A stretch of 64,000 bases of DNA from contig NZ_SMSE01000002.1 of NCBI RefSeq assembly GCF_004354085.1, forward strand, positions 868,001 through 932,000. The letters run 5' to 3'. The position numbers were made by a program, and so were the translations under genes. The stretch is from Seongchinamella unica. Lineage in GTDB: Bacteria; Pseudomonadota; Gammaproteobacteria; Pseudomonadales; Halieaceae. How positions within the stretch are numbered: position 1 is the first letter of the stretch; each line of letters begins with the position of its first letter. The notes under the pieces were generated by a model, which did not search any database, had not been told where the DNA came from, and saw nothing but the letters and a program-made list of their open reading frames with translations. Positions 1-64,000 of the stretch are shown piece by piece.

Positions 1-959
1 TCACCCCCAAACGCAGAGGAGCCGATGTCATCGGATGACTCGCTCGCCACCTCGGCGAAATCAAGCCCGGAGGCCAGCCGGGACTGGGCATCGGCAATGC
101 GCTGCGCGAATGCCTCGTCACTTTCATCACCGCCCTGTTCGAACAGGATATGGGAAACCCTGGTCTCGGTCTGGTACTGACCATTGACGATTTCTTCCCG
201 ATAAGCGTCAACGATCGCCTGTTCTTCAACCGGGGCCCTGAAATCTTCCGACCGCAGTTCGATGTAATCCAGTTCGACGGCCTCCTCCGACAGAAACTCC
301 TCCGAATGCTCGGCATAATACGCCTCGATATCTTCAGGGCTGACCTCAATTGCACTGGCGAAACGCTCCAGCGGGATCGTCAGGTAGCGCAGATCACGCT
401 GCTCGCCCACGATTCGGGCATTCAATTCCAGTTCGGCGGGCGTGGCAAACTCGCTGCCCGCCAGGCCCGAGCGGGACTGTCCCAGGGTCATATCTTCTAC
501 CATGACCTGTTTAAAGGAGTTGGGGGTATATCCGGCCTCACCCAGTCGCGCCCGGTACATTTCCGGCGAGAACTGGCCATCCAGCTGAAACTGCTCCATG
601 GAGGCGACCACCGCGCCCACCTGGGAACCTGACACGGCCAGATCCATCTCGCTGGCTGACTGCAACAGCAGCTTGCGCTGGATCAGCGACTGCATTGCCT
701 GCTGGGAGAGTAACTGGTCGTCCAGCATGCTGGGGTCAATATTGTCGCCCATCATGGCAATCAGCTGGCGCTTCTGGTTGTCGATCGCCTGCTGCAGTTC
801 CAACGGGCTGATCTGCTCGCCATTCACCTCGGCGACGGAGCTGTTGCCACCACCCAGCAAAATGGATTCGAGCCCAAAGCCGGCAAAGGCCAGAATAATG
901 ATGCCGACGATTATCTTCGCCAGTGTTCCCTGTGAGTTTTTGCGTATGTCTTGGAGCAT
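1..959 (-). CDS. ppiD: Peptidyl-prolyl isomerase PpiD/SurA-type, 3' part outside window
   Basis: The reading frame is open from an ATG at 959 to the left edge, so about 319 N-terminal residues are present and the C-terminus is missing. The protein starts MLQDIRKNSQG and has one membrane helix at about residues 14-36, with no cleavable signal. A SurA_N-like helical region follows, and near the window edge comes the SHILFE motif that opens a parvulin domain. This matches PpiD, an inner-membrane-anchored periplasmic folding factor. Its place just downstream of hupB and lon is the usual gammaproteobacterial order. A GAGAG ribosome site precedes the ATG. Which parvulin residues are kept cannot be judged from this fragment. 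Confidence 0.9.
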   Translation of the reverse strand, partial: MLQDIRKNSQGTLAKIIVGIIILAFAGFGLESILLGGGNSSVAEVNGEQISPLELQQAIDNQKRQLIAMMGDNIDPSMLDDQLLSQQAMQSLIQRKLLLQSASEMDLAVSGSQVGAVVASMEQFQLDGQFSPEMYRARLGEAGYTPNSFKQVMVEDMTLGQSRSGLAGSEFATPAELELNARIVGEQRDLRYLTIPLERFASAIEVSPEDIEAYYAEHSEEFLSEEAVELDYIELRSEDFRAPVEEQAIVDAYREEIVNGQYQTETRVSHILFEQGGDESDEAFAQRIADAQSRLASGLDFAEVASESSDDIGSSAFGG

Positions 960-980
960 GGGTTGTTCTCTCGAATACTT

Positions 981-1012
981 AAAAAAAAAGCGCACCCTAA
1001 GTGCGCCTTTTT
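981..1012 (-). terminator. Intrinsic terminator after hupB
   Basis: A GCGCAC / GTGCGC stem (990-995 with 1001-1006) has a 5-nt loop. On the minus strand it is followed by nine T residues. It separates hupB from ppiD; the plus-strand side also has a short T run. Confidence 0.75.
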
Positions 1013-1072
1013 ATGCTTTCAAGGTCTCATCGTTGTGACAAATCGCGACAGTCGCAACGAGCTGGGAAAGCC

Positions 1073-1348
1073 TCAGGAGTTAACGGCATCCTTGAGGGCT
1101 TTACCCGCCTTGAAGCTGGGTACTTCAGAGGCAGCAATCTCGATGGTAGCGCCGGTTTGCGGATTGCGACCGGTGCGAGCGCTGCGGTGCTTGACTGAGA
1201 AGGTGCCGAAGCCAACCAGGGAAACCTGGTCGCCCTTCTTCAGTGCGTCGGTGATGCTGTCTACAACTGCGTCCAGTGCACGGCCCGCGGAGGCCTTGGG
1301 CAGATCGGCTGCGGCTGCAATTGCGTCGATGAGTTCAGTTTTGTTCAC
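1073..1348 (-). CDS. hupB: DNA-binding protein HU-beta
   Basis: A 91-residue histone-like protein of the HU/IHF family, of normal family length. It begins [11 protein letters not shown] and carries the GFGTFSV core and the RTGRNPQTG beta-arm that inserts in the DNA minor groove. HU is a dimeric nucleoid protein that bends DNA without strong sequence preference. The gene lies between lon and ppiD, as in Pseudomonas and E. coli. It has its own upstream promoter (1493-1520) and a strong downstream terminator, so it is probably a single-gene transcript. HU-beta rather than HU-alpha is chosen from this neighbourhood. Confidence 0.95.
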
Positions 1349-1492
1349 ACTTATCCCCTTGGAATATTTGGTCGGTTTAATTGTAATCTTGTTGCCCGGG
1401 GGTGGGCTAAGAAATCGTTTGTCTCGTTCTGCCGAGATGAGGCCGTAACCCCTGATAATACTGGGTTTCAGCCCTCAGCACCGACGCACGAC

Positions 1493-1520
1493 TTTATAAC
1501 AGAGCGGGAATCCCGGTCAA
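1493..1520 (-). promoter_or_regulatory. Sigma-70 promoter for hupB
   Basis: Reading the minus strand: TTGACC (1520-1515), a 16-bp spacer, TATAAA (1498-1493). Expected transcription start is near 1486, giving a leader of about 137 nt before hupB. Confidence 0.55.
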
Positions 1521-1535
1521 CAAAGAACCCCCCCG

Positions 1536-3947
1536 TTAATGCGTATTTATGCGATTTTTTTCCTCTTCCGAGCCCTCCTTGCCCGCAGCAATGCTGCTGG
1601 CGAGGTATTCCTCGTCGCTGAGTGGCTCGGGCATGGACTCCAGGGCAATGGAAAGTACCTCGTCAATCCACTTCACCGCGCGAATATTGAGGTGTTCCTT
1701 GATGTTGTCCGGAATTTCCTTGAGGTCCCGTTCATTCTCCTTTGGAATGATGACTGTCTTGATGCCTCCCCGGCGCGCCGCCAGTAGTTTTTCCTTGAGC
1801 CCGCCGATCGGCAAGACCTCACCACGCAGGGTGATCTCACCGGTCATGGCAACATCCGCGCGAACAGGAATTTCCGTCAATACGGATACCAGCGCCGTGC
1901 ACATGGCGACACCGGCACTGGGGCCATCTTTTGGTGTGGCGCCTTCCGGCACGTGAATGTGCACATCGTGTTTCTCATGGTATTCGGCGGGTATACCCAG
2001 CATTTGCGAACGGCTGCGCACCACGGTTGTCGCTGCCTGAATCGATTCCTGCATCACGTCGCCCAACGAGCCAGTCTTCACATGACGACCCTTACCGGCA
2101 ACGGCGACAGCTTCAATCGTCAGCAATTCACCGCCCACGGACGTCCAGGCAAGGCCAGTGACCTGGCCGATCTTGTTCTCTTCCTCGGCAATGCCGTAGT
2201 TGTACTTGCGCACGCCCAACAGGTCGCTGAGCATTTCAGGAGTGACCGTGGTACCGCTTTCGGCCTCCTCGAGGGTAATCGCCTTGACCATTTTCCTGCA
2301 GACCTTGGCGATTTCCCTTTCCAGGGAACGCACTCCAGCCTCGCGGGTGTAGTAGCGAATGATGTCCGTGACCGCTTCCGCTGAAATGGTCAGCTCGTCC
2401 TTTTTCAGCCCGTTCAGCTTCACCTGCTTGGGAATCAGGTAGCGCTCGGCGATATTCAGCTTTTCGTCCTCGGTGTAACCGGGAATGCGGATGACTTCCA
2501 TCCGGTCCAGCAGTGGGCCGGGAATGTTCATGGTGTTTGAGGTGCAGACAAACATCACGTCCGAGAGGTCGTAATCTACCTCCAGATAGTGATCATTGAA
2601 CGCGTGGTTCTGTTCCGGGTCCAGCACTTCCAGCATCGCCGACGCCGGATCCCCGCGGTGGTCCATACCCATCTTGTCGATTTCGTCGAGCAGGAACAGG
2701 GGGTTTTTGACCCCGGCCTTGGCCATTTTTTGCAGCAGCTTGCCGGGCATGGAGCCGATGTAGGTACGACGGTGACCGCGGATTTCCGCCTCGTCACGAA
2801 CGCCACCCAGGGCCATGCGCACAAACTTGCGATTGGTCGAGCGGGCGATGGATTCGCCCAGCGAGGTCTTGCCGACACCGGGAGGCCCCACCAGGCAAAG
2901 CACCGGGCCCTTGACCTTGCGAACGCGCTTCTGCACCGCCAGGTACTCGACAATGCGGTCTTTGACTTCATCCAGGCCGTAGTGATCCTCGTCGAGGATA
3001 CGTGTGGCACGCTTGAGATCGTGCTTGACCTTGCTCCGCTTTGCCCAGGGGACACTCACCATCCAGTCAATGTAACTGCGTACCACTGAAGCCTCAGCAG
3101 ACATGGGAGACATCATCTTGAGCTTGCCCAGCTCCGCCTCCGCCTTCTCCCGGGCCTCTTCGGGCATCTTGGCCTCATCGATCCGCGCTTGCAGTTCGTC
3201 CAGTTCGTTTGGCGCCTCATCCATCTCGCCAAGTTCTTTCTGGATAGCCTTCATCTGCTCGTTGAGATAATACTCCCGCTGGCTCTTCTCCATCTGCTTC
3301 TTGACCCGGCCACGGATGCGCTTCTCGACCTGGAACAGGTCAATCTCGGCCTCCATCAGCCCCATCAGGTGCTCCAGACGGGCGCGAATACCGGAGATTT
3401 CAAGGATTCGCTGCTTTTCCTCCAGGTCTACGCTCATATGTGCAGCGATGGTGTCCGCCAGGCGGCCGGGCTCATCAATGCCGGTGAGGGACGTCAGCAC
3501 CTCGGCGGGTACCTTCTTGCTCAGGTTGACGTATTTTTCAAACTGGCTGTTCGTGGAGCGCAGCAGCCCTTCCACCTCGTCTTCGGGAATTTCGTCACTG
3601 ATGATCTCCCGCACACTGGCCACGGCAAACTCGCCCTCGTCGTCCACGCTGTCAATCGCCGCACGGAAGCCCCCTTCCACCAGCACCTTGATGGTACCGT
3701 CGGGGAGTTTCAACAGCTGCAGGATATTGGAGACTGTCCCCACCTGGTAAATGTCATCGGCGCCGGGATTGTCGTCGGCGGCATTGCGCTGGGCGACCAA
3801 CAGCACCTGCTTGTCATTAGCCATGGCGTCCTCGAGTGCCTCGATGGACTTCTCACGACCGACGAACAGCGGCAATACCATGTGGGGATAAACCACCACA
3901 TCGCGCAGCGGCAGCAGGGGAAGTTCGATAACAGAGGATGAACCCAT
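1536..3947 (-). CDS. lon: ATP-dependent protease Lon
   Basis: An 803-residue Lon A-type protease. It has an N-terminal substrate-binding LON domain (about 1-205), a coiled linker, an AAA+ module with Walker A GPPGVGKT at 354-361 and Walker B LLDEIDKM, and a C-terminal peptidase domain. The catalytic serine lies in PKDGPSAG and the catalytic lysine in GGLKEKLLAA. Lon is a soluble hexamer that degrades misfolded and regulatory proteins. It follows clpX in the same direction, with 128 bp between them. A heat-shock-type promoter stands in that gap, so lon can be induced separately. Confidence 0.98.
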   Translation of the reverse strand: MGSSSVIELPLLPLRDVVVYPHMVLPLFVGREKSIEALEDAMANDKQVLLVAQRNAADDNPGADDIYQVGTVSNILQLLKLPDGTIKVLVEGGFRAAIDSVDDEGEFAVASVREIISDEIPEDEVEGLLRSTNSQFEKYVNLSKKVPAEVLTSLTGIDEPGRLADTIAAHMSVDLEEKQRILEISGIRARLEHLMGLMEAEIDLFQVEKRIRGRVKKQMEKSQREYYLNEQMKAIQKELGEMDEAPNELDELQARIDEAKMPEEAREKAEAELGKLKMMSPMSAEASVVRSYIDWMVSVPWAKRSKVKHDLKRATRILDEDHYGLDEVKDRIVEYLAVQKRVRKVKGPVLCLVGPPGVGKTSLGESIARSTNRKFVRMALGGVRDEAEIRGHRRTYIGSMPGKLLQKMAKAGVKNPLFLLDEIDKMGMDHRGDPASAMLEVLDPEQNHAFNDHYLEVDYDLSDVMFVCTSNTMNIPGPLLDRMEVIRIPGYTEDEKLNIAERYLIPKQVKLNGLKKDELTISAEAVTDIIRYYTREAGVRSLEREIAKVCRKMVKAITLEEAESGTTVTPEMLSDLLGVRKYNYGIAEEENKIGQVTGLAWTSVGGELLTIEAVAVAGKGRHVKTGSLGDVMQESIQAATTVVRSRSQMLGIPAEYHEKHDVHIHVPEGATPKDGPSAGVAMCTALVSVLTEIPVRADVAMTGEITLRGEVLPIGGLKEKLLAARRGGIKTVIIPKENERDLKEIPDNIKEHLNIRAVKWIDEVLSIALESMPEPLSDEEYLASSIAAGKEGSEEEKNRINTH

Positions 3948-3990
3948 AATAATCTCCGGGTTGGGCGGGAATAGAGTGTCGTACCTCGAT

Positions 3991-4018
3991 TAATGGGGGC
4001 AGAAACCGAGATTACAAC
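3991..4018 (-). promoter_or_regulatory. Candidate sigma-32 promoter for lon
   Basis: The minus strand shows GTTGTAA (4018-4012), a 13-bp spacer and CCCCATTA (3998-3991). This is close to the RpoH consensus CTTGAAA-N12-14-CCCCATnT. It lies about 45 bp upstream of the lon start, as expected for a heat-shock protease. Confidence 0.55.
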
Positions 4019-4047
4019 CGCCAGGGGTATGCCCCGGCAGGTCAACC

Positions 4048-4066
4048 GCCCGGCAGGTAGCCGGGC
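4048..4066 (-). terminator. GC-rich hairpin between clpX and lon
   Basis: GCCCGGC / GCCGGGC (4048-4054 with 4060-4066), 5-nt loop, just after the clpX stop. No T run follows, so it may be a weak or factor-aided terminator or a processing stem. Confidence 0.35.
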
Positions 4067-4075
4067 GCCGCCTCA

Positions 4076-5368
4076 CTATTCTTCAGTTGACGCCGCGCGT
4101 GCTGTCGGTTCGTGGTTCTGGTAGACCAGCAGGGGTTCGGAATCCCCGCGGATCACAGACTCATCGATGACAACCTTGCTGACATCATCCCGCGATGGAA
4201 TGTTGTACATGGAATCCAGCAGAACGCCCTCGAGAATGGAGCGCAGGCCCCGCGCGCCGGTTTTGCGCTCCATGGCTTTTTCGGCCACCGCACGCAAACC
4301 GTCCTCGCGGAAATCAACCTCCACGTCCTCCATCTCAAACAGCTTACTGTACTGCTTGGTGAGGGAGTTCTTGGGTTCCGTGAGAATTTTGACCAGCGCG
4401 TCGACGTCAAGTTCCTCCAGGGTTGCAATCACCGGCAGGCGACCGACAAATTCTGGAATCAGGCCGTACTGCACCAGGTCATCGGGCTCCAGTTCGAACA
4501 GCAATTCACCCACATTACTGGTCTCGTCCTTGGTCTTCACCTCGGCATTGAAACCTATACCGCCCTTTTCCGAGCGATTGCGGATGACCTTGTCGAGGCC
4601 GGCAAAGGCACCGCCGCAAATGAACAGAATATTGGAGGTGTCCACCTGCAGGAACTCCTGCTGGGGGTGCTTGCGTCCACCCTGGGGGGGAACCGAAGCC
4701 ACCGTCCCTTCAATCAGTTTGAGCAGTGCCTGCTGCACCCCCTCTCCGGAGACATCCCGGGTGATGGAGGGGTTGTCGGATTTACGCGAAATCTTGTCGA
4801 TTTCATCGATGTAGACGATACCCACCTGGGCCTTTTCAACATCGTAATCGCATTTCTGCAACAGCTTCTGGATGATATTTTCCACGTCTTCGCCCACGTA
4901 ACCGGCCTCGGTGAGGGTGGTCGCGTCGGCGATCGTGAAAGGTACGTCCAGCAACCGGGCCAGCGTCTCCGCCAGCAGGGTCTTGCCGGAACCGGTGGGG
5001 CCGACCAGCAGGATATTACTCTTGCCGAGTTCGACATCCTCGCCGCGGCTCTGGCCATGGCGCAAGCGCTTGTAGTGATTGTACACGGCAACAGAGAGCA
5101 CCTTTTTGGCACGCTGCTGACCAATCACGTACTCATCGAGAATAGCCTTGATTTCCTGGGGCACCGGCAAGTGGTCCTGGGAAGACTCGCCGTTGGACTC
5201 CTGTACTTCTTCGCGGATGATGTCGTTGCACAAATCGACACATTCATCACAGATAAACACCGAGGGACCGGCGATGAGTTTGCGCACTTCATGCTGGCTT
5301 TTGCCGCAGAAGGAGCAGTACAACAGCTTGCCGCCGTCGTCGCCGGAATTGGTGGTTTCGTCACTCAT
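4076..5368 (-). CDS. clpX: ClpX, ATPase subunit of the ClpXP protease
   Basis: A 430-residue AAA+ unfoldase. The N-terminal zinc-binding domain has Cys18, Cys21, Cys40 and Cys43 (CSFCGKS...CDEC). It is followed by Walker A GPTGSGKT at about 120-127, Walker B YIDEIDK, and the IGF-type loop (EKGGIGFN) that docks on ClpP. ClpX unfolds tagged substrates, such as SsrA-tagged chains, and threads them into ClpP. The gene is 111 bp downstream of clpP on the same strand. Length and motifs match the family without anomalies. Confidence 0.98.
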
Positions 5369-5479
5369 TAAGCCGCCCTACGCGAAAATAGCTGAATTTG
5401 CATCGTCTTAGCCCCTAAGATGATGTTTTTTCCGGTGTTTTGCAAGCCCCCGAGGGGGCCAAAAGCAGGTTATGCTGGC

Positions 5480-6121
5480 CTACTCGCCAGCACTCCCCCT
5501 GCGCGTCACAACTTCGTCCACCAAACCGTAGCCCTTGCTTTCCTCGGCATTCATGAACCGGTCCCGTTCGGTATCGCGCTCGATAACCTCCAGGGGCTGT
5601 CCGGTGTGCTCGGCCATCAGCTCGTTGAGCTTCTTGCGAATGATGAGGATCTCCCTGGCGTGGATCTCGATATCGGTCGCCTGGCCCTGGGCACCGCCCG
5701 AGGGCTGGTGGATCATGGTACGGGCATTGGGAAGGCAGTAGCGCTTGCCCTTGGCGCCGCCACAGAGCAGGAAAGCCCCCATGGAAGCGGCCTGGCCAAC
5801 GCACATGGTGCTGACATCGGGCTTGATGAACTGCATGGTGTCGTAAATTGACAGGCCCGCGGTGACGCTGCCACCGGGAGAGTTGATGTAGAGATGGATG
5901 TCCTTGTCGGGATTCTCGGACTCCAGAAACAGCATCTGGGCGACGATCAGGTTGGCCATGTGGTCCTCGACCGGGCCGACCATGAAGATCACCCGCTCTT
6001 TCAGCAGTCGGGAGTAAATATCGTAAGAGCGTTCTCCGCGGGAGGTCTGCTCCACCACCATGGGTACCAGCCCCAGGTTGTCGATCGATTGAGAATTGCG
6101 CCCGTCTGGCTGAAATGGCAT
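5480..6121 (-). CDS. clpP: ClpP, proteolytic subunit
   Basis: A 213-residue serine peptidase with the full catalytic triad: Ser113 (GQAASMGAF), His138 (TMIHQPSGG) and Asp187 (ERDTERDRF). The numbering is offset by two from the E. coli precursor. A short N-terminal propeptide is expected to be removed by self-cleavage. It forms the tetradecameric chamber that works with ClpX, encoded next downstream. A GC-rich hairpin separates it from tig, and an AT-rich stretch (6131-6150) just upstream of the ATG probably holds its promoter. Confidence 0.98.
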
Positions 6122-6152
6122 AGCGTACCGTCCCTATATAGTGATTATGCAG

Positions 6153-6178
6153 ATAAAGGGCGGCGCTCAGGCGCCGCC
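6153..6178 (-). terminator. Terminator or attenuator between tig and clpP
   Basis: An 8-bp perfect stem GGCGGCGC / GCGCCGCC (6159-6166 with 6171-6178) with a 4-nt loop. CTTTATCT follows on the minus strand. The short U-rich tail suggests partial termination after tig. Confidence 0.6.
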
Positions 6179-6194
6179 TCGCGGAGAGACGCTA

Positions 6195-7520
6195 TCAGGC
6201 TTCGTCCTGGGCTGCAGGGGCAATCGCCTCCTGATAGCTGCACTCCTTCTCGGTTATCTTGGCACTCTCGAGGAGTTTTTCAACCACCTGATCCTCAAGA
6301 ACCTTGGATTCAACTGAGGCAAGCTGTTCCTGGTTGGAGTAGTACCAGTTGATCACCTCTTCCGGCTCCTGGTAAGTGGACGCCATTTCCTCAATGGTTT
6401 CACGTACCTTCTCCGGGTCAGCCTTCAGTTCCAGCTTGGCGATCAGCTCCGACAGCACCAGTCCCAACTTGACCCGCTTCTCGGCATTCTCGGTGAACAT
6501 ATCGTCTGGCAGCAGGGACTTGAGATCCATGTTCTGGGCGCCTGCACCGCCGAACTGCTGGAACATCTGGTTGCGCAGGGCGTCCACTTCCTGGGCGACC
6601 AGGGCACGGGGAATTTCGACGGTTCCGTGGGCGGCGATCACAGCGTCCATGACCTGCTGCTTCACTTTACCCTCGACAGCATTTTTCAGCTCGCGAGTCA
6701 TGTTCTCCGCCACTTCCTTGCGGAACTGCTCTTCTCCGCCCTCTTCCACGCCATACTGGGCGAACAGCTCTTCGTTGAGCTCGGCAGGGACCATTTCCTC
6801 CACCTTGTTCAGGGTGACCTTGAACTCTACGGCGGCACCTTTGAGGTCCTCGTTGTGGTAGTCCTCAGGGAAACTCAGTTCCAGGGTCTTTTCCTCACCG
6901 GCTTTCATGCCGACAATGCCGTCCTCGAATCCGGGAATCATACGACCGGAACCCAGTTCGAGCTCGGACCCTTCGGCGCTGCCGCCCTCAAAGGCTTCCC
7001 CGTCCCTGGTGCCGACATAATCGATAACGACCTTGTCGCCCTCCGCGGCTGCGCGCTCCGTCTCCTGCCAGCTGCCCTGCTGCTTGCGGAACACTTCAAT
7101 GATGTTGTCCACGTCCTCGTCGGTCACTTCAGCGACCGGCTTCTCGACCTCGAAGTCCTTCATCTCGGCGACCTCAACCTCCGGGAACACCTCGAAGGTG
7201 GCGACATACTCCAGATCCTTGCCGGCATCCAGGGACTTGGGCTCGATGCTGGGCTGGCCAGCGGGACGTAACTGTTCCTGAACCACGGCTTCCTGGAAGG
7301 ACTGGCTCATGACTTCACCAAGAACTTCCTGACGCACGCCCGCGCCAAAGCGCTGACGCATGACTTTCATTGGCACCTTGCCGGGACGGAAGCCAGGCAT
7401 ACGTACATCCTTGGCAGCCTTTTTCAGGCGCTCGTCAACCGCACCGTCTATGCGGGCAGCGGGTACACCCACGGTCAAACGACGCTCCAGTCCAGAAGTC
7501 GTCTCAATAGAAACCTGCAT
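6195..7520 (-). CDS. tig: Trigger factor, ribosome-associated chaperone and PPIase
   Basis: A 441-residue protein with three parts. The N-terminal ribosome-binding domain carries the GFRPGKVP signature (about 43-50) that contacts L23. An FKBP-type PPIase domain follows (about 165-250, with DYVGTRDG and MIPGFEDGIVGMKAGEEK). The C-terminal part is a long helical chaperone region. It meets nascent chains at the ribosome exit tunnel. It starts the tig-clpP-clpX-lon series that runs down the minus strand. The acidic C-terminal tail is normal for the family. Confidence 0.97.
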   Translation of the reverse strand: MQVSIETTSGLERRLTVGVPAARIDGAVDERLKKAAKDVRMPGFRPGKVPMKVMRQRFGAGVRQEVLGEVMSQSFQEAVVQEQLRPAGQPSIEPKSLDAGKDLEYVATFEVFPEVEVAEMKDFEVEKPVAEVTDEDVDNIIEVFRKQQGSWQETERAAAEGDKVVIDYVGTRDGEAFEGGSAEGSELELGSGRMIPGFEDGIVGMKAGEEKTLELSFPEDYHNEDLKGAAVEFKVTLNKVEEMVPAELNEELFAQYGVEEGGEEQFRKEVAENMTRELKNAVEGKVKQQVMDAVIAAHGTVEIPRALVAQEVDALRNQMFQQFGGAGAQNMDLKSLLPDDMFTENAEKRVKLGLVLSELIAKLELKADPEKVRETIEEMASTYQEPEEVINWYYSNQEQLASVESKVLEDQVVEKLLESAKITEKECSYQEAIAPAAQDEA

Positions 7521-8029
7521 GGTTTATCCTCAATCTTTAACCAGATCTAGAGTACCTTTGGCACTCTGTTGTAAATACAGCCGCCGGTTATTTCACCGCG
7601 ACTGCGCAATTTTTGATTGACCCGCTCACGGGAACCGCCAACTACTGGCCGCCCTCACCTGCCCTGGCGGGTGCGACCACGGCTGTGTTCCGCGCCAGCA
7701 CCAACAATTAGCCCCTTTAAATCAATATGTTAACTGCACCTGCAGCGACCACCAGGGTGACAATTCGAGTCCTTCGAAGCCACCTGACTGGCAGCCAGGC
7801 CAGATTCAGGCGCAACCGGGGCGAAGTTAATTAAAGGCGCGGAATTATACCTAGAAAAGCGTCATAGTAAAGGGAGTCGTGGCAGGCATGCACAGGAGAG
7901 CCGGACGGCGCGATAAGTGCGCCCGGCGCGTGCATCAACCCAGCGGGGTCGGATTACCCCGGGGGAAATGCCCCCGCAGAGTGCGAGGGAACATTTCGAG
8001 GGTGCTAGCGATTGAACAAAGTCTTGCGG
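7521..8029. other. 509-bp intergenic region upstream of tig
   Basis: It holds the tig promoter (7844-7871) and a leader of about 310 nt. It also holds a GC-rich hairpin, CGGGGG / CCCCCG, near 7956-7975 that may end the minus-strand gene at 8030. No convincing ORF or RNA gene was seen. Confidence 0.5.
7844..7871 (-). promoter_or_regulatory. Candidate sigma-70 promoter for tig
   Basis: Minus strand: TTTACT (7871-7866), 16-bp spacer, perfect TATAAT (7849-7844). The -35 is weak. It is the only clear -10 in the gap before tig. Confidence 0.45.
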
Positions 8030-8584
8030 CTATGTATTGGGACAAGCGTTCATGGTCACCGTTGCCCCAGGAGGAATCTGCGTACCGACGTCTGCATCGG
8101 TCACTACCTGCACCTCCGGGGGACAGTTCAGTCGATAACCGAGGACTTCGAGGGTGGCCGAAGCGCACTGGTTCTCCAGTGTTCCACCACCTATGCCACT
8201 ACGCTGGTCATGGAAGAGCTCCTGCCCGCCGGCACAGAGGCTACTCTCAGTGGGCACGACTGCGGTGGTCGTGGCAGTGGCGTTGTCCACACCCAGCCCC
8301 GTTAACGCCAGGCCTCCGCCGAGGAGCGTCACGCTCAGCACCTTCTGGGTCATGCCTTTCTGCTGCAGAAAGCGCAAAGCGATGACCGCCATCAAAAGAC
8401 CGAGGGCAATCATCGCCGAGGTCCCCATTGCCGGGACCGCGGCGACCGCGCCAGGGGCTGCGCCGGGGGGGCCCAGGATAACGCCTGTACTTCCCCCTGC
8501 GTGGGCTACCGTGGAAAAGACCGAGGCCAGAGAGGCCAGGGAAACCAGAAATACCGATTGCCTGAATTTTGGGTACGATGCCAT
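8030..8584 (-). CDS. Probable midcut-by-XrtH (exosortase H substrate) protein
   Basis: A 184-residue exported protein. A signal peptide ends near VAHAGGST (about 29-30). After a Gly/Pro/Ala-rich linker comes PAMGTSAMIALGLLMAV followed by ALRFLQQKG (about 51-77): a Pro-led motif, a hydrophobic helix and a basic end. This is the architecture of IPTL-CTERM/PEP-CTERM sorting signals, but it sits in the middle, with about 105 residues after it, including four Cys. That layout matches the family I know as midcut-by-XrtH, in which exosortase H is thought to cut at an internal signal. An AAGGAT ribosome site precedes the ATG. No exosortase gene is in the window. Family membership is recognised by pattern only. 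Confidence 0.6.
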   Translation of the reverse strand: MASYPKFRQSVFLVSLASLASVFSTVAHAGGSTGVILGPPGAAPGAVAAVPAMGTSAMIALGLLMAVIALRFLQQKGMTQKVLSVTLLGGGLALTGLGVDNATATTTAVVPTESSLCAGGQELFHDQRSGIGGGTLENQCASATLEVLGYRLNCPPEVQVVTDADVGTQIPPGATVTMNACPNT

Positions 8585-8677
8585 ACTGATATCCTTGTTA
8601 TTGTTACAGATTCTGTCACAGCATTTTTACGACATCGATATCCTAATCCACTAAATCCGGATAAACAAGGGGGACAT

Positions 8678-9511
8678 TTGGAGCAGGTCGCCACCATCGA
8701 GGAGCCCCTGATCTCGATCTACGTGTTTACCGCCATCGTGTATGCGGTACTGATCGTCGCTGAATCCCTATTACCCCGCCGGGACCCGGGAAATACACTC
8801 ATCTGGCGCTGGACCAACAACTTCAGTATCGGCATCCTGAGCTGGTATCTCAGCGCCGTCGTCGGTACCTGGATGCTGATCTGGGCAACTCAGGCAGACC
8901 TGTTATCGAACTACCGGCTGAGCGACTATTTCGGCAACAGGCCAGTACAGGGATTTCTCGCCCTGCTGGTCATCAGCCAGCTGGTCAGCTACTGGTTCCA
9001 CCGGGCCTTCCACCGCTTTTCCTGGTTGTGGCCGCTGCACGCGGTTCACCATGCCGATACGGAATTCGATGTTTCCACCTCCTACCGCCACCACCCCCTG
9101 GAACCCCTGGTCAGCCTGCCGGTCATGGTGCCGATCGTTTTACTACTGGGGGTCAATGCGGAGAGCGCCTTCTCCTACCGCTTGTTTGCCGTCGCCGCCA
9201 CGCTTTTCAGCCACAGCAATATTCGCATCCATCAATCCCTGGAGAGACCGTTGCGACGGGTGTTTCTCACCCCGGACTTCCACCGGATTCACCACTGCTC
9301 GGAGCAACAATACACAGACAGTAATTTTGGCAGCCTTGTGCCCTGGTTCGACTACCTGTTCGGCACCGCGCGCCATCGCCCCGCTGAAGACCAGCCCCAC
9401 ATGGAACTCGGGCTTGAGTACTTGCGAGAACCACGGGAGTGTCGCCTGGACCGGCAATTACTGATGCCCCTGAGCGTGCCCAGGGCGATTAACCAGCATC
9501 AGGAGCCTTGA
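8678..9511 (+). CDS. Sterol desaturase / fatty acid hydroxylase family membrane protein
   Basis: A 277-residue integral membrane di-iron enzyme of the fatty acid hydroxylase superfamily. The His clusters are visible in order: FHRAFH, HAVHH, SYRHHP and FHRIHHC. These ligate the two irons and support oxygen-dependent hydroxylation or desaturation of a lipid. Several membrane helices lie in the first 130 residues. The start chosen is TTG at 8678, behind an AAGGGGG ribosome site. The longer in-frame ATG at 8501 would overlap the divergent gene and add an unlikely basic segment. The actual lipid substrate cannot be read from the sequence. Confidence 0.8.
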   Translation: MEQVATIEEPLISIYVFTAIVYAVLIVAESLLPRRDPGNTLIWRWTNNFSIGILSWYLSAVVGTWMLIWATQADLLSNYRLSDYFGNRPVQGFLALLVISQLVSYWFHRAFHRFSWLWPLHAVHHADTEFDVSTSYRHHPLEPLVSLPVMVPIVLLLGVNAESAFSYRLFAVAATLFSHSNIRIHQSLERPLRRVFLTPDFHRIHHCSEQQYTDSNFGSLVPWFDYLFGTARHRPAEDQPHMELGLEYLREPRECRLDRQLLMPLSVPRAINQHQEP

Positions 9512-9676
9512 CCGCATCGCCGAGTCACTGCCATGGGCAGGGGATCGGGCCGAATTCAACGTGATAGCCATACGTCAGATATGCGGTGGGGGGTGGCCAG
9601 AGGTGGACCGAACAAGGGCCTCGGTTTACCGGCAGGCAGGCGCTTCAACAGGAGGCCGCATGCCCCTTGTGAAAAA

Positions 9677-9761
9677 TGGTGCGGAAGGAGAGACTCGAAC
9701 TCTCACGCCTTGCGGCACTGGTACCTAAAACCAGCGCGTATACCAATTTCGCCACTTCCGC
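9677..9761 (-). tRNA. tRNA-Leu (anticodon TAG)
   Basis: The minus strand gives acceptor stem GCGGAAG / CTTCCGC with encoded ACCA at the 3' end. The anticodon stem is CTGGT / ACCAG around loop TTTAGGT, so the anticodon is TAG. A long variable arm (TGCCGCAAGGCG) and the T-arm GAGTTCGAGTCTC follow. The class II fold and 85-nt length fit leucine. Confidence 0.96.
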
Positions 9762-9915
9762 AGATGCCTGACCCTGAGCTGGCAGAACTCGAATCGCCTC
9801 GAAGTTAAGCCCTCTAACTCTTTGATTCCTGTGGACTATATGCACTGGAAAAGCAACATACCCCAGGGTCACAACGGCGCCGATTCTGGCACAAAGGACA
9901 GCCCGGTTCAACCAC

Positions 9916-11223
9916 TCAACGACAGGGCTGCGCCAACAACAGCACCAGGGCTTCATCCGGGTCCCGGTGAGCCAGGGGAAAATGTCCGCCACAGGGCAAC
10001 AGCGCCCCCTGCTCCGGGCCCAACGTGGCCTCCGCCAGCGACAGTTCGCCAGCGACCACCATCAGCAACTGGTAGCTATCATCGCAATCGACGACAAGGT
10101 CGGCCCCCGGCGCCAGCGTGATCCTGCGAACCTCGAAATCGGGAAAATCCACAATACGCTCGATGGTAACGCCGCTTTTTGCCGGCAACGCGGTGAAGTG
10201 ATCAGTATCGGGTGGGGTGAGCCGCATCTTCGATACCGCGATCGTGGTATCCCAGTGCTCCTGGGTAAGCACTTTCTGCGCAAAGGACAGAATCTGCCGC
10301 TCGTATACCGGCGTCTGGAACTCAATGGTCCGAACGCCGTGCTGCAAGGAATGGGGCATCAGCAGCGGCACCACCACCACGTCGCCGACCCGGAGCTCGC
10401 GCATGAAGGTAAAGGCATTCATTTGCTCGCGCAGTTCCGCTTCGCTCTGCTGCAGGACTTCGTCGACGGCAACCCCTTGCGGGAGTTCATCGATCTGCCG
10501 CCTGACCACCTCGTAGGCCTGAACCGCTGTCAGATAGTGCTGCCGGAATTCCTCCTCACTGCCCGCCTCGCCCAGTTTCACCGGGTCGAAGCCATAGCGG
10601 ATGCCGCCGACGCCGTCGGGCCACGCGCTGCGGTCCACGTGGGTTACCACATAGACCTCGCGCTTCTTCTCATGCAGCTCAAAGTACAGGTCGCCTGTCA
10701 CTTCCCGCGGCAAGGGGTCGAGAATCTTCAACAGCACCAGCGGCGCCTCGGCGGACCCCGCCTGCTCCCGGGGGAACAAGGCCTGCACCCAGGGTATCGG
10801 CAAGGAATAGCGTCCATCGGAGAACCGGCACAGGCCACGCTCTTCCGCACCGGTAAACCAGATCTCCTGTCCCCAGGGCTTGGGAATACAGACCGGCGTC
10901 AGCAGTAAGGGCTGGCCGGGGCGGAATACCGGCAGCCCCTGCTGGGTCGCCCAGGCGCACAGGCCGACAGCGGCAAGCTGGTCTTCAACAGGTTGAGTTT
11001 CAGGCCCGGTCACCGTGCACTCGTAGCCGTCACCTCCCGACCGCTTGCGGTAGATAGCCACCAGGGGCTGGTCTGCGGGCGTCGGCAGCCACCACTGCTG
11101 GAGGCGGAAATCGACCAACAGCAGATCGCCCTCGCCGGCGCCATCGAGCCAACGCGACAACGCGTCGACCGGGCCCCCGGACACTCGCTTGATGCTGACT
11201 TTTCTGGACTGGGTTACTGACAC
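9916..11223 (-). CDS. Phosphomannose isomerase-like cupin protein
   Basis: A 435-residue protein resembling class I mannose-6-phosphate isomerases. It has the KPWGQEIWFTG signature near 124-134, a metal-site-like FELHEKK segment, and a C-terminal jelly roll with PHSLQHG and EFQTPVYERQI. The N-terminal 110 residues and the final cupin-like segment are less typical. It may therefore be a sugar-phosphate isomerase homologue rather than ManA itself. Translation probably starts at GTG 11223, with AGAGGT 9-14 nt upstream. It stands alone between a tRNA gene and an unassigned transcript. Confidence 0.6.
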   Translation of the reverse strand: MSVTQSRKVSIKRVSGGPVDALSRWLDGAGEGDLLLVDFRLQQWWLPTPADQPLVAIYRKRSGGDGYECTVTGPETQPVEDQLAAVGLCAWATQQGLPVFRPGQPLLLTPVCIPKPWGQEIWFTGAEERGLCRFSDGRYSLPIPWVQALFPREQAGSAEAPLVLLKILDPLPREVTGDLYFELHEKKREVYVVTHVDRSAWPDGVGGIRYGFDPVKLGEAGSEEEFRQHYLTAVQAYEVVRRQIDELPQGVAVDEVLQQSEAELREQMNAFTFMRELRVGDVVVVPLLMPHSLQHGVRTIEFQTPVYERQILSFAQKVLTQEHWDTTIAVSKMRLTPPDTDHFTALPAKSGVTIERIVDFPDFEVRRITLAPGADLVVDCDDSYQLLMVVAGELSLAEATLGPEQGALLPCGGHFPLAHRDPDEALVLLLAQPCR

Positions 11224-11379
11224 CTGGCGTACCTCTTGCCGGTCTGTGCGGTGGGCCGTATATAACCGTTTATAATTAGCTAAGCTATTGATATTCCCAA
11301 ATATGTTAAAAAACGATCAATTCACTTGTGGAAAATTACCAAATTTGAGCGATACTAAGGATGTGGCTACCTATCCCCT
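11224..11379. promoter_or_regulatory. AT-rich divergent promoter region
   Basis: It separates the cupin gene (minus) from the plus-strand transcript candidate. An 11-bp palindrome TAGCTAAGCTA lies near 11278-11288. A possible plus-strand promoter, TTGAGC (11345-11350) N17 TACCTA (11368-11373), points at the hairpin-rich segment 11380-11489. Confidence 0.4.
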
Positions 11380-11489
11380 AGTTTAGTCGGGTGGTCGCGG
11401 GAGCATACCCAATGCTCTCAAAGGGAAGCAATTCCTTTATGTTTCACTCCTAATGGTCTTATTGGGTCCCTTTCGGGACCCATTTTTTT
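11380..11489 (+). ncRNA. Candidate small RNA of about 110 nt
   Basis: No gene of usable length lies on this strand, yet the segment has a promoter-like start and ends in a strong terminator. In between are two more hairpins. The first is GGGAGCAT / ATGCTCTC (about 11399-11406 with 11412-11419, one G-T pair). The second is AAAGG / CCTTT (about 11420-11438). Three stems in series with a U tail is the layout of a regulatory RNA. A 13-codon ORF (ATG at 11412) also fits inside. The transcript start is estimated only. Confidence 0.45.
11464..11489 (+). terminator. Strong intrinsic terminator
   Basis: A perfect 7-bp stem GGGTCCC / GGGACCC with TTTC loop, followed by ATTTTTTT. It points along the plus strand, where no protein gene lies upstream. 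Confidence 0.85.
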
Positions 11490-11548
11490 AAATTTCATTT
11501 CAATAAATTCAAAGACTTAAGGGCAACTTTAAAGAATTTACTTCAGGC

Positions 11549-11902
11549 TTACATGGTGTGAGTGGGCCGGTCAGAGCCAAGCGAACCTGCCAGGTGATTC
11601 TCGATCTTGGCATTGGCTGCCGCATCCTGTTCGCTGAATTGCACACCGATGCCGGCGGTTCGATTGCCCTGGGCGCCTCGAGGGGTTACCCACACGACTT
11701 TACCGGCAATGGGGATTTTTTCCGGCTCATCCATCAGGGTCAACAGCATGAAGACCTCGTCGCCAAGCGCGTAGGCCTTGTTGGTAGGGACAAAGAGGCC
11801 GCCATTTTCGAGAAACGGCATGTAGGCAGAATACAGTACCGCCTTGTCCTTTATGGTCAGCGACAGGATGCCATTGCGGCTGTTTTGTCTGGCGTCGTTC
11901 AT
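11549..11902 (-). CDS. pilZ: PilZ-domain protein (type IV pilus assembly PilZ)
   Basis: A 117-residue single-domain PilZ protein. Position directly after holB is the standard Pseudomonas order for the founding pilus-type PilZ. The N-terminus lacks a clear RxxxR c-di-GMP motif, and the core reads GGLFVPT and GIGVQFSEQD. This fits the pilus PilZ class, which does not bind the nucleotide and acts with FimX/PilB in pilus extension. The gene is 17 bp downstream of holB and probably co-transcribed. Length is normal. Confidence 0.88.
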   Translation of the reverse strand: MNDARQNSRNGILSLTIKDKAVLYSAYMPFLENGGLFVPTNKAYALGDEVFMLLTLMDEPEKIPIAGKVVWVTPRGAQGNRTAGIGVQFSEQDAAANAKIENHLAGSLGSDRPTHTM

Positions 11903-11919
11903 GCCCCGTTCTCCCCTGT

Positions 11920-14586
<2,667 letters not shown>

Positions 14587-14593
<7 letters not shown>

Positions 14594-15423
14594 GACATCG
14601 CGCCCACGTATTCTTCGTGCAATGCCCGGCAAACGGAATGGTCATGCCACTGGCGCGGCCCCAGGCTGGTAACCGGCTGCAGGCCGCGGATGCTGTTACA
14701 GACGAACACCTCGTCCGCCGCGGTCAGTTGCGCGGGTGAGATATGCGTCTCGGCAACGGGAATGGAAATAGCCGGAGCGAGTTGCTCCAGCACCAGCCGT
14801 CGGCGCGTGCCGGCAATGCCGCAGGTTTCCAGGGCCGGGGTAAGCAACTGGCCCCGCTCCAGCATGAACAGATTACCGGCGCTCACCGAACACACATGTC
14901 CCTGGGCATCGAGCACCACCAGTTCATCTGCAGGGAGGTCTGCGAGCTGGTTGGCCACCAGGACCTGCTCCAGCCGGTTCAGGTGTTTGATCCCGGCCAG
15001 CAATGGCTGGCTGGACCAGTGCAGTTGCGCCCAGTCCAGGGCGACAGGCGCACCTGGCTGACAGCGATCCTGGTGCAGCGGTGCAGCGGTAATAACGACT
15101 CGCGGCCTGGCATCGGCCGGCGCCGCATAGCCGCGCGGCGCACTGCCGCGAGTCACCGTAAGCCGCAACGCGGACCACGGATAATCCTGCAATTCGCCAG
15201 CGGCCTGCTGCAGGCAGTTGCGCACCCTGTCGAGACAGTCGGGAAATGCCAGCCGCTGGAGGCCGGCGGCCAGGCGATCCAGGTGCAGGTGCTGGAATTG
15301 CGGAACACCGGCGCGCAGCAACAGGGTTTCAAACAGTCCGTCGCCAAAATCCAGGCCCCGGTCAGGCAGCGGCAGTGCCGATGCCCGTTCGCCGTCCACC
15401 CAGATCAGCGCAGTTGCAGACAC
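14587..15423 (-). CDS. pabC: 4-amino-4-deoxychorismate lyase
   Basis: A 278-residue fold-type IV PLP enzyme. It shows PDRGLDFGDGLFET, the PLP lysine in AGIKHLNRLEQV, and SAGNLFMLERGQL near the C-terminal half. It makes p-aminobenzoate for folate and is the lyase usually encoded between fabF and mltG. Translation starts at GTG 15423, and the stop overlaps the preferred mltG start. A branched-chain or D-amino acid transaminase is less likely, given the context. Confidence 0.9.
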
Positions 15424-15434
15424 CGCCGAACCGG

Positions 15435-16676
15435 TCAGTCGGGCTTGCTGAACAGCAGGGACCCGTTGGTGCCGCCAAAGCCGAAGGAGTTGGACAGCAC
15501 GCTGTGAATCTCCCTCTCCTGTGCCGTGTGGGGCACGTAATTCAGGTTGGCGCCCTCGTCCGGATTGTCGAGATTAATCGTCGGCGGACACACCTGGTCT
15601 CGGATCGCCAGTACCGAGAACACCGCCTCAACGGCACCGGCCGCACCCAGCAGGTGCCCGATCATGGACTTGGTGGAGCTGACGGCGACCTGTTCCGCGG
15701 CACTGCCCAGTACGGTCTCCACGGCCCTGCTCTCGGCGACATCACCGGCGGGAGTAGAGGTGCCGTGGGCATTGATGTAGTTAATCTTGTCCACCGCGAT
15801 ACCGGCGTCGCGCACCGCATTCGCCATGGAAGCTGCGGCTCCGCGACCATCCTCCGGAGGAAGCGTCATATGGTAAGCGTCACCACTCATGCCAAACCCG
15901 GTCAGTTCCGCATAAATCGTCGCACCGCGGGCTTTTGCCGACTCGTACTCTTCCAGCATCATGACGCCGGCACCGTCGCCGAGGACAAAACCGTCGCGAT
16001 CCCGGTCCCAGGGACGGGAGGCAGCCTGCGGATCGTCGTTGCGGGTGGACAGCGCCCGGGCAGCGGCAAAGCCGCCGAGCCCGACCGGGGTGGTCGCCAT
16101 TTCAGCACCACCAACCAGCATCGCGTCCGCGTCCCCAAGGGCAATCAGGCGGGCACCCAGGCCGATATTATGAGTGCCGGTCGTGCAGGCGGTCACCACA
16201 GCGAGGTTGGGACCCTGCATGTTGTACTTCACCGACAGGTTGCCGGAAATCATATTGATGATGGAGCCCGGCACAAAAAACGGGGAAATTTTCCTGGGCC
16301 CGGACCTGGCAACGATCTCGGTATTTTTTTCTATCTGGCCAATGCCGCCAATGCCGGAACCAATCGCACAACCGACTCGCGGCGCATTCTCCTCAGTGAC
16401 TTCGAAGCCACTGTCCTCCAGCGCCTGGATACCTGCTGCCATACCATACTGGACAAAGGCATCCATCTTGCGGGCGTCTTTGGGAGCCAGGTAAGCGGAT
16501 ATGTCGAAGTCGCGCACACTGGCACTGAACTGCGTGCTGTACGCGGAGACATCGAAACTTTCAATCTGGGCCGCGCCACTTTTCCCGGCGAGAATATTTG
16601 CCCAGGTTTCGGCGACCGTATGGCCAACAGGGGTCACAACACCCAGACCTGTCACAGCGACTCTTCTGCCAATCAA
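15435..16676 (-). CDS. fabF: 3-oxoacyl-ACP synthase II
   Basis: A 413-residue condensing enzyme with the C-H-H triad: Cys in [10 protein letters not shown], His in [11 protein letters not shown], His in [10 protein letters not shown]. It extends acyl-ACP during fatty acid synthesis and handles the palmitoleate to vaccenate step. The start codon is TTG (16676), preceded by GGAGAT at good spacing. No ATG fits the conserved N-terminus RRVAVTGLG better. It follows acpP across a partial terminator, and pabC follows 11 bp after its stop. Confidence 0.96.
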
Positions 16677-16711
16677 GTTAGCATCTCCTCTACGATAGGA
16701 TTTTCAGGAAG

Positions 16712-16754
16712 CATAAAGAAGAAAAGCCGCTCTATCAAAAAATAGAAACGGCTT
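16712..16754 (-). terminator. Partial terminator between acpP and fabF
   Basis: AAGCCG / CGGCTT (16754-16749 with 16729-16724), with further pairing TCTAT / ATAGA inside. TTCTTCTTT follows on the minus strand. It would let acpP be made in excess over fabF. Confidence 0.5.
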
Positions 16755-16773
16755 CTCGAAGGAGCTGCTTGGA

Positions 16774-17010
16774 TCAGGCGAGGTTTTCGTTGATGTAGTC
16801 GATCGCCAGCTTGACAGTGGTAATCTTCTCGGCTTCCTCGTCGGGAATTTCAGTCTCGAATTCCTCTTCAAGGGCCATCACCAACTCCACGGTGTCCAGA
16901 GAGTCCGCGCCCAGGTCCTCGACAAACGAGGCCTCAGTCTGCACTTCTTCTTCTTTCACGCCAAGCTGCTCCGCTACGATTTTCTTAACGCGTTCTTCAA
17001 TGCTGCTCAT
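16774..17010 (-). CDS. acpP: Acyl carrier protein
   Basis: A 78-residue acidic helical protein. The 4'-phosphopantetheine site is Ser37 in [10 protein letters not shown]. It carries growing acyl chains for FabD, FabG, FabF and FabY. It lies between fabG and fabF, the standard order, with a terminator-like hairpin behind it. Confidence 0.98.
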
Positions 17011-17155
17011 GATTTTTTTTCACTCCTGAGATTTAGTGCTGATTCAAACCCTGTAACTCGGCCTGAGCGCGCATTTTACTCTGTTTTGTCCAAGAGTTAT
17101 AAATATTTTTTTTGCGCGCTGCAGAATGGGACCTATTGGCTGCCATTTCAAGCAG

Positions 17156-17899
17156 TTAGGCCATATACATGCCGCCATTTATATGCAGTGTTTCGCCGGT
17201 GATATAACCCGCCGCATCGCTGCAGAGGAAGCCCACCAGCGCGGCGATCTCCTCCGGCTGGCCCAGCCTGCCGAGGGGTATCTGCCCCAGCATGAGGTCA
17301 CGCTGCTGGTCGTTGAGCTCGCGTGTCATGTCGGTATCGATAAAGCCCGGCGCCACGCAATTGACCGTCACCGAGCGCGAGCCCAGTTCCCGTGCCAGCG
17401 CCCGGGAGAATCCCTCGGCACCCGCCTTGGTGGCCGCGTAATTGCTCTGACCCATATTACCCATGGAGCCCACGACCGAGGTAATGTTGACGATGCGCCC
17501 CCAGCGGGCCTTGGTCATGCCACGCAGGCAGGCCTTGCTGACCCGGTACAGCGCGTTGAGGTTGGTATCGATCACCTCACTCCATTCATCGGCTTTCATC
17601 CGCATCAGGATATTATCGCGGGTGATGCCGGCGTTATTGACCAGCACCAGCGGCGCGCCAAACTGGCCTGTGATCGCCTTGAGCACCTCGGCCACACTGC
17701 CATCATCGGCGACGTTGAGCTTCATCCCACAGCCATCGTTGCCCGCCGCCTTGAGGTAGGCACTGATGTTATCGGCTCCCCCATCACTGGTCGCCGTACC
17801 CACCACGGTGTAGCCATCGGCAGCCAGTTGCTCGGCAATGGCCTTGCCAATTCCGCGGCTGGCACCGGTCACCAGGGCTACCTTCTTTTCTTCACTCAT
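17156..17899 (-). CDS. fabG: 3-oxoacyl-ACP reductase
   Basis: A 247-residue short-chain dehydrogenase. It has the cofactor motif TGASRGIGKAIAE, NNAG, and the catalytic Ser-Tyr-Lys set (ITSVVGS...SNYAATKAG). It reduces 3-oxoacyl-ACP with NADPH. The start is ATG 17899, behind GGAGAT. A longer open frame to 18040 runs into fabD and adds no homologous residues. It follows fabD by 26 bp, so the two are very likely co-transcribed. Confidence 0.96.
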   Translation of the reverse strand: MSEEKKVALVTGASRGIGKAIAEQLAADGYTVVGTATSDGGADNISAYLKAAGNDGCGMKLNVADDGSVAEVLKAITGQFGAPLVLVNNAGITRDNILMRMKADEWSEVIDTNLNALYRVSKACLRGMTKARWGRIVNITSVVGSMGNMGQSNYAATKAGAEGFSRALARELGSRSVTVNCVAPGFIDTDMTRELNDQQRDLMLGQIPLGRLGQPEEIAALVGFLCSDAAGYITGETLHINGGMYMA

Positions 17900-17925
17900 T
17901 CTCGATCTCCTTTGGGTGGGTGGGC

Positions 17926-18861
17926 TCAGCCCAGTTCCTGCTTCGCGGACGCGAGGGATTCGGGGTCTTCCAGCGAGTAGCTGGCCAGTGCCTTGTCGAT
18001 ACGTCGGTTGAGCCCACTCAGTACCTTGCCCGGCCCACACTCGACAATGTTGGTCACCCCGGCGTCAGTCATCGCCTGTATGCAGCGGGTCCACTGGACA
18101 GGGCTGTAGATCTGTTGGACCAGCAGTGCTCGAATCGCCTCCGGATCTGATTCCGTCTGTGCATGCACATTATGCACCACCGGGATTTCCGGGCTGTTGA
18201 TATCCAGGTCGGCCATGGCCTCGGCCAGACGCTCTCCCGCCGGCTGCATCAGTTCGGTATGGAAAGGTGCGCTTACCGGTAGCGGCATCGCCCGCTTCGC
18301 CCCGGCTTCTTTTAGCGCCGCTATGGCGGTGTCGACCGGCCCGGTATGGCCGGCGATTACCACCTGCCCCGGCGAATTGAAATTAACCGCGGCCACAACT
18401 CCGTCGGTGTCGGCACAAATACGGTTAATGGTGTCGTCATCCAGACCGATGATCGCCGCCATGGCGCCCTCGCCGACCGGGACCGCCGTTTGCATGAACT
18501 GGCCGCGACTGCGCACCAGGCGAACGCCGTCCGCAAAGCCCAGGGCTCCGGCACACACCAGTGCTGAAAATTCACCGAGACTGTGGCCGGCCATCAGTGC
18601 GGGACGCGCCCCGCCCTGGGATTGCCAGGCCCGCCAGAGAGCAACCGAGGACGCCAACAGCACCGGCTGGGTTGTTTCGGTGAGGTTCAGCGCATCCTGT
18701 TCGCCGTTCTGGACCAGGTCCCACATATCGTATCCCAGGGCATCCGAGGCTTCGGCGAAGGTATCCCGGACCGCTTCAAATTGCTCATGGGCAGCGGCAA
18801 GCATGCCCACTTTCTGGGAACCCTGTCCCGGGAAGACGAAGGCGAGTGACTTTTCTGACAT
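17926..18861 (-). CDS. fabD: Malonyl-CoA:ACP transacylase
   Basis: A 311-residue alpha/beta enzyme with FPGQGSQ at the N-terminus, the nucleophile Ser in GHSLGEFSAL, and the active His in APFHTELM. It loads malonyl onto ACP, feeding both FabF and FabY. It begins the fabD-fabG-acpP-fabF series. In most relatives plsX lies just upstream. Here the upstream 210 bp contain only two hairpins before rpmF. Confidence 0.96.
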   Translation of the reverse strand: MSEKSLAFVFPGQGSQKVGMLAAAHEQFEAVRDTFAEASDALGYDMWDLVQNGEQDALNLTETTQPVLLASSVALWRAWQSQGGARPALMAGHSLGEFSALVCAGALGFADGVRLVRSRGQFMQTAVPVGEGAMAAIIGLDDDTINRICADTDGVVAAVNFNSPGQVVIAGHTGPVDTAIAALKEAGAKRAMPLPVSAPFHTELMQPAGERLAEAMADLDINSPEIPVVHNVHAQTESDPEAIRALLVQQIYSPVQWTRCIQAMTDAGVTNIVECGPGKVLSGLNRRIDKALASYSLEDPESLASAKQELG

Positions 18862-18978
18862 GGTGTATTCCTGACGAGTCGCGTTTAGGGAGAACTGCCC
18901 GGTGACCGCGCAGGGGCGGTCGCGGCAACTGGAGACAGCCAGGCCGGGCGCGCGGTTTTTTCAGGGGGCAGAAATGTT

Positions 18979-19031
18979 GACAGCGCTCCGATTGGAAGCG
19001 CTGTCGCGATGGCGGAGGCGTTGGCCTCCGC
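18979..19031 (-). terminator. Two tandem hairpins after rpmF
   Basis: Stem 1 is GCGGAGGC / GCCTCCGC (19012-19019 with 19024-19031). Stem 2 is a perfect 9-bp GACAGCGCT / AGCGCTGTC (18979-18987 with 18997-19005). No T run follows directly, so termination efficiency is uncertain. They occupy the place where plsX is usually found. Confidence 0.45.
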
Positions 19032-19071
19032 GGATAGTGCAAACGGTACTGGTGACCGCCTGGACAAGTCG

Positions 19072-19254
19072 TTAGTCGTCGGAACCGGTTTCGACGACTT
19101 TCTTGCCACGGTAGAAGCCGTCGGCGCTCACGTGGTGGCGACGATGGGTTTCACCGGAAGTCTGGTCCACAGACAGCGTGGATCCTGACAGCGCATCGTG
19201 GGAACGACGCATTCCGCGACGAGAGCGGGTCTTCTTACTTTTCTGAACAGCCAT
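19072..19254 (-). CDS. rpmF: 50S ribosomal protein L32
   Basis: A 60-residue basic protein. It begins [21 protein letters not shown] and contains the L32 core [20 protein letters not shown]. It lacks the zinc cysteines, like other gammaproteobacterial L32 proteins. It is 14 bp downstream of yceD, the usual pair, and should share its promoter at 19805-19833. Confidence 0.97.
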
Positions 19255-19268
19255 GGCTAACTCCTGAT

Positions 19269-19796
19269 TTACTTGTCCGTTTTCAACTGCGCCAGTATGT
19301 CGAAGGGATTGGGCTTGCTGTCACCCTCCTCCTCGTCAGGAGCCGGCCCGGTATAGTCGGACAATATCTGTTTACAATCTTTGGTCTCGTGGTAATTGAA
19401 GGGAGGCAGCGCCAGGATCAGCTCATCCTCCACCAGTTCCCACAAATTACTGCCCTCTTCCGGGACGATCAGCGGGTCCAGGTGACGGGGAAGATGCCGG
19501 GCCTGATCGTCGGTCCAGACAATCCCCAGCGTGTTTTCTCCCGCCAGTTCCAGGGGCATGGCCTGCAGACAGCGCTGGCACTCTACCGACACCCTGGCCT
19601 GGTAGTGAACGCCGATTACCGCCTGCTTTTCCTCGTCCCGGGAAAACGTCAATTCCGCCCTGATTTCCCCCTGCTCTGAGGCCAGCAAGGCCACAAAACG
19701 CGGTAAATCCACGGGTTTTAACGCACCGCTAATGCTCACTCCACGGGCCGCTGCCTTACGGACATCCAGCGTATTCGGGAGGGGCTCAGTCAACAT
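19269..19796 (-). CDS. yceD: YceD / DUF177 family protein (23S rRNA accumulation protein)
   Basis: A 175-residue DUF177 protein with the conserved VECQRC motif, an EDELILALP helix and the C-terminal [12 protein letters not shown]. In E. coli, YceD supports accumulation of 23S rRNA and it is nearly always encoded with rpmF. The N-terminal [14 protein letters not shown] lines up with E. coli LPLTLDPVRTAQ, so ATG 19796 is very probably the true start. The consensus promoter ends only 8 nt before this ATG, so the mRNA may be leaderless or nearly so. Confidence 0.92.
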
Positions 19797-19804
19797 AGGC
19801 GCGC

Positions 19805-19833
19805 ATCATAGTGACGCAACCCCCCTTTGTCAA
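19805..19833 (-). promoter_or_regulatory. Consensus sigma-70 promoter for yceD-rpmF
   Basis: Minus strand: TTGACA (19833-19828), 17-bp spacer, TATGAT (19810-19805). Transcription should start about 6-9 nt on, that is at 19796-19799, at or just before the yceD ATG. Confidence 0.8.
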
Positions 19834-19892
19834 AAAAAATTCTATAAAATACAAGCAGTTCTCCCACTTATTCACAGGAATATTTCACCCCG

Positions 19893-20468
19893 ATGGATTT
19901 GATTCTCGCCTCCACCTCTCGCTACCGCCAGCAACTGCTGAATCGACTGGCAATTCCCTTCCGTTGCGAGGCACCGGAGGTGGACGAAACGCCGCTGCCT
20001 GGCGAGGAGCCGGCGGCGCTCGCCAGCCGCCTGGCCCTGGCCAAGGCGCACGCCATCGCCGCACGCTTCCCCGAGGCCCTGGTCCTGGGTAGTGATCAGG
20101 TGGCGAGTATAGATGGCGACTGTATTGGCAAGCCGGGTGGCCACGACGCTGCCGCGGCGCAGCTTCGGGCCAGTTCCGGGCGCCTGGTCTCCTTTTATAC
20201 CGCCGTAGCACTCGTCAATCGTGGGCAAGAACTGGCCCTGACCCGGCTGGTGCCCTTTGCGGTGGAGTTTCGCCCGCTGGCAGAGGCGGAGATACAGTCC
20301 TATCTCCACCGGGAGCAGCCCTACGATTGCGCCGGCAGTTTCAAATGCGAGGGCCTGGGAATCAGCCTGTTCCAGCGCATGGCCGGCGACGACCCCACCA
20401 GCCTGGAAGGCCTGCCGCTGATCGCCACCAGCGCCCTGTTGCGGCAGGCCGGAGTGCCCTGCCCCTAA
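19893..20468 (+). CDS. Maf-family nucleotide pyrophosphatase (YceF type)
   Basis: A 191-residue Maf/HAM1-like protein. It starts with LASTSRYRQQLLNRL and has the catalytic acid in LGSDQVASID. The DCAGSFKCEGLG segment fits the YceF branch, which hydrolyses 7-methyl-GTP, rather than the YhdE (dTTP/UTP) branch. It is a housecleaning enzyme that removes modified nucleotides. Its stop overlaps the stop of the convergent HAD gene by three bases. Confidence 0.85.
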   Translation: MDLILASTSRYRQQLLNRLAIPFRCEAPEVDETPLPGEEPAALASRLALAKAHAIAARFPEALVLGSDQVASIDGDCIGKPGGHDAAAAQLRASSGRLVSFYTAVALVNRGQELALTRLVPFAVEFRPLAEAEIQSYLHREQPYDCAGSFKCEGLGISLFQRMAGDDPTSLEGLPLIATSALLRQAGVPCP

Positions 20469-21115
20469 AACCGGGATCCGGACAGAGCCGGCAGGTCCAG
20501 CAACGCCGGTAGCTCATCGACAATCGCCAGGGGGGCATGACGGGCCAGTCGCTCGATCGAGTGTACACCGAAGCTGACCCCCACCGAGGCAACGCCGGCA
20601 TTGCGGGCCATTTCCAGATCGTACTCGGTATCGCCCACCATGATCACATCCTGGGGGCGGCAGCCGCGTTCCGCCAGCAACTCGGTCACCATCAGAGGAT
20701 CCGGTTTGGAGCGGGTTTCATCGGCACAGCGGGTCGCATCGAACAGGTCTTCCAGCCCCAGCCTGGCCAGCATGCGATCAAGCCCCCGGCGACTCTTGCC
20801 CGTGGCCACGGCCAGCGCGAACCCCCTGCCCCTGAGTTCGTGCAGGGTCTCCAGGGCACCCGGGAACAGCGCTGGCGGCGCGGTTTCACTGCCGACGTAG
20901 TGACTGGCGTAACCCTCGATGAGCAACGCCAGCCGCTCCGGCGGTTCCTGTGGAAACAGTACCTCCATGGCCCGCGGCAGGCTGAGGCCGATAATATTGG
21001 CCGCTTCGGCCTCGCTGGGCACCGGCAATCCCATCTCCAGGGTTACCGCCTGGACCGCGCGGACGATCTGGCTTACAGAATCGCACAGCGTTCCATCCCA
21101 ATCAAATATAACCAT
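20465..21115 (-). CDS. HAD-IA family hydrolase (phosphoglycolate phosphatase-like)
   Basis: A 216-residue HAD phosphatase. Motif I is DWDGTLCDS, the motif II/III region includes ATGKSRRGLDRML with its Lys, and motif IV is MVGDTEYDLEMA. An alpha-helical cap (about 15-85) is of the C1 type. It lies 9 bp after rluC and is probably co-transcribed; the same pair is seen in Pseudomonas. The substrate is not defined by the motifs. Confidence 0.85.
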   Translation of the reverse strand: MVIFDWDGTLCDSVSQIVRAVQAVTLEMGLPVPSEAEAANIIGLSLPRAMEVLFPQEPPERLALLIEGYASHYVGSETAPPALFPGALETLHELRGRGFALAVATGKSRRGLDRMLARLGLEDLFDATRCADETRSKPDPLMVTELLAERGCRPQDVIMVGDTEYDLEMARNAGVASVGVSFGVHSIERLARHAPLAIVDELPALLDLPALSGSRF

Positions 21116-21124
21116 TATTAATAA

Positions 21125-22075
21125 TTACTTACGGAGTTTATCTAAAACTGATTCGAGTTCGTCATCGAGCCCCGCCTGCAGGTCCAGGCGCCCCACATCA
21201 GGCAGCCTGAGGCGCAGCTTGAACGCGTGCAGGAACAGGCGCTTCAGCCCCAGTTGCTGACACAGGGCCTCACCCCTGTCGGAGCCGTACTTGTCGTCAC
21301 CCAGGAGCGGGAAGCCAGCGTGCTGGGCGTGCACGCGGATCTGGTGAGTTCGCCCCGTCACCGGCTTGGCTTCGACCAGCGTCGCGCCATTGAAACGCTC
21401 CACGACCGTAAATTCGGTAATGGAGGGCTTTCCCTCACGTGCCACTCGCACCATACGTTCTCCCGACTGCAACACGTTTTTTTGCAGCGGAGCCTCTACC
21501 CGCTTCAGCGCCCGCGGCCATTTACCGGCCACCAGCGCCAGGTAACGCTTGTCTACCTTGTCCTCCCGCAGCTGGCGGTGGATCTCACGCAGGATCGCCG
21601 GACGCCGGGCCACCATGATCAGGCCCGACGTGTCCCGGTCCAGGCGGTGCACCAGCTCCAGATAGCGATCATCCGGGCGCGCCTGCCGTAAACATTCGAT
21701 CATGCCGAAATTCAGCCCGCTACCACCGTGGACGGCCAGCCCGGAGGGCTTGTCAATCACCAGCAACCCGTCGTCCTCATAAATGACCCGCTCGGCAAGC
21801 TGCTGCGACCAGTAGCGCGGGATAGTCGGCGGCTCGGAAGGGGCCGGCACTCGCAGCGGGGGAATTCGCACCAGGTCACCGGTAACCAGCCGGTAATCCG
21901 GTTTCACGCGACCCTTGTTGACCCGGATCTCGCCCTTGCGCAATGCCTTGTACAGCCGCGTACGCGGCACCCCGCGCAGTTCCCGGTTAAGAAAATTGTC
22001 CAGTCGCTGGCCGCAGGAGTCCTCATCCACGGTGAGGTGGCGGACAGCTGGCCTGTTTTGTTCGCTATCTGACAT
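21125..22075 (-). CDS. rluC: 23S rRNA pseudouridine synthase RluC
   Basis: A 316-residue RluA-family enzyme. An N-terminal S4 RNA-binding domain (about 20-80, QRLDNFLNREL) is followed by the catalytic domain with HRLDRDTSG, which carries the catalytic Asp, and GRTHQIRVHAQHAG. RluC modifies U955, U2504 and U2580 in E. coli 23S rRNA. Divergence from rne is the classical position for rluC, which separates it from RluD or RluA. Confidence 0.93.
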   Translation of the reverse strand: MSDSEQNRPAVRHLTVDEDSCGQRLDNFLNRELRGVPRTRLYKALRKGEIRVNKGRVKPDYRLVTGDLVRIPPLRVPAPSEPPTIPRYWSQQLAERVIYEDDGLLVIDKPSGLAVHGGSGLNFGMIECLRQARPDDRYLELVHRLDRDTSGLIMVARRPAILREIHRQLREDKVDKRYLALVAGKWPRALKRVEAPLQKNVLQSGERMVRVAREGKPSITEFTVVERFNGATLVEAKPVTGRTHQIRVHAQHAGFPLLGDDKYGSDRGEALCQQLGLKRLFLHAFKLRLRLPDVGRLDLQAGLDDELESVLDKLRK

Positions 22076-22602
22076 AAGCTACGGAATTCGTTTAATTTTA
22101 CAGCAATCGGTGCTATAGTCCGCGCCGTGTGATTAACGCCGTCCGTGGACTATCCGGTGCCGGCGATAAAACAGACCACTGGCGATGTTTGGGCCTGCCG
22201 AAGAATACGCATGGTACCGCCAGCCAAATCACACGACGGACGTCGATGCGAGACGGGCAAAACCCGAATCAACAACGCATACGTGACGATTACTCAAACC
22301 GAGCAGATACGACTGCCGGGACACAGAATCAGATTAAACAGCGTCGTCGCCAGCCCCAGGTGCTGCGACACTAACAAAAAGGCGGAGTGAGTACCATTCC
22401 CCCGGCGCTGATACGGCCACATAACGTGGTAATGTAGAAAAGAATACCTGGATGCCGGGAGTGGCATTCAACCCCTCGTGCCCACAAGGCACTTAAAACA
22501 CGCAAGGTAGCGTGTACGACCGCCCTCCCCCAAGGCCTTGCTTTATGGCCTGCACACTGATTCCTGCCCCGCCAGGCCTGCTCACTATAGGCTTAGGCAC
22601 TT
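22076..22602 (+). promoter_or_regulatory. Long rne leader with promoter and stem-loops
   Basis: A 527-bp gene-free stretch. A likely promoter is TTTAAT (22091-22096) N17 TATAGT (22114-22119) with TGC just before the -10, giving a leader of about 475 nt. Stems inside include ATGCC / GGCAT near 22453-22468 and ACACGC / GCGTGT (22498-22503 with 22510-22515). In E. coli the rne 5' UTR is folded and lets RNase E cut its own mRNA; a similar role here is inference. Short ORFs in this stretch look non-coding. Confidence 0.6.
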
Positions 22603-25347
22603 ATGAAAAAAATGTTAATCAATGCGACTCAACCCGAGGAGTTGCGCGTTGCACTGGTCGATGGCCAGCGTCTCTACGACCTGGATATCGAGAACCGAAC
22701 CCGCATCCAGAAAAAATCCAACGTCTACAAGGGCAAGATAACCCGCGTAGAACCCTCACTCGAAGCCGCGTTTGTCGACTTCGGCGCGGAGCGTCACGGT
22801 TTCCTGCCGCTGAAAGAGATCGCCCGCGAATACTTCTACCGCAAGCCCGATGGCGATGGCCGGGTCAAGATCAAGGATGTGGTCAAGGAAGGCACCGAGA
22901 TCATCGTCCAGGTCGACAAGGAAGAACGGGGTAACAAGGGTGCCGCCCTGACCACCTTTATCTCCCTGGCTGGCCGCTACATGGTACTGATGCCGAACAA
23001 TCCCCGCGCCGGTGGTATCTCCCGGCGTATCGACGGGGACGACCGCTCGGAGCTGCGCGAGGCGCTCTCTGCGCTGGAAATACCCAACGGCATGGGCGTC
23101 ATCATCCGCACTGCCGGTGTTGGCCGCTCCTCGGAAGAACTGCAGTGGGACCTGAACTATCTGCTGCAACTGTGGGAAAAGATTACCGAGGCCAACAAGG
23201 AAGTAAAACCCGCTACCCTGCTGTTCCAGGAGAGCAACGTTATCATCCGCGCTATCCGCGACTACCTGCGAGACGACATCGACCAGGTGCTGATTGATTC
23301 ACCCGATGCCTACCAGCAAGCCGATGACTTCGTCAGCCTGGTCATGCCCCAGTTCAGGAACAAGTTGCGCGTCTACGAAGACAGCATCCCCATGTTCAAC
23401 CGCTTCCAGATCGAAAGTCAGATCGAAACCGCGTTCCAGCGCGAAGTTCGCCTGCCTTCCGGCGGTTCCATCGTCATCGATCCCACGGAAGCCCTGGTCA
23501 GTATTGACATCAACTCTGCCCGCGCCACCAAAGGCAAGGACATCGAGGAAACCGCCCTCAAGACCAATCTGGAAGCCGCCGACGAAGTCGCGCGCCAGTT
23601 GCGCCTGCGCGACATGGGTGGCCTGATCGTGATTGACTTCATCGACATGCTGGCCGCAAAGAGCCAGCGCCAGGTGGAAAACCGGATGCGCGACGCGCTC
23701 AATATCGACCGCGCCCGCGTCCAGGTGGGTCGTATCTCACGCTTTGGCCTGCTGGAAATGTCGCGCCAACGGCTGCGCCCCTCACTGGGCGAAACCAGCG
23801 CCAAGGTTTGCCCGCGCTGTACCGGGCAGGGCACGATCCGCGACACCAAGTCCCTGGCCCTGTCTATCCTGCGCCTGCTGGAAGAGGAAGCGATCAAGGA
23901 CCGCAGCGCCGAGGTGCGTGCCATCGTGCCGCTGGATGTGGCCGCCTACCTGCTCAACGAGAAGCGCGTCGCCCTTGGCGATATCGAGCGCGATGCCAAG
24001 GTGCGTGTGCTGGTAGTACCCAACCCCAACCTGGAAACCCCGCATTTCGAAGTACAGCGCCTGCGCGACGATGAAGTCGAGGGTGACCACGAGATCAGCT
24101 ACAAAATCGAAATAGCCGCGCCGGATGTTGATTCCATATCCGACACGCACACGGCGGCCATCCCCCAGCAGGAAGCTGCCGTCAAGGCGCTCACACCCCG
24201 TGGCCCGGCGCCGGAACCGACGGCGAAGCCAGCGGAAGCGCAGCAGAAACCGCAACCGCGCAAGCCGAGGCAGAAACAGGCTCCCAAACCGCAGCCAGGG
24301 TTGCTGGCGCGCCTGTGGAGTACCCTGTTTGGCGGCACCGAAGCCGAGCAACCCAGGGAAGCGCCGAAGAAAGCCCGGTCCGGGCAGCAACGCCAGGACC
24401 AGGGCCAGAAGTCTTCCCAGGGCAATCGCAACAACCGCAATCGCAATAACCGCAATCGCCGCGGCCAGGGCCAGCAGGCCAGCGGAGAGCGCCAGGAAGA
24501 CAACCGCAATCAGCCGCAGAGCAAACAGCGTGATGGAGAATCCGGCGAAAGCCAGAAGCGCCAGCGCAGTGACGAGCAACGCAACGGCCGCAACCGTCGG
24601 CGCAGTAATCGCGACAACCGGGATAATCAGGGCGGCAGGCAGGACGCCGCAGCCGAAGCGGCCAACGATGGCCAGCAGGCAGAAACCGCGCAAGCGGAGG
24701 AGCAGCGCGAGGGACAACCCCGCAAGCGTCCATCGGACATGAAGCGCGGTGAACCGCAACGTCGCCGCCGTAATCGCGGCCGCAAGCCGGCCGAAGGGCA
24801 GGAAAGCACTGCGGTGGAAGCGGTTGCGACCGTTTCAGAAGCTGCAGTTGCCGACAAACCCGAAACGGCGCCGCAGACCCCGACCGCAGAAGAGCAGAAG
24901 CCTGCCGCTCCTGTCGCCAGGGCCGAGGCCGAGCAACCCGCTCCCGCGGCAGAGCCGGTGCAGGCAGAAGTGCAAGCAGAGCAGCCCAGTCCCGCCCCGG
25001 AAGCAGCCCCGGCACCGGCCGAAACACCGGCACCGGAAGCCCCCACTGCGGACGCTACGCCAGCGGAGCCGGTTGCGGCTCCAGCTGCCGCGGCACCTGC
25101 CAGCGAGCCACCTGCGCCTGCCGCCGCCCCCGTTGGCATCACCGCTGACGGCCGGGCAGTGAACGACCCGCGCATTGAACCCAGGCCGGTTGAGTCAGTG
25201 GCAATCACCACCGGCCATCCGCAACTGTTCAGTGACCAGGTGGCGCCTCCGGCGGAGCACAGTGGCAGGGTTGCAGCACGGGCCAGTAACGACCCCCGTG
25301 GTCCCCTGCCCGCCATGCCCATGGCGGAAGCCGCATCGGGTCACTGA
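22603..25347 (+). CDS. rne: Ribonuclease E
   Basis: A 914-residue endoribonuclease and degradosome scaffold. The catalytic half has the S1 domain, the magnesium aspartates in VSIDINSA and IVIDFIDM, and the Zn-link CPRC ([12 protein letters not shown]). From about residue 520 the chain turns into a disordered Arg/Asn/Gln-rich RNA-binding stretch, then a long Pro/Ala/Glu-rich region (about 740-860) and a conserved end, NDPRGPLP. It cleaves AU-rich single-stranded RNA and processes rRNA and tRNA. The very Ala/Pro/Glu-rich tail is codon-biased and low in complexity. Confidence 0.96.
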
Positions 25348-25362
25348 AATCATTGAAATACA

Positions 25363-25398
25363 GGCACAAGAGGCGATTCACCTCTTGTGCCTCATTTC
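25363..25398 (+). terminator. Terminator after rne
   Basis: A perfect 11-bp stem GGCACAAGAGG / CCTCTTGTGCC (25363-25373 with 25381-25391), 7-nt loop, then TCATTTCG. The U tail is short. Confidence 0.65.
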
Positions 25399-25412
25399 GA
25401 TAACGGTATAAT
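25385..25412 (+). promoter_or_regulatory. Promoter for tRNA-Ser
   Basis: TTGTGC (25385-25390), 16-bp spacer, perfect TATAAT (25407-25412). The -35 lies within the rne terminator stem. Start expected near 25419, about 40 nt before the tRNA. Confidence 0.6.
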
Positions 25413-25459
25413 CTCGCCTGCTTCGCTACCAGGCGAAGGCACAAACAATCTGGTTTTTC

Positions 25460-25549
25460 GGTGGGCTGGCTGAGTGGTCGAAAGCGGCGGTCTTGAAAAC
25501 CGTTGAGGGTTTATCCCCTCCCGGGGTTCGAATCCCTGGCCCACCGCCA
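25460..25549 (+). tRNA. tRNA-Ser (anticodon TGA)
   Basis: Acceptor GGTGGGC / GCCCACC with discriminator G and encoded CCA. The anticodon loop CTTGAAA gives TGA. A long variable arm (TTGAGGGTTTATCCCCTC) and T-arm CGGGGTTCGAATCCCTG complete a 90-nt class II tRNA. Confidence 0.97.
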
Positions 25550-25554
25550 TAAAA

Positions 25555-25598
25555 ACGCCTCAAGCGCTCTATATACAGCGCTTGGGGCGTTTCTCTTT
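25555..25598 (+). terminator. Terminator after tRNA-Ser
   Basis: A 14-bp stem with one G-T pair (25555-25568 with 25577-25590) and 8-nt loop, followed by TTCTCTTT. Confidence 0.75.
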
Positions 25599-25888
25599 GC
25601 GCACCCCAAGAACAACCCAAACACAGATCGTCTATGCCTGCCGGGTCCCTTATCCGTCCGGCGAGAGAAAAGCTGGTCTATACGACGTACAGCAGCAGGA
25701 AAAATGCACCTGTACTCCCGATCGGGTTGCGGCGAGTACTGCAGTCGAAATGCGCCCGGACAGATCGCCGCTCGGTTAGCCGGAACTATTATGAACAGGC
25801 ATTAGCCACTTCAGAAGCCCGATTGGCCGCCAATCCGGGGCTCTCCCGTTACGAACACCTTATTCTCTAAGTCTTATTCACGCCTTGA
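25599..25888. other. Gene-free stretch before the catabolic island
   Basis: About 290 bp between the tRNA-Ser terminator and the ABM-domain gene. It contains only weak short ORFs with no recognisable protein features. A tRNA next to a catabolic island is a classic integration position, but no repeat of the tRNA 3' end was found here. Confidence 0.5.
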
Positions 25889-26449
25889 TTAATCCTTTGG
25901 GTTGAACAACCATGGCTTCAGTAACCGCGTCACCCGAGGCATCACCAGGTAGGTCATTAACAGTACCTGCAGGAGCACAGTCAGCAACAGCATCAGTGCC
26001 CCCGGCAAATCCCCAGTCAGCGGGGCCAACAGCAGGTTGATCACTGTCAGCATTACATAGACCACGACGACAAGTACAAGCGCCATCTTGTGCGGGGACG
26101 GGTGGGCGGGTAGCTCCGGCAGGCTGAACCAGAATTCCAGGCCGGTACCACGATGCACTTCATCCTGTCCCTCGGTTATACCTTCCAGACGGGCAAGCCA
26201 CTGCGCCCGCACCTCGGACTCTTCCCAGTCCCGCGAGTGTCGATAGGTGTCAAAACGAAAAATGGAGACATATTCGCGGGAGGCGCCCGTGGGACGAATC
26301 ACGTTGACACCCATGTGCCCCGGAAAACCAACTGCCTCGGCCGTAATGGCGCGCACCCACTGCTCGTAATCCCGCTCACGCCCGGGCAGCACCCGACGGA
26401 CGATGGAAATCGTTACCGGGCCGGAGTCTTCTTGCTGAGCATTGCTCAT
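25889..26449 (-). CDS. ABM-domain protein with two membrane helices
   Basis: A 186-residue protein. The first ~110 residues form an antibiotic-biosynthesis-monooxygenase-like ferredoxin fold (ITAEAVGFPGHMGVNVIRP and a W-rich WLARLEGITEG segment). The rest is two hydrophobic helices (about 120-142 and 150-172), ending in a basic tail. ABM domains in this arrangement occur in uncharacterised membrane proteins, and true monooxygenase activity is not implied. It is last in the aldolase/dehydrogenase string, 54 bp after dmpG. It may assist the pathway or be unrelated. Confidence 0.75.
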   Translation of the reverse strand: MSNAQQEDSGPVTISIVRRVLPGRERDYEQWVRAITAEAVGFPGHMGVNVIRPTGASREYVSIFRFDTYRHSRDWEESEVRAQWLARLEGITEGQDEVHRGTGLEFWFSLPELPAHPSPHKMALVLVVVVYVMLTVINLLLAPLTGDLPGALMLLLTVLLQVLLMTYLVMPRVTRLLKPWLFNPKD

Positions 26450-26503
26450 GGCTGGCTCCCGCGCGAAGGCTGGCGGGGCACATCCATGCCCCGTCGCGTT
26501 TGG

Positions 26504-27535
26504 TCAGATAGTGCCATGCTCTTTGGCCATATCCAGAGCCAGGTCCTCGATCATGTCTTCCTGGCCGCCCACGGTACGGCGACGGCCCAGTTCCAGCAGG
26601 ATGTCTCGGCTGGACAGGTTGTACTTCTCGGCAGCGCGCTTGGCGAACAGCAGGAAAGAAGAGTAGACACCGGCATAGCCCAGCGCCAGCGCGTCGCGGT
26701 CGACCCTCACCATGTGGTCCATCAGCGGCACGATCAGGTCCTCGGCGATGTCCATCACCTTGAAAGTATCGACACCGGTCTGGATGCCCATGCGGTCACA
26801 GACAGCGATAAACACTTCCAGCGGAGTGTTGCCAGCACCGGCACCCAGGCCCGCCATGGAGCCGTCGATACGGTTGGCGCCGGCGGCAACGGCAGCGATG
26901 GAGTTGGCCACGCCCATGGCCAGGTTGTGGTGGCCGTGGAAACCGATCTCGGTCTCCGGGTTGAGTTCGGCTCGTGCCAGGGCCACGCGGGCAGTCACAT
27001 CATCAGGCAGCATATAACCGGCAGAGTCGGTGATGTACACACAGTTGGCGCCATACTCTTCCATCAATTTGAGCTGCACTAACAGGTCTTCCGGCTCGAT
27101 CATGTGGGCCATCATCAGAAAGCCGACCGTGTCCAGCCCCCCGATGCCCGCCGCCATGGTGATGTGCTGCTCGGAGACATCCGCCTCGGTACAGTGGGTC
27201 GCCACCCGGATTGTGGAGATACCACAGTCCACGGCCATTTTCAGGTGATCGACGGTACCGATACCCGGGAGCAGCAGGGCCGATACCTTCGCGTTTTTCA
27301 TCTCCTTACAAACGGCGGTCAGGTATTCCTCGTCGGAAGCCGCCGGGAAACCGTAATTCACCGAGGTACCGCCCAGGCCGTCGCCGTGGGTTACCTCGAT
27401 CAACGGCACACCCGCCTCGTCCATCGCCTTGGAAATGGTGACCATTTCCTCCACCGTGATCTGGTGGCGCTTGGGGTGCATGCCGTCACGCAGGCACATG
27501 TCGTGGACGGTAACTTTCTTGCCTTTCAAATCCAT
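26504..27535 (-). CDS. dmpG: 4-hydroxy-2-oxovalerate aldolase
   Basis: A 343-residue HMGL-like TIM barrel with the metal/active-site motif [13 protein letters not shown] near the N-terminus and [15 protein letters not shown] with the metal-binding HGHHN. It splits 4-hydroxy-2-oxovalerate to pyruvate and acetaldehyde and hands acetaldehyde to DmpF through a tunnel. It equals BphI, XylK and MhpE. Its partner dmpF is 151 bp upstream, separated by an inverted-repeat element that may be an insertion. Confidence 0.95.
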
Positions 27536-27576
27536 CGTTCAGTCTCTCTCTTAAAGCACGCAACCAGGTGGCTGTG

Positions 27577-27670
27577 CTGCTGTGTGCTGTTCAGGACTGT
27601 GTGAGGCAGGGATGCCGAGCACAAGCCTACGTGGACGTATTCGCGGCGGGTCCTGAACAGCACACAGCAG
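27577..27670. repeat. 21-bp perfect inverted repeat between dmpF and dmpG
   Basis: The arms (27577-27597 and 27650-27670) are exact reverse complements of 21 bp, beginning CTGCTGTGTG. They enclose 52 bp that contain a smaller TACGT/ACGTA palindrome. A 94-bp hairpin of this kind resembles a MITE-like or large REP-type element. No ORF lies inside. It splits two genes that are usually adjacent. Confidence 0.75.
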
Positions 27671-27686
27671 GACCGACGCCTACGGA

Positions 27687-28595
27687 TCAAGCAGCGCCGG
27701 GTATAAATTTCCCTGCCAGGATTTCCTCAGCGTACATCTCCGCGGTGCGCAAGCCCGCGGCAGTCATGATGTCCAAATTACCCGCATATTTGGGCAGGAA
27801 ATCGCCCAGGCCTTCAACCTCCATGTAAATCGACACGCGCTTGCCGTCGAACACCGGGCCGTTCTTCAGGGTATAGCCGGGCACGTATTTCTGTACCTCG
27901 GCAATCATCTCGTGGACAGACTGAGTGATCGCTTCCTGGTCGGGGTCGTCATGGGTCAGGCAGTGCACGGTGTCGCGCATGATCAGCGGCGGCTCTGCCG
28001 GGTTGATGATAATAATGGCCTTGCCGGTGTGAGCGCCGCCACAGACCTCGATGCCCTTGGCGGTGGTGCGGGTGAACTCGTCGATGTTCTTGCGCGTGCC
28101 GGGGCCGGCAGACTTGGAACTGACGGTGGCGATGATTTCTCCGTAGGTGACTTCCTGTACCCGGCTCACTGCTGCTACCAGGGGGATGGTGGCCTGGCCG
28201 CCGCAGGTGACCATGTTTACGTTCATTTTCTTCTGCGCCACGGCATCCGCCAGGTTCACGGGCGGCACGCAGAAGGGGCCGATAGCTGCGGGGGTCAGGT
28301 CGATCATCACTGCTCCCTGTGCGTTTACCTTGCGGCTGTTCTCTGCGTGCACGTATGCGCTGGTGGCGTCGAATACTATCTGAACGCCGTCTTCCTGCAT
28401 GCTGGGCAGCATGCCGTCGACGCCGTCCGCGGTGGTTTTCAGGCCCATCTCCTTGGCGCGGGCGAGGCCGGGGGACTCGGGATCGACACCAACCATCCAC
28501 ACGGGTTCGATGTATTCGCTGCGCTGGGCTTTCATCAGCAGGTCGGTGCCGATATTGCCTGGGCCGATGATGGCCGCCTTGATCTTTTCGCTCAT
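27687..28595 (-). CDS. dmpF: Acetaldehyde dehydrogenase (acylating)
   Basis: A 302-residue NAD-dependent enzyme. The dinucleotide motif is [10 protein letters not shown], and the catalytic Cys lies in [13 protein letters not shown]. It converts acetaldehyde to acetyl-CoA with CoA and NAD+, in a complex with DmpG. It equals BphJ, XylQ and MhpF. It lies between dmpE and dmpG, and completes the lower meta-cleavage pathway. Confidence 0.96.
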
Positions 28596-28608
28596 TTTCT
28601 CTCCTTCC

Positions 28609-28635
28609 TCATCCCCACGGAAGCGGGGTTCACCG
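28609..28635. repeat. REP-like palindrome, diverged copy
   Basis: TCATCCCCACGGAAGCGGGG resembles, in the opposite orientation, the repeats at 46373-46401 and 63281-63309 (CCCGC...GCGGG core). It lies in the 74-bp gap between dmpE and dmpF. Confidence 0.45.
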
Positions 28636-28669
28636 TGAAGATGGCAACAATAGCCGTGACCACAGTGGC

Positions 28670-29461
28670 TTAAACAAACTTACAACTGCAGCCGCCTATG
28701 CCCTCGATTTCCAGCGACATCTCGTCACCAGGTACCACCGGGATCAGGGGCGCCAGGGAGCCGGACAGGATTACCTCGCCGGCCTTAAACGGGATTCCGA
28801 ACTCACCCAGAGTGTTGGCCAGCCAGGCGACGGCGGTGAGCGGATTGCCCTGCACGGCGCTGCCGAGGCCCTCGGAGTTGAACTCGCCGTTTTTGTGAAT
28901 GGTCATTTTCAGGTTCGGCAGGTCGTAGTCGCGCGGGTCGACCTCGTTCCTGCCCAGCACATAGACACCGCAGGAGGCGTTGTCGGCCACGGTGTCCTCG
29001 ATCTTGATCTTCCAGTCGTCGATTCGTGAATCGACGATCTCGAAGCAGGGAATGATGGTGTCGGTGGCGTCCAGCACATCGGCCTCGGTAACGCCGGGGC
29101 CGACCAGGTCATTTTTCAGGCGGAAGGCGATTTCGCCCTCGGCCTTGGGCCGGATCAGGTTGCCGGCGACGGGAATCTCGGCGCCGTCGGGGAAAACCAT
29201 GGCATCAGTAAGGAAACCAAAATCGGGTTGGAATACGCCCAGCATGTCCTGCACGGGCTTGCTGGTGACGCCGATCTTCTTGCCGATGATCTTCTCGCCG
29301 TCCATCCGCACCCGCAGCGCCACCATGCACTGGCTGATGTGGTAGGCGTCCTTGATAGTGATGTCACTCTCGCGCTCGGTTAGCGGCGGCACGGTGCTAC
29401 CGCTGCGCAGGGCCCGGTAGAGTTCTCCTCCCAGGCTGTCGATTTTAGCTTGATCCATCAT
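28670..29461 (-). CDS. dmpE: 2-oxopent-4-enoate hydratase
   Basis: A 263-residue member of the fumarylacetoacetate-hydrolase-like hydratase/decarboxylase family. It shows [15 protein letters not shown], the metal-binding glutamates in PKAEGEIAF, and [12 protein letters not shown]. It adds water to 2-hydroxypenta-2,4-dienoate to give 4-hydroxy-2-oxovalerate, the substrate of DmpG. It is a paralogue of dmpH (38456-39247). Context with dmpF and dmpG, plus the pentenoate-type sequence, separates the two roles. Confidence 0.92.
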
Positions 29462-29559
29462 GTTGTTGATTACCTCAGTTGATTGCGGCGCGACTTTACT
29501 CGTTTACCCGCCGCAAGGATTATGAACAGTTCAAATGAAAGTCAGTTTTCGTTCCTTCG

Positions 29560-30186
29560 CTACGCATCCACCGCGATAAAGGATGTGGGGTACGCAGCAT
29601 GCCAGGATGGCCGCTTGGTCACCCCTGTAAACCAGCTGTAAAGCGCTGGAAACTCACGTTCGATCGGGCTACCGTAGGCAGCGGCCACCCCCGCCCTGGC
29701 TGCCAGCGCGCACGCCGCTGCGCTGAGCGTTGCCGAGCTGTCAGCAATCACACTGTCGGCCGTGCCTTCCAACCACTGCTGGCAATCGCGCCAGCGCTGT
29801 TCACTGGCATCGATCAGTTCCCAGTCCCAATCTGGCGGGGCTTTTGAGCGTTTCTCAAACACCAGGTCGCGCAATGCGGGGCCCACACACTTGTCGGAAT
29901 AGGCGTGCAGCAGCCTGACCCGGATCTGTTCCAAAGTGCCAGCAGGCAGCAGCCTGCCCTGGCCATAGGCCGCATCCAGGTAATCGATTATTATCGCCGA
30001 TTCCCAGATGAAAACATCACCATCCACCAGCACTGGCACCGTGCCGACGGGACTGAGGCGACGCACTTCCGGGTGCGGCGCGCCCAACTGGCTGGCTACA
30101 GACTTGTAGTCGACACCAAGCTCCGCCAGTGCCAGGCGCACTTTCCAGCAGAATGGGCAGTCCGTGCGCTCGTATAATGTAATCAA
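29560..30186 (-). CDS. Glutathione S-transferase-like protein
   Basis: A 208-residue protein with an N-terminal thioredoxin-fold GST domain (TDCPFCWKVRLALAE with a CPFC motif, then GTVPVLVDGDVFIWES) and a helical C-terminal domain. The CPFC motif suggests a glutaredoxin-like or omega/beta-like GST that may act by thiol transfer. It directly follows a second GST gene with only 3 bp between stop and start. A role in disposing of reactive ring-cleavage products is inference. Confidence 0.85.
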   Translation of the reverse strand: MITLYERTDCPFCWKVRLALAELGVDYKSVASQLGAPHPEVRRLSPVGTVPVLVDGDVFIWESAIIIDYLDAAYGQGRLLPAGTLEQIRVRLLHAYSDKCVGPALRDLVFEKRSKAPPDWDWELIDASEQRWRDCQQWLEGTADSVIADSSATLSAAACALAARAGVAAAYGSPIEREFPALYSWFTGVTKRPSWHAAYPTSFIAVDA

Positions 30187-30189
30187 TGT

Positions 30190-30978
30190 TTACTCCAGAT
30201 GGGCGGCTATCTTGCTCCAAACCGCCGCCCCTTTATCCTGCAGTTCGATCATCACCTCAGCCGGGAAATCAGCAGCGACTCCCTGCCGGAAAGAAGCGCG
30301 CTCCCGGCAACGCGCAAACCAGTCCGCCACACGCGGACAGTCCGCTTCGTATAGCGGGGTCCAGCTGAACTGCAGCAAGGTCTGGAAGTACGGGACCAGG
30401 CACACGTCCGCCAGGGTAAATCTGTTACCCACAACCCACGCCTGCTGTGACAGGGCCTGTTCCATGTCGAGAATGGTCTTGCGATAGATCTTGACCGCGT
30501 CTGCCACATCGGGTGCATCGAGGCCAAACTGCACCAGGCGTTTCTGACGCTCTCGCCGCGGTTTCTCTACCACCCGGTCCATAATCGCATTTCGCTCCTC
30601 TTCGCTCTTCTCCATCAAGGCCGGGCGCATCACCATTGGCCACTGGATAGTGCCGCAGGACGGGTGCAACTTGACGTCAACGTGCTTCATCCAGAAGCGC
30701 ATCTGTGAACGCGCATACGGATTCCCGGGACTCAGGTCAACATCGGGAAAAATGTCGTTCAGGTACTCGCAAATGATCGATGACTCGATCACCGGGCGAC
30801 CGTCGTGCACCAGGGTTGGCACCACGCCCAGCGGGTTCAACTTCAAATACCAGGGCTCCAGGTTCTCCTTGTCCTGCAGGCTGACGTGGTGGGCGGTCCA
30901 CTCCAGGCCCTTCTCAGCCAGTACGATGCGCACTTTCTGTGCGCAGGGGGACATCGGATGGGTGTAGAGTTCCAACAT
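30190..30978 (-). CDS. Glutathione S-transferase
   Basis: A 262-residue GST. The N-terminal domain has HPMSPCAQKVRIVLAEKGL and VPTLVHDGRPVIESSIICEYL, whose ES pair binds the gamma-glutamyl group. The C-terminal helical domain ends with an RFTLADVCLVPYF capping box. The start is ATG 30978, because the longer frame to 31083 runs into the upstream gene. It is 4 bp after the DsbA-like isomerase gene, so the three thiol-related genes form one tight unit. Confidence 0.88.
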   Translation of the reverse strand: MLELYTHPMSPCAQKVRIVLAEKGLEWTAHHVSLQDKENLEPWYLKLNPLGVVPTLVHDGRPVIESSIICEYLNDIFPDVDLSPGNPYARSQMRFWMKHVDVKLHPSCGTIQWPMVMRPALMEKSEEERNAIMDRVVEKPRRERQKRLVQFGLDAPDVADAVKIYRKTILDMEQALSQQAWVVGNRFTLADVCLVPYFQTLLQFSWTPLYEADCPRVADWFARCRERASFRQGVAADFPAEVMIELQDKGAAVWSKIAAHLE

Positions 30979-30982
30979 GTGG

Positions 30983-31582
30983 TTACAGCCTCCTGAGGCG
31001 CGACGCGTTAAGGTGATCGAGCACGTACTCGATTCGGTCCGAGCCCCAGAACAATTCCTCTCCAATGCGGAAGCTGGGGACACCGATCAGGCCCAGCTCC
31101 TGCGCCTCGGCCCAGTTATCCTCCATCTGTCTGAGGTAACCGGCATCGCTGAAAGCTGCCTGCAGCGCCGCCCGCTCAAGACCGATGTTGTCACCTACCT
31201 GCAACAGCACCTGCTCATTGCCGATGTCCAGGCCCTCGGCCCATTCGGCACGCATCACCTCCACTATCCACTCGCGCAGTACTCCCTGCTCTTCGGCCAG
31301 CAGTGAGGCCGCGCCGGCCATGGTCGGATCGGTGGCGATCGGCGGTGGGTTCATGGGGATGCCCATTTTCGCAGTGATACGGCGCACATCCTGCCGGGTG
31401 AGCGGTACTTTTACCTTGGCCCTCTCTGGCGATGAGCGCCCGGACCAGCCGCCCAGCGGGCGCCACACCATCCTGGTGTGGTAGTCGTCGAAAATACGGA
31501 ACAGTGTTTTCGAGGCGATATAGCAGTAGGGGCTGCGAAAGTTGAAATACAGTGTTACATCAACGGGTTCAGTCATTGTCAT
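30983..31582 (-). CDS. DsbA-like / 2-hydroxychromene-2-carboxylate isomerase family protein
   Basis: A 199-residue kappa-GST-like thioredoxin-fold protein. It has FNFRSPYCYIA near the N-terminus and GVPSFRIGEELFWGSDRI near the end, the hallmark of the NahD/DsbA-like group. NahD is a glutathione-dependent isomerase in naphthalene degradation. The usual dithiol CxxC is absent here and only one Cys remains in SPYCY. An ATG at 31576, with AGAG 8 nt before it, is an alternative start. A terminator lies just upstream. Confidence 0.8.
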   Translation of the reverse strand: MTMTEPVDVTLYFNFRSPYCYIASKTLFRIFDDYHTRMVWRPLGGWSGRSSPERAKVKVPLTRQDVRRITAKMGIPMNPPPIATDPTMAGAASLLAEEQGVLREWIVEVMRAEWAEGLDIGNEQVLLQVGDNIGLERAALQAAFSDAGYLRQMEDNWAEAQELGLIGVPSFRIGEELFWGSDRIEYVLDHLNASRLRRL

Positions 31583-31590
31583 GCTCTTTG

Positions 31591-31629
31591 AAAAATGCCA
31601 GCTCCCGGTACCGCAGGGCGAGAGCTGGC
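31591..31629 (-). terminator. Terminator or attenuator between DUF1329 and the isomerase gene
   Basis: An 8-bp stem GCCAGCTC / GAGCTGGC (31597-31604 with 31622-31629). The 17-nt loop can itself pair. On the minus strand ATTTTT follows. It ends only about 9 nt before the next start codon. Confidence 0.75.
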
Positions 31630-31648
31630 CAACACCACGGAGTGGAGC

Positions 31649-32959
31649 CTAGCGGCCCTTGGCGCGCATATTCTGCACGGTGAACAGCTTCACCTGGTTC
31701 AACTCAGGATCAACCTGGCCCTTGAACTGGCCGGTGGTGCAATGACCCGCCTGAATATCCAGCATGGAGAACGCATCGTCAATGGAGACGCCGGTGCCCT
31801 TGTTCTTTTCCAAGTGATGATCGGGATGCGCCTGGCCAATCAGCCAGGATTTCCACAGATCGCCCTTGCGATCATAGATCAGGGTGCGCGGCAGGGTGAA
31901 TGTCTGGGCATCGACGTAGTGCACACGCTTGCTGATCGGGTGGTTCTCATCGATGGGGTCGGACTCAAGCACATATACCTTTCGCAGCTGCCAGGTGATC
32001 TTGGGGAAACAGCCCCCCTTGCCGCCAAAATCTACGAATTGGTAACCATCGCTTTCGACAAGGTCTGTCGCCAGTTCCAGATCGTTGTGATTGAAGAAGG
32101 GCAGCATGATGTTCTTGGTGCCCTTGTAGGTCCAGTTCATATCCGAGATACGGCCGTTGTAGCCTTCGAAGTCCTCGATCATGATGTCGGCGCCGAGGAA
32201 GGCATCGGTGATCTGCCCCGAAGACAGGCGACGTACGCGGCGCTGGAAGCCCAGGTACAGCCAGGTGTTGTCCGCGGTCTGGTCATCCGAGGAGCGGTGA
32301 ATCAACAGTTGGGTGTTTTTCACGTCAAACGGCTCAAGCACCTGCACGTAGATCGCGCGGAACAGGTCTGAGGGGTTATCGGCGAACTCCGGCACCGGAT
32401 CGTGCTGCACCCGATGCTTGTAGTTCAGGAAGTGGAAGTTGTACTTCAAGGTACGCTCCACCTTACCGGACTCCAGGTCGCGGTATTTCCAGTAGAACGG
32501 ATAGATCGCGGCGCTATCGCCCCAGTTGTAACCGTACTTGTAGTTCCAGGCCAGCTTTTCGCCGGCGCGCGGGTCATCGGCGCTGGGTTCCTCGGGGAAA
32601 GGACGGCCGGCAACGAAGCCATTGATCTGGCCGAGCTCATCACCAAGAGAGACCTTGCCCATGCCGCTGCGCGTTGCTTCCACGTAGGCAGGGTAGAGAT
32701 CAAAGGAAGTGGTTTCCGCCACCTGCATTTCCCACCAGCCGTTCTTCAGCTGCTCGTAGGTAGCGGGGTCCAGTGCATCCTTGAACTGGTCTGCGTTGGA
32801 TGCATTGATCGTCATGCCCACTTCCAGGCCGGGAAAGCTGGGGGCGCCGTCCTTGTAAGGATAGAAGGAGTTGTCCACCACATCGGCCATCGCTGACTGG
32901 CTGGAGCCGATAGCGGCGGCCAGGGCCAGGGTTGTTGCTGTTTTCTTGAACATTGTCAT
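31649..32959 (-). CDS. DUF1329 exported protein, copy 1
   Basis: A 436-residue periplasmic protein. A signal peptide ends near SAMADVVDN (about 24-26). The DUF1329 body includes LLIHRSSDDQ, a DAFLGADIMIEDFEGYNG stretch, and GKGGCFPKITWQLRKVYVLE. The family has a LolA/LolB-like barrel and is usually encoded next to DUF1302, MMPL and YCF48 genes, exactly as here. It lies 18 bp after DUF1302. A lipid or hydrophobe carrier role is inferred from fold and context. A second copy lies at 43248-44540. Confidence 0.85.
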   Translation of the reverse strand: MTMFKKTATTLALAAAIGSSQSAMADVVDNSFYPYKDGAPSFPGLEVGMTINASNADQFKDALDPATYEQLKNGWWEMQVAETTSFDLYPAYVEATRSGMGKVSLGDELGQINGFVAGRPFPEEPSADDPRAGEKLAWNYKYGYNWGDSAAIYPFYWKYRDLESGKVERTLKYNFHFLNYKHRVQHDPVPEFADNPSDLFRAIYVQVLEPFDVKNTQLLIHRSSDDQTADNTWLYLGFQRRVRRLSSGQITDAFLGADIMIEDFEGYNGRISDMNWTYKGTKNIMLPFFNHNDLELATDLVESDGYQFVDFGGKGGCFPKITWQLRKVYVLESDPIDENHPISKRVHYVDAQTFTLPRTLIYDRKGDLWKSWLIGQAHPDHHLEKNKGTGVSIDDAFSMLDIQAGHCTTGQFKGQVDPELNQVKLFTVQNMRAKGR

Positions 32960-32977
32960 ATCTCCGTATTATCTCGA

Positions 32978-34936
32978 TTAGAAGCGGTAGCGTAGGGTGA
33001 CCTGGAATTCGTCTTCCTCACTGGCGCTACCCAGCGGGCCAGAGCGGAAACGTCCCAGCGGCTGCACACCGCTCAGGCCGACAGAACCTGATTGCATCGG
33101 GTCGGCGTGGGCCGGGCTTGCGGTAAAGGGCGGGAAGGGGTTACAGGTGCGGCAGTCGTCAAACTCCTGATCACCCATGCCGTCGCCAAACTTGATGTTG
33201 AAGCCCACGATCAGGCGCCAGTTGTCGTTGATCAGCCAGTCGACAGAGGGAGCGACGGTACCCGCCTCGGCCTCGTAATCGTAGGCCATGATGATCTGGG
33301 GGCTGATGGTATCGGACTTGTACCACCCCTTGATCAACAGGGTCGCGATGTAGTTGTCCTCCCAGTCGGGCATACCGATATCACCCAGCGGCGCCTTCTC
33401 CAGTTCGTGGTCCAGCAGGTGCTGGCCGAAGACCTGGCCGGAAATCAGAAAGGCCCGCTTCTTGTTGAGAAAGGGGATAAAGGTATTGCGATCTACACCC
33501 AGCACCCAGCGCATCACGTCTGATTCGGAGTACAGGTCGGGCTCAATGGAGTTGGCGAACTCCTCACCCTGTGTGTAAGTGGCCTCAACCCGGAATACCG
33601 TCTTGATCGCGTCGATGTAGAAATCCAGGGAGCCACCGAACAGGTCCACTTCCGGGAAATTGATATCGAATGCGATCAGGTGATCCCAGTCGGCGATTTC
33701 GCCGGTAAAGGCATTCATCGACTCGATATCACCACGCAGCGTCGGTAACTGCTGGTAGTAGTGGTAGTAGTTCAGGGAGAAGCCTACACTCTTGTAAACA
33801 CCCTCCAACTTGATACCTCCCTGGTCGTGGCCGGAGGGCATATCAACCTTGCGGATACCGATGACCCCAGGAGCGAAGTCCGCCGCGATCAGGCCGGGAT
33901 CGTCCAGACCGATGGCGCCCGCCGGGACGAAGTTGGAGACGGTACAGCCGTTCTCCCAGCAGTTGTTCATGGCGCGGAAGAAAGAGCCCGCATCGAGGAT
34001 GGAATACGGCGTGCCACCCTGCCCCAGGTCATTGGGGCGGAACTGGTCGAAATTCCAAACTACCTGCAGGTTCAGGTCATCAAAGATATCCGTGGCGCCC
34101 CAGCGATACTCCGCCGTCGCAATCCACTGCGGGATACGTATATCCTCCAGTTCGTCGTAGATGTTCTGGCGCGAGAAATCCACCGGGTTGATCACGTCCA
34201 GCACCCGGAACAGGTCGGTGCGCCCCCAGACCACTTGTTGCTTGCCGACACGGAAGAACCATTCGGACATATCACCGGTGGGTACGCTGCCTTCAAAATA
34301 CAGCTCGCGGATGAAATCCAACTCGTCATTGAATTCCGGGAAGCGCAGGTCGTTGGTGTCGTAGTCCATGTAGTCGTCGAGACCACAGCCGCGGGAATCC
34401 TTGTCACAGGGACGCACCGGCACACCGATGGTGACACCGCCCATGGGGTCGTGCATGTCCTCGCCGAGAACCTTCAGTCCCCGGTTGGGGTTGCTGGAAA
34501 CGTCGTACAGGAAGCCCGGCGGAATGGCGCCGGGCGGACCGCCATTGCCCAGGATAGACTGCCCCCAGGGCGAGTCTGTGCCGCCGTAGATTGCCTGGGC
34601 GGTAGTACTGCCGAAGTTCTCGAACGAACGCGAGCCGCCGGCATCGTGGCCGTAATCTTCCGAGTTGAGATCGTAGACCGCGTCATAGGTAGCCCGCAGG
34701 GTACCGCTGACGCGGAAATTGTTCATGCCGAACTTCTTGCCGAAGTCCTTACTGAACTCGAACTGCCCCGTGTTGCGAGATTTGGACAGGCCCACGCCGT
34801 CGCGGTAGAACGTCGCGTTCTCCACAAAACCCGCTGTATCCCACTGTTCATCCTGGGCATGGGCGCCAGTGGCCCCCACACCCGCCAGGAGCGTGGTACT
34901 TCCCAGCGCGGTAAGAATCTTGCTTATCTTTTTCAT
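32978..34936 (-). CDS. DUF1302 outer-membrane protein
   Basis: A 652-residue protein. Its signal peptide ends GAHAQDEQW (about 30). Alternating polar/aromatic strands follow, with the sequence FQVTLRYRF at the C-terminus, the terminal-Phe signature of Bam-assembled beta-barrels. The middle has the family's EFNDELDFIRELYFEG and VGKQQVVWGRTDLFR segments. The start ATG 34936 follows GAGGGAA; a longer frame to 34990 is not supported. DUF1302 proteins accompany hydrophobic-substrate catabolic clusters and are suspected barrel channels. Confidence 0.87.
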   Translation of the reverse strand: MKKISKILTALGSTTLLAGVGATGAHAQDEQWDTAGFVENATFYRDGVGLSKSRNTGQFEFSKDFGKKFGMNNFRVSGTLRATYDAVYDLNSEDYGHDAGGSRSFENFGSTTAQAIYGGTDSPWGQSILGNGGPPGAIPPGFLYDVSSNPNRGLKVLGEDMHDPMGGVTIGVPVRPCDKDSRGCGLDDYMDYDTNDLRFPEFNDELDFIRELYFEGSVPTGDMSEWFFRVGKQQVVWGRTDLFRVLDVINPVDFSRQNIYDELEDIRIPQWIATAEYRWGATDIFDDLNLQVVWNFDQFRPNDLGQGGTPYSILDAGSFFRAMNNCWENGCTVSNFVPAGAIGLDDPGLIAADFAPGVIGIRKVDMPSGHDQGGIKLEGVYKSVGFSLNYYHYYQQLPTLRGDIESMNAFTGEIADWDHLIAFDINFPEVDLFGGSLDFYIDAIKTVFRVEATYTQGEEFANSIEPDLYSESDVMRWVLGVDRNTFIPFLNKKRAFLISGQVFGQHLLDHELEKAPLGDIGMPDWEDNYIATLLIKGWYKSDTISPQIIMAYDYEAEAGTVAPSVDWLINDNWRLIVGFNIKFGDGMGDQEFDDCRTCNPFPPFTASPAHADPMQSGSVGLSGVQPLGRFRSGPLGSASEEDEFQVTLRYRF

Positions 34937-34986
34937 CGGATTCCCTCTAGAGGTGTGTATTTGGTGACCGCTTTTGGTCGTTATTA

Positions 34987-37407
34987 TCAAGCCGCTACGG
35001 GCTTTGCCTGAATCTCGTCATCCAGTAGTTCTGCCTGGACAATAAATTTCGGCCTGAACCTGACAATCCAGGCGGGTACCAGGTTGGCCGCTGCCCACGC
35101 GTTCAGGATCAACATCACTACCAGCAATAGGGCCGCATCAGCCTGGAAGCGCAGGTCGGATACGAAGGCCCACATCACCACGCCGCCAATCAGTGCTGTG
35201 GCGGTAAAGGCGATGGCCTTGCCGGTAGTGGCAATGGCATGGCGGATACCGGCCCCGAGGTCGCCCTCTGCCCGGGCGGTTTCCTCCCGCACCCGGTCCA
35301 TCATGTAAATCGAGTAGTCGATGCCCACGCCGATACCCACCGCAATGATGGGCACCGTGTTGACATCGATGCCGATGCCGACAATGCCCATGTAGGCGTA
35401 GGTAGCCACGGTGCAAAAGGTCATCACCAGGAACATCAGCCAGCCCGCGTGAAAGGACCAGTAGAACAGAGTGACGAACAGGAAGATCAAGGCCATGGCT
35501 GCGGGAATAATCACCAAGTTGCTCTCGAAGGCCGCCTCGTTGATCGCGGCGGTCACGCCGATGGGGCCGCCTGCCAGGCGAACCTCAAGACCCTCGACCT
35601 GGTTGGCCGGGTCGTCGATCCACTCCTTCGCCATGTGGATAGCCCGGCGCAGGGTCTCGCCCTTATGATCTTTGTAGAAGAACACCAGGTTGGCGGTCTG
35701 GTCATCGGTGTCGACGAACTCCTTGAGCGCGCCGGGAATCGGGCTGGAGGCCATGAAGGCGAACATCAGCCCGCCGACGTAGCTCGCCTCGTCAGGGATC
35801 ACCGCCCAGCGCGGGTCGTCGTTGTGCAGAATCTGGTTCACCTGCTTGACCAGGTCCGGCATGCCCTTGCTGCCGCCCATCTCCGGGTCCTGCAGCATAT
35901 GGATCTGCAGGTCTTCCAGCGCGCGCAACACCTCCGGCCGTTTCATACCGCCGGGTTCGTCCGTATGGGCGACAATGTACATCTCCTCCGAGCCCGGGAA
36001 GTTGTCATTGATATTCTTTGACGACACGTTGTAGTCGTGGTCGGGATAGAGAATCGGCGAACCCGGCTCCGACTCACCAATTTGCACTTTCGAACTTAGC
36101 AGCCCGCCACCCGCGTATACGGCAAATGCGAGCAACAACACAGCCAGCGAGCCGCCCTTGCTGGTAACAAAGCGCGCCAGCGAGGCGAACACCCCGGCCT
36201 GGGCCTTGTCGGCGGCGTCTACGCTGACCTTGCTCAGGGGCAGCAGCGACAGGATCAGCGGCACTGCCATCAACACGGTGATCACCACGGTGCCCGCCCA
36301 GATGGAGGCGTAGATGCCAAGCTTGACGTTGATCGGCGACGAACCCAGTGAAATCAGCAGCAGGCCCACCGCATCGGACACGATACCGAGGGTACCCGGG
36401 CGAAACAGGGTTTCGAAGGTGCGTCTGGCGGCGTCGTGGCTGTCGGCCGCCTCGAGCGCCTCCAGGTAGTAACGCTCCACCAACTGGATACCGTGGGACA
36501 TCGCCCTCGCCGTGATCAGAAAGGGGATCACCAGGGTCAGCGGATCCAGGTTGTAGCCCAGCAGGGAGACAATACCGAGGCCCCAGGTAGCAGAAATCAT
36601 CACCCCGATCAGGGGCAGCAGGATGCCGTAGCCGCGGGTGCGGAAATAGGCCACTAGCAGCGCCAGCAGGATGGCCATGGTGAGCAGAAATATCTGCATG
36701 ATCTGGCCCAGGTAGCTGTACACCCAGCCCATCAACACCGGCTGGCCAGTAGCGTATATGTGTACACCCTGAGCCGCCTCGTCGACACGCAATTGCTCCA
36801 CCTCGTCCTTGAGCTCGCCGAGCTGACGGAAAATCTCCACGTAATCCAGCTGCCCCTCATTGAAAGTGCCGCGGATCAGAGCGGACTTGAGGTCTGGTGC
36901 CACCAGCAGGCCGTAGACCGTCGGGTTGGCCATCACGTCCAGGCGCAGCTGCTCCAGTTGTTCCTGGCTCATGTCGGGGTAAAGCGGGTCGTAATAAGCC
37001 TCGGAATTCATATTGCCCATCTCTGTCATCCAGTTCTTGCGAACCGTGCGATGAGTGAGGCTGCGCACCAGGTTGTGGTTCACGCCGGGCAGGGAATCGA
37101 CCCCCTGGGTCAGGCGATGGATGCGCGATAGGGTGTCGGAGTTAAAGATATCGCCCTCCTCTACCGAGATGGCCATGACCACGTTGTTGGCGCCACCGAA
37201 TGTGTCTTTTACATCGTTGTGCAACTGGATATAGGGGTGTTCCTGCGGCAACAGGTCGGCGAAATTGGAGTACATTTCCAGGTAGGGAATACGGCTGGCG
37301 AAGAATAAAGTTGCCAGCAGGATTACCGACAGGAATGTCTTGGGGTGATAGAACACAAATACCTCTATCAACCTGAAGAACCGACTGATTACGCTATCTT
37401 GTTTCAC
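34987..37407 (-). CDS. MMPL/RND-superfamily transporter
   Basis: An 806-residue inner-membrane protein with two similar halves. Each half has one N-terminal helix, a large periplasmic loop (about 50-230 and 430-625) and five clustered helices. The sixth-segment-like motif GIGVGIDYSIYMMDRV resembles the proton-relay region of MMPL/HpnN lipid exporters. This single-polypeptide type moves hydrophobic molecules or lipids, unlike tripartite drug pumps. It is 7 bp downstream of the YCF48 gene and about 50 bp before DUF1302. Confidence 0.88.
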   Translation of the reverse strand: MKQDSVISRFFRLIEVFVFYHPKTFLSVILLATLFFASRIPYLEMYSNFADLLPQEHPYIQLHNDVKDTFGGANNVVMAISVEEGDIFNSDTLSRIHRLTQGVDSLPGVNHNLVRSLTHRTVRKNWMTEMGNMNSEAYYDPLYPDMSQEQLEQLRLDVMANPTVYGLLVAPDLKSALIRGTFNEGQLDYVEIFRQLGELKDEVEQLRVDEAAQGVHIYATGQPVLMGWVYSYLGQIMQIFLLTMAILLALLVAYFRTRGYGILLPLIGVMISATWGLGIVSLLGYNLDPLTLVIPFLITARAMSHGIQLVERYYLEALEAADSHDAARRTFETLFRPGTLGIVSDAVGLLLISLGSSPINVKLGIYASIWAGTVVITVLMAVPLILSLLPLSKVSVDAADKAQAGVFASLARFVTSKGGSLAVLLLAFAVYAGGGLLSSKVQIGESEPGSPILYPDHDYNVSSKNINDNFPGSEEMYIVAHTDEPGGMKRPEVLRALEDLQIHMLQDPEMGGSKGMPDLVKQVNQILHNDDPRWAVIPDEASYVGGLMFAFMASSPIPGALKEFVDTDDQTANLVFFYKDHKGETLRRAIHMAKEWIDDPANQVEGLEVRLAGGPIGVTAAINEAAFESNLVIIPAAMALIFLFVTLFYWSFHAGWLMFLVMTFCTVATYAYMGIVGIGIDVNTVPIIAVGIGVGIDYSIYMMDRVREETARAEGDLGAGIRHAIATTGKAIAFTATALIGGVVMWAFVSDLRFQADAALLLVVMLILNAWAAANLVPAWIVRFRPKFIVQAELLDDEIQAKPVAA

Positions 37408-37414
37408 TTTGCTA

Positions 37415-38419
37415 TTACCTGTTGTTGTTTGTCAGCGCTTCAGCCTCGGCCAACGGGATAACCGCCAGCGTGCCGCCGCCCCCCGCCACCAGCAGAGTGC
37501 CATCGCCGAGGGTATCGACGCCGCGCATGAACGCCAGTACCTCAGGGGCGCCCGCGAACAGCTGCCACTCGCCGTCCTGCAACTCCACCAGCTTGGCGCT
37601 GCCGCCCACGGCGAATACGCCGCGTTCGCTGGCGTGCACGTTATAGATCGGCGCGGAAGTCACCGTTTGCTGGCGCTGCCAGCTCACACCCCCATCTGTG
37701 GTCTGCCAGACCACGCCGTCCAGGCCGCCGGCCCAGCCGGTGTTCGCATCCAGGAAGTCGACACCCATGGGATAGAATTCATTGGGGATGGGCTCCAGAG
37801 TTACCCAGCTGTCGCCGCCGTCAGTGGAGGTCAGGACCGTGCCGAACTCACCCAGGGCATAGCCTTTCTGTTCATCAACAAAACGCACTGCTGTGAACTG
37901 AAGGTCTTCGTAGAGACTGAATTCGGTCCAGTCCTGCATGTCGCCCTCAGCCCAGAACAGGGTGCCAAAGGCAGCGGAAACCCAGAGCCGACCATTGGGG
38001 GCGCAATGGATTGAGAGCACGGCCTCGGGTGTATCAATGGCGGAGGACTGCCACTGCTCGCCGTCGCGACGCCATACGCGTCGATCGGTATCCAGGGCGT
38101 AGAACTGACCTGAAGGACAGGCCGTGATACCGATAAGGGCAGGGCGGCCCGGAAGCTCGCTGCGCTGCCAGTTCTTGCCGCTGTCGGTCGAGGCAATCAC
38201 TGCACCCACAGAGCTGACCACCATGACCTCGCTACCTGAGTGAGCAACAGCCTGCAGCATGTCGTAGCGGCGCAGGTCTCTAGCGCCTTCTGCCTCTACA
38301 TGCTCTAAATTGAGCGGAGCCTCGCAGGCTGCCAGCACGCTGCCCAGGAGCAGCATACCGACACGGTAAGCCGAGGCGCCTTCGGTTATTTTCGACAGGA
38401 TTGTTATTGCTATCTTCAT
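37415..38419 (-). CDS. YCF48-like beta-propeller lipoprotein
   Basis: A 334-residue protein with an N-terminal helix and lipobox SVLAAC (Cys about 32), so it is probably lipid-anchored. Asp-box/BNR-type repeats follow: STDSGKNWQ, TSTDGGDSW and QTTDGGVSW, separated by ~60 residues, forming a beta-propeller like photosystem assembly factor HCF136/Ycf48. There is no photosynthesis here. The YCF48-MMPL-DUF1302-DUF1329 set points to an assembly or coupling factor for the transporter. Confidence 0.85.
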   Translation of the reverse strand: MKIAITILSKITEGASAYRVGMLLLGSVLAACEAPLNLEHVEAEGARDLRRYDMLQAVAHSGSEVMVVSSVGAVIASTDSGKNWQRSELPGRPALIGITACPSGQFYALDTDRRVWRRDGEQWQSSAIDTPEAVLSIHCAPNGRLWVSAAFGTLFWAEGDMQDWTEFSLYEDLQFTAVRFVDEQKGYALGEFGTVLTSTDGGDSWVTLEPIPNEFYPMGVDFLDANTGWAGGLDGVVWQTTDGGVSWQRQQTVTSAPIYNVHASERGVFAVGGSAKLVELQDGEWQLFAGAPEVLAFMRGVDTLGDGTLLVAGGGGTLAVIPLAEAEALTNNNR

Positions 38420-38455
38420 CTCTGTTCCCGCTCGTCCTGTAGCGCTAAAAGGCCG

Positions 38456-39247
38456 CTAGACAAACCTCATATTGATCGAGCCCATGTCGTGGTAGCGCAC
38501 GGTGATGTTGTCGCCCGCCTCTACCGCCACCGCCGCTGTGACGCCACCGGTCATGACAAAAGTGCCGGCGGGCAGTTCCTCGCCTCGCTCGCCGAGCATA
38601 TTGGCCAGCATGGCCACGCTGGCGGCCGGGTCACCCAGCACCGCGGCGCCAGTCGCCATCTCGACGATCTCGCCGTTCTTCTCCATCACCACGCCGCAGG
38701 TGCGCAGGTCCATGTGATCCAGCGGGCGGCTGTGACCACCGGTGACGAAGCGCGAGGAGGAGGAGTTGTCGGCGACCACGCTCTTGATATCGAACTTGAA
38801 GTCGCGGTAGCGGGAGTCGATGATTTCCACCGCGGGCAACACGAAATCAGTGGCGGCTATCACGTCCGCCACATGGATTCCCGGGCCTTGCAGCGGCTTG
38901 TTGGTGACAAAAGCAATTTCCGCCTCCACCTTGGGGTGAATCAGTTCGGAAGTCTTGATGGCGGCGCCATCGGGGCAACTGAAGTAGTCGGCGAGGAAGC
39001 CATAGCAGGGTTCTTTCACCCCCATCTGCGCCATCTTGGCCCAGGAGGTGAGGCCCATTTTCATACCGACGATCTTGGTACCACGGGCCTCCTTGAGGCG
39101 ACGGATTTCCCACTGGATATCGTAGGCATCCTCGAAGTCCATATCCGGGTAGTCGTCGGTAATCTTGGTCACGTCCTCGGCCTGCAGTTCGGCGTTCTCC
39201 AGGTGCTCGGCCAGTTGGGTGATAATTTCGGGGCTCAGTGTGCTCAT
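38456..39247 (-). CDS. dmpH: 4-oxalocrotonate (2-oxo-3-hexenedioate) decarboxylase
   Basis: A 263-residue paralogue of DmpE. It shows KIVGMKMGLTSWAKMAQMG, HPKVEAEIAFV with the metal-binding glutamates, and EIIDSRYRDFKF. It decarboxylates 2-oxo-3-hexenedioate to 2-hydroxypenta-2,4-dienoate. It lies directly after dmpC (21 bp), which makes the precursor through the dehydrogenase branch. The tautomerase dmpI, which normally links the two steps, is not found between them or elsewhere in the island. Confidence 0.92.
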   Translation of the reverse strand: MSTLSPEIITQLAEHLENAELQAEDVTKITDDYPDMDFEDAYDIQWEIRRLKEARGTKIVGMKMGLTSWAKMAQMGVKEPCYGFLADYFSCPDGAAIKTSELIHPKVEAEIAFVTNKPLQGPGIHVADVIAATDFVLPAVEIIDSRYRDFKFDIKSVVADNSSSSRFVTGGHSRPLDHMDLRTCGVVMEKNGEIVEMATGAAVLGDPAASVAMLANMLGERGEELPAGTFVMTGGVTAAVAVEAGDNITVRYHDMGSINMRFV

Positions 39248-39268
39248 ACTTTAGTACCTGACTCGTAT

Positions 39269-40747
39269 TCAGATCTTGATGCAGATGTTCTGCATCTCGG
39301 TGTAAAACTCCATTGAGTGCTCGCCGCCCTCGCGACCTATGCCGGATTCCTTGGCGCCGCCGAACGCGGTGCGCAGATCGCGCAGAAACCAGCTATTGAC
39401 CCAGGCGATACCGCAGTTGATCGCGGTGGACACGCGCAGCGCGCGGGACGTATTCTCGGTCCAGATCGCCGCTGCCAGGCCGTAGTCGGTGTCGTTGGCC
39501 AGGGCCAGCGCCTCATCCTCGGTGTCAAAGGGGCGGATGTGGCAGCAGGGCCCAAAGATTTCCTCGTTGACCACACGGGCATCGTCCGCAAGCCCCGTCC
39601 AGATCGTGGGTTCCACCCAGGCGCCACCGGCCAATTCTTCCGGCATCTCCGGTATGCCGCCGCCGTGCACAACCGTGGCACCCTCCTCCACAGCCAGCTT
39701 GTAGTAGGACAGGACCTTCTGCTGGTGCTCCCGTGAGATCAGCGGCCCCATGTTGACACCCTCTCCGTCCGGCAGGCCGAGTTTGTACTTGCCAGCCTCT
39801 GCGGCAAGACGCGCGACAAACTCGTCGAAGATCGGCCGCTCGACGTAGACTCTCTCGGTGCCGAAACAGACCTGGCCGCAGTTGGCAAAGGCCGAGCGCA
39901 GCGTGCCCTCAATCGCCTTGTCCATATCACAGTCGGCGAACACCAGCGCCGGGTTCTTGCCGCCGCATTCCATGGACACGTCGCGCAGCCCCTTGGCAGC
40001 CGCCCGGGTGATCACTTCACCAGTGCGGGTTTCTCCGGTAAAGGTGATGGCATCCACACCGGGGTGTTCAGTGAGGAATGCACCGGCAGAATCAGGGCCA
40101 AAACCGTTCACCACGTTGAATACCCCCGGGGGTACGCCGGCCTCGTTCATCACCTCGCCAAGCAGTGTTGTAGTGGTGGGTGTTTCCTCGGAGGGCTTCA
40201 CCACCACTGTGTTACCGCAGGCCAGCGCCGGCCCGACCTTCCAGGTCATCAGCAGCAGCGGTAAATTCCAGGGACTGACGACCGCGATCACCCCCTTGGG
40301 CTTGCGCACCGCGATATTGAAGGCGCCCTTGCCATCGGGCGTCGCCATCTGGAAGGCCTCGGTGGCGAAATTCTTCACAGCGTCGGCAAACACCCGGAAA
40401 TTTGCGACGCCGCGAGGGATATCGATATGGCTGGCGATGCTGTGGGGCTTGCCGGTGTCGGCACACTCGGCTGCAAGGAATTCATCAAAACGGGCATCGA
40501 TACCATCGGCCACCCTGTGCAGGATTGCTGCACGCTCGGCTTCCGACATCCTGCCCCAGGGCCCCTTGAGCGCTGCTCGCGCAGCCTGCACCGCCGCATC
40601 CACGTCCTCCCGCGCGGCCTCGTGCACGGTACCGATCAACGCCCCGGTGCAGGGATTGATATTGTCAAACAGCTTGCCTGCGGAAGAATCGCTGTAGCTG
40701 CCGTTAATAAAGTTTCTTACTTCGTTCATTGTCGTTTTGGTATCCAT
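39269..40747 (-). CDS. dmpC: 2-hydroxymuconic semialdehyde dehydrogenase
   Basis: A 492-residue aldehyde dehydrogenase. Visible are the NAD-site SPWNLPLLLMTWK, KPSEETP, the general base Glu in MECGGKNPA, and the catalytic Cys in NCGQVCFGTERVYVE. It oxidises the ring-cleavage product of catechol to 4-oxalocrotonate. It equals XylG. The position between dmpB and dmpH in one strand-matched string fixes the role. A hairpin lies in the 92-bp gap to dmpB. Confidence 0.95.
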   Translation of the reverse strand: MDTKTTMNEVRNFINGSYSDSSAGKLFDNINPCTGALIGTVHEAAREDVDAAVQAARAALKGPWGRMSEAERAAILHRVADGIDARFDEFLAAECADTGKPHSIASHIDIPRGVANFRVFADAVKNFATEAFQMATPDGKGAFNIAVRKPKGVIAVVSPWNLPLLLMTWKVGPALACGNTVVVKPSEETPTTTTLLGEVMNEAGVPPGVFNVVNGFGPDSAGAFLTEHPGVDAITFTGETRTGEVITRAAAKGLRDVSMECGGKNPALVFADCDMDKAIEGTLRSAFANCGQVCFGTERVYVERPIFDEFVARLAAEAGKYKLGLPDGEGVNMGPLISREHQQKVLSYYKLAVEEGATVVHGGGIPEMPEELAGGAWVEPTIWTGLADDARVVNEEIFGPCCHIRPFDTEDEALALANDTDYGLAAAIWTENTSRALRVSTAINCGIAWVNSWFLRDLRTAFGGAKESGIGREGGEHSMEFYTEMQNICIKI

Positions 40748-40784
40748 ATGTCCAGCGCGTTTTCATAGGCCGAGTGAAGCCACC

Positions 40785-40803
40785 CCTGCGCACTGTGCGC
40801 AGG
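40785..40803. other. Hairpin between dmpB and dmpC
   Basis: An 8-bp stem CCTGCGCA / TGCGCAGG with a 3-nt loop, no T run. It is likely an mRNA-processing or stabilising stem in the dmpB-dmpC transcript. Confidence 0.4.
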
Positions 40804-40839
40804 ACAGATTTCAATCAGTTGTCTCTGGGATTCCCGGCG

Positions 40840-41769
40840 TCAGGTCACCACGCCGAGGAAATTCTCATTCAGTTCGCGGTCATGGTAGAAAATCGCCTTA
40901 CCCAGCTTGTCCGCATCCCAAGTGGTGACCGGGTGGTCCGGGTAGGTGTAGTCGCCGCCGCAGAACACCTCGGTACGGTTGCCGGAAGGATCGAAGAAGT
41001 AAATGGTCTGGCCGTGCGTCAGGCCGTGCCGGGTGGGGCCGATATCCAGCGAAATGTCGTGCATGGAGATCAGGTCCGCGGCACGCAGCACATCGCCCCA
41101 GGTTTCGAGGTAGTATGAGGTGTGGTGCAGCTTGTCTTTCTCCGGGTGGCGGATAAAGGCGATGTCGTGGGCCTTCATCGACACACTGAGGAAGGCCGCC
41201 AGGCGGAAGTCATCGTTGTCCCGGTCGAGAACCTGCTCGGACAACTGGAAACCCAGCACATTAGTCAGCAGGTCCACCGTGCCATCGAGGTCATCGCCGT
41301 ACAGCAGGGCGTGATCGAAGCGGGTGGCGCGCATGCCCTTGAGGTCTTCCGGCCAGGCTTCGGGGTTGTTTTCGTCGACACCCCACTTGCCGGTCTGCTC
41401 TTTTTCGGCAAACAGTTCCAGGTGGTGCCCTGTGGGCACCTGGAAGCGCACTCGCTCACCGCAACCGTCCAGTTCGCCGGCGGGGATGGTCTCGACCTCA
41501 CAGCCATAGTCGATCAGGTCTTGCTTACGCGCCGCGAGAGTCTCAGCGTCGGTAACCTTGAAGCCCATAAAGTCCATGCCGGCCTCCTCTGCGAGGCGCA
41601 GCACTACCGACCATGCGTCGATTTCGGTCCAGCCCTTGAGGTAGACTCGCCCCTGTTTGTCGCGCTGGACCTCGACCAGGCCCAGTCGATCGCGGTAGTG
41701 CTCTACCGCTTCATCCATATCCAGTACCCGTAGTTGCACGTGGCCGGGTCGCATAACGCCTTTTTTCAT
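40840..41769 (-). CDS. dmpB: Catechol 2,3-dioxygenase
   Basis: A 309-residue extradiol dioxygenase of two VOC modules, very close in layout to XylE. Iron ligands are visible: His153 (FDHALLY), His215/216 ([12 protein letters not shown]) and Glu267 ([10 protein letters not shown]). Catalytic histidines lie in PTRHGLTHG. It opens catechol between C2 and C3 to 2-hydroxymuconic semialdehyde (yellow). It is the first gene of the minus-strand block dmpB-C-H and is divergent from the GntR regulator. Confidence 0.96.
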
Positions 41770-42025
41770 AATTATATTCTCCGTTTATTTCTGTGCTGCA
41801 GATATTCAGACACAATCTTTTTATCGATATTTAATGTGAATAACGATAGTTTATATTTTCCCCTTTGCCAAGCTTTTATCGATATTTTATTTTTTATATA
41901 TATTTTAAAGCTAATTCGTTTTTGATCTAAAAAAACCTTCGATTATCGATGTAACTCCAAGTATTCTCGTAATCGAATTACAACTGAGTAAATTTTCACT
42001 TTCCCGAGGCACAATAAAGAACCAC
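41770..42025. promoter_or_regulatory. AT-rich divergent control region between dmpB and gntR
   Basis: The 14-mer TTTTATCGATATTT occurs twice in direct orientation (41819-41832 and 41874-41887, 55 bp apart), with a related ATTATCGATGT near 41943. A 13-bp palindrome GTAATCGAATTAC (41969-41981) lies 45 bp before the gntR start. Some or all of these are good candidates for GntR operators. The stretch is far more AT-rich than its surroundings. No sigma-54 site was seen for dmpB here. Confidence 0.55.
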
Positions 42026-42685
42026 ATGGAAGCGACAACTCTCACTGACCAGGCCTACCAGCGACTGCGCCAAGACATAGTCCACGGTAGGTTCGAGCCT
42101 GGTGACAAACTCGGTATCGAGTTCCTCAAGCGCACTTATGAAGTAGGTGCGACTCCCCTGAGGGAAGCCCTCTACCGCCTCAGTTCCGATGGGTTTGTAC
42201 AGGTAAAGGGGCAGCGGGGCTTCCGTGTGGCCGACATGTCGCCCACCGAACTGGAAGACATCACCAACCTGCGAGTAGTTCTCGAAGGCATGGCACTCGC
42301 CCAAAGTGTGGAAAACAGCGATGATGAGTGGGAGTCCCGAGTTGTCGCCACCTTTCATCACCTGACCAAGGCGGAAATGCAGAAAGAACCAGACATCCAC
42401 GAGTGGGAGGTACGCAACCGAGAATTCCACCTCGCCCTCGTCTCTTGTTGCGAATCCCCGTGGCTGATGCGCTTCCACGAGATTCTGTACGACCAGCACA
42501 AGCGCTATCGCAACCTGGCCCGGGTTGACCGCAGCACCCGGCGCAACGTCCACGCCGAACATATCGCTATCTGTGACGCAGCACTGGCCAAGAACATTAC
42601 CGCCCTGTGTGAGGCGAACGAACAACACATCCGCCGCACCGCAGAAATCACGCGCAAGTTGTTGGAAGGTAACCTGGAAGGATAG
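42026..42685 (+). CDS. GntR-family (FCD) transcriptional regulator
   Basis: A 219-residue regulator. The N-terminal winged helix (about 5-70) reads AYQRLRQDIVHGRFEPGDKL and TPLREALYRLSSDGFV. A C-terminal all-helical FCD ligand domain contains REFHLALV and the His/Asp metal-type residues of the FadR subgroup. It is the only plus-strand gene in the island and diverges from dmpB. It probably represses dmpB-C-H and answers a pathway acid; that is inference from position. Confidence 0.9.
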   Translation: MEATTLTDQAYQRLRQDIVHGRFEPGDKLGIEFLKRTYEVGATPLREALYRLSSDGFVQVKGQRGFRVADMSPTELEDITNLRVVLEGMALAQSVENSDDEWESRVVATFHHLTKAEMQKEPDIHEWEVRNREFHLALVSCCESPWLMRFHEILYDQHKRYRNLARVDRSTRRNVHAEHIAICDAALAKNITALCEANEQHIRRTAEITRKLLEGNLEG

Positions 42686-42811
42686 GTCCTGCACCTGGGC
42701 GGGACGTTCAAGCATCACCCGCCCTCCAGCTGTTGCTGCAGCGCCAGGCCTTGGGCACTGCATCACTGGCGACCGCGTCGAGCCGCTTCGGGGGCCCTGG
42801 CAGTGAGACCT

Positions 42812-43198
42812 TCACGCCGTCGCCCTGGCGATATCCCGGTCCTGTTCGGCGGTGGCGCCAGAGACGCCCACCGCACCGATCAGTTCGTCACCGTCGAACA
42901 GTGGCACCCCACCATGGAATACGGCAAGCCCGCCGTTGCTCAGCTCCATGCTGCCCAGGTTTTCATCCACGATGAGCTTGCCGAAATCGCCGGTCTCCAT
43001 GGGAAACAACACCGCAGTGCGGGCCTTGCGCTGCGCCACATCGATGGCACCGCGAATAGCGCCGTCCATACGGTGGAATGCTTTCAGGTGCCCGCCGGCG
43101 TCGACCACCGCGATACAGACGGCAACGCCCAACTCACTGGCCCGACTCTGGGCCTTGTCGAGCAGGCCCCGGGCCTGTTCGTCATCGATTTCATTCAT
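42812..43198 (-). CDS. GlcG/HbpS-family (DUF336) protein
   Basis: A 128-residue single-domain protein. It has VAVCIAVVDAGGHLKAFHRMDGA, KARTAVLFPM and a GGVPLF...IGAVGVSGATAEQDRDIA ending, all typical of the GlcG/HbpS heme-binding-like family. These small proteins are common at the ends of aromatic and glycol catabolic operons, but their role is unclear. It is the last minus-strand gene of the phenol hydroxylase block, 49 bp after DUF1329 copy 2. Confidence 0.85.
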   Translation of the reverse strand: MNEIDDEQARGLLDKAQSRASELGVAVCIAVVDAGGHLKAFHRMDGAIRGAIDVAQRKARTAVLFPMETGDFGKLIVDENLGSMELSNGGLAVFHGGVPLFDGDELIGAVGVSGATAEQDRDIARATA

Positions 43199-43247
43199 GC
43201 TTGTGTCTCCTCAACCCTGGTCTGGACCTGAATGAAGCGCACTGCGC

Positions 43248-44540
43248 TTACCGGCCCATCTGGCGCATGTAGCTGGTGTTAAACAGTTTGTGGCGCAGCG
43301 GTTTGGCCGCCATCCGGGATTTCAGCGACAGCGTGGTGCAGTGCTCGGCCTGCAGGTCGACCATACTCACGCCATCGGTAGCAGCACCCTGCCAGGCCTC
43401 GTTCTCGGCGGTATGAAAAGCCGAATGGCTCTGGGCGACAATACCCAGTTTCCAGAGCTTGCCTGTGCGGTCGTAGATACGGGTCAGCGCCGGGGTGAAG
43501 GTGACTGCATCAATGATGTAATGGCGCCGCGACAGTGGATGGCGCCCGTCCTTCGGCTGGGCCTGAAGCAGGTGGACCTTGCGCAACTGCCAGGTCACCT
43601 CGGGAAAGCAGTGGCCCTTGCCGGCAAAGGCAATATCCCGGTAACCGTCCTGGTCCATTTCCTGCTGCGCCAGGTCAAGCTGGTTGTGGGCGTACATGGG
43701 CAGTAGTTGCTCCGAGCTCCCAAGGTAGGTCCATTCCATATCCATGATGCGCCCGTTATAACCGAGGAAGTCCTCGATCATGATGTCGCTGCCGAGGAAG
43801 GCGTCGGTCTTCTGGCCGGTGGCAATGCGCTTCACCCGACGCTGGGTGTTCAGGTACATCCAGGCCTGCTCCGGCTCGGTGTCGTCCTGCGCCCGGTGAA
43901 TCAGCAACTGGGTGTTGCGTATATCCTGGGGGCTGCTGACGCGCAGGTAGATCGCCGAGTAGAGGTTAGCAGGGTTGTCTTCCAGCGCGGGCAGCGGTTC
44001 GTGGGAATGGCGGTGGGTGTAGCGCAGGATCGCGCCATACATGGCGATAGTCCGTTCGAGCTTGTCCTTGCGCATGTCGCGGTAACGCCAGATAAAGTGC
44101 GCTGTCTCGGTCTCATCGGGCGCATAGGTGTAGCGCATATTCCAGGCGGCCTTCAGCCCCGCCTGGGGATCCTCTTCATCCAGGCCGACAAAGGGACGTC
44201 CCCCGGCATAACCCGGCAGCTTACCGCCATCTGGAAGCAGCCCGGTTTTTCCAAGACTCGCGCCCGTGGCCTCCAGGTAACGTGGGTGGACAGGGAACTC
44301 CAGTTGCGGGCCGAGTTCGATCTCGAAATGGCCGGCACCAACGCTGTCCACCACAGTTTCATCCAGCCAGGGAGCATACTGCTCGACATTGGCACTGCTG
44401 ATCTTATTTCCCGCTGCCAACAATGGATCGGCAGCGCCTTCCAGCGGCGGCGCAAACTCCAGCTCCAGCGTTGGCTGCTCCTGGGCCAGAACGCCCGGAA
44501 CCAGCAGCGTAGCGGCGAGCACAATCGCGCCGGGTAACAT
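43248..44540 (-). CDS. DUF1329 exported protein, copy 2
   Basis: A 430-residue paralogue of the protein at 31649-32959. It has a signal peptide (VPGVLAQEQ, about 20-21) and the same landmarks: LLIHRAQDD, DAFLGSDIMIEDFLGYNG and GKGHCFPEVTWQLRKVHLL. It lies in the phenol hydroxylase block, 6 bp after the ferredoxin gene, and would be under the sigma-54 promoter. Having one copy with the hydroxylase and one with the transporter suggests the two act on different stages or ligands. Confidence 0.83.
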   Translation of the reverse strand: MLPGAIVLAATLLVPGVLAQEQPTLELEFAPPLEGAADPLLAAGNKISSANVEQYAPWLDETVVDSVGAGHFEIELGPQLEFPVHPRYLEATGASLGKTGLLPDGGKLPGYAGGRPFVGLDEEDPQAGLKAAWNMRYTYAPDETETAHFIWRYRDMRKDKLERTIAMYGAILRYTHRHSHEPLPALEDNPANLYSAIYLRVSSPQDIRNTQLLIHRAQDDTEPEQAWMYLNTQRRVKRIATGQKTDAFLGSDIMIEDFLGYNGRIMDMEWTYLGSSEQLLPMYAHNQLDLAQQEMDQDGYRDIAFAGKGHCFPEVTWQLRKVHLLQAQPKDGRHPLSRRHYIIDAVTFTPALTRIYDRTGKLWKLGIVAQSHSAFHTAENEAWQGAATDGVSMVDLQAEHCTTLSLKSRMAAKPLRHKLFNTSYMRQMGR

Positions 44541-44546
44541 TCGCTT

Positions 44547-44870
44547 CTAACTTTCCTGTGTTGATTGCGAGTCCGGCGGCGTCAGCACCTCTACCTCCAG
44601 GTCGTCGCGGGGATAGACCCGGCAGGCGAGCACTATCCCCCCTACCATGTCCTCCTCGGTGATGTGCTTGATGCTCATCTTCTTCGCCTCATAGCTTCCC
44701 GACAGCACACGCACACGGCAGATGCCACAGCCACCGCCGCGGCAGCCCACCGGGATCACTTTGAGCAGGGGCGCACCGACCTGGAAGGTCTGCATGCCCT
44801 GCAACAGGTGCTGCTCTTCTTTGCAGCGAAAACTCTCGCCGCTATCCAGCAAACTTATTGTGTGCTTCAT
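44547..44870 (-). CDS. XylT/DmpQ-like 2Fe-2S ferredoxin
   Basis: A 107-residue plant-type ferredoxin with the cluster motif CRGGGCGICRV and a fourth Cys in LACRVYP. XylT/DmpQ re-reduces inactivated iron of catechol 2,3-dioxygenase. In Pseudomonas it lies just before dmpB; here it follows dmpP and is about 2.8 kb from dmpB. The C-terminal region after residue 90 is short and polar. It may instead be a second electron carrier for the hydroxylase. Confidence 0.87.
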   Translation of the reverse strand: MKHTISLLDSGESFRCKEEQHLLQGMQTFQVGAPLLKVIPVGCRGGGCGICRVRVLSGSYEAKKMSIKHITEEDMVGGIVLACRVYPRDDLEVEVLTPPDSQSTQES

Positions 44871-44879
44871 AGGTTCTGT

Positions 44880-45938
44880 TTAGATCTTCTTGAACAGGCC
44901 GCTCTTCGCCGCCCCCTCGGCGCCATCGGCGGCGGTGAGAAAGCGTTCCATGTAGATGTCCCGCTCGAACAGCCGTCCCTGCATCAGCGCGGTGATCGCC
45001 GCGTCGATCATCGGCGGCGGGCCACACAGGTAGGCCTTGTGGCCGTTGAATTTGCCGTCGAAGTGGGCGATGGCCGCCTCGTGCACGTAGCCGGTGAAGC
45101 CGCCCCATTCGTCGTCTGGCAGTGGATTGTCCAGCGCCGGCACATAGCTGAAATTAGCGTGCTGCGCTGCAAGCTGTTCGAACAATTCGCGGTTGTACAA
45201 CTCGCCGAGATTGCGCGCGCCCTGCAGCAGCGTGATGTTGCGGCTGTCGCCCTCCTCCAGTAGTTCCAACACCATCGACTGCGGGCTGGACAGGCCCGAT
45301 CCGCCGGCAATAAAAATCAGGTCCTCGGGCGCCGACTTACGGGTGAAAAACTGGCCGTAGGGGCCGGACACATCCAGCGTGTCACCGACCTGCAACGTGT
45401 CGTGTATATAGCCGGTGCCGGCGCCCTCGGGTACGCGGCGCACATGCAGCTCCAGCACCGTGTTGTTCGACGGCTTGTTGGCGATGGAGAAGGCCCTGGC
45501 CCCCTCCACCCCCGGCAGTTGTAGGTTGATGTACTGGCCCGCCTGGAACTGGATCGGGTGATCCAGCTCGAATCGAACGCCCTTGATAGTGGGCGACAAA
45601 TCGTCGATGGCTACCACCGTGGCCCTGAAATCCTCGATCGGGTAGCCGAGAAAATCCGGATCCACATCGATATCCGCCTCGATCACCAGGTCACTTTCCG
45701 GGGTGGCGCAACAGGCGAGGATCTTGCCCTCATCCCGCTCCATGTCCATCAATGCGAAAGGCGAGGCATTACCCAGGTCCACATCGCCCTCCACCAACTG
45801 GCACTTACAGGTGGCGCAGGTACCGTGGCCGCAGGCAAAAGGGAGCCACACGCCCTGGCGCAGAGCCGCATCGAGGATGGTCTGACCCTCTTCCACTTCC
45901 ACCACGTCACCTGTGGGCTCAACGGTTACTTCATACAT
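44880..45938 (-). CDS. dmpP: Phenol hydroxylase reductase component (P5)
   Basis: A 352-residue flavoprotein. The N-terminal 2Fe-2S domain has CGHGTCATCKC (about 37-47) and LACCA. The FAD domain has RAFSIANKPS, and the NAD domain has GGSGLSSPQSM and YLCGPPPMIDAA. It passes electrons from NADH to the DmpN di-iron centre. ATG 45938 is chosen over GTG 45941. The order dmpK-L-M-N-O-P is complete. Confidence 0.95.
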   Translation of the reverse strand: MYEVTVEPTGDVVEVEEGQTILDAALRQGVWLPFACGHGTCATCKCQLVEGDVDLGNASPFALMDMERDEGKILACCATPESDLVIEADIDVDPDFLGYPIEDFRATVVAIDDLSPTIKGVRFELDHPIQFQAGQYINLQLPGVEGARAFSIANKPSNNTVLELHVRRVPEGAGTGYIHDTLQVGDTLDVSGPYGQFFTRKSAPEDLIFIAGGSGLSSPQSMVLELLEEGDSRNITLLQGARNLGELYNRELFEQLAAQHANFSYVPALDNPLPDDEWGGFTGYVHEAAIAHFDGKFNGHKAYLCGPPPMIDAAITALMQGRLFERDIYMERFLTAADGAEGAAKSGLFKKI

Positions 45939-45954
45939 CACTTATCCCCCGAGC

Positions 45955-46317
45955 TCAGCTGCCGCTGCCGCCGATGCCGTCCAGGCCCGGCGTTGCAAAG
46001 CGCACGATGGACTTGTGGTCTATGCCCTGCTCCGCAAGCCCCTTGTCCATATCCGGGGTAAACGGTTCGCCGTTGAGGTGCCATACCACGCCGCTCCAGT
46101 CGATCTGGCCGAACTCGGGATGCAGGCTGAACGCGCCGGGCATCAGTTCCCCAATCACTTTGCCGAAGGGCATGTCCGGCGGCACCGGTAAGGCCACCGG
46201 TGAGCAGAACATCAGGTGGTGGTCCCAACCCAGGTACAGGATCTGGTTGCCGTGGAAGTTCGCGAGCGCGTCGAGGCGCTCGCCGCGGTAGTTGTCTACG
46301 ATTGCTGCTACTGGCAT
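45955..46317 (-). CDS. dmpO: Phenol hydroxylase component P4
   Basis: A 120-residue small subunit (DmpO is 119). The conserved parts ENFHG-like ALANFHGNQILYLGW, LMFCSPVALPV, and the C-terminal EQGIDHKSIVRFATPGL match DmpO. ATG 46317 follows GAGGA at good spacing and matches the family length. An upstream ATG at 46344 is possible. P4 is part of the oxygenase dimer. A REP-like palindrome lies in the gap to dmpN. Confidence 0.92.
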   Translation of the reverse strand: MPVAAIVDNYRGERLDALANFHGNQILYLGWDHHLMFCSPVALPVPPDMPFGKVIGELMPGAFSLHPEFGQIDWSGVVWHLNGEPFTPDMDKGLAEQGIDHKSIVRFATPGLDGIGGSGS

Positions 46318-46372
46318 TTGTTTGTTCCTCATTTTCAGCTGCATTCATCCCGGAACGCTTTCATAGGTTTCC

Positions 46373-46401
46373 CTGGATTCCCGCCTGCGCGGGAATGACG
46401 G
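46373..46401. repeat. REP-like palindrome between dmpN and dmpO
   Basis: The core TTCCCGC / GCGGGAA (loop CTGC) is flanked by CTGGA and TGACGG. It matches the copy at 63281-63309 except for a few bases (CTGGATyCCCGCCTkCGCGG consensus). Confidence 0.8.
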
Positions 46402-46428
46402 AGGGAGATACGGGTAGGCGGCTGTGGG

Positions 46429-47961
46429 TCAGCTCGCCTTCTTCAGTTTTTCTTCCGCGGTTTCCAGCCCGTGCCAGTCGTTCCAGCGCGCTTCATCGGG
46501 GGAGCCCTTGTAATCCAGGTTGTCGGTACCGAGGTTGATGCGGTAGTAGCCGCCCAGCACGTCTTCCATCTCGGCGCCGCCGCAGTGGCCCTGGTAGATC
46601 TGGTGCACTGGAAGCCAGGACTGCACGTACTTTTCCGGTTCGAAGTCGAAGATATCCTTGCAGCCATCGGAGCAGAAGTTGTAACGGTCCCCGTCGTACT
46701 CGCTCTGGCGATAGGACACAAGGGTCGGGTCATCCATATCGGTGAACCCCATCGGAATCTGGCAGGTCTGACATAGCATGGGCAGGGTTGGGTTGTAGTA
46801 GCGTTCGCCCGCCTCTTCCATCCTGCGCCACTGCTCATAGCGCGGACGGTAGTACTTGTCGAAAGTGTTGGGGTACTTCTCCGACAGCCAGTCCATTTCT
46901 TCTTCTGTGGGCAGCCAGGTGTGGAAGGCGGCCGCGTGGCCATAGTTGTAGAAGATGCTCCAGGCCTGGTGGGACAGGTGCTCCTTCTCGGCGATGGCGG
47001 TGGCCGCGTAGTCAGGCATTTTTATGCCGTAGCGGGCGAGGTCCTTGAACAGGGCGCTGGCGGCCTCCTCAAAGTACACTTCGAAGGATTCCTGCCAGGA
47101 CATCACCTTGTTGGGCAGCATGTAATCCATCATCATCGCCACCAGGGTCAGCACCCGGTAGCCGCGCCACAGCCACTTGTTGATCCAGCGCTGCACGATG
47201 GGCACGTTGTCCTCGTGCTGCTCCAGCATGAACTTGATGATCTCCAGGCCCAGAGTCATGTGCCGCGCTTCGTCGGACTGTGCGGAGAAGCCGAAAGTCA
47301 CCGTAGCCATGTCGCCGTTATAGGCAGCGCCGGACATGAACGGCACGAACAGGAGATTGGTTAGCACGTATTCGAAGGAGAAGCCTATCGCCACCATGAA
47401 CTCGAAAGGGCCAGCGGAGCGGGCGTCGTCAAAGAAGCTCTTCGGCACCGACAGATACCACACGCGATCGTGCATGTGGCTGAAATCCTGGAAGCCATCG
47501 AAGTGCTTGTTGTAGTGGCTCATGGCGTGGATCTGGGTTTGGACATGACGCAGTTCATCCAGCGACTGCATCTGGCAGGCGACCCGAGCCCCGACGCCGC
47601 CAAACTGGCGGCCGACATGGGCAAAACCGTTATAGGCCTGGTATTCCAGCGGTGACACACCGGTGAGGAACAGCTTGATCGCATTGACGTAGCGGGCATC
47701 CGCCACATTCTGCTGACCGTTGTTCTGGGCGAAGGCGTCGAAGATGGCGTACAGTTTCTTCTCTTTTTCCGCCTGGTACTTCCAGTAGGCGTCCATGGTC
47801 AAGCGGAAAGGATCCTCCCACTTGCTCCAGTCGGTGATCTTGATCCCCTCGAAGGACTCCTGCTTGAAGATTTCTTCGTAGTCGCGGTAGCTGTACTCCC
47901 ACTCCAGATCGCGGGTGAGGAGGCGGTACTTGTCTTTCAGGTTGAGTTTGCGTGCGGTCAT
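46429..47961 (-). CDS. dmpN: Phenol hydroxylase large oxygenase subunit (P3)
   Basis: A 510-residue alpha subunit of the soluble di-iron monooxygenase. Two ExxH iron-binding helices are visible: SLDELRHVQTQ and QSDEARHMTLG. The C-terminal zinc-type part has CQTCQIP and FCSDGCKDIFD. It hydroxylates phenol (and often methylphenols) to catechol using electrons from DmpP and the effector DmpM. The gene is 13 bp after dmpM. Motifs and length agree with DmpN (517). Confidence 0.97.
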   Translation of the reverse strand: MTARKLNLKDKYRLLTRDLEWEYSYRDYEEIFKQESFEGIKITDWSKWEDPFRLTMDAYWKYQAEKEKKLYAIFDAFAQNNGQQNVADARYVNAIKLFLTGVSPLEYQAYNGFAHVGRQFGGVGARVACQMQSLDELRHVQTQIHAMSHYNKHFDGFQDFSHMHDRVWYLSVPKSFFDDARSAGPFEFMVAIGFSFEYVLTNLLFVPFMSGAAYNGDMATVTFGFSAQSDEARHMTLGLEIIKFMLEQHEDNVPIVQRWINKWLWRGYRVLTLVAMMMDYMLPNKVMSWQESFEVYFEEAASALFKDLARYGIKMPDYAATAIAEKEHLSHQAWSIFYNYGHAAAFHTWLPTEEEMDWLSEKYPNTFDKYYRPRYEQWRRMEEAGERYYNPTLPMLCQTCQIPMGFTDMDDPTLVSYRQSEYDGDRYNFCSDGCKDIFDFEPEKYVQSWLPVHQIYQGHCGGAEMEDVLGGYYRINLGTDNLDYKGSPDEARWNDWHGLETAEEKLKKAS

Positions 47962-47974
47962 TGTATTTTTCTCC

Positions 47975-48244
47975 TCACTGGTTCCAGGTCAGGGTCAGTT
48001 GGTCGTCGTCCTCGTCGACGTTGCCCCCAAGGGTGATCAGGTTCACGTGCAGGGCCTGCACTTCCCAGTCGCGCCCCATCTTTTCTTCCACCGTTTCGCG
48101 CTTGATGGCGAGGAAGCCCTCGTTCTCAATGCGGATCATGGCGGGCTGGTAGATCACGGTGGCGTCCGGGTTGTCTTCCTCGATGGCCTCCACGATGTAG
48201 TGGGACTCTTCGTTGTCCTGCAGTGCGATATAAACTTTCGACAT
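47975..48244 (-). CDS. dmpM: Phenol hydroxylase activator protein (P2)
   Basis: An 89-residue cofactor-free effector of the MmoB/DmpM family. It begins MSKVYIALQDNEESHYIVEAI and has the IRIENEGFLAIKRETVEEKMG region. It binds the DmpN hydroxylase and is needed for efficient catalysis. It lies between dmpL and dmpN in the standard order. Confidence 0.95.
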   Translation of the reverse strand: MSKVYIALQDNEESHYIVEAIEEDNPDATVIYQPAMIRIENEGFLAIKRETVEEKMGRDWEVQALHVNLITLGGNVDEDDDQLTLTWNQ

Positions 48245-48256
48245 TACCTTTTCCCC

Positions 48257-49237
48257 TTACAAACCGGCTTTGGCCAGTCGCTTATCCAATGCTTCGATGC
48301 TGGCTGCAACCGCCTCATCACCTACCGCAACTTCTCCCAGCGGTGAGAGATCGGCCACGGCCTTTTCCCGCCAGGCAGCGATCCAGCCCCCCAGCACTTC
48401 GCGGTTATGGTCGGATTCGGCGGCGAGGCTCTTGAGGGTGGCGTCCACCCAGCGCGAATTGTCCTTGTGCCACTCCTGCATAAACTCGATCAGCATGGCG
48501 AGGTCGGAACCGCCCTGCTCGGTGATGACTGCGTCGAATTGGCGATAGATCAGGTCGTAGACCAGGGTGTCCAGGACCACGTCCTGGGCGATGAAAACTT
48601 CGCCCCAGTCTTCCAGGGTGAGGGTGTTTTCCACGTAGCGCCGCAAGCCCTGCCAGGCAGGGTCAGTCATCCAGTGGTCCTTGGCGGTGGCCAGTGCCTC
48701 GCCGGAGTTGCCGTCCAGCAACAGGCCGATGCGCGACAGGTACTGAGCAACGCCCAGGCGGTCCATGCCGTTGTAGAGAAAGGCCTGAGTAACCACAGTG
48801 GATGTACCGTAGGCGCAGCACATCACGTTATTCATATTGGCGGCCAGTTCCAGGTGACGCAGCGGCACCAGGCAACGGATGATTTGTTCACGTATCTCTT
48901 CCGGCATACGTTCGGCCAGGCCGCGCTTGTCGAAGAAGCTGTAATTGCTCTCGGTCACTTCCTGTAATTTGGCGCGGGCCTGCACGTAAGTGCCGTAATA
49001 GTACTGGCGCGGGTCGCGGAAGGCGTACCAGTCCTCCATTACCAGGGCGGTTCGGCTGGTGTCGTTCAGCAATTTGTCTGGCTGCCACAGGGGGCGGTAG
49101 TGAAAATTGTGCTCCGGGGCGATGTCGTAGCTGGCCTCCTGGTAGCGCGATGCCGGCTTGTCACCAAAGCGCCGCCTCGTGTGTTCGAAGGTGTGGCGTA
49201 TCGGTTCCAGGGTCGCGGTTTTTATCTCTATGGTCAT
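48257..49237 (-). CDS. dmpL: Phenol hydroxylase beta subunit (P1)
   Basis: A 326-residue beta subunit (DmpL 331). It begins MTIEIKTATLEPIRHTFEHT and has EDWYAFRDPRQYYYGTYVQAR and NMNNVMCCAYGTS. It is a structural di-iron-fold subunit without metal ligands. ATG 49237 follows AGGAAA; a longer frame to 49294 overlaps dmpK and is not needed. It is 23 bp after dmpK. Confidence 0.95.
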   Translation of the reverse strand: MTIEIKTATLEPIRHTFEHTRRRFGDKPASRYQEASYDIAPEHNFHYRPLWQPDKLLNDTSRTALVMEDWYAFRDPRQYYYGTYVQARAKLQEVTESNYSFFDKRGLAERMPEEIREQIIRCLVPLRHLELAANMNNVMCCAYGTSTVVTQAFLYNGMDRLGVAQYLSRIGLLLDGNSGEALATAKDHWMTDPAWQGLRRYVENTLTLEDWGEVFIAQDVVLDTLVYDLIYRQFDAVITEQGGSDLAMLIEFMQEWHKDNSRWVDATLKSLAAESDHNREVLGGWIAAWREKAVADLSPLGEVAVGDEAVAASIEALDKRLAKAGL

Positions 49238-49260
49238 TGGCTTTCCTGCTGGGTCGGGTT

Positions 49261-49533
49261 TCAGGGATTCGCTCGGTCGTCGCCGTAGCGCCACTTCTCC
49301 ATGTCGGCATCCACCGCGGCGGCTTGCTCGTCAGTCATCATTTCCACACGATTGTGCTTGCAGAAGACCTCGAAGGCAGTGCGCGGCAGCACCAGTTCGA
49401 CGTAGAGGGAGGGGTCGCCAATGGCGAAATCAAATTCGATAAACTTGTCGTCCACCACCTGGCGCACGCGCACGTAGCGCTTCAGGTCGGTGAAAGGAAC
49501 GTCTTCGTCCCTTGTGATGCTCTCTGGTGCCAT
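49261..49533 (-). CDS. dmpK: Phenol hydroxylase assembly protein (P0)
   Basis: A 90-residue DmpK-like protein with KRYVRVRQVVDDKFIEFDFAIGDP and LPRTAFEVFCKHN. In Pseudomonas it is required for assembling active hydroxylase but is not part of the purified enzyme. It is the first gene of the hydroxylase operon and starts about 34 nt after the predicted sigma-54 transcription start. Confidence 0.93.
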   Translation of the reverse strand: MAPESITRDEDVPFTDLKRYVRVRQVVDDKFIEFDFAIGDPSLYVELVLPRTAFEVFCKHNRVEMMTDEQAAAVDADMEKWRYGDDRANP

Positions 49534-49578
49534 TGCGGGCTCCGGCTGGTCTTATTCGTTATATACTGAATGCTTTAA

Positions 49579-49594
49579 AGCAAGGGCCGTGCCA
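49579..49594 (-). promoter_or_regulatory. Sigma-54 promoter for the phenol hydroxylase operon
   Basis: Minus strand: TGGCAC (49594-49589), 5 bp, TTGCT (49583-49579). This is the -24/-12 consensus, TGGCAC-N5-TTGCW. Expected start near 49567. It is fed by the DmpR-type activator at 49712-51388. Confidence 0.9.
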
Positions 49595-49669
49595 GGTCGC
49601 AAATATATATATATATTAATAGTTTATATATTTTTGGAGTACAAAAAAGTAGCTGAGTTGCCGGAAGAC
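49595..49669. promoter_or_regulatory. AT-rich bend region between promoter and activator sites
   Basis: A run of alternating AT (about 49603-49630) and further T-rich sequence. It lies where DmpR/XylR-type promoters have an IHF-assisted bend. I see no perfect IHF consensus. Confidence 0.4.
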
Positions 49670-49718
49670 TTCATGAAATGATGAATCGTTTCATGAGGCT
49701 GATTCATCATTTCATGAA
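49670..49718. promoter_or_regulatory. Paired upstream activator sites for the DmpR-like regulator
   Basis: Site A is TTCATGAAATGATGAA (49670-49685) and site B is TTCATCATTTCATGAA (49703-49718). They are exact reverse complements of each other, and the full matching arms are 18 bp. Centres are 33 bp apart, about three helix turns, and roughly 110 and 143 bp upstream of the predicted start. Each fits TTxATxAAxTxATxAA, the spacing of conserved bases in the DmpR/XylR site TTGATCAATTGATCAA. Site B overlaps the regulator's own stop codon. Confidence 0.85.
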
Positions 49719-51388
49719 ATTTTTGGGCTGCCGTTTTTTTTCAGCCGGTAGTCCAGAGTGGCCCGGGACAGCCCCAACAGCTTTGCCGCTCGGGTGATAT
49801 TGCCGCTTACCCGGTCCATGGCGCCGGCAATCATCTGTGCCTCCACATCGGCCAGAGGGCACTCCTGGTTGAGCAGTGTAGCCACCAGTCCCTCCAGCGG
49901 GGCTTCGGCGGGTCCCGCCTTTACACTGGCCCCGCCGGGCGGGGCAGTATCCTGCAGGTGGGGGAACAGGTGTGAATGCTCGATCTCCCCTCCCTGGTGA
50001 GCGAGAATCACACCGCGCTCAATCACATTGCCCAGTTCGCGGATATTGCCCGGCCAGTGGTAGGCGCGCAGGGCCGCCATGGTACGGTCGGTAACCCCAG
50101 CCACCAGTTTGCCGTGCAGGGAACTGTACTTGTCCACGAAGTGACGCACCAGGTCGGGCAGGTCGTCGATACGCTCCCGCAGCGGCGGCACCGTGACCGA
50201 GTACACGTTGAGGCGGTATAGCAGATCGGCGCGGAAACGCCCCTCCGCCACCGCCTGCTCGAGGTTCTCATTGGTGGCTGCCACCAGGCGCACGTCCACC
50301 TTGCGGGTGCGGGTATCCCCCACCCGTTCCAGTTCACTCTCCTGCAGCACCCGCAGCAGTGCCGCCTGGGCCTGGGGTGACAACTCCCCCACCTCGTCGA
50401 GGAACAGGGTCCCGCCGTGGGCGCGCTCGAAACGCCCGGGACGCGAATGGTCGGCACCGGTATAGGCGCCCTTCTCCACCCCGAACAGTTCCGCCTCAAT
50501 CAGGTCGGCAGGTATGGCGGCACAATTGACCGCAACGTAAGGCTTGTCGTGGCGCGGACTGCCCTGGTGCAGAGCCTTGGCAAACATATCCTTGCCCACA
50601 CCGGTCTCACCCAGCAATAGCACGGTGACCTTGCTCTCAGCCGCTCGCGCGAGTAGTTCGCGCACTTCCAGGAAGGGCGTGGAGCAACCTATCAGGTCGC
50701 CGAAGCCCCGCTCGGTGATCAGGTTCTCACGCAGGGCGGTGACCTGGGACTGCAGCGAGAACAACTGGTCGGCAATACGGTCGGGACGGTAGTAGCGAAG
50801 CAGTTCTTCAGCGTCGTCCCATTCCTCCGCCGGGCGCCCTTCGATACGGCACATCTTCTCACCGCAGCCCATGCAGCCCAGTTCGCGGAACAGGATCTGG
50901 CGGCCGACAAAGCGCGAAGTGAAGCCGCTGGCATAGCCGATCTGCGACCAGCATACGGGTTCGAAACTGACTCCGTACTCGTCCAGGAAGATTTCTGCTT
51001 CGAAGGAGTTCTGCCACTCGAATACGCCGTGGAAGGTGTGCTCCTCCTCGTCCAGTTCCAGGCTTACAGGGGTCACCTTCACCTGACCGGTGACCATGTG
51101 TGATTGGGGTCCCACGGAAAACACATCGAACAGGGGAGCGTCGGGGCGCAGGCGGCGCGCGGTATCGGCGTCGCGCTGACCGGCCACGTAGCCCATTCGG
51201 ATCAACAAGCCCTTGGCGCGGTCGATACCCAGGGATTCGATCATCTCCTTACGCAGGGCCTGCAGCTCACTTGAGCGCAATAAAACCATGCGCTCTTCCG
51301 CGAGCCAGATGCGGCCCTCTTCGGGCTCAAAGCGCAGCAGGTCCTGTATGTCGTCTAGCGCCGGAAGATCCGGCAATGTGCTGGTCAT
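49712..51388 (-). CDS. dmpR: DmpR/XylR-family sigma-54-dependent activator
   Basis: A 558-residue activator with four parts. These are a XylR_N phenol-sensing domain (about 10-120), a V4R domain (about 135-205, with CMGCGEKMCRIEGRP), an AAA+ domain with Walker A GETGVGKD and the sigma-54-contacting GAYTGA, and a Fis-type helix-turn-helix at the end (NITRAAKLLGLSRATL). It binds aromatic effectors directly and drives the promoter at 49579-49594. The contact loop reads GAYTGA rather than the common GAFTGA, a tolerated variant. Unlike Pseudomonas dmpR, which is divergent, this gene points the same way as its operon. Confidence 0.95.
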   Translation of the reverse strand: MTSTLPDLPALDDIQDLLRFEPEEGRIWLAEERMVLLRSSELQALRKEMIESLGIDRAKGLLIRMGYVAGQRDADTARRLRPDAPLFDVFSVGPQSHMVTGQVKVTPVSLELDEEEHTFHGVFEWQNSFEAEIFLDEYGVSFEPVCWSQIGYASGFTSRFVGRQILFRELGCMGCGEKMCRIEGRPAEEWDDAEELLRYYRPDRIADQLFSLQSQVTALRENLITERGFGDLIGCSTPFLEVRELLARAAESKVTVLLLGETGVGKDMFAKALHQGSPRHDKPYVAVNCAAIPADLIEAELFGVEKGAYTGADHSRPGRFERAHGGTLFLDEVGELSPQAQAALLRVLQESELERVGDTRTRKVDVRLVAATNENLEQAVAEGRFRADLLYRLNVYSVTVPPLRERIDDLPDLVRHFVDKYSSLHGKLVAGVTDRTMAALRAYHWPGNIRELGNVIERGVILAHQGGEIEHSHLFPHLQDTAPPGGASVKAGPAEAPLEGLVATLLNQECPLADVEAQMIAGAMDRVSGNITRAAKLLGLSRATLDYRLKKNGSPKIS

Positions 51389-51623
51389 GGCAGGCTCGTC
51401 ATATCTTCATTATGCAAAACCTCTCCAACTTACACCGGCAGAAGCGGGTTTTCAAAGCAGGCGCTCAGTCCAAAGCCCGTAAGCTAGTAGAAAACAACCT
51501 CTCTCAGTGTCGATTTACTTGAACATTATCCTCTATGATTCAATAAACCAGGGCTGGTGACCAGTTACCGGCGTCGATTACTGGGATGGTGACCCGGACG
51601 CGAGCTAATCAGGACGGCCGGGC

Positions 51624-52613
51624 TCAATACTCTCCGGGCGGAGAATCATTGTCGCCCTCCAGCGAATCAGGGGGTGAGGCGATAAACAGTTCCACACCGG
51701 CCTCGACATCAGCATCGGTGATCTTGAAGGTCACGGTGGGATAGACGACCCCCTCTTTGTGTGCAGTCACCCGATAGGTGCCGTTTACCGGCATGTTCAG
51801 CCAGGTGACACCCCCATCCACCGACACGTCCTGCTGGTTCAGGTCGGGAATCACCGACTTGTTGAAGTATATCGGGCCGATAGCGTCCGGAGTTTCCGGG
51901 CTCAGTGAGACCAGGGCACCAGGGTCGCCGTGGGGCAAGCGGTCATCATGCATGGAGCCCCAGGACTTACCTACGGTAACCACCATCGCATTGGAGAAAA
52001 AGAAATTTGGGTAGCCATTGCTGCGCATCATCTTCTCGACAAAAGGCAGCATTCCGTACTGGTAGTAGTAGGGATCAATGAACTGGATGGCAAAGTCGGT
52101 GTTGTCATTGTCATCGATAAGGTTGACGTTGGTCTTGGTGGTAATCCAGTCCTCCTTCTCGAATATGAATGAGAACTCCAGGTCAAGGTCGCGGTCCTTT
52201 AACACGTACATGGTCCACCAGCCGGTGTCATCCGTTTGCAGGTCGAGATCACGGGTTTCAGGGTATTCAGCAATCCACACCCGGGTGCCGGGAACCGTTG
52301 CGTGATAGTCGATGTACTCCGGCGGCTGGAGTTGGATATCGATGCCAAAATGGTTGGTCTTGCCGGACAACTTGACCAAGCTCACAGCCGGCCCCAGGAT
52401 GTCGTCCTGCAGGGGCACGTCGGGGTTTGCCTCGTGTTGGTCGACGATATCCTGCACCAGACGCCGTGAGAAACGCTTGTCGGTAAACACCAGGATATTG
52501 TCCTGCAGTTCAACACCGGGATCATCGTTGTCGCTATCGCTGCAGCCCGCAACCAAGGCGCTGAATACAGCCAGCACCAGTCCCGTTTGTAACAATCGCA
52601 TTAAGCTTTCCAT
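51624..52613 (-). CDS. Lipoprotein of unknown function
   Basis: A 329-residue protein that I do not recognise. ATG 52613 follows GGGAGGG, and the N-terminus has a helix and a clear lipobox, LVAGC (Cys about 23), then an acidic linker (SDSDNDD). The body is rich in beta-type sequence with a possible Ig- or carboxypeptidase-like end (VNGTYRVTAHKEGVVYPTVTFKITDAD). The tail is acidic and proline-rich. It is not part of an obvious operon. Location after dmpR and before an unrelated group does not define a role. Confidence 0.65.
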   Translation of the reverse strand: MESLMRLLQTGLVLAVFSALVAGCSDSDNDDPGVELQDNILVFTDKRFSRRLVQDIVDQHEANPDVPLQDDILGPAVSLVKLSGKTNHFGIDIQLQPPEYIDYHATVPGTRVWIAEYPETRDLDLQTDDTGWWTMYVLKDRDLDLEFSFIFEKEDWITTKTNVNLIDDNDNTDFAIQFIDPYYYQYGMLPFVEKMMRSNGYPNFFFSNAMVVTVGKSWGSMHDDRLPHGDPGALVSLSPETPDAIGPIYFNKSVIPDLNQQDVSVDGGVTWLNMPVNGTYRVTAHKEGVVYPTVTFKITDADVEAGVELFIASPPDSLEGDNDSPPGEY

Positions 52614-52824
52614 GACATTGCCCTCCCTGACTTTTTTATTCTGTCCAGGTTTTGTCCGGTTAATGTTAGCATCGACAACACTGGAAAACCAATAACAAAA
52701 CACTGCTGCGGCAGGGCCGGGAATGAATATCCACGATAAGATAAGTCGCTCCTGTTAATACTGATGGCCGGTATGACGCCCGCCTATCAGCGTCACCGCC
52801 CACACCAGCGAAAATGGATGCACT

Positions 52825-53268
52825 ATGGATGACACCCAGCAAAAAAACGGCCTCGACGACTTCGCCCGCCGCTACCTCTACCTGCTTGCCGCTGCTGCGG
52901 CTGTCGCTCTTCTGTGGTGGCTATTGAGCCTCGACTACCGCGCCGCTGAGTTGAATGACCTGCTGGCGGCCGACGAAGAGCTGGCCGCCTACCCTTACCA
53001 GTTTCAGGTACTGTCGCTGGACAATGGCATTGCGCGCATGTCCAGCCCGCGCTCGGCGCAGATGTCCGCGATCCAGGGGCTGCGCATCCTGTTTCCGCAA
53101 CTGAACGATGCCAGCGCGGATTCGGAGGAGATGATGGCGGCGCAGGAAAAGCTGGCGCAGACCCAGTCGAGGGCCGCCGGGCTGGTCAGCGCCGAGGCGG
53201 ATGTGAAGCGGGTGGTCTGGGTGCTCGACGAAGCCTGGCTGGGCAGCCATGGGGTTTACGTCCAGTAA
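52825..53268 (+). CDS. Small membrane-anchored hypothetical protein
   Basis: A 147-residue protein with one N-terminal membrane helix (about 18-36) and a soluble part of about 110 residues, Glu/Ala/Gln-rich, with a likely coiled segment (EEMMAAQEKLAQTQSRAA). It has no domain that I recognise. Its 3' end nearly touches that of the convergent transglutaminase-like gene. The codon use agrees with neighbours, and the membrane-anchor layout supports a real gene. Confidence 0.6.
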   Translation: MDDTQQKNGLDDFARRYLYLLAAAAAVALLWWLLSLDYRAAELNDLLAADEELAAYPYQFQVLSLDNGIARMSSPRSAQMSAIQGLRILFPQLNDASADSEEMMAAQEKLAQTQSRAAGLVSAEADVKRVVWVLDEAWLGSHGVYVQ

Positions 53269-53275
53269 GCCGGCT

Positions 53276-53977
53276 CTACTGCGCGACCTCGCGCTCCACA
53301 TCCTGCTCCCAGTCCTTCGCGGTGACGCCCTGGGCCCTGTCGAGCTGGCTCATCATACCGGGATAGTGTTCCCTGAATACCGCCATGATTTCATCGAAGG
53401 GCAGGTCCGGGTATTCGCCGCGATCGTTCAGGTACTCCATGTGGCGGTTACCGGCCCGGTCGAACGGGTGGTACAGACTGTCTTCACGGCCGTTGAACTC
53501 CAGTGGCCGCAGGCCGAATTTGTCGCACAATTCTATGTTGAACGCCGGTGTGGCCTTGACCCAGGTGCCCTCCAGGTAGATCGAGGTATACCCGTGAAAG
53601 TAAAAGACCTCGGTCTCCATGGACTGCCGCAGGCGTTCGGTTGAAAGGTGATTGCAGACATCAGCGAAACCCAGTCGGGCGGCAATTCCCGACGCCCGAC
53701 ACAGCGCGGCCAGGAGCACCGCCTTGGGGACGCACCAGCCTTCCCCCGCCGCCAGCACCGAGGAGGCGCGAAAGCTCCGGGGCTCCGTACTGACGGCATA
53801 GGGGTTGTAGCGGATGTCGTCACGCACCGCGTAATACAGCCTGACGGCGCGGCTGACATCATCGCCACTACCTGCCTTTTCCCGCGCCAGGCGCCTGACC
53901 TCCGGCGCATCGGCGTCGATGAAGAAGCTGGGCGCAAGCAATGGGGCCAGGCTGTCATCCTGCGGCTGTTGTTCCAT
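53276..53977 (-). CDS. Transglutaminase-like cysteine protease family protein
   Basis: About 233 residues with the transglutaminase-like core: the nucleophile Cys in EGWCVPKAVLLAALC and the His in YFHGYTSIYLEG, with an acid partner expected near the following strand (ATPAFN). Prokaryotic members act as peptidases or amide-bond enzymes. The start may be ATG 53977 (preceded by AGGA) or GTG 54031, which abuts the fabY stop. It is probably co-transcribed with fabY; a link to fatty acids is not evident. Confidence 0.8.
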   Translation of the reverse strand: MEQQPQDDSLAPLLAPSFFIDADAPEVRRLAREKAGSGDDVSRAVRLYYAVRDDIRYNPYAVSTEPRSFRASSVLAAGEGWCVPKAVLLAALCRASGIAARLGFADVCNHLSTERLRQSMETEVFYFHGYTSIYLEGTWVKATPAFNIELCDKFGLRPLEFNGREDSLYHPFDRAGNRHMEYLNDRGEYPDLPFDEIMAVFREHYPGMMSQLDRAQGVTAKDWEQDVEREVAQ

Positions 53978-54031
53978 GGTTGTTGGTCCTGTGCGTGCTG
54001 GTGATCCGGCCAGTATATCCTGTTCGGGCAC

Positions 54032-55873
54032 TCAGAACGGGTTCTCCAGCTCCAGGCTCACTTCGTAACCACCCACGTTGATACGGTGGCCATCGAGTTG
54101 CACATCGCCATCGGCCAGCACGCCGTGATCAAAGCGGTACACCGGTTCAATCGTGCCGGCGATCATGCCCTCGTCGTAGTCTGCCTGTGCCTGGCTCACC
54201 GCCTCGTTGGCCGCCTGCCAGGACTGCCACTGCTGCGACGTGCAGCGCTGCTTTAACAGCGCCATTGTCGCCGCCGGACTCAGTAGCGTGGCCGAGGCGT
54301 TGTTGCCGCCAAAACCCTTGGAATTAATCACCGCATACCGGGCCCGGGCAGGATCGAACTGCCGGTGCTCCTTGCTGAAGGCCAGGTGGTCGGTACGCAC
54401 GTCATCGGCCAGTTCGTCGATCGTGTTAATGCCGGGAATCAGTCCATGATGCCACATACTCAGGGTGGCGGTGACCTGGTCGCCGGAGGCGGCACCCAGT
54501 GAGTGGCCGAGGTAACTCTTGAGCGCCACCACTGGCCAGCTGTCGATACCGAAAGCCTCTGCGGTGCGGCTGAGAATTTCCGATTCAGTGACCCGGTTCT
54601 GGGGGGTGCCGGTGCCATGGGCCTGGACAAAGCCCCCTTCCCGCACGGCCTGCTCGCCGAGGATCGCGCGCACCGCTGCCACCGACTTGGCCATGGTGAT
54701 GTAGTTGCCCACTCCCGGACCCGATATCGACTTTTTGTAGCCATCTGCGTTGACGAATACGTCAGTAGCTGCGCCGAAAACCGTCGCGCCCAGCTCCAGC
54801 GCCAGGGCGTCGTCGAACAACACCACCATCTGGGCTGATTCGGCGATGGTAAAACCGCAGTTGTTGGCAAAGGGCCGGCAGGCACGGCGGTGATCCAGTT
54901 TGTCTCCCGGGCCCAGTCCATCCAGCTGGCGCAGTTCCTTGTCTGTCGCCAGTGCGCCCATGGCAGCATAACCTTCCATGACCTCGGCATTGACGGGAGC
55001 CTCGGCGGCGCCGATAAACGCAACCCTCGCCCTGCCGGCGCGAATATCGGCAATACCATTTTTGAGGTTATACAAAAACGAGGCGCAGGCGCCCAGGGTG
55101 GCTCCGGTAGAACCCATGGCACCCAGCACATAGGCGTTGATAAAATCGGAGGGCATTTCCGCCAGGCTCAACGGACAGTACTTTGAGGTCACACGCTTGC
55201 CGTTATAACGGGCCTTCAGCATGCCGCCGGCGCCGGCGCTGTCGAGCTGGCCCATGGCGCTGCCAGCATAGACGCTGATCTTGTCAGCGGGCACCCGCTG
55301 TTGGATCATCTCCCAGTCCAGGCCCAGGTTGCCGAGCGCGTCGGAGGCTGCACACACGGTCATCTCCAGTCCCCGGGGATGGCTGCGCGAAGCGTAAAGC
55401 TTGCCGGGTTCATAGCCGGTGGGCAGTTGTCCGGCGGCCTTGACTTCGAATTCGCGGTTGGTGGGTAACAGGAATTCCTGATGGCCCTGAATGTTCACAT
55501 TCACGTGCGTCACCGAGGTCGGTGTCACCTTCCAGCTCGCCGGAATATCTTCCGGGAGATGACGTCGCTCAATGTCGAAATTTACCGGGTGACCGTTGCT
55601 CTCAGTCGGAAAGCGCTGGTTCCAGAGGACGGAGTCCACATCGAAGTGCTGGAGTTCGATACGCCGGATCAGGGTATGATCCAGGATGTACTGTTCCTGT
55701 GCGGATGGGTTATCCAGCCCCATCATGCTCGCCAGTGACGCCAGGGTGCGCTGTTTCTGGCGCTGGTCCAGGGCTTCGTAGCCCATGCGGGCAACGGCAT
55801 GGTGTCCAGAGGCGCGCCCGGCGCCGTTGAATCCACCCAAACTTACGATGACCGGTAAAGGCTGGCCCGACAT
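54032..55873 (-). CDS. fabY: Beta-ketoacyl synthase FabY-like (acetyl-CoA:malonyl-ACP)
   Basis: A 613-residue ketosynthase, much longer than FabB/FabF. It opens with VIVSLGGFNGAGRASGHHA, shared with Pseudomonas FabY. It has the active Cys in LGACASFLYNL, His in QAHGTGTPQNR and His in SYLGHSLGAASGDQ. FabY starts fatty acid chains from acetyl-CoA and malonyl-ACP, in place of FabH. The extra ~200 residues include an unusual N-terminal part before the thiolase fold. Whether FabH also exists cannot be seen here. Confidence 0.85.
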   Translation of the reverse strand: MSGQPLPVIVSLGGFNGAGRASGHHAVARMGYEALDQRQKQRTLASLASMMGLDNPSAQEQYILDHTLIRRIELQHFDVDSVLWNQRFPTESNGHPVNFDIERRHLPEDIPASWKVTPTSVTHVNVNIQGHQEFLLPTNREFEVKAAGQLPTGYEPGKLYASRSHPRGLEMTVCAASDALGNLGLDWEMIQQRVPADKISVYAGSAMGQLDSAGAGGMLKARYNGKRVTSKYCPLSLAEMPSDFINAYVLGAMGSTGATLGACASFLYNLKNGIADIRAGRARVAFIGAAEAPVNAEVMEGYAAMGALATDKELRQLDGLGPGDKLDHRRACRPFANNCGFTIAESAQMVVLFDDALALELGATVFGAATDVFVNADGYKKSISGPGVGNYITMAKSVAAVRAILGEQAVREGGFVQAHGTGTPQNRVTESEILSRTAEAFGIDSWPVVALKSYLGHSLGAASGDQVTATLSMWHHGLIPGINTIDELADDVRTDHLAFSKEHRQFDPARARYAVINSKGFGGNNASATLLSPAATMALLKQRCTSQQWQSWQAANEAVSQAQADYDEGMIAGTIEPVYRFDHGVLADGDVQLDGHRINVGGYEVSLELENPF

Positions 55874-55938
55874 GATTGCAACTCCGATAGTGAGCGAAAC
55901 TGGTTAAATCAGTGTACGCTGAGACAGGGTGAGAGTTT

Positions 55939-55963
55939 ATGGCATATCTGCCATATAATATGG
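55939..55963. promoter_or_regulatory. Overlapping palindromes upstream of the AraC-type gene
   Basis: ATGGCA / TGCCAT (55939-55944 with 55949-55954, 4-bp spacer) overlaps CCATATAATATGG (55951-55963). They lie 22-46 bp before the start at 55985, in the 111-bp gap to divergent fabY, and could be an operator for one or both. Confidence 0.45.
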
Positions 55964-55984
55964 TTTTTTGGACAGGCTTGACCC

Positions 55985-56977
55985 ATGTACCAGATTGCTG
56001 CCCTGCTCTACCCACAGGCCCTAGCCACCAGTATTACCCTGCCGCTGGAAATATTGCGTGCGGCTTCGCAGATTGCCCGGGTAAAATCCCGACTCAGCCC
56101 CCGCGTCCACCATATACTCGCCGCCGCCAACCGGAAGCCGGTCAGCCTGTTCGGCGGCCTCACCCTCAACCCTGACCTCGGCTATGCGCAACTCCCGCCC
56201 CTGGACCTGTTGATCATCCCCGCGATCTGGCGTAACCCGGTCGCGGTTATCAACAGCAGCCGGCCCTGGCTGGACCAGCTCGCCCGCATTGCCGCCAGTG
56301 GCACCCGGGTGTGTGCGGTGGGCACGGGAACCTGTCTGCTGGCGGAAGCGGGCCTTCTGGACGGAAAACCGGCCACCACCCACTGGAACTACCTCAGTCG
56401 TTTTGCCAGCGACTACCCGAAAGTACAACTGAAATCGCGTCACCTGATTACCCAGAGCGACAATATCTACTGCGTCGGTAGCGTCAACTCGATCGCCGAC
56501 CTGATGGTTCATGTGGTTGAAGACTGGTATGGCAGCGGCGTTGCCCGCGCGGTTGAGAACCAGTTCTCGCCGGAGATACGACGCCCGTTCCGGGCGGCGG
56601 CCTACCAGAATGAAGGTGAGCAGAGCCATCATGACGAAACGGTCCTCGAGGCACAGCAGTGGCTGCAGGAAAGACTCGCCGACAAACCGACCGTGGAAAT
56701 GGTGGCCAGCGAACTGGGGATCAGCGCGCGCACACTCAACCGTCGCTTTCGCCAGGCCACTGGCCAGAGCCCCCGGGCCTGGCTGCAGCGATTGCGGGTG
56801 CAACAGGCCCGGGAGCTTTTACGCCACTCCAACCTGACTCTGTCGGAAGTCGCCTGGCAGGTCGGCCTGCAGGACGTGAGCCATTTCGGCAAGCTGTTTC
56901 GCGAGCACGTGGGCATGACTCCGGGCGCTTACCGGGAAGCCGTCCGCGGCAAATTGTTTGTCCCGGAACGCGCTTGA
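55985..56977 (+). CDS. GlxA-family AraC-type transcriptional regulator
   Basis: A 330-residue regulator. The N-terminal DJ-1/PfpI-like domain (about 1-190, with GTGTCLLAEAGLLDGKPATTHW) lacks obvious enzymatic use. The C-terminal AraC pair of helix-turn-helices (about 220-315) has LGISARTLNRRFRQATGQSP and VGLQDVSHFGKLFREHVGM. It is divergent from fabY. Its effector is unknown, and control of the neighbouring lipid genes is only a possibility. Confidence 0.9.
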   Translation: MYQIAALLYPQALATSITLPLEILRAASQIARVKSRLSPRVHHILAAANRKPVSLFGGLTLNPDLGYAQLPPLDLLIIPAIWRNPVAVINSSRPWLDQLARIAASGTRVCAVGTGTCLLAEAGLLDGKPATTHWNYLSRFASDYPKVQLKSRHLITQSDNIYCVGSVNSIADLMVHVVEDWYGSGVARAVENQFSPEIRRPFRAAAYQNEGEQSHHDETVLEAQQWLQERLADKPTVEMVASELGISARTLNRRFRQATGQSPRAWLQRLRVQQARELLRHSNLTLSEVAWQVGLQDVSHFGKLFREHVGMTPGAYREAVRGKLFVPERA

Positions 56978-57156
56978 GGAAAACAGGCGCCTGTGGCTAA
57001 ATGGGCGCCCTGTTCGCTCCACCGGCTCACGCAATCAACTCAGCCTCCTGTGTGCCCTGCAAAAGCCGGGCAGGAAGCGCGGCGTAGGCGCCCTCTGCAT
57101 TGGCGCTGGTCAAGCGGCAGCCGTCGCTATCGAACTCAACTGAAAGGTATCAGCCA

Positions 57157-58269
57157 ATGGCTTTGTCCAGCGTACCGGATATTCTCGACGACATTCGTGC
57201 CGGAAAAATGGTCATTCTCATGGATGACGAGGACCGGGAGAATGAAGGTGACCTGATTGTTGCCGCCGAGGCAGTCACCCCGGAAATCATCACCTTTTTT
57301 TCCAGCGAGGCCTGTGGACTGATCTGCATGCCGATTACCGACGAGCGCGCCCGCCAGCTGCAACTGCCGCTGATGGTCAGGGACAACCGGTCCCAGCACG
57401 AGACCAATTTCACCGTCTCTATCGATGCCGCGGAAAAAAAAGGCCCCGGCATCAGTTCCGTGCAGCGCGCCCATACCGTGCTGACAGCGGTGGCCGCCAA
57501 TGCCAAACCTGCTGACATCAATCAGCCGGGACACATCTTCCCGCTGGTGGCCAAGCCGGGTGGCGTCCTGCGCCGCGCTGGCCACACCGAGGCCGGAGTG
57601 GACCTGGCGCGCATGGCAGGTTTCGAGCCAGCTGCCCTGATCGTGGAAATCATGAATGAAGACGGCACCATGGCCCGACGCCCGGAATTGGAAGTCTTCG
57701 CCGAAAAGCACGGTCTTCGCATGGGGACCATCGCCGACCTGATCGAGTATCGCGCCCTCCATGAGCAGTCCGTGGAACTGAGAAACTCGAAGACGGTCGA
57801 CACCGAGTTCGGGCCGTTTGAGCTCCACACCTTCCTCGACCTGATTGACGACACCGTGCACTACGCCATGACCTGTGGCGATATCTCCGAGGACGAAGAT
57901 GTGCTGGTGCGGGTGCAGGCACAGAACACCCTCCGCGATGTGCTCGCTACACGGATCGAAGGGTCTGAAGGCTGGTCTTACCGGCGGGCCATGGAAGCAG
58001 TGGCCGCCGAAGGCAAGGGCGTGGTGGTGCTTATTGGCCAGGAGGTCAGTCCCGAACAGGCACTGGCGGAAGTCATCCAGTTCCCCGAGCCCCCGAGCGT
58101 TACCGGCCCGGCAGACACGGCTGGCCAGCAAAACTACCGGGTGATCGGTACCGGATCACAAATCCTCAAGCGCCTGGGCGTCGGTAAAATGCGCCTGATG
58201 TCGGCACCGGTGCACTTCAACGCCCTGTCGGGCTTCAACCTGGAAGTCACTGACTTCGTGCAGCCCTGA
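57157..58269 (+). CDS. ribBA: 3,4-dihydroxy-2-butanone-4-phosphate synthase with degenerate GTP cyclohydrolase II half
   Basis: A 370-residue protein. The N-terminal half is a complete DHBP synthase: DDEDRENEGDLIVAAE, then RRAGHTEAGVDLARMAG. The C-terminal half keeps the fold of cyclohydrolase II (ELHTFLDL, VRVQAQNTL). It lacks the three zinc cysteines of the CxSE/CDC motif, so cyclohydrolase activity is unlikely. Pseudomonas has the same layout. It makes the four-carbon precursor of riboflavin. ATG 57157 follows AAAGG; the upstream frame from 57100 lacks support. No FMN riboswitch was seen upstream. Confidence 0.9.
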   Translation: MALSSVPDILDDIRAGKMVILMDDEDRENEGDLIVAAEAVTPEIITFFSSEACGLICMPITDERARQLQLPLMVRDNRSQHETNFTVSIDAAEKKGPGISSVQRAHTVLTAVAANAKPADINQPGHIFPLVAKPGGVLRRAGHTEAGVDLARMAGFEPAALIVEIMNEDGTMARRPELEVFAEKHGLRMGTIADLIEYRALHEQSVELRNSKTVDTEFGPFELHTFLDLIDDTVHYAMTCGDISEDEDVLVRVQAQNTLRDVLATRIEGSEGWSYRRAMEAVAAEGKGVVVLIGQEVSPEQALAEVIQFPEPPSVTGPADTAGQQNYRVIGTGSQILKRLGVGKMRLMSAPVHFNALSGFNLEVTDFVQP

Positions 58270-58306
58270 GCATCTGCCGCCGGCTGCCGGGCCCTGCCCC
58301 TGATAC

Positions 58307-58330
58307 GAAAACCCCCGCATTCGCGGGGGT
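58307..58330. terminator. Bidirectional terminator between ribBA and the acylase gene
   Basis: ACCCCCGC / GCGGGGGT (58311-58318 with 58323-58330), 4-nt loop. AAAA precedes it on the plus strand, giving TTTT after the stem on the minus strand. It ends the acylase transcript best. Confidence 0.7.
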
Positions 58331-58334
58331 CGGC

Positions 58335-60806
58335 TCATCCCTCCTCGATGGTCACTCGCCTGATCTCCTGGGCGTCCCGCTCCGCCTCGCAGAACGGCAT
58401 GTCGATCCAGCCGCTCTCGGAATACAGCCGTGTAGCATCAGCGTAATGCGGTGAGGCGGGATCGGTAGACTGCGAGTAGGTCAGCACGGCGTTGGCGTCG
58501 GGACAGTCCGTTTCATCCCAGCTGACCGCCTGGATGTAGCTGTTTCCGGCACGTACGTCAGAGTAGCCCTCACCCTCGACAAAGCCGGCGCTGATCACGC
58601 TGAACAGCATCGAGCCGGATCCGCCGGGCAGAGGAATACGCTCACCGTTCTTCTCGATGAACTGTACTTCGCCCCAGGTCGCATCCAGGGCGATACCATT
58701 GTCCTCAAATACGGCAACCGCGTCGGCCAAGCCCTGTCGCACTGATTCCACCACTGCAGCGTCTCCGGTGTTCAGCGTATTGGGCGTATTGACCGGATCG
58801 GTGGCGTCGAACGGCACCGCCCAGAGGTTGTTCAGGCTTCTCACCCGCTGCCAGAATTCGTAAAAAATATGGCCGCCAACGCTGTCAATCTGGTGGCGTT
58901 TGTCCCAGGACGCCAGAATCTTGCAGGCAGAAGCCATGGTGGCATTAGAGCTACCGTAGACAGACCAGTCACTCACTCCGTCACAAATACCGACGACATC
59001 GTCGTTGATCAACTCAGCGGCATGGTTGCGTGCCGAGGTCAGGATGTCGCGCACCTGCTGGTTGGTAAAGCCATCACCCTCCAGGTCATCCTCCCCTGCC
59101 AGGCGCTGCTCTGCCTGTACAAAGGTGAGTCGGGTGCGGATGGTCTGCTGGTATTCTTCAGGACCGATGGCCCGGGTAAAGCCGGTGAGCAGGTTACGCG
59201 GGTTGGGCAACCAGTAGCTGTCGTTGGCGTTGGCCGCGTACTGCGTGGTCCGCAGCTTGGGAAGGTTGTCGAAACCCAGCAGGTTTTCCGGTGCGCCCTC
59301 ATCGTTGCCCAGCTGGCAGTCGGGGTCCGAGCCATCCAGGGTCACAATGCTCGCCACCGCGAGAATAGGTGCGGCGATGGGGCCGCGCACGCAGCTATCA
59401 ATCAGCTGTTGCGACGCGTTGGGTACTGCGGAAATGTCGCCATAGAAGCCTTCGCCATGGCGATCGGCAGCGATGGTGTTAACCCAGGGAATACCGATGG
59501 TTTTGGTGGCCTCGAGAATGTCATCGAGGCCCTGTGCCTGGCCGAAGGCAATCCAGTTTTCCAGACCCCGCATGTTTTCCCGATTGGCATCATTGAACGC
59601 GAAGATGGTGCCGTTAAAGGTCGGCCAGCCACCGAAGGCTGCAAGCTGGTTACCCAGGTCGGCAATGGTACCGAACTGGCTCTGGTAAAACGTGTGCTCA
59701 ACGGTCTGGCCGTCCCCGTCCACTGCACCGACGGTGACGGGTTCAAGATCAACCAGTTCGTCGCCAAAGTAGTACTGCAGGGGATTGTCCGGGTTGACTT
59801 CCAGTTCATGCAGGGTAAAACGACGGGCGGTAGAGACCGTGTGGCTCCAGGCGGTGTCCTTGTTGAAACCAATGTTGGCCAGCGGAATACCGAACAGGCC
59901 CGCCCCCATCACGTCGTATTCACCGGGAATCGTGTAGTGCGCCATGAAAAAGCGGTTCACGCCCTGCCAGGGAAAGTGCGGGTTCCCGTAGAGCACACCG
60001 CTGTCGAATCCGGCCGCGTCCCGACCGATCCCGTAGGCGTTGCTGCCCAGCACTTCAGTGGAGGGGAAACCAAAGCCCGCCAGCAGCTGTTCAGGCGTGG
60101 TGGCGGCGATCTGGGCCAATGCCTGTCGGCGCATCTCCTCCGACCGCGGCGTCAGGGCGGCGACGGTATCAGCGGGGGGCGCTGCAGCCACCAATTCGCG
60201 ATAGAAAGGATCCGCCGAGGCGCGCAGAATGGTCTTGTGGCCCGACTTCAGGGCATCATCGAGGGTAACAGGCCTGACCCAGGCTTCGCCCCGGCAGCCT
60301 TCCTCTCCCTCGGCAAGATTATCCACCCCGGTATCAGCCAGGTAACGGCTGATACCGGCGGCGTAGCCCTCAAACAGGGCCAGGCCACGCTCGGTCATCT
60401 GCGCCTTGATCCGCTCCAGCGCGGCATCGGTGTTATAGAGTCGCATCACGAAGTCGAATTCCAGGTTGCCGTCGTCACCCAGATATTCTGCCGACTGGCC
60501 GTTGGCCCGCACCACGTCGCGCATATAACTGCAAAAGTTCTGCTCGGCAAACGCGTAGCCAGCACCGTAGCCGAGGCTGCCCCAGTCATCGGCGGTCACA
60601 TGCGGGATGCCGTACTCGGTCCAGACAATATCCGCCTGGTAGGTCAGCTCTGGTTCCGGCGGTTCAACCACGGGCGGCTCCACCGGGTCACGGCGGTCAG
60701 AGGAATCGCTGCAGGCGATAACGACAAGAGAAACAAGACTGATCAGTGGCAGCCGGAGGCTAGCGGGAAGGGAGAGGTTCAAGGGGGCACCTGTGAATAG
60801 CAACAT
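58335..60806 (-). CDS. Penicillin acylase-family (acyl-amide hydrolase) lipoprotein
   Basis: An 823-residue Ntn-hydrolase of the penicillin acylase/aculeacin A acylase family. The autocleavage and nucleophile Ser follow Gly in VLGSNAYGIG (about 256-265), which divides alpha (before) and beta chains. The N-terminus ends a helix with VVIACSDSSD, a lipobox-type Cys, then an acidic/proline linker. Family members deacylate N-acyl-homoserine lactones or cyclic peptides. The lipid anchor is less common in this family. The substrate is unknown. Confidence 0.85.
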   Translation of the reverse strand: MLLFTGAPLNLSLPASLRLPLISLVSLVVIACSDSSDRRDPVEPPVVEPPEPELTYQADIVWTEYGIPHVTADDWGSLGYGAGYAFAEQNFCSYMRDVVRANGQSAEYLGDDGNLEFDFVMRLYNTDAALERIKAQMTERGLALFEGYAAGISRYLADTGVDNLAEGEEGCRGEAWVRPVTLDDALKSGHKTILRASADPFYRELVAAAPPADTVAALTPRSEEMRRQALAQIAATTPEQLLAGFGFPSTEVLGSNAYGIGRDAAGFDSGVLYGNPHFPWQGVNRFFMAHYTIPGEYDVMGAGLFGIPLANIGFNKDTAWSHTVSTARRFTLHELEVNPDNPLQYYFGDELVDLEPVTVGAVDGDGQTVEHTFYQSQFGTIADLGNQLAAFGGWPTFNGTIFAFNDANRENMRGLENWIAFGQAQGLDDILEATKTIGIPWVNTIAADRHGEGFYGDISAVPNASQQLIDSCVRGPIAAPILAVASIVTLDGSDPDCQLGNDEGAPENLLGFDNLPKLRTTQYAANANDSYWLPNPRNLLTGFTRAIGPEEYQQTIRTRLTFVQAEQRLAGEDDLEGDGFTNQQVRDILTSARNHAAELINDDVVGICDGVSDWSVYGSSNATMASACKILASWDKRHQIDSVGGHIFYEFWQRVRSLNNLWAVPFDATDPVNTPNTLNTGDAAVVESVRQGLADAVAVFEDNGIALDATWGEVQFIEKNGERIPLPGGSGSMLFSVISAGFVEGEGYSDVRAGNSYIQAVSWDETDCPDANAVLTYSQSTDPASPHYADATRLYSESGWIDMPFCEAERDAQEIRRVTIEEG

Positions 60807-60912
60807 GGACTAATTATTGCGCTCATTCTACCTTGCCAGTGGCTTCGATCATACAAGGTGCGGACGACTTCAGCAGTCTAATCCGGCCAGCAGCCGGTAG
60901 TATGTGGCCAGT

Positions 60913-61677
60913 TCAGAGGTTGCGAAAATCGGGTGCCCGCTTTTCCATGAAGGCGGTGATCGCCTCGATGTTTTCCGCGGAGCCCGCCTGCCTGGCCATG
61001 GCCTGCTGTTCCGCCGCCATGGCGGCCTTGATCGCCGGCAGATGATGCATTCTCAGGCTGCGTTTGATCTCCCGCAACGAGTTGACCGGCCACCGGGCGA
61101 TTTCCCTGGCCCTGGCCAGCGCATGGCCCCGCAGTTCCTGCTCTGGCAGCACGGCGGCAATGATGCCCAGCGCCAGGGCTTTGTCGGCGTCCACCCATTC
61201 GGCGGTGTAGAACAGTTCAGCGGCTTTTTGCGCACCGATGTTGGCCTGCAGCATGTAACTGCTGCCCCACTCCGGCGCCAGCCCGAGGCTGGCAAAGGGC
61301 AGGCGCAGGCGCAGGGTATCGGCTGCATAGACAATGTCTGCGTGGAACAGCACCGTGGCGCCTCCGCCAACCGCAACCCCCTGTGCCGCCGCCACCAGCG
61401 GCTTGTCGAACTCGGCTACCGCCAGCGCCGCCGCGTTGAACAGAGCCTGTGGATCGGTATCCGGTTCACCGAAACTCGCGAGGTCGGCGCCGGCGCAAAA
61501 ATGCTCTCCGTTACCGCAAAGCAACGCACAGACGATTGTGTCGTCCTCGGCGGCAGCGCGAAATACATCGCGAATACCCGCCCACATGGCACTGTTGATG
61601 GCGTTCTTCTTCTGCGGGCGGTTAAAGCTAATAACCAGCACACCATCCATATTTTCACTGTGAATGTACTGGGTCAT
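60913..61677 (-). CDS. Enoyl-CoA hydratase/isomerase family protein
   Basis: A 254-residue crotonase. Oxyanion-hole motifs are GEHFCAGADLASF and GVAVGGGATVLFHADI, and a Glu is in GLAPEWGSSYML. It would act on a CoA-thioester double bond. Six bp separate it from the nitroreductase gene upstream, and a second crotonase lies beyond, so an acyl-CoA operon with the ligase at 63470 is likely. The specific reaction is not readable. Confidence 0.88.
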   Translation of the reverse strand: MTQYIHSENMDGVLVISFNRPQKKNAINSAMWAGIRDVFRAAAEDDTIVCALLCGNGEHFCAGADLASFGEPDTDPQALFNAAALAVAEFDKPLVAAAQGVAVGGGATVLFHADIVYAADTLRLRLPFASLGLAPEWGSSYMLQANIGAQKAAELFYTAEWVDADKALALGIIAAVLPEQELRGHALARAREIARWPVNSLREIKRSLRMHHLPAIKAAMAAEQQAMARQAGSAENIEAITAFMEKRAPDFRNL

Positions 61678-61683
61678 ACGGAC

Positions 61684-62361
61684 CTACCGGTGAAAAGTAA
61701 CGGTGTCGGACAAGGGGGCGCGGTCGGTGATGCAGGTATTTGCCGGCTCATCCGGGTCCGGGTAACCAAAGGAAATGCCGAACAGCAGTTTGTGGGAGGC
61801 GTCCAGCGCCAGGGTCTCACGCACCAGTTCCACCTGGAAGCTGAGCGCGGTTTGCGGGCAGCTGCCAAGGCCATGGGCGGTCAGGGCCAGCATGAGGGTC
61901 TGGGCATACATGCCCAGGTCGGCCGCTTCGCGCAGGCCGAAGGGCTCAGGCAGGAACAGAAACGCCGCGTGGGGGGCGCCGAAAAACGTGAAATTGCGCA
62001 TGAATTGCTCATGCCGGGCGGCCTTGTCCTCCCGGGCGATACCCGCGGCGTCGTAGAGCGCGGCCGCTGCGCCGTATTGCCTCTGCTTGTAGACGCCGTC
62101 ATAAACACCGTCATAGGGGAAGTCCATGCTCATCTTGCCCGCCATAAACTGGCTGGGCATCTCCTGGCGCAGGTACTCCAGCTTTGCACCGGACACCACG
62201 TGAACACTCCAGGGCTGGGTATTGCAGTTACTGGGCGCACGCTGGGCGCAGGCGAAAATATCCTCCAGCATCGACTGGTCCAGCTCCCGTGGCAGAAATC
62301 CACGCAGAGAACGACGCTGGTTGACGATGGTGGTAAAAGCCTGACTTAAATCATCCGACAT
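61684..62361 (-). CDS. Nitroreductase family protein
   Basis: About 225 residues of a flavin-dependent nitroreductase fold. It has QRRSLRGFLPR near the start, CAQRAPSNCNTQPW for FMN, and HGLGSCPQTALSF and GISFGYPDPDEPAN near the end. It may reduce nitro or enone groups with NAD(P)H. ATG 62361 fits the family start; an ATG at 62406 adds 15 residues. It sits between two crotonase genes. Confidence 0.87.
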   Translation of the reverse strand: MSDDLSQAFTTIVNQRRSLRGFLPRELDQSMLEDIFACAQRAPSNCNTQPWSVHVVSGAKLEYLRQEMPSQFMAGKMSMDFPYDGVYDGVYKQRQYGAAAALYDAAGIAREDKAARHEQFMRNFTFFGAPHAAFLFLPEPFGLREAADLGMYAQTLMLALTAHGLGSCPQTALSFQVELVRETLALDASHKLLFGISFGYPDPDEPANTCITDRAPLSDTVTFHR

Positions 62362-62409
62362 GGGTATTTCTGCTCTCCGGCTGGCAAGGAGCGACATTAT
62401 GGGCACGGA

Positions 62410-63228
62410 TCAGCTGCCGGTAAACCGGGCGGGACGTTTTTCCTTGAAGGCGCGCATCCCCTCTTTCGCATCGGACGATGCGAACACCGGGCCAGCCAGT
62501 TCATCGGAAGCAAGCATGGCTTTTTCTTCCGGCATACATTCCTGGTGTTCACGCAGCGACCTGACCACCGCTTTGACTGCCAGCGGCCCGTTCTGGCATA
62601 TCCTGTCTGCGTACGCTTGCGCCGCTGCCAGGGTGGTGCCGGCAGGAACGACCTTGTTGACAAGACCGAAGTCCAGCGCCTGCCGGGCGCTAATGTGCTC
62701 GCCACAAAGCAGCATCTCCGCCGCCAGGCAGTAGGGAATCTGCCGACGCAGGCGAATGGTCGATCCGGACATGGGGTAGAGACCCCGTGCGACCTCGGTA
62801 ATGCCAAAGATGGCGTTATCCGCAGCCACGCGAATGTCGGTGCCCTGCAGAATTTCGGTACCCCCCGCCAGGGCGTAGCCCTCCACTGCCAGTATCAGCG
62901 GCTTGCAGGGGCGGTTATCGCGCAACAAGGCCTGCCAGTGGACATTGGGAACCTCCGCCATCACCGCCATGAACTCCTCGGTGGACCGCTGTTCACCATC
63001 GGCTCCCGCCTTGAGGTCCATTCCGGCGCAGAACGTGTCGCCGTTGGCGGTAAGAATGGCGCAGTAGAGCTCGTCGTTCTCATCCAGCAGTCGCCACGCC
63101 TTGTACATACCCAGCAGCATTTCCGGACTGAAGGCATTCTTTGCTTCGGGCCGGTTAAGGGTCACGGTCAGCACGTGGCCTTGCTGTTCCACGGTGCAGT
63201 TTCTGGTGCTTATGTCGAGTTCGGGCAT
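62410..63228 (-). CDS. Enoyl-CoA hydratase/isomerase family protein (second)
   Basis: A 272-residue crotonase. Its motifs are GDTFCAGMDLKAG, EGYALAGGTEILQGTDI and EVARGLYPMSGST. It is a different paralogue from that at 60913, with a C-terminal KEKRPARFTG that fits the family's end. It lies 241 bp from the acyl-CoA ligase gene across a repeat region. The exact CoA-ester acted on is unknown. Confidence 0.88.
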   Translation of the reverse strand: MPELDISTRNCTVEQQGHVLTVTLNRPEAKNAFSPEMLLGMYKAWRLLDENDELYCAILTANGDTFCAGMDLKAGADGEQRSTEEFMAVMAEVPNVHWQALLRDNRPCKPLILAVEGYALAGGTEILQGTDIRVAADNAIFGITEVARGLYPMSGSTIRLRRQIPYCLAAEMLLCGEHISARQALDFGLVNKVVPAGTTLAAAQAYADRICQNGPLAVKAVVRSLREHQECMPEEKAMLASDELAGPVFASSDAKEGMRAFKEKRPARFTGS

Positions 63229-63280
63229 GGATCGGGGTCCGTTTTCTGGTTAGGTGAGTCAGGTCAGCTTACTGAAGTCA

Positions 63281-63309
63281 CTGGATCCCCGCCTTCGCGG
63301 GGATGACGA
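63281..63309. repeat. REP-like palindrome next to a tandem repeat
   Basis: ATCCCCGC / GCGGGGAT around CTTC, flanked by CTGG and GACGA. The same element as 46373-46401. Its right end runs into the 19-bp tandem array. Confidence 0.8.
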
Positions 63310-63465
63310 TATGGGGCCGGGATGACGATATGGGGCCGGGATGACGATATGGGGCCGGGATGACGATAAGGGGCCGGGGTGACGATACAGGGCCGGGATG
63401 ACGATAAGGGGCCGGGGTGACGATACAGGGTCGGGGTGGTTAACCGGGGCCCGGGTGACGATAGC
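63300..63465. repeat. 19-bp tandem repeat array, about 8.7 copies
   Basis: Unit GGGATGACGATATGGGGCC repeats without spacer from 63300. Units 1-3 are identical; units 4-7 alternate AAG and CAG after GAT and GGA/GGG at the start; unit 8 and the final partial unit are more diverged. No ORF or promoter was seen inside. It separates the crotonase gene from the ligase gene. Confidence 0.9.
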
Positions 63466-63469
63466 GTCA

Positions 63470-64000
63470 TCATGCGACACGGTGGTTGCCGGCGAGGGCG
63501 ATTTCCAGGGCTTTCGGGTAGGCAGGTTTGCCGCTGGGCGCTCTGGGCACCTCATCCACCACGTGCAGTTCCCTGGGCAGCTTGTAGCCGGCGATATGCT
63601 GGCGGGCGTCAGCCTGCAGTTGTTCCAGGGTAATACTGCTGTCACCGCGCAGGGCCACGACCGCCGCCACCCTGCTGCCGAAACGCTCGTCGGGGGTCGC
63701 CACCACCAGGCAGTCGAAAATCGCCGGGTTGGCCTTCAGTGCCTGCTCCACCTCTTCCGGAAAAATTTTTTCACCGCCACTGTTAATGCAGTTGGAGCCT
63801 CGACCGTAGACCGTAATGCTGTTGTCTTCCTCCAGCCGCGCTTCATCGCCCAGCAACAGCCAGGGTTTACCCTCCACTTCGACGATGGTTTTGGCGGTCT
63901 TCTCGGGATCGTTGTAATACCCCACCGGGATATACCCGCTGCGCGCAAAAATGCCCATTTCGCCCGGCGCAACATGTGCGTGAGGTTCACCCTCGTGATC
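63470..64000 (-). CDS. AMP-binding acyl-CoA synthetase, 5' part outside window
   Basis: 177 C-terminal residues; the frame is open to the right edge. Motifs are GYYNDPEKTAKT, YGRGSNCINSGGEKIFPEEVEQAL (hinge) and PSGKPAYPKAL with the catalytic Lys. These fit the end of a fatty- or aromatic-acid CoA ligase of the FadD type. With the two crotonases downstream, it starts an acyl-CoA pathway. Chain-length preference cannot be judged. Confidence 0.9.
   Translation of the reverse strand, partial: DHEGEPHAHVAPGEMGIFARSGYIPVGYYNDPEKTAKTIVEVEGKPWLLLGDEARLEEDNSITVYGRGSNCINSGGEKIFPEEVEQALKANPAIFDCLVVATPDERFGSRVAAVVALRGDSSITLEQLQADARQHIAGYKLPRELHVVDEVPRAPSGKPAYPKALEIALAGNHRVA

Follow-up and report, generated by a model that had tools for sequence, protein, structure and literature searches.

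A four-gene envelope set lies inside a phenol cluster

How bacteria that feed on phenol and other solvents keep their membranes from dissolving matters in practice, for bioremediation as well as for production strains that tolerate solvents. The stretch of Seongchinamella unica DNA analyzed here (64,000 nucleotides, hereafter the window) poses this question at one locus, where four genes for envelope proteins sit among phenol genes; we asked what these genes are and what they may do there. Open reading frames and Pfam matches placed them on the minus strand, co-directional from 38419 to 31649, in the order that the first-pass annotation had given. The same four families make up AmeABCD of Castellaniella defragrans (DUF1302, DUF1329, YCF48/COG4447 and an HAE3-type RND protein, respectively; PMC6394551), whose letters we use below.

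37415..38419, minus strand: YCF48 lipoprotein gene, AmeC-like PSII_BNR beta-propeller (334 aa; PSII_BNR 54.7 bits)
34987..37407, minus strand: RND/MMPL inner-membrane transporter, AmeD-like (806 aa; MMPL 84 bits)
32978..34936, minus strand: predicted DUF1302 outer-membrane barrel, AmeA-like (652 aa; DUF1302 149.8 bits)
31649..32959, minus strand: putative DUF1329 periplasmic LolA-fold carrier, AmeB-like (436 aa; DUF1329 262.5 bits, LolA_like 61.3 bits)

All of these Pfam scores (DUF1329, LolA_like, DUF1302, MMPL and PSII_BNR) exceed the family cut-offs. The DUF1302 frame as mechanically called spans 32978-34990, from a TTG at 34990; we preferred the ATG at 34936, which stands ahead of a clear signal peptide.

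Upstream, the set is flanked by dmpH (38456) and dmpC, and downstream by genes for a DSBA-family protein and two glutathione S-transferase-like proteins, followed by dmpE, dmpF and dmpG. The earlier placement of the set between dmpH and dmpE-F-G was thus right as to the flanks, but the set does not adjoin dmpE because these three genes intervene. From dmpC to dmpG, intergenic gaps are at most 151 bases. The surrounding features are:

30983..31582, minus strand: DSBA-family protein (DSBA 96.6 bits; no evident signal peptide as read from the sequence)
30190..31083, minus strand: glutathione S-transferase-like protein (GST_N domains)
29560..30186, minus strand: glutathione S-transferase-like protein (GST_N_3 75 bits)
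42026-42685, plus strand: GntR/FCD regulator (Pfam scan)
43248..44540, minus strand: second DUF1329 protein of the same phenol cluster (DUF1329 218.6 bits)
49579..49594, minus strand: sigma-54-type -24/-12 promoter-like site TGGCACGGCCCTTGCT, between mobR and the phenol genes
49712..51388, minus strand: MobR-like sigma-54-dependent regulator (NF041906, E 6.5e-192; 638.8 bits, below the cut-off of 999)

The site TGGCACGGCCCTTGCT is the only strict sigma-54-type site within the window. The set therefore has the setting by which we recognized operons of the kind described by Suvorova and Gelfand, namely co-location with phenol and meta-cleavage genes beside a MobR-like gene and a sigma-54-type site. 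From the gene layout we predict that the four genes are co-transcribed and regulated as members of the phenol regulon, a claim weighed below jointly with the reading of the set as a whole. Relatives of the DSBA-family protein and of the glutathione S-transferase-like protein at 29560..30186 lie downstream of the set in 25 and 24 of 61 testable loci, respectively. The two DUF1329 proteins of the cluster share 42% identity over 429 aa. As listed, the frame at 30190..31083 overlaps the DSBA gene, and its true start is probably further in. A minus-strand candidate gene (unk256, 41996-42766) was rejected, the plus-strand frame there encoding the GntR/FCD regulator.

Predicted folds place the four proteins across the envelope

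The first-pass annotation had proposed that the four proteins span the whole envelope, and family membership together with predicted fold supports this. Its label of propeller lipoprotein holds for the YCF48 protein, which has a PSII_BNR match, resembles a solved Ycf48-like protein (E 6e-21) and carries a lipobox whose Cys32 is invariant (26/26 aligned proteins); this lipoprotein is likely a docking or assembly part.

The best NCBIfam match of the RND/MMPL protein is the HAE3 family TIGR00921 (E 8.1e-39; 133.2 bits, below the cut-off of 351.9), and its residues 597-774 match MmpL3 structures (E 1.4e-8); its solved relatives also include an NPC1-related sterol transporter. An Asp-Tyr pair in TM10 was found in 122 and a Ser-His motif in TM4 in 123 of 126 MMPL rows, among which certain genes recur, up to three times, under differing locus names; in the window protein the TM10 Asp is Asp697 and the TM4 His is His305. 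The three remaining at TM4, RND rows without YCF48, have Asp where the window protein has His, so proton coupling here is something that we infer. We also considered the TM4 change from Asp to His as a unique mark of the lineage and toned this down, because that Asp is also missing from further RND proteins (L140-L143), of which two come from the same genome. No membrane-fusion adaptor or TolC-family channel was detected among the four proteins (Pfam, E 0.001), and on these matches the set does not fit an HAE1 tripartite system of the AcrAB-TolC type.

The DUF1302 protein has the C-terminal residues LRYRF that the first reading had noted, and its barrel model (pTM 0.82) aligns with OccK/OprD-type porins (Z 22.7, rmsd 2.9, 295 aligned), slightly more closely with OccK/BenF-like channels than with the exporter AlgE. 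DUF1302 was its sole Pfam match at E 0.001, with no match to an OprD/OccK profile; on the model, the protein looks like an OprD/OccK porin in fold and is not classed as one. We rejected the barrel fold as evidence on transport direction, because uptake-type OccK channels and AlgE both match well. The DUF1329 model (pLDDT 86.8) matches LolA3 (E 2.6e-18), the DUF1329 structure 4z48 (E 1.8e-16) and E. coli LolA (1.1e-5). This fold and a LolA_like score of 61.3 bits (cut-off 30) place the protein in the LolA superfamily, in agreement with its initial description as LolA-like. LolA itself is a lipoprotein carrier.

The four genes are conserved as a set

Co-occurrence statistics had been suggested as a check on the first-pass reading, with random co-occurrence among the outcomes that would speak against it. 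In 38 related genomes we found all three partners within 8 kb of 41 of 50 strong MMPL relatives, far above chance: YCF48 was near 50/50, DUF1329 43/50 and DUF1302 43/50, against roughly 0.6 to 1.0 expected for each. Among 20 MMPL rows of 90-220 bits, DUF1329 was near 13, DUF1302 near 9, YCF48 near 2 and all three near 0; the corresponding counts for 23 rows below 90 bits were 5, 1, 0 and 0. Only one of 33 weakly matching RND proteins had a DUF1329-type neighbor and none had DUF1302 or YCF48. The count took 93 MMPL rows and the 33 weak RND rows, omitting weaker or second pieces; YCF48 genes entered it at about one row each (59 of those listed).

Of the 80 named loci, which are the best of 131 and overlap with the 38 related genomes, 68 share the order YCF48-MMPL-DUF1302-DUF1329 (C-D-A-B). 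The S. unica genome itself carries a separate A-B-C-D cassette (C3:433886-440666). In an MMPL tree of 57 hand-selected rows of the 126, with order labels assigned by hand, the clade of the window protein is separate from the A-B-C-D rows; no row of the tree is known to be AmeD (deposited as CDM25262). One tree row labeled C-D-A-B (L117) ends at a contig edge after DUF1302, and one labeled A-B-C-D (L054) had no DUF1302 found nearby. A single stop in the DUF1302 stretch of one genome (G014) probably marks where the gene ends.

Association with phenol and aromatic catabolism

The MMPL clade was present in 7/7 related genomes with dmpN and in 1/31 without it, rows that share descent, so that p-values for the association overstate independence. 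Within the best 80 of 131 loci, at least two phenol or meta-cleavage genes lie near the set in 48 (38/51 loci of at least 20 kb). Of 76 loci, 19 have a strict sigma-54-type site in front of the YCF48 gene, versus 0.4 expected, and a set that stands apart often has its own such site. The proposed tie to phenol and aromatic catabolism therefore goes beyond chance, on co-occurrence with dmpN and on neighboring phenol genes.

Two further counts weigh against the reading that we prefer. In a class sample, 6/12 dmpN-bearing genomes (the S. unica genome left out) lacked the MMPL clade, which is thus not required for phenol use; and 18/80 loci (best 80 of 131; 6/51 of at least 20 kb) had no MobR-like gene and fewer than two phenol genes nearby. 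Pfam scans of flanks covered ten ORFs and then three more. Beside an Aromatoleum cassette (L126) they identified a PAS sensor kinase and a LuxR-type response regulator, and five other ORFs there gave no Pfam match. Near two loci without phenol genes (L075, L081) they found TonB-dependent receptors, an AMP-binding enzyme, pyruvate-oxidoreductase-type subunits and a molybdopterin-dehydrogenase-type subunit, and no clear pathway among the flanking ORFs scanned.

Relation to characterized systems

The first-pass annotation held that no member of the set is well characterized and that the system is new. Neither statement stands, AmeABCD, phnL and the Pseudomonas putida genes PP_0765, PP_0766, PP_2018 and PP_2019 having been overlooked. 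AmeABCD, like the window set, is a single cassette of the four families inside a hydrocarbon-degradation cluster, and has been tested genetically: its deletion is reported to lower monoterpene tolerance, reduce growth on limonene and slightly raise Nile Red uptake in CCCP-treated cells, while efflux curves of mutant and wild type were almost identical, making the efflux data modest (PMC6394551). AmeABCD has the order A-B-C-D and is tied to monoterpenes, whereas the window set has C-D-A-B and lies with phenol and meta-cleavage genes (PMC6394551). With its four co-directional families the window set belongs to the broad AmeABCD-type kind; because of its order and the separate A-B-C-D cassette in the same genome, we do not file it as an AmeABCD orthologue.

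Suvorova and Gelfand placed COG4447, COG1033, PF07044 and DUF1302 in phenol regulons of Betaproteobacteria in 2019, predicted them to share a transcript or regulation with aph phenol genes and proposed a role against toxic aromatics and solvent stress (PMC6449761). Those operons combine the same four families with phenol genes under AphS/AphR/AphT, versus MobR-like and GntR/FCD regulators in our Halieaceae genome (PMC6449761). In P. putida, linked mutant phenotypes and predicted contacts connect a DUF1302 protein and a DUF1329 protein with a periplasmic protein and an efflux transporter, and these relatives are needed for use of Tween 20; their genes form two separate loci by their numbering, and the phenotype described involves Tween 20 and no aromatic (PMC10866462). 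Three of the families occur in the phenanthrene cluster of Delftia Cs1-4, where disruption of the YCF48 gene phnL cut extracellular protein by 96% and left nanopods fewer and shorter (PMC3958437), DUF1302 and DUF1329 proteins were detected in nanopods (PMC3110197), and the set was read as acting in vesicle formation (PMC3110197, PMC3958437). A nanopod-like cluster of the benzene degrader ORM2a, highly expressed on benzene, has DUF1329, YCF48, MMPL and a porin-like protein; ORM2a differs in being an anaerobic member of the Desulfobacterota, and its cluster adds a universal stress protein (PMC13101534). The EbN1 'efflux' cluster ebA326-ebA335 (sigma-54 regulator EtpR) fits in size (6.5 kb) but, its families being unnamed in the passages considered, was not used as evidence (PMC4630880).

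Given the genetics of AmeABCD and the 2019 placement of the same families in phenol regulons, the system is not new. What stands of the original interpretation is the conserved set, the envelope-spanning parts and the tie to phenol and aromatics. The window set is a new, well-placed example of a known system, with its own clade and a rotated gene order; prior work may be wider than that cited here.

A proposed mechanism and its alternatives

Our analysis points, with a probability of roughly 0.6 that includes membership in the phenol regulon, to an AmeABCD-type trans-envelope system moving hydrophobic aromatics or disturbed lipids, with export favored over import. The RND protein, driven by the proton gradient, would lift a hydrophobic aromatic, or a lipid disturbed by one, from the inner membrane; the DUF1329 protein, in which a greasy pocket is expected from the LolA fold, would ferry this cargo through the periplasm; and the DUF1302 barrel, with its OccK/OprD-like shape, would conduct it across, or admit it to, the outer membrane. 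The YCF48 lipoprotein may dock on the RND protein or aid its assembly. As a result, the cell would tolerate phenol, cresols and other solvents while degrading them.

The same parts could run inward, the barrel admitting aromatics, the LolA-type protein carrying them and the RND or YCF48 protein delivering them to the inner membrane to feed the pathway. The barrel model is nearest to OccK/OprD channels, including OpdK with vanillate and a BenF-like porin, but phenol passes membranes unaided, and we consider uptake unlikely. The Tween 20 requirement in P. putida fits uptake or lipid upkeep as well and counts against our preferred reading (PMC10866462), and the 2026 study of benzene degradation takes no position on which way the ORM2a cluster transports (PMC13101534); against uptake, HAE3-type RND pumps are said to transport substrates into the periplasm, and de-energized ameABCD deletion cells accumulate more dye (PMC6394551).

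If instead phospholipid or another lipid were moved between membranes, or vesicles were shed, under solvent, the aromatic would not be the cargo. The LolA fold of the DUF1329 protein, LolA being a lipoprotein carrier, and the MmpL3 and sterol-transporter relatives of the RND protein agree with such upkeep, as do the phnL phenotype and the nanopod proteins of Delftia (PMC3958437, PMC3110197). We give it a low probability: that the set is linked to particular substrate pathways, and to regulators and sites of the sigma-54 type, suggests that the substrate matters. That the genes are passengers of mobile catabolic clusters and contribute nothing to phenol use is very improbable: the MMPL tree unites distant phyla, a copy lies beside a dmp cluster on a conjugative Pseudomonas veronii plasmid and half of the class-sample dmpN genomes lack the clade, yet the set occupies several different positions in catabolic clusters and remains linked, often comes with a sigma-54-type site of its own when it stands apart and retains its four parts in most of the best 80 of 131 loci.

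Returning to export, the set might tentatively be viewed as the phenol branch of a general RND exporter class in which a mobile LolA-type carrier and a porin-like barrel replace the fixed adaptor and TolC tunnel, with the YCF48 lipoprotein as loading platform and the DSBA-family and glutathione-transferase-like enzymes perhaps preparing cargo, for example by conjugation; if true, this would be a second basic design for solvent pumping in a two-membrane cell. Judged from gene content, the set occurs widely, in marine Halieaceae, Oceanospirillaceae, clam symbionts and Aromatoleum (likely aromatic degraders), and since cultured hosts exist, direction and cargo are directly testable. Our comparisons also suggest that the YCF48-RND and DUF1302-DUF1329 halves can separate within a genome, perhaps still cooperating, which narrows how such a machine can be built.

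Genomic context of the four-gene set

The first-pass annotation had proposed four co-directional envelope genes inside a phenol pathway, and all four were borne out on the minus strand of the window:

31649-32959, minus strand, DUF1329 protein
32978-34936, minus strand, DUF1302 barrel (start likely an ATG)
34987-37407, minus strand, RND/MMPL transporter
37415-38419, minus strand, YCF48 propeller lipoprotein

The set is flanked 5′ by dmpH and dmpC and 3′ by genes for a DSBA-family protein, two glutathione-transferase-like (GST) proteins, dmpE, dmpF and dmpG, with catechol 2,3-dioxygenase, phenol-hydroxylase-type subunits and a MobR-like sigma-54 regulator farther upstream. No intergenic gap between dmpC and dmpG exceeds 151 bases, and this stretch is likely a single long transcript. 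The same phenol cluster holds a second DUF1329 gene (43248-44540, minus strand; 42% identity to the first) and a gene for a small HbpS-like protein of a haem-degrading family (42812-43198, minus strand). Several relatives have such a protein too, and in relatives extra DUF1329 copies are found no more than about 16 kb from the set (genome:contig:position G004:C77:82570, G005:C35:46522 and G027:C15:17216).

Conservation of the set

For the 50 MMPL relatives with the strongest matches (≥220 bits) in 38 related genomes, the window's own included, we recorded neighbours within 8 kb. A YCF48 neighbour was found for 50 of 50 (~0.6 expected by random placement), a DUF1329 neighbour for 43 (~1.0 expected) and a DUF1302 neighbour for 43 (~0.7 expected), with all three partners together in 41. 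Among 33 weakly matching RND proteins, a DUF1329-type neighbour occurred once and DUF1302 or YCF48 neighbours not at all. MMPL matches of 90-220 bits (n = 20) had DUF1329-type neighbours in 13, DUF1302-type in 9, YCF48 in 2 and all three in none; below 90 bits (n = 23) the counts were 5, 1, 0 and 0. These mixed counts in the middle classes indicate that a looser grouping of RND protein, LolA-type protein and barrel exists without the propeller. Four loci that combine MMPL with a LolA-type stretch weakly resembling DUF1329 and with a DUF1302-like barrel, and that have no YCF48 match, are a three-part version of the same idea:

G008:C3:58134-62557
G030:C3:332829-337212
G019:C6:1866308-1871295
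G013:C11:442110-446629

The exact order YCF48-MMPL-DUF1302-DUF1329 was present in 68 of 80 named loci, chosen as the best of 131; 7 had the first three genes only, 2 the first two only, and the remaining loci, one each, started inside MMPL, had divergent DUF genes or gave a doubled DUF1302 match. A DSBA neighbour was found in 25 and a GST neighbour in 24 of 61 testable loci.

Link to phenol catabolism

Of these 80 loci, the best of 131, 48 had at least two phenol or meta-cleavage genes near the set, or 62 if a MobR-like regulator was also counted, leaving 18 with neither; for loci of at least 20 kb the corresponding counts were 38, 45 and 6 of 51. At loci of more distant paralogues, phenol or meta-cleavage enzyme genes were found in 0 of 11 and MobR-like matches (37-39%) in 2 of 11. 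Genomes differ in where the set lies, which may be after dmpH, catechol dioxygenase or dmpP, or divergent from dmpL or from the regulator, so its linkage to phenol genes has outlasted rearrangement.

Across the 38 related genomes, the MMPL clade (≥59% identity) occurred in 7 of 7 genomes with dmpN and 1 of 31 without it (G008); of eight sampled from the window's own genus, four had both and four neither. Of 368 other genomes sampled across the class, 12 had dmpN (≥63%), 7 had the clade (≥53%; in G339 as two pieces) and 6 had both (hypergeometric p 2e-9, kinship ignored), with the two at most 20 kb apart on one contig in 4 of those 6. The clade was absent from 6 of the 12 dmpN genomes in this sample, which counts against an essential link to phenol use. 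Candidatus Thiodiazotropha and related clam symbionts, which are sulphur oxidisers, carry the set with meta-cleavage genes (loci L072, L073, L076-L078, L080, L087, L089); they would not be expected to break down aromatics.

Regulation

The sole strict -24/-12 site in the window lies at 49594, between the MobR-like regulator and the phenol genes. Among the 76 testable loci, 19 had a strict sigma-54-type site ahead of the YCF48 gene (0.4 expected); a looser pattern matched in 21 of 45 loci lacking a co-directional annotated gene directly upstream and in 4 of 31 having one. Judging from this distribution, the set seems to lie either within the phenol operon, as in the window, or, in about half of separate cases, behind a sigma-54-type site of its own.

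A GntR/FCD regulator gene (42026-42685, plus strand), inside the phenol cluster on the strand opposite to it, possibly encodes an AphS-like repressor, AphS being of the GntR type. The set of Aromatoleum toluvorans (L126:6143-8572) adjoins a PAS sensor kinase and a LuxR-type response regulator, perhaps a toluene-sensing pair. According to Suvorova and Gelfand (PMC6449761), AphS is a regulator of operons of this kind.

Predicted structures and function

The DUF1329 model had a LolA fold (mean pLDDT 86.8; LolA3 match E 2.6e-18). The DUF1302 model was a barrel (pLDDT 79.4, pTM 0.82) closest to OccK/OprD channels (OpdF Z 22.7, BenF-like 21.9; AlgE ~20); plain Foldseek returned many barrel kinds, TonB-dependent receptors first, with poor TM-scores. 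In the RND protein, 122 of 126 aligned rows kept an Asp-Tyr pair in TM10 and 123 of 126 Ser-His in TM4 (some genes being repeated), positions which we take to have counterparts in MmpL3; the TM4 Ser-His is a candidate partner for proton transfer.

All four families are described in one system, AmeABCD of Castellaniella, whose deletion mutant grew poorly on limonene and, when de-energised, took up slightly more Nile Red, with almost identical efflux curves (PMC6394551). Suvorova and Gelfand (2019) place the families in AphS/AphR/AphT regulons and propose that they help the cell withstand toxic aromatics and solvent stress (PMC6449761). P. putida needs its relatives on Tween 20, and contacts are predicted for DUF1302-DUF1329 and for DUF1329-PP_2018-PP_2019 (PMC10866462). 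In Delftia, mutation of phnL, a YCF48 gene, sharply lowers the shedding of extracellular material (PMC3958437); a similar cluster shows high expression on benzene (PMC13101534); and a Zoogloea phenol cluster contains DUF1302 and DUF1329 (PMC7012976).

The first-pass suggestion of a trans-envelope system moving hydrophobic compounds is thus sound in its core, but not new, since these published systems precede it. We read the set as an RND-driven envelope system with four parts, belonging to the phenol regulon; its most likely function, to which we give roughly 60%, is to shield the cell from its own substrate. New in this analysis are the well-supported clade and its rotated gene order, the figures for co-occurrence with dmpN, the sigma-54-type sites, the DSBA and GST genes often found nearby and one example of a split set.

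Kinship and probable transfer

The nearest named relative of the window's MMPL protein was from Pseudohalioglobus sediminis (93%), followed by those of Haliea alexandrii and P. lutimaris (both 91%). We built a tree from 57 of the 126 rows, in which the window's clade comprised 32 (support 100/99). Besides the window itself these were 29 named loci and 2 rows from sampled genomes, one of the two identical to a named locus. With letters after AmeABCD (A, DUF1302; B, DUF1329; C, YCF48; D, MMPL), 31 of 32 were labelled C-D-A-B, one of them cut at a contig end. Outside it stood a 17-row group (A-B-C-D, C-D-A-B, C-D-A or C-D), a four-row group (D-B-C-A or similar) and the EbN1 plasmid set, likewise C-D-A-B, which stands by itself as a long row; long branches meet, as the tree program warned, so the branching order among groups is unsure. 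Clade rows came from Gammaproteobacteria, Rhodocyclaceae, Burkholderiales, Emcibacteraceae and MAGs placed in Myxococcota and Thermodesulfobacteriota, a span that points to transfer.

A conjugative P. veronii plasmid carries a copy of the set beside a dmp cluster, with YCF48 and DUF1329 annotated, MMPL matched in two pieces (L056:18001-20114) and the expected place of DUF1302 spanning the record start. One in-frame stop was reported at G387:C2:223102-225450; decay or sequencing error may lie behind both.

On contig 5 of the window's own genome, in a locus where no MMPL or YCF48 match was found, lies a DUF1302-DUF1329 pair (G000:C5:320429-323424) with 51% and 63% identity to the pair in the C-D-A-B set of G014, a sampled genome. 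A lone YCF48-MMPL pair (G000:C3:163500-166753) groups with the MMPL of that same set. Together they look like one C-D-A-B set split in two, which fits a model of outer and inner halves meeting in the periplasm. P. putida gene numbers suggest a like split (PP_0765/0766 and PP_2018/2019; PMC10866462).
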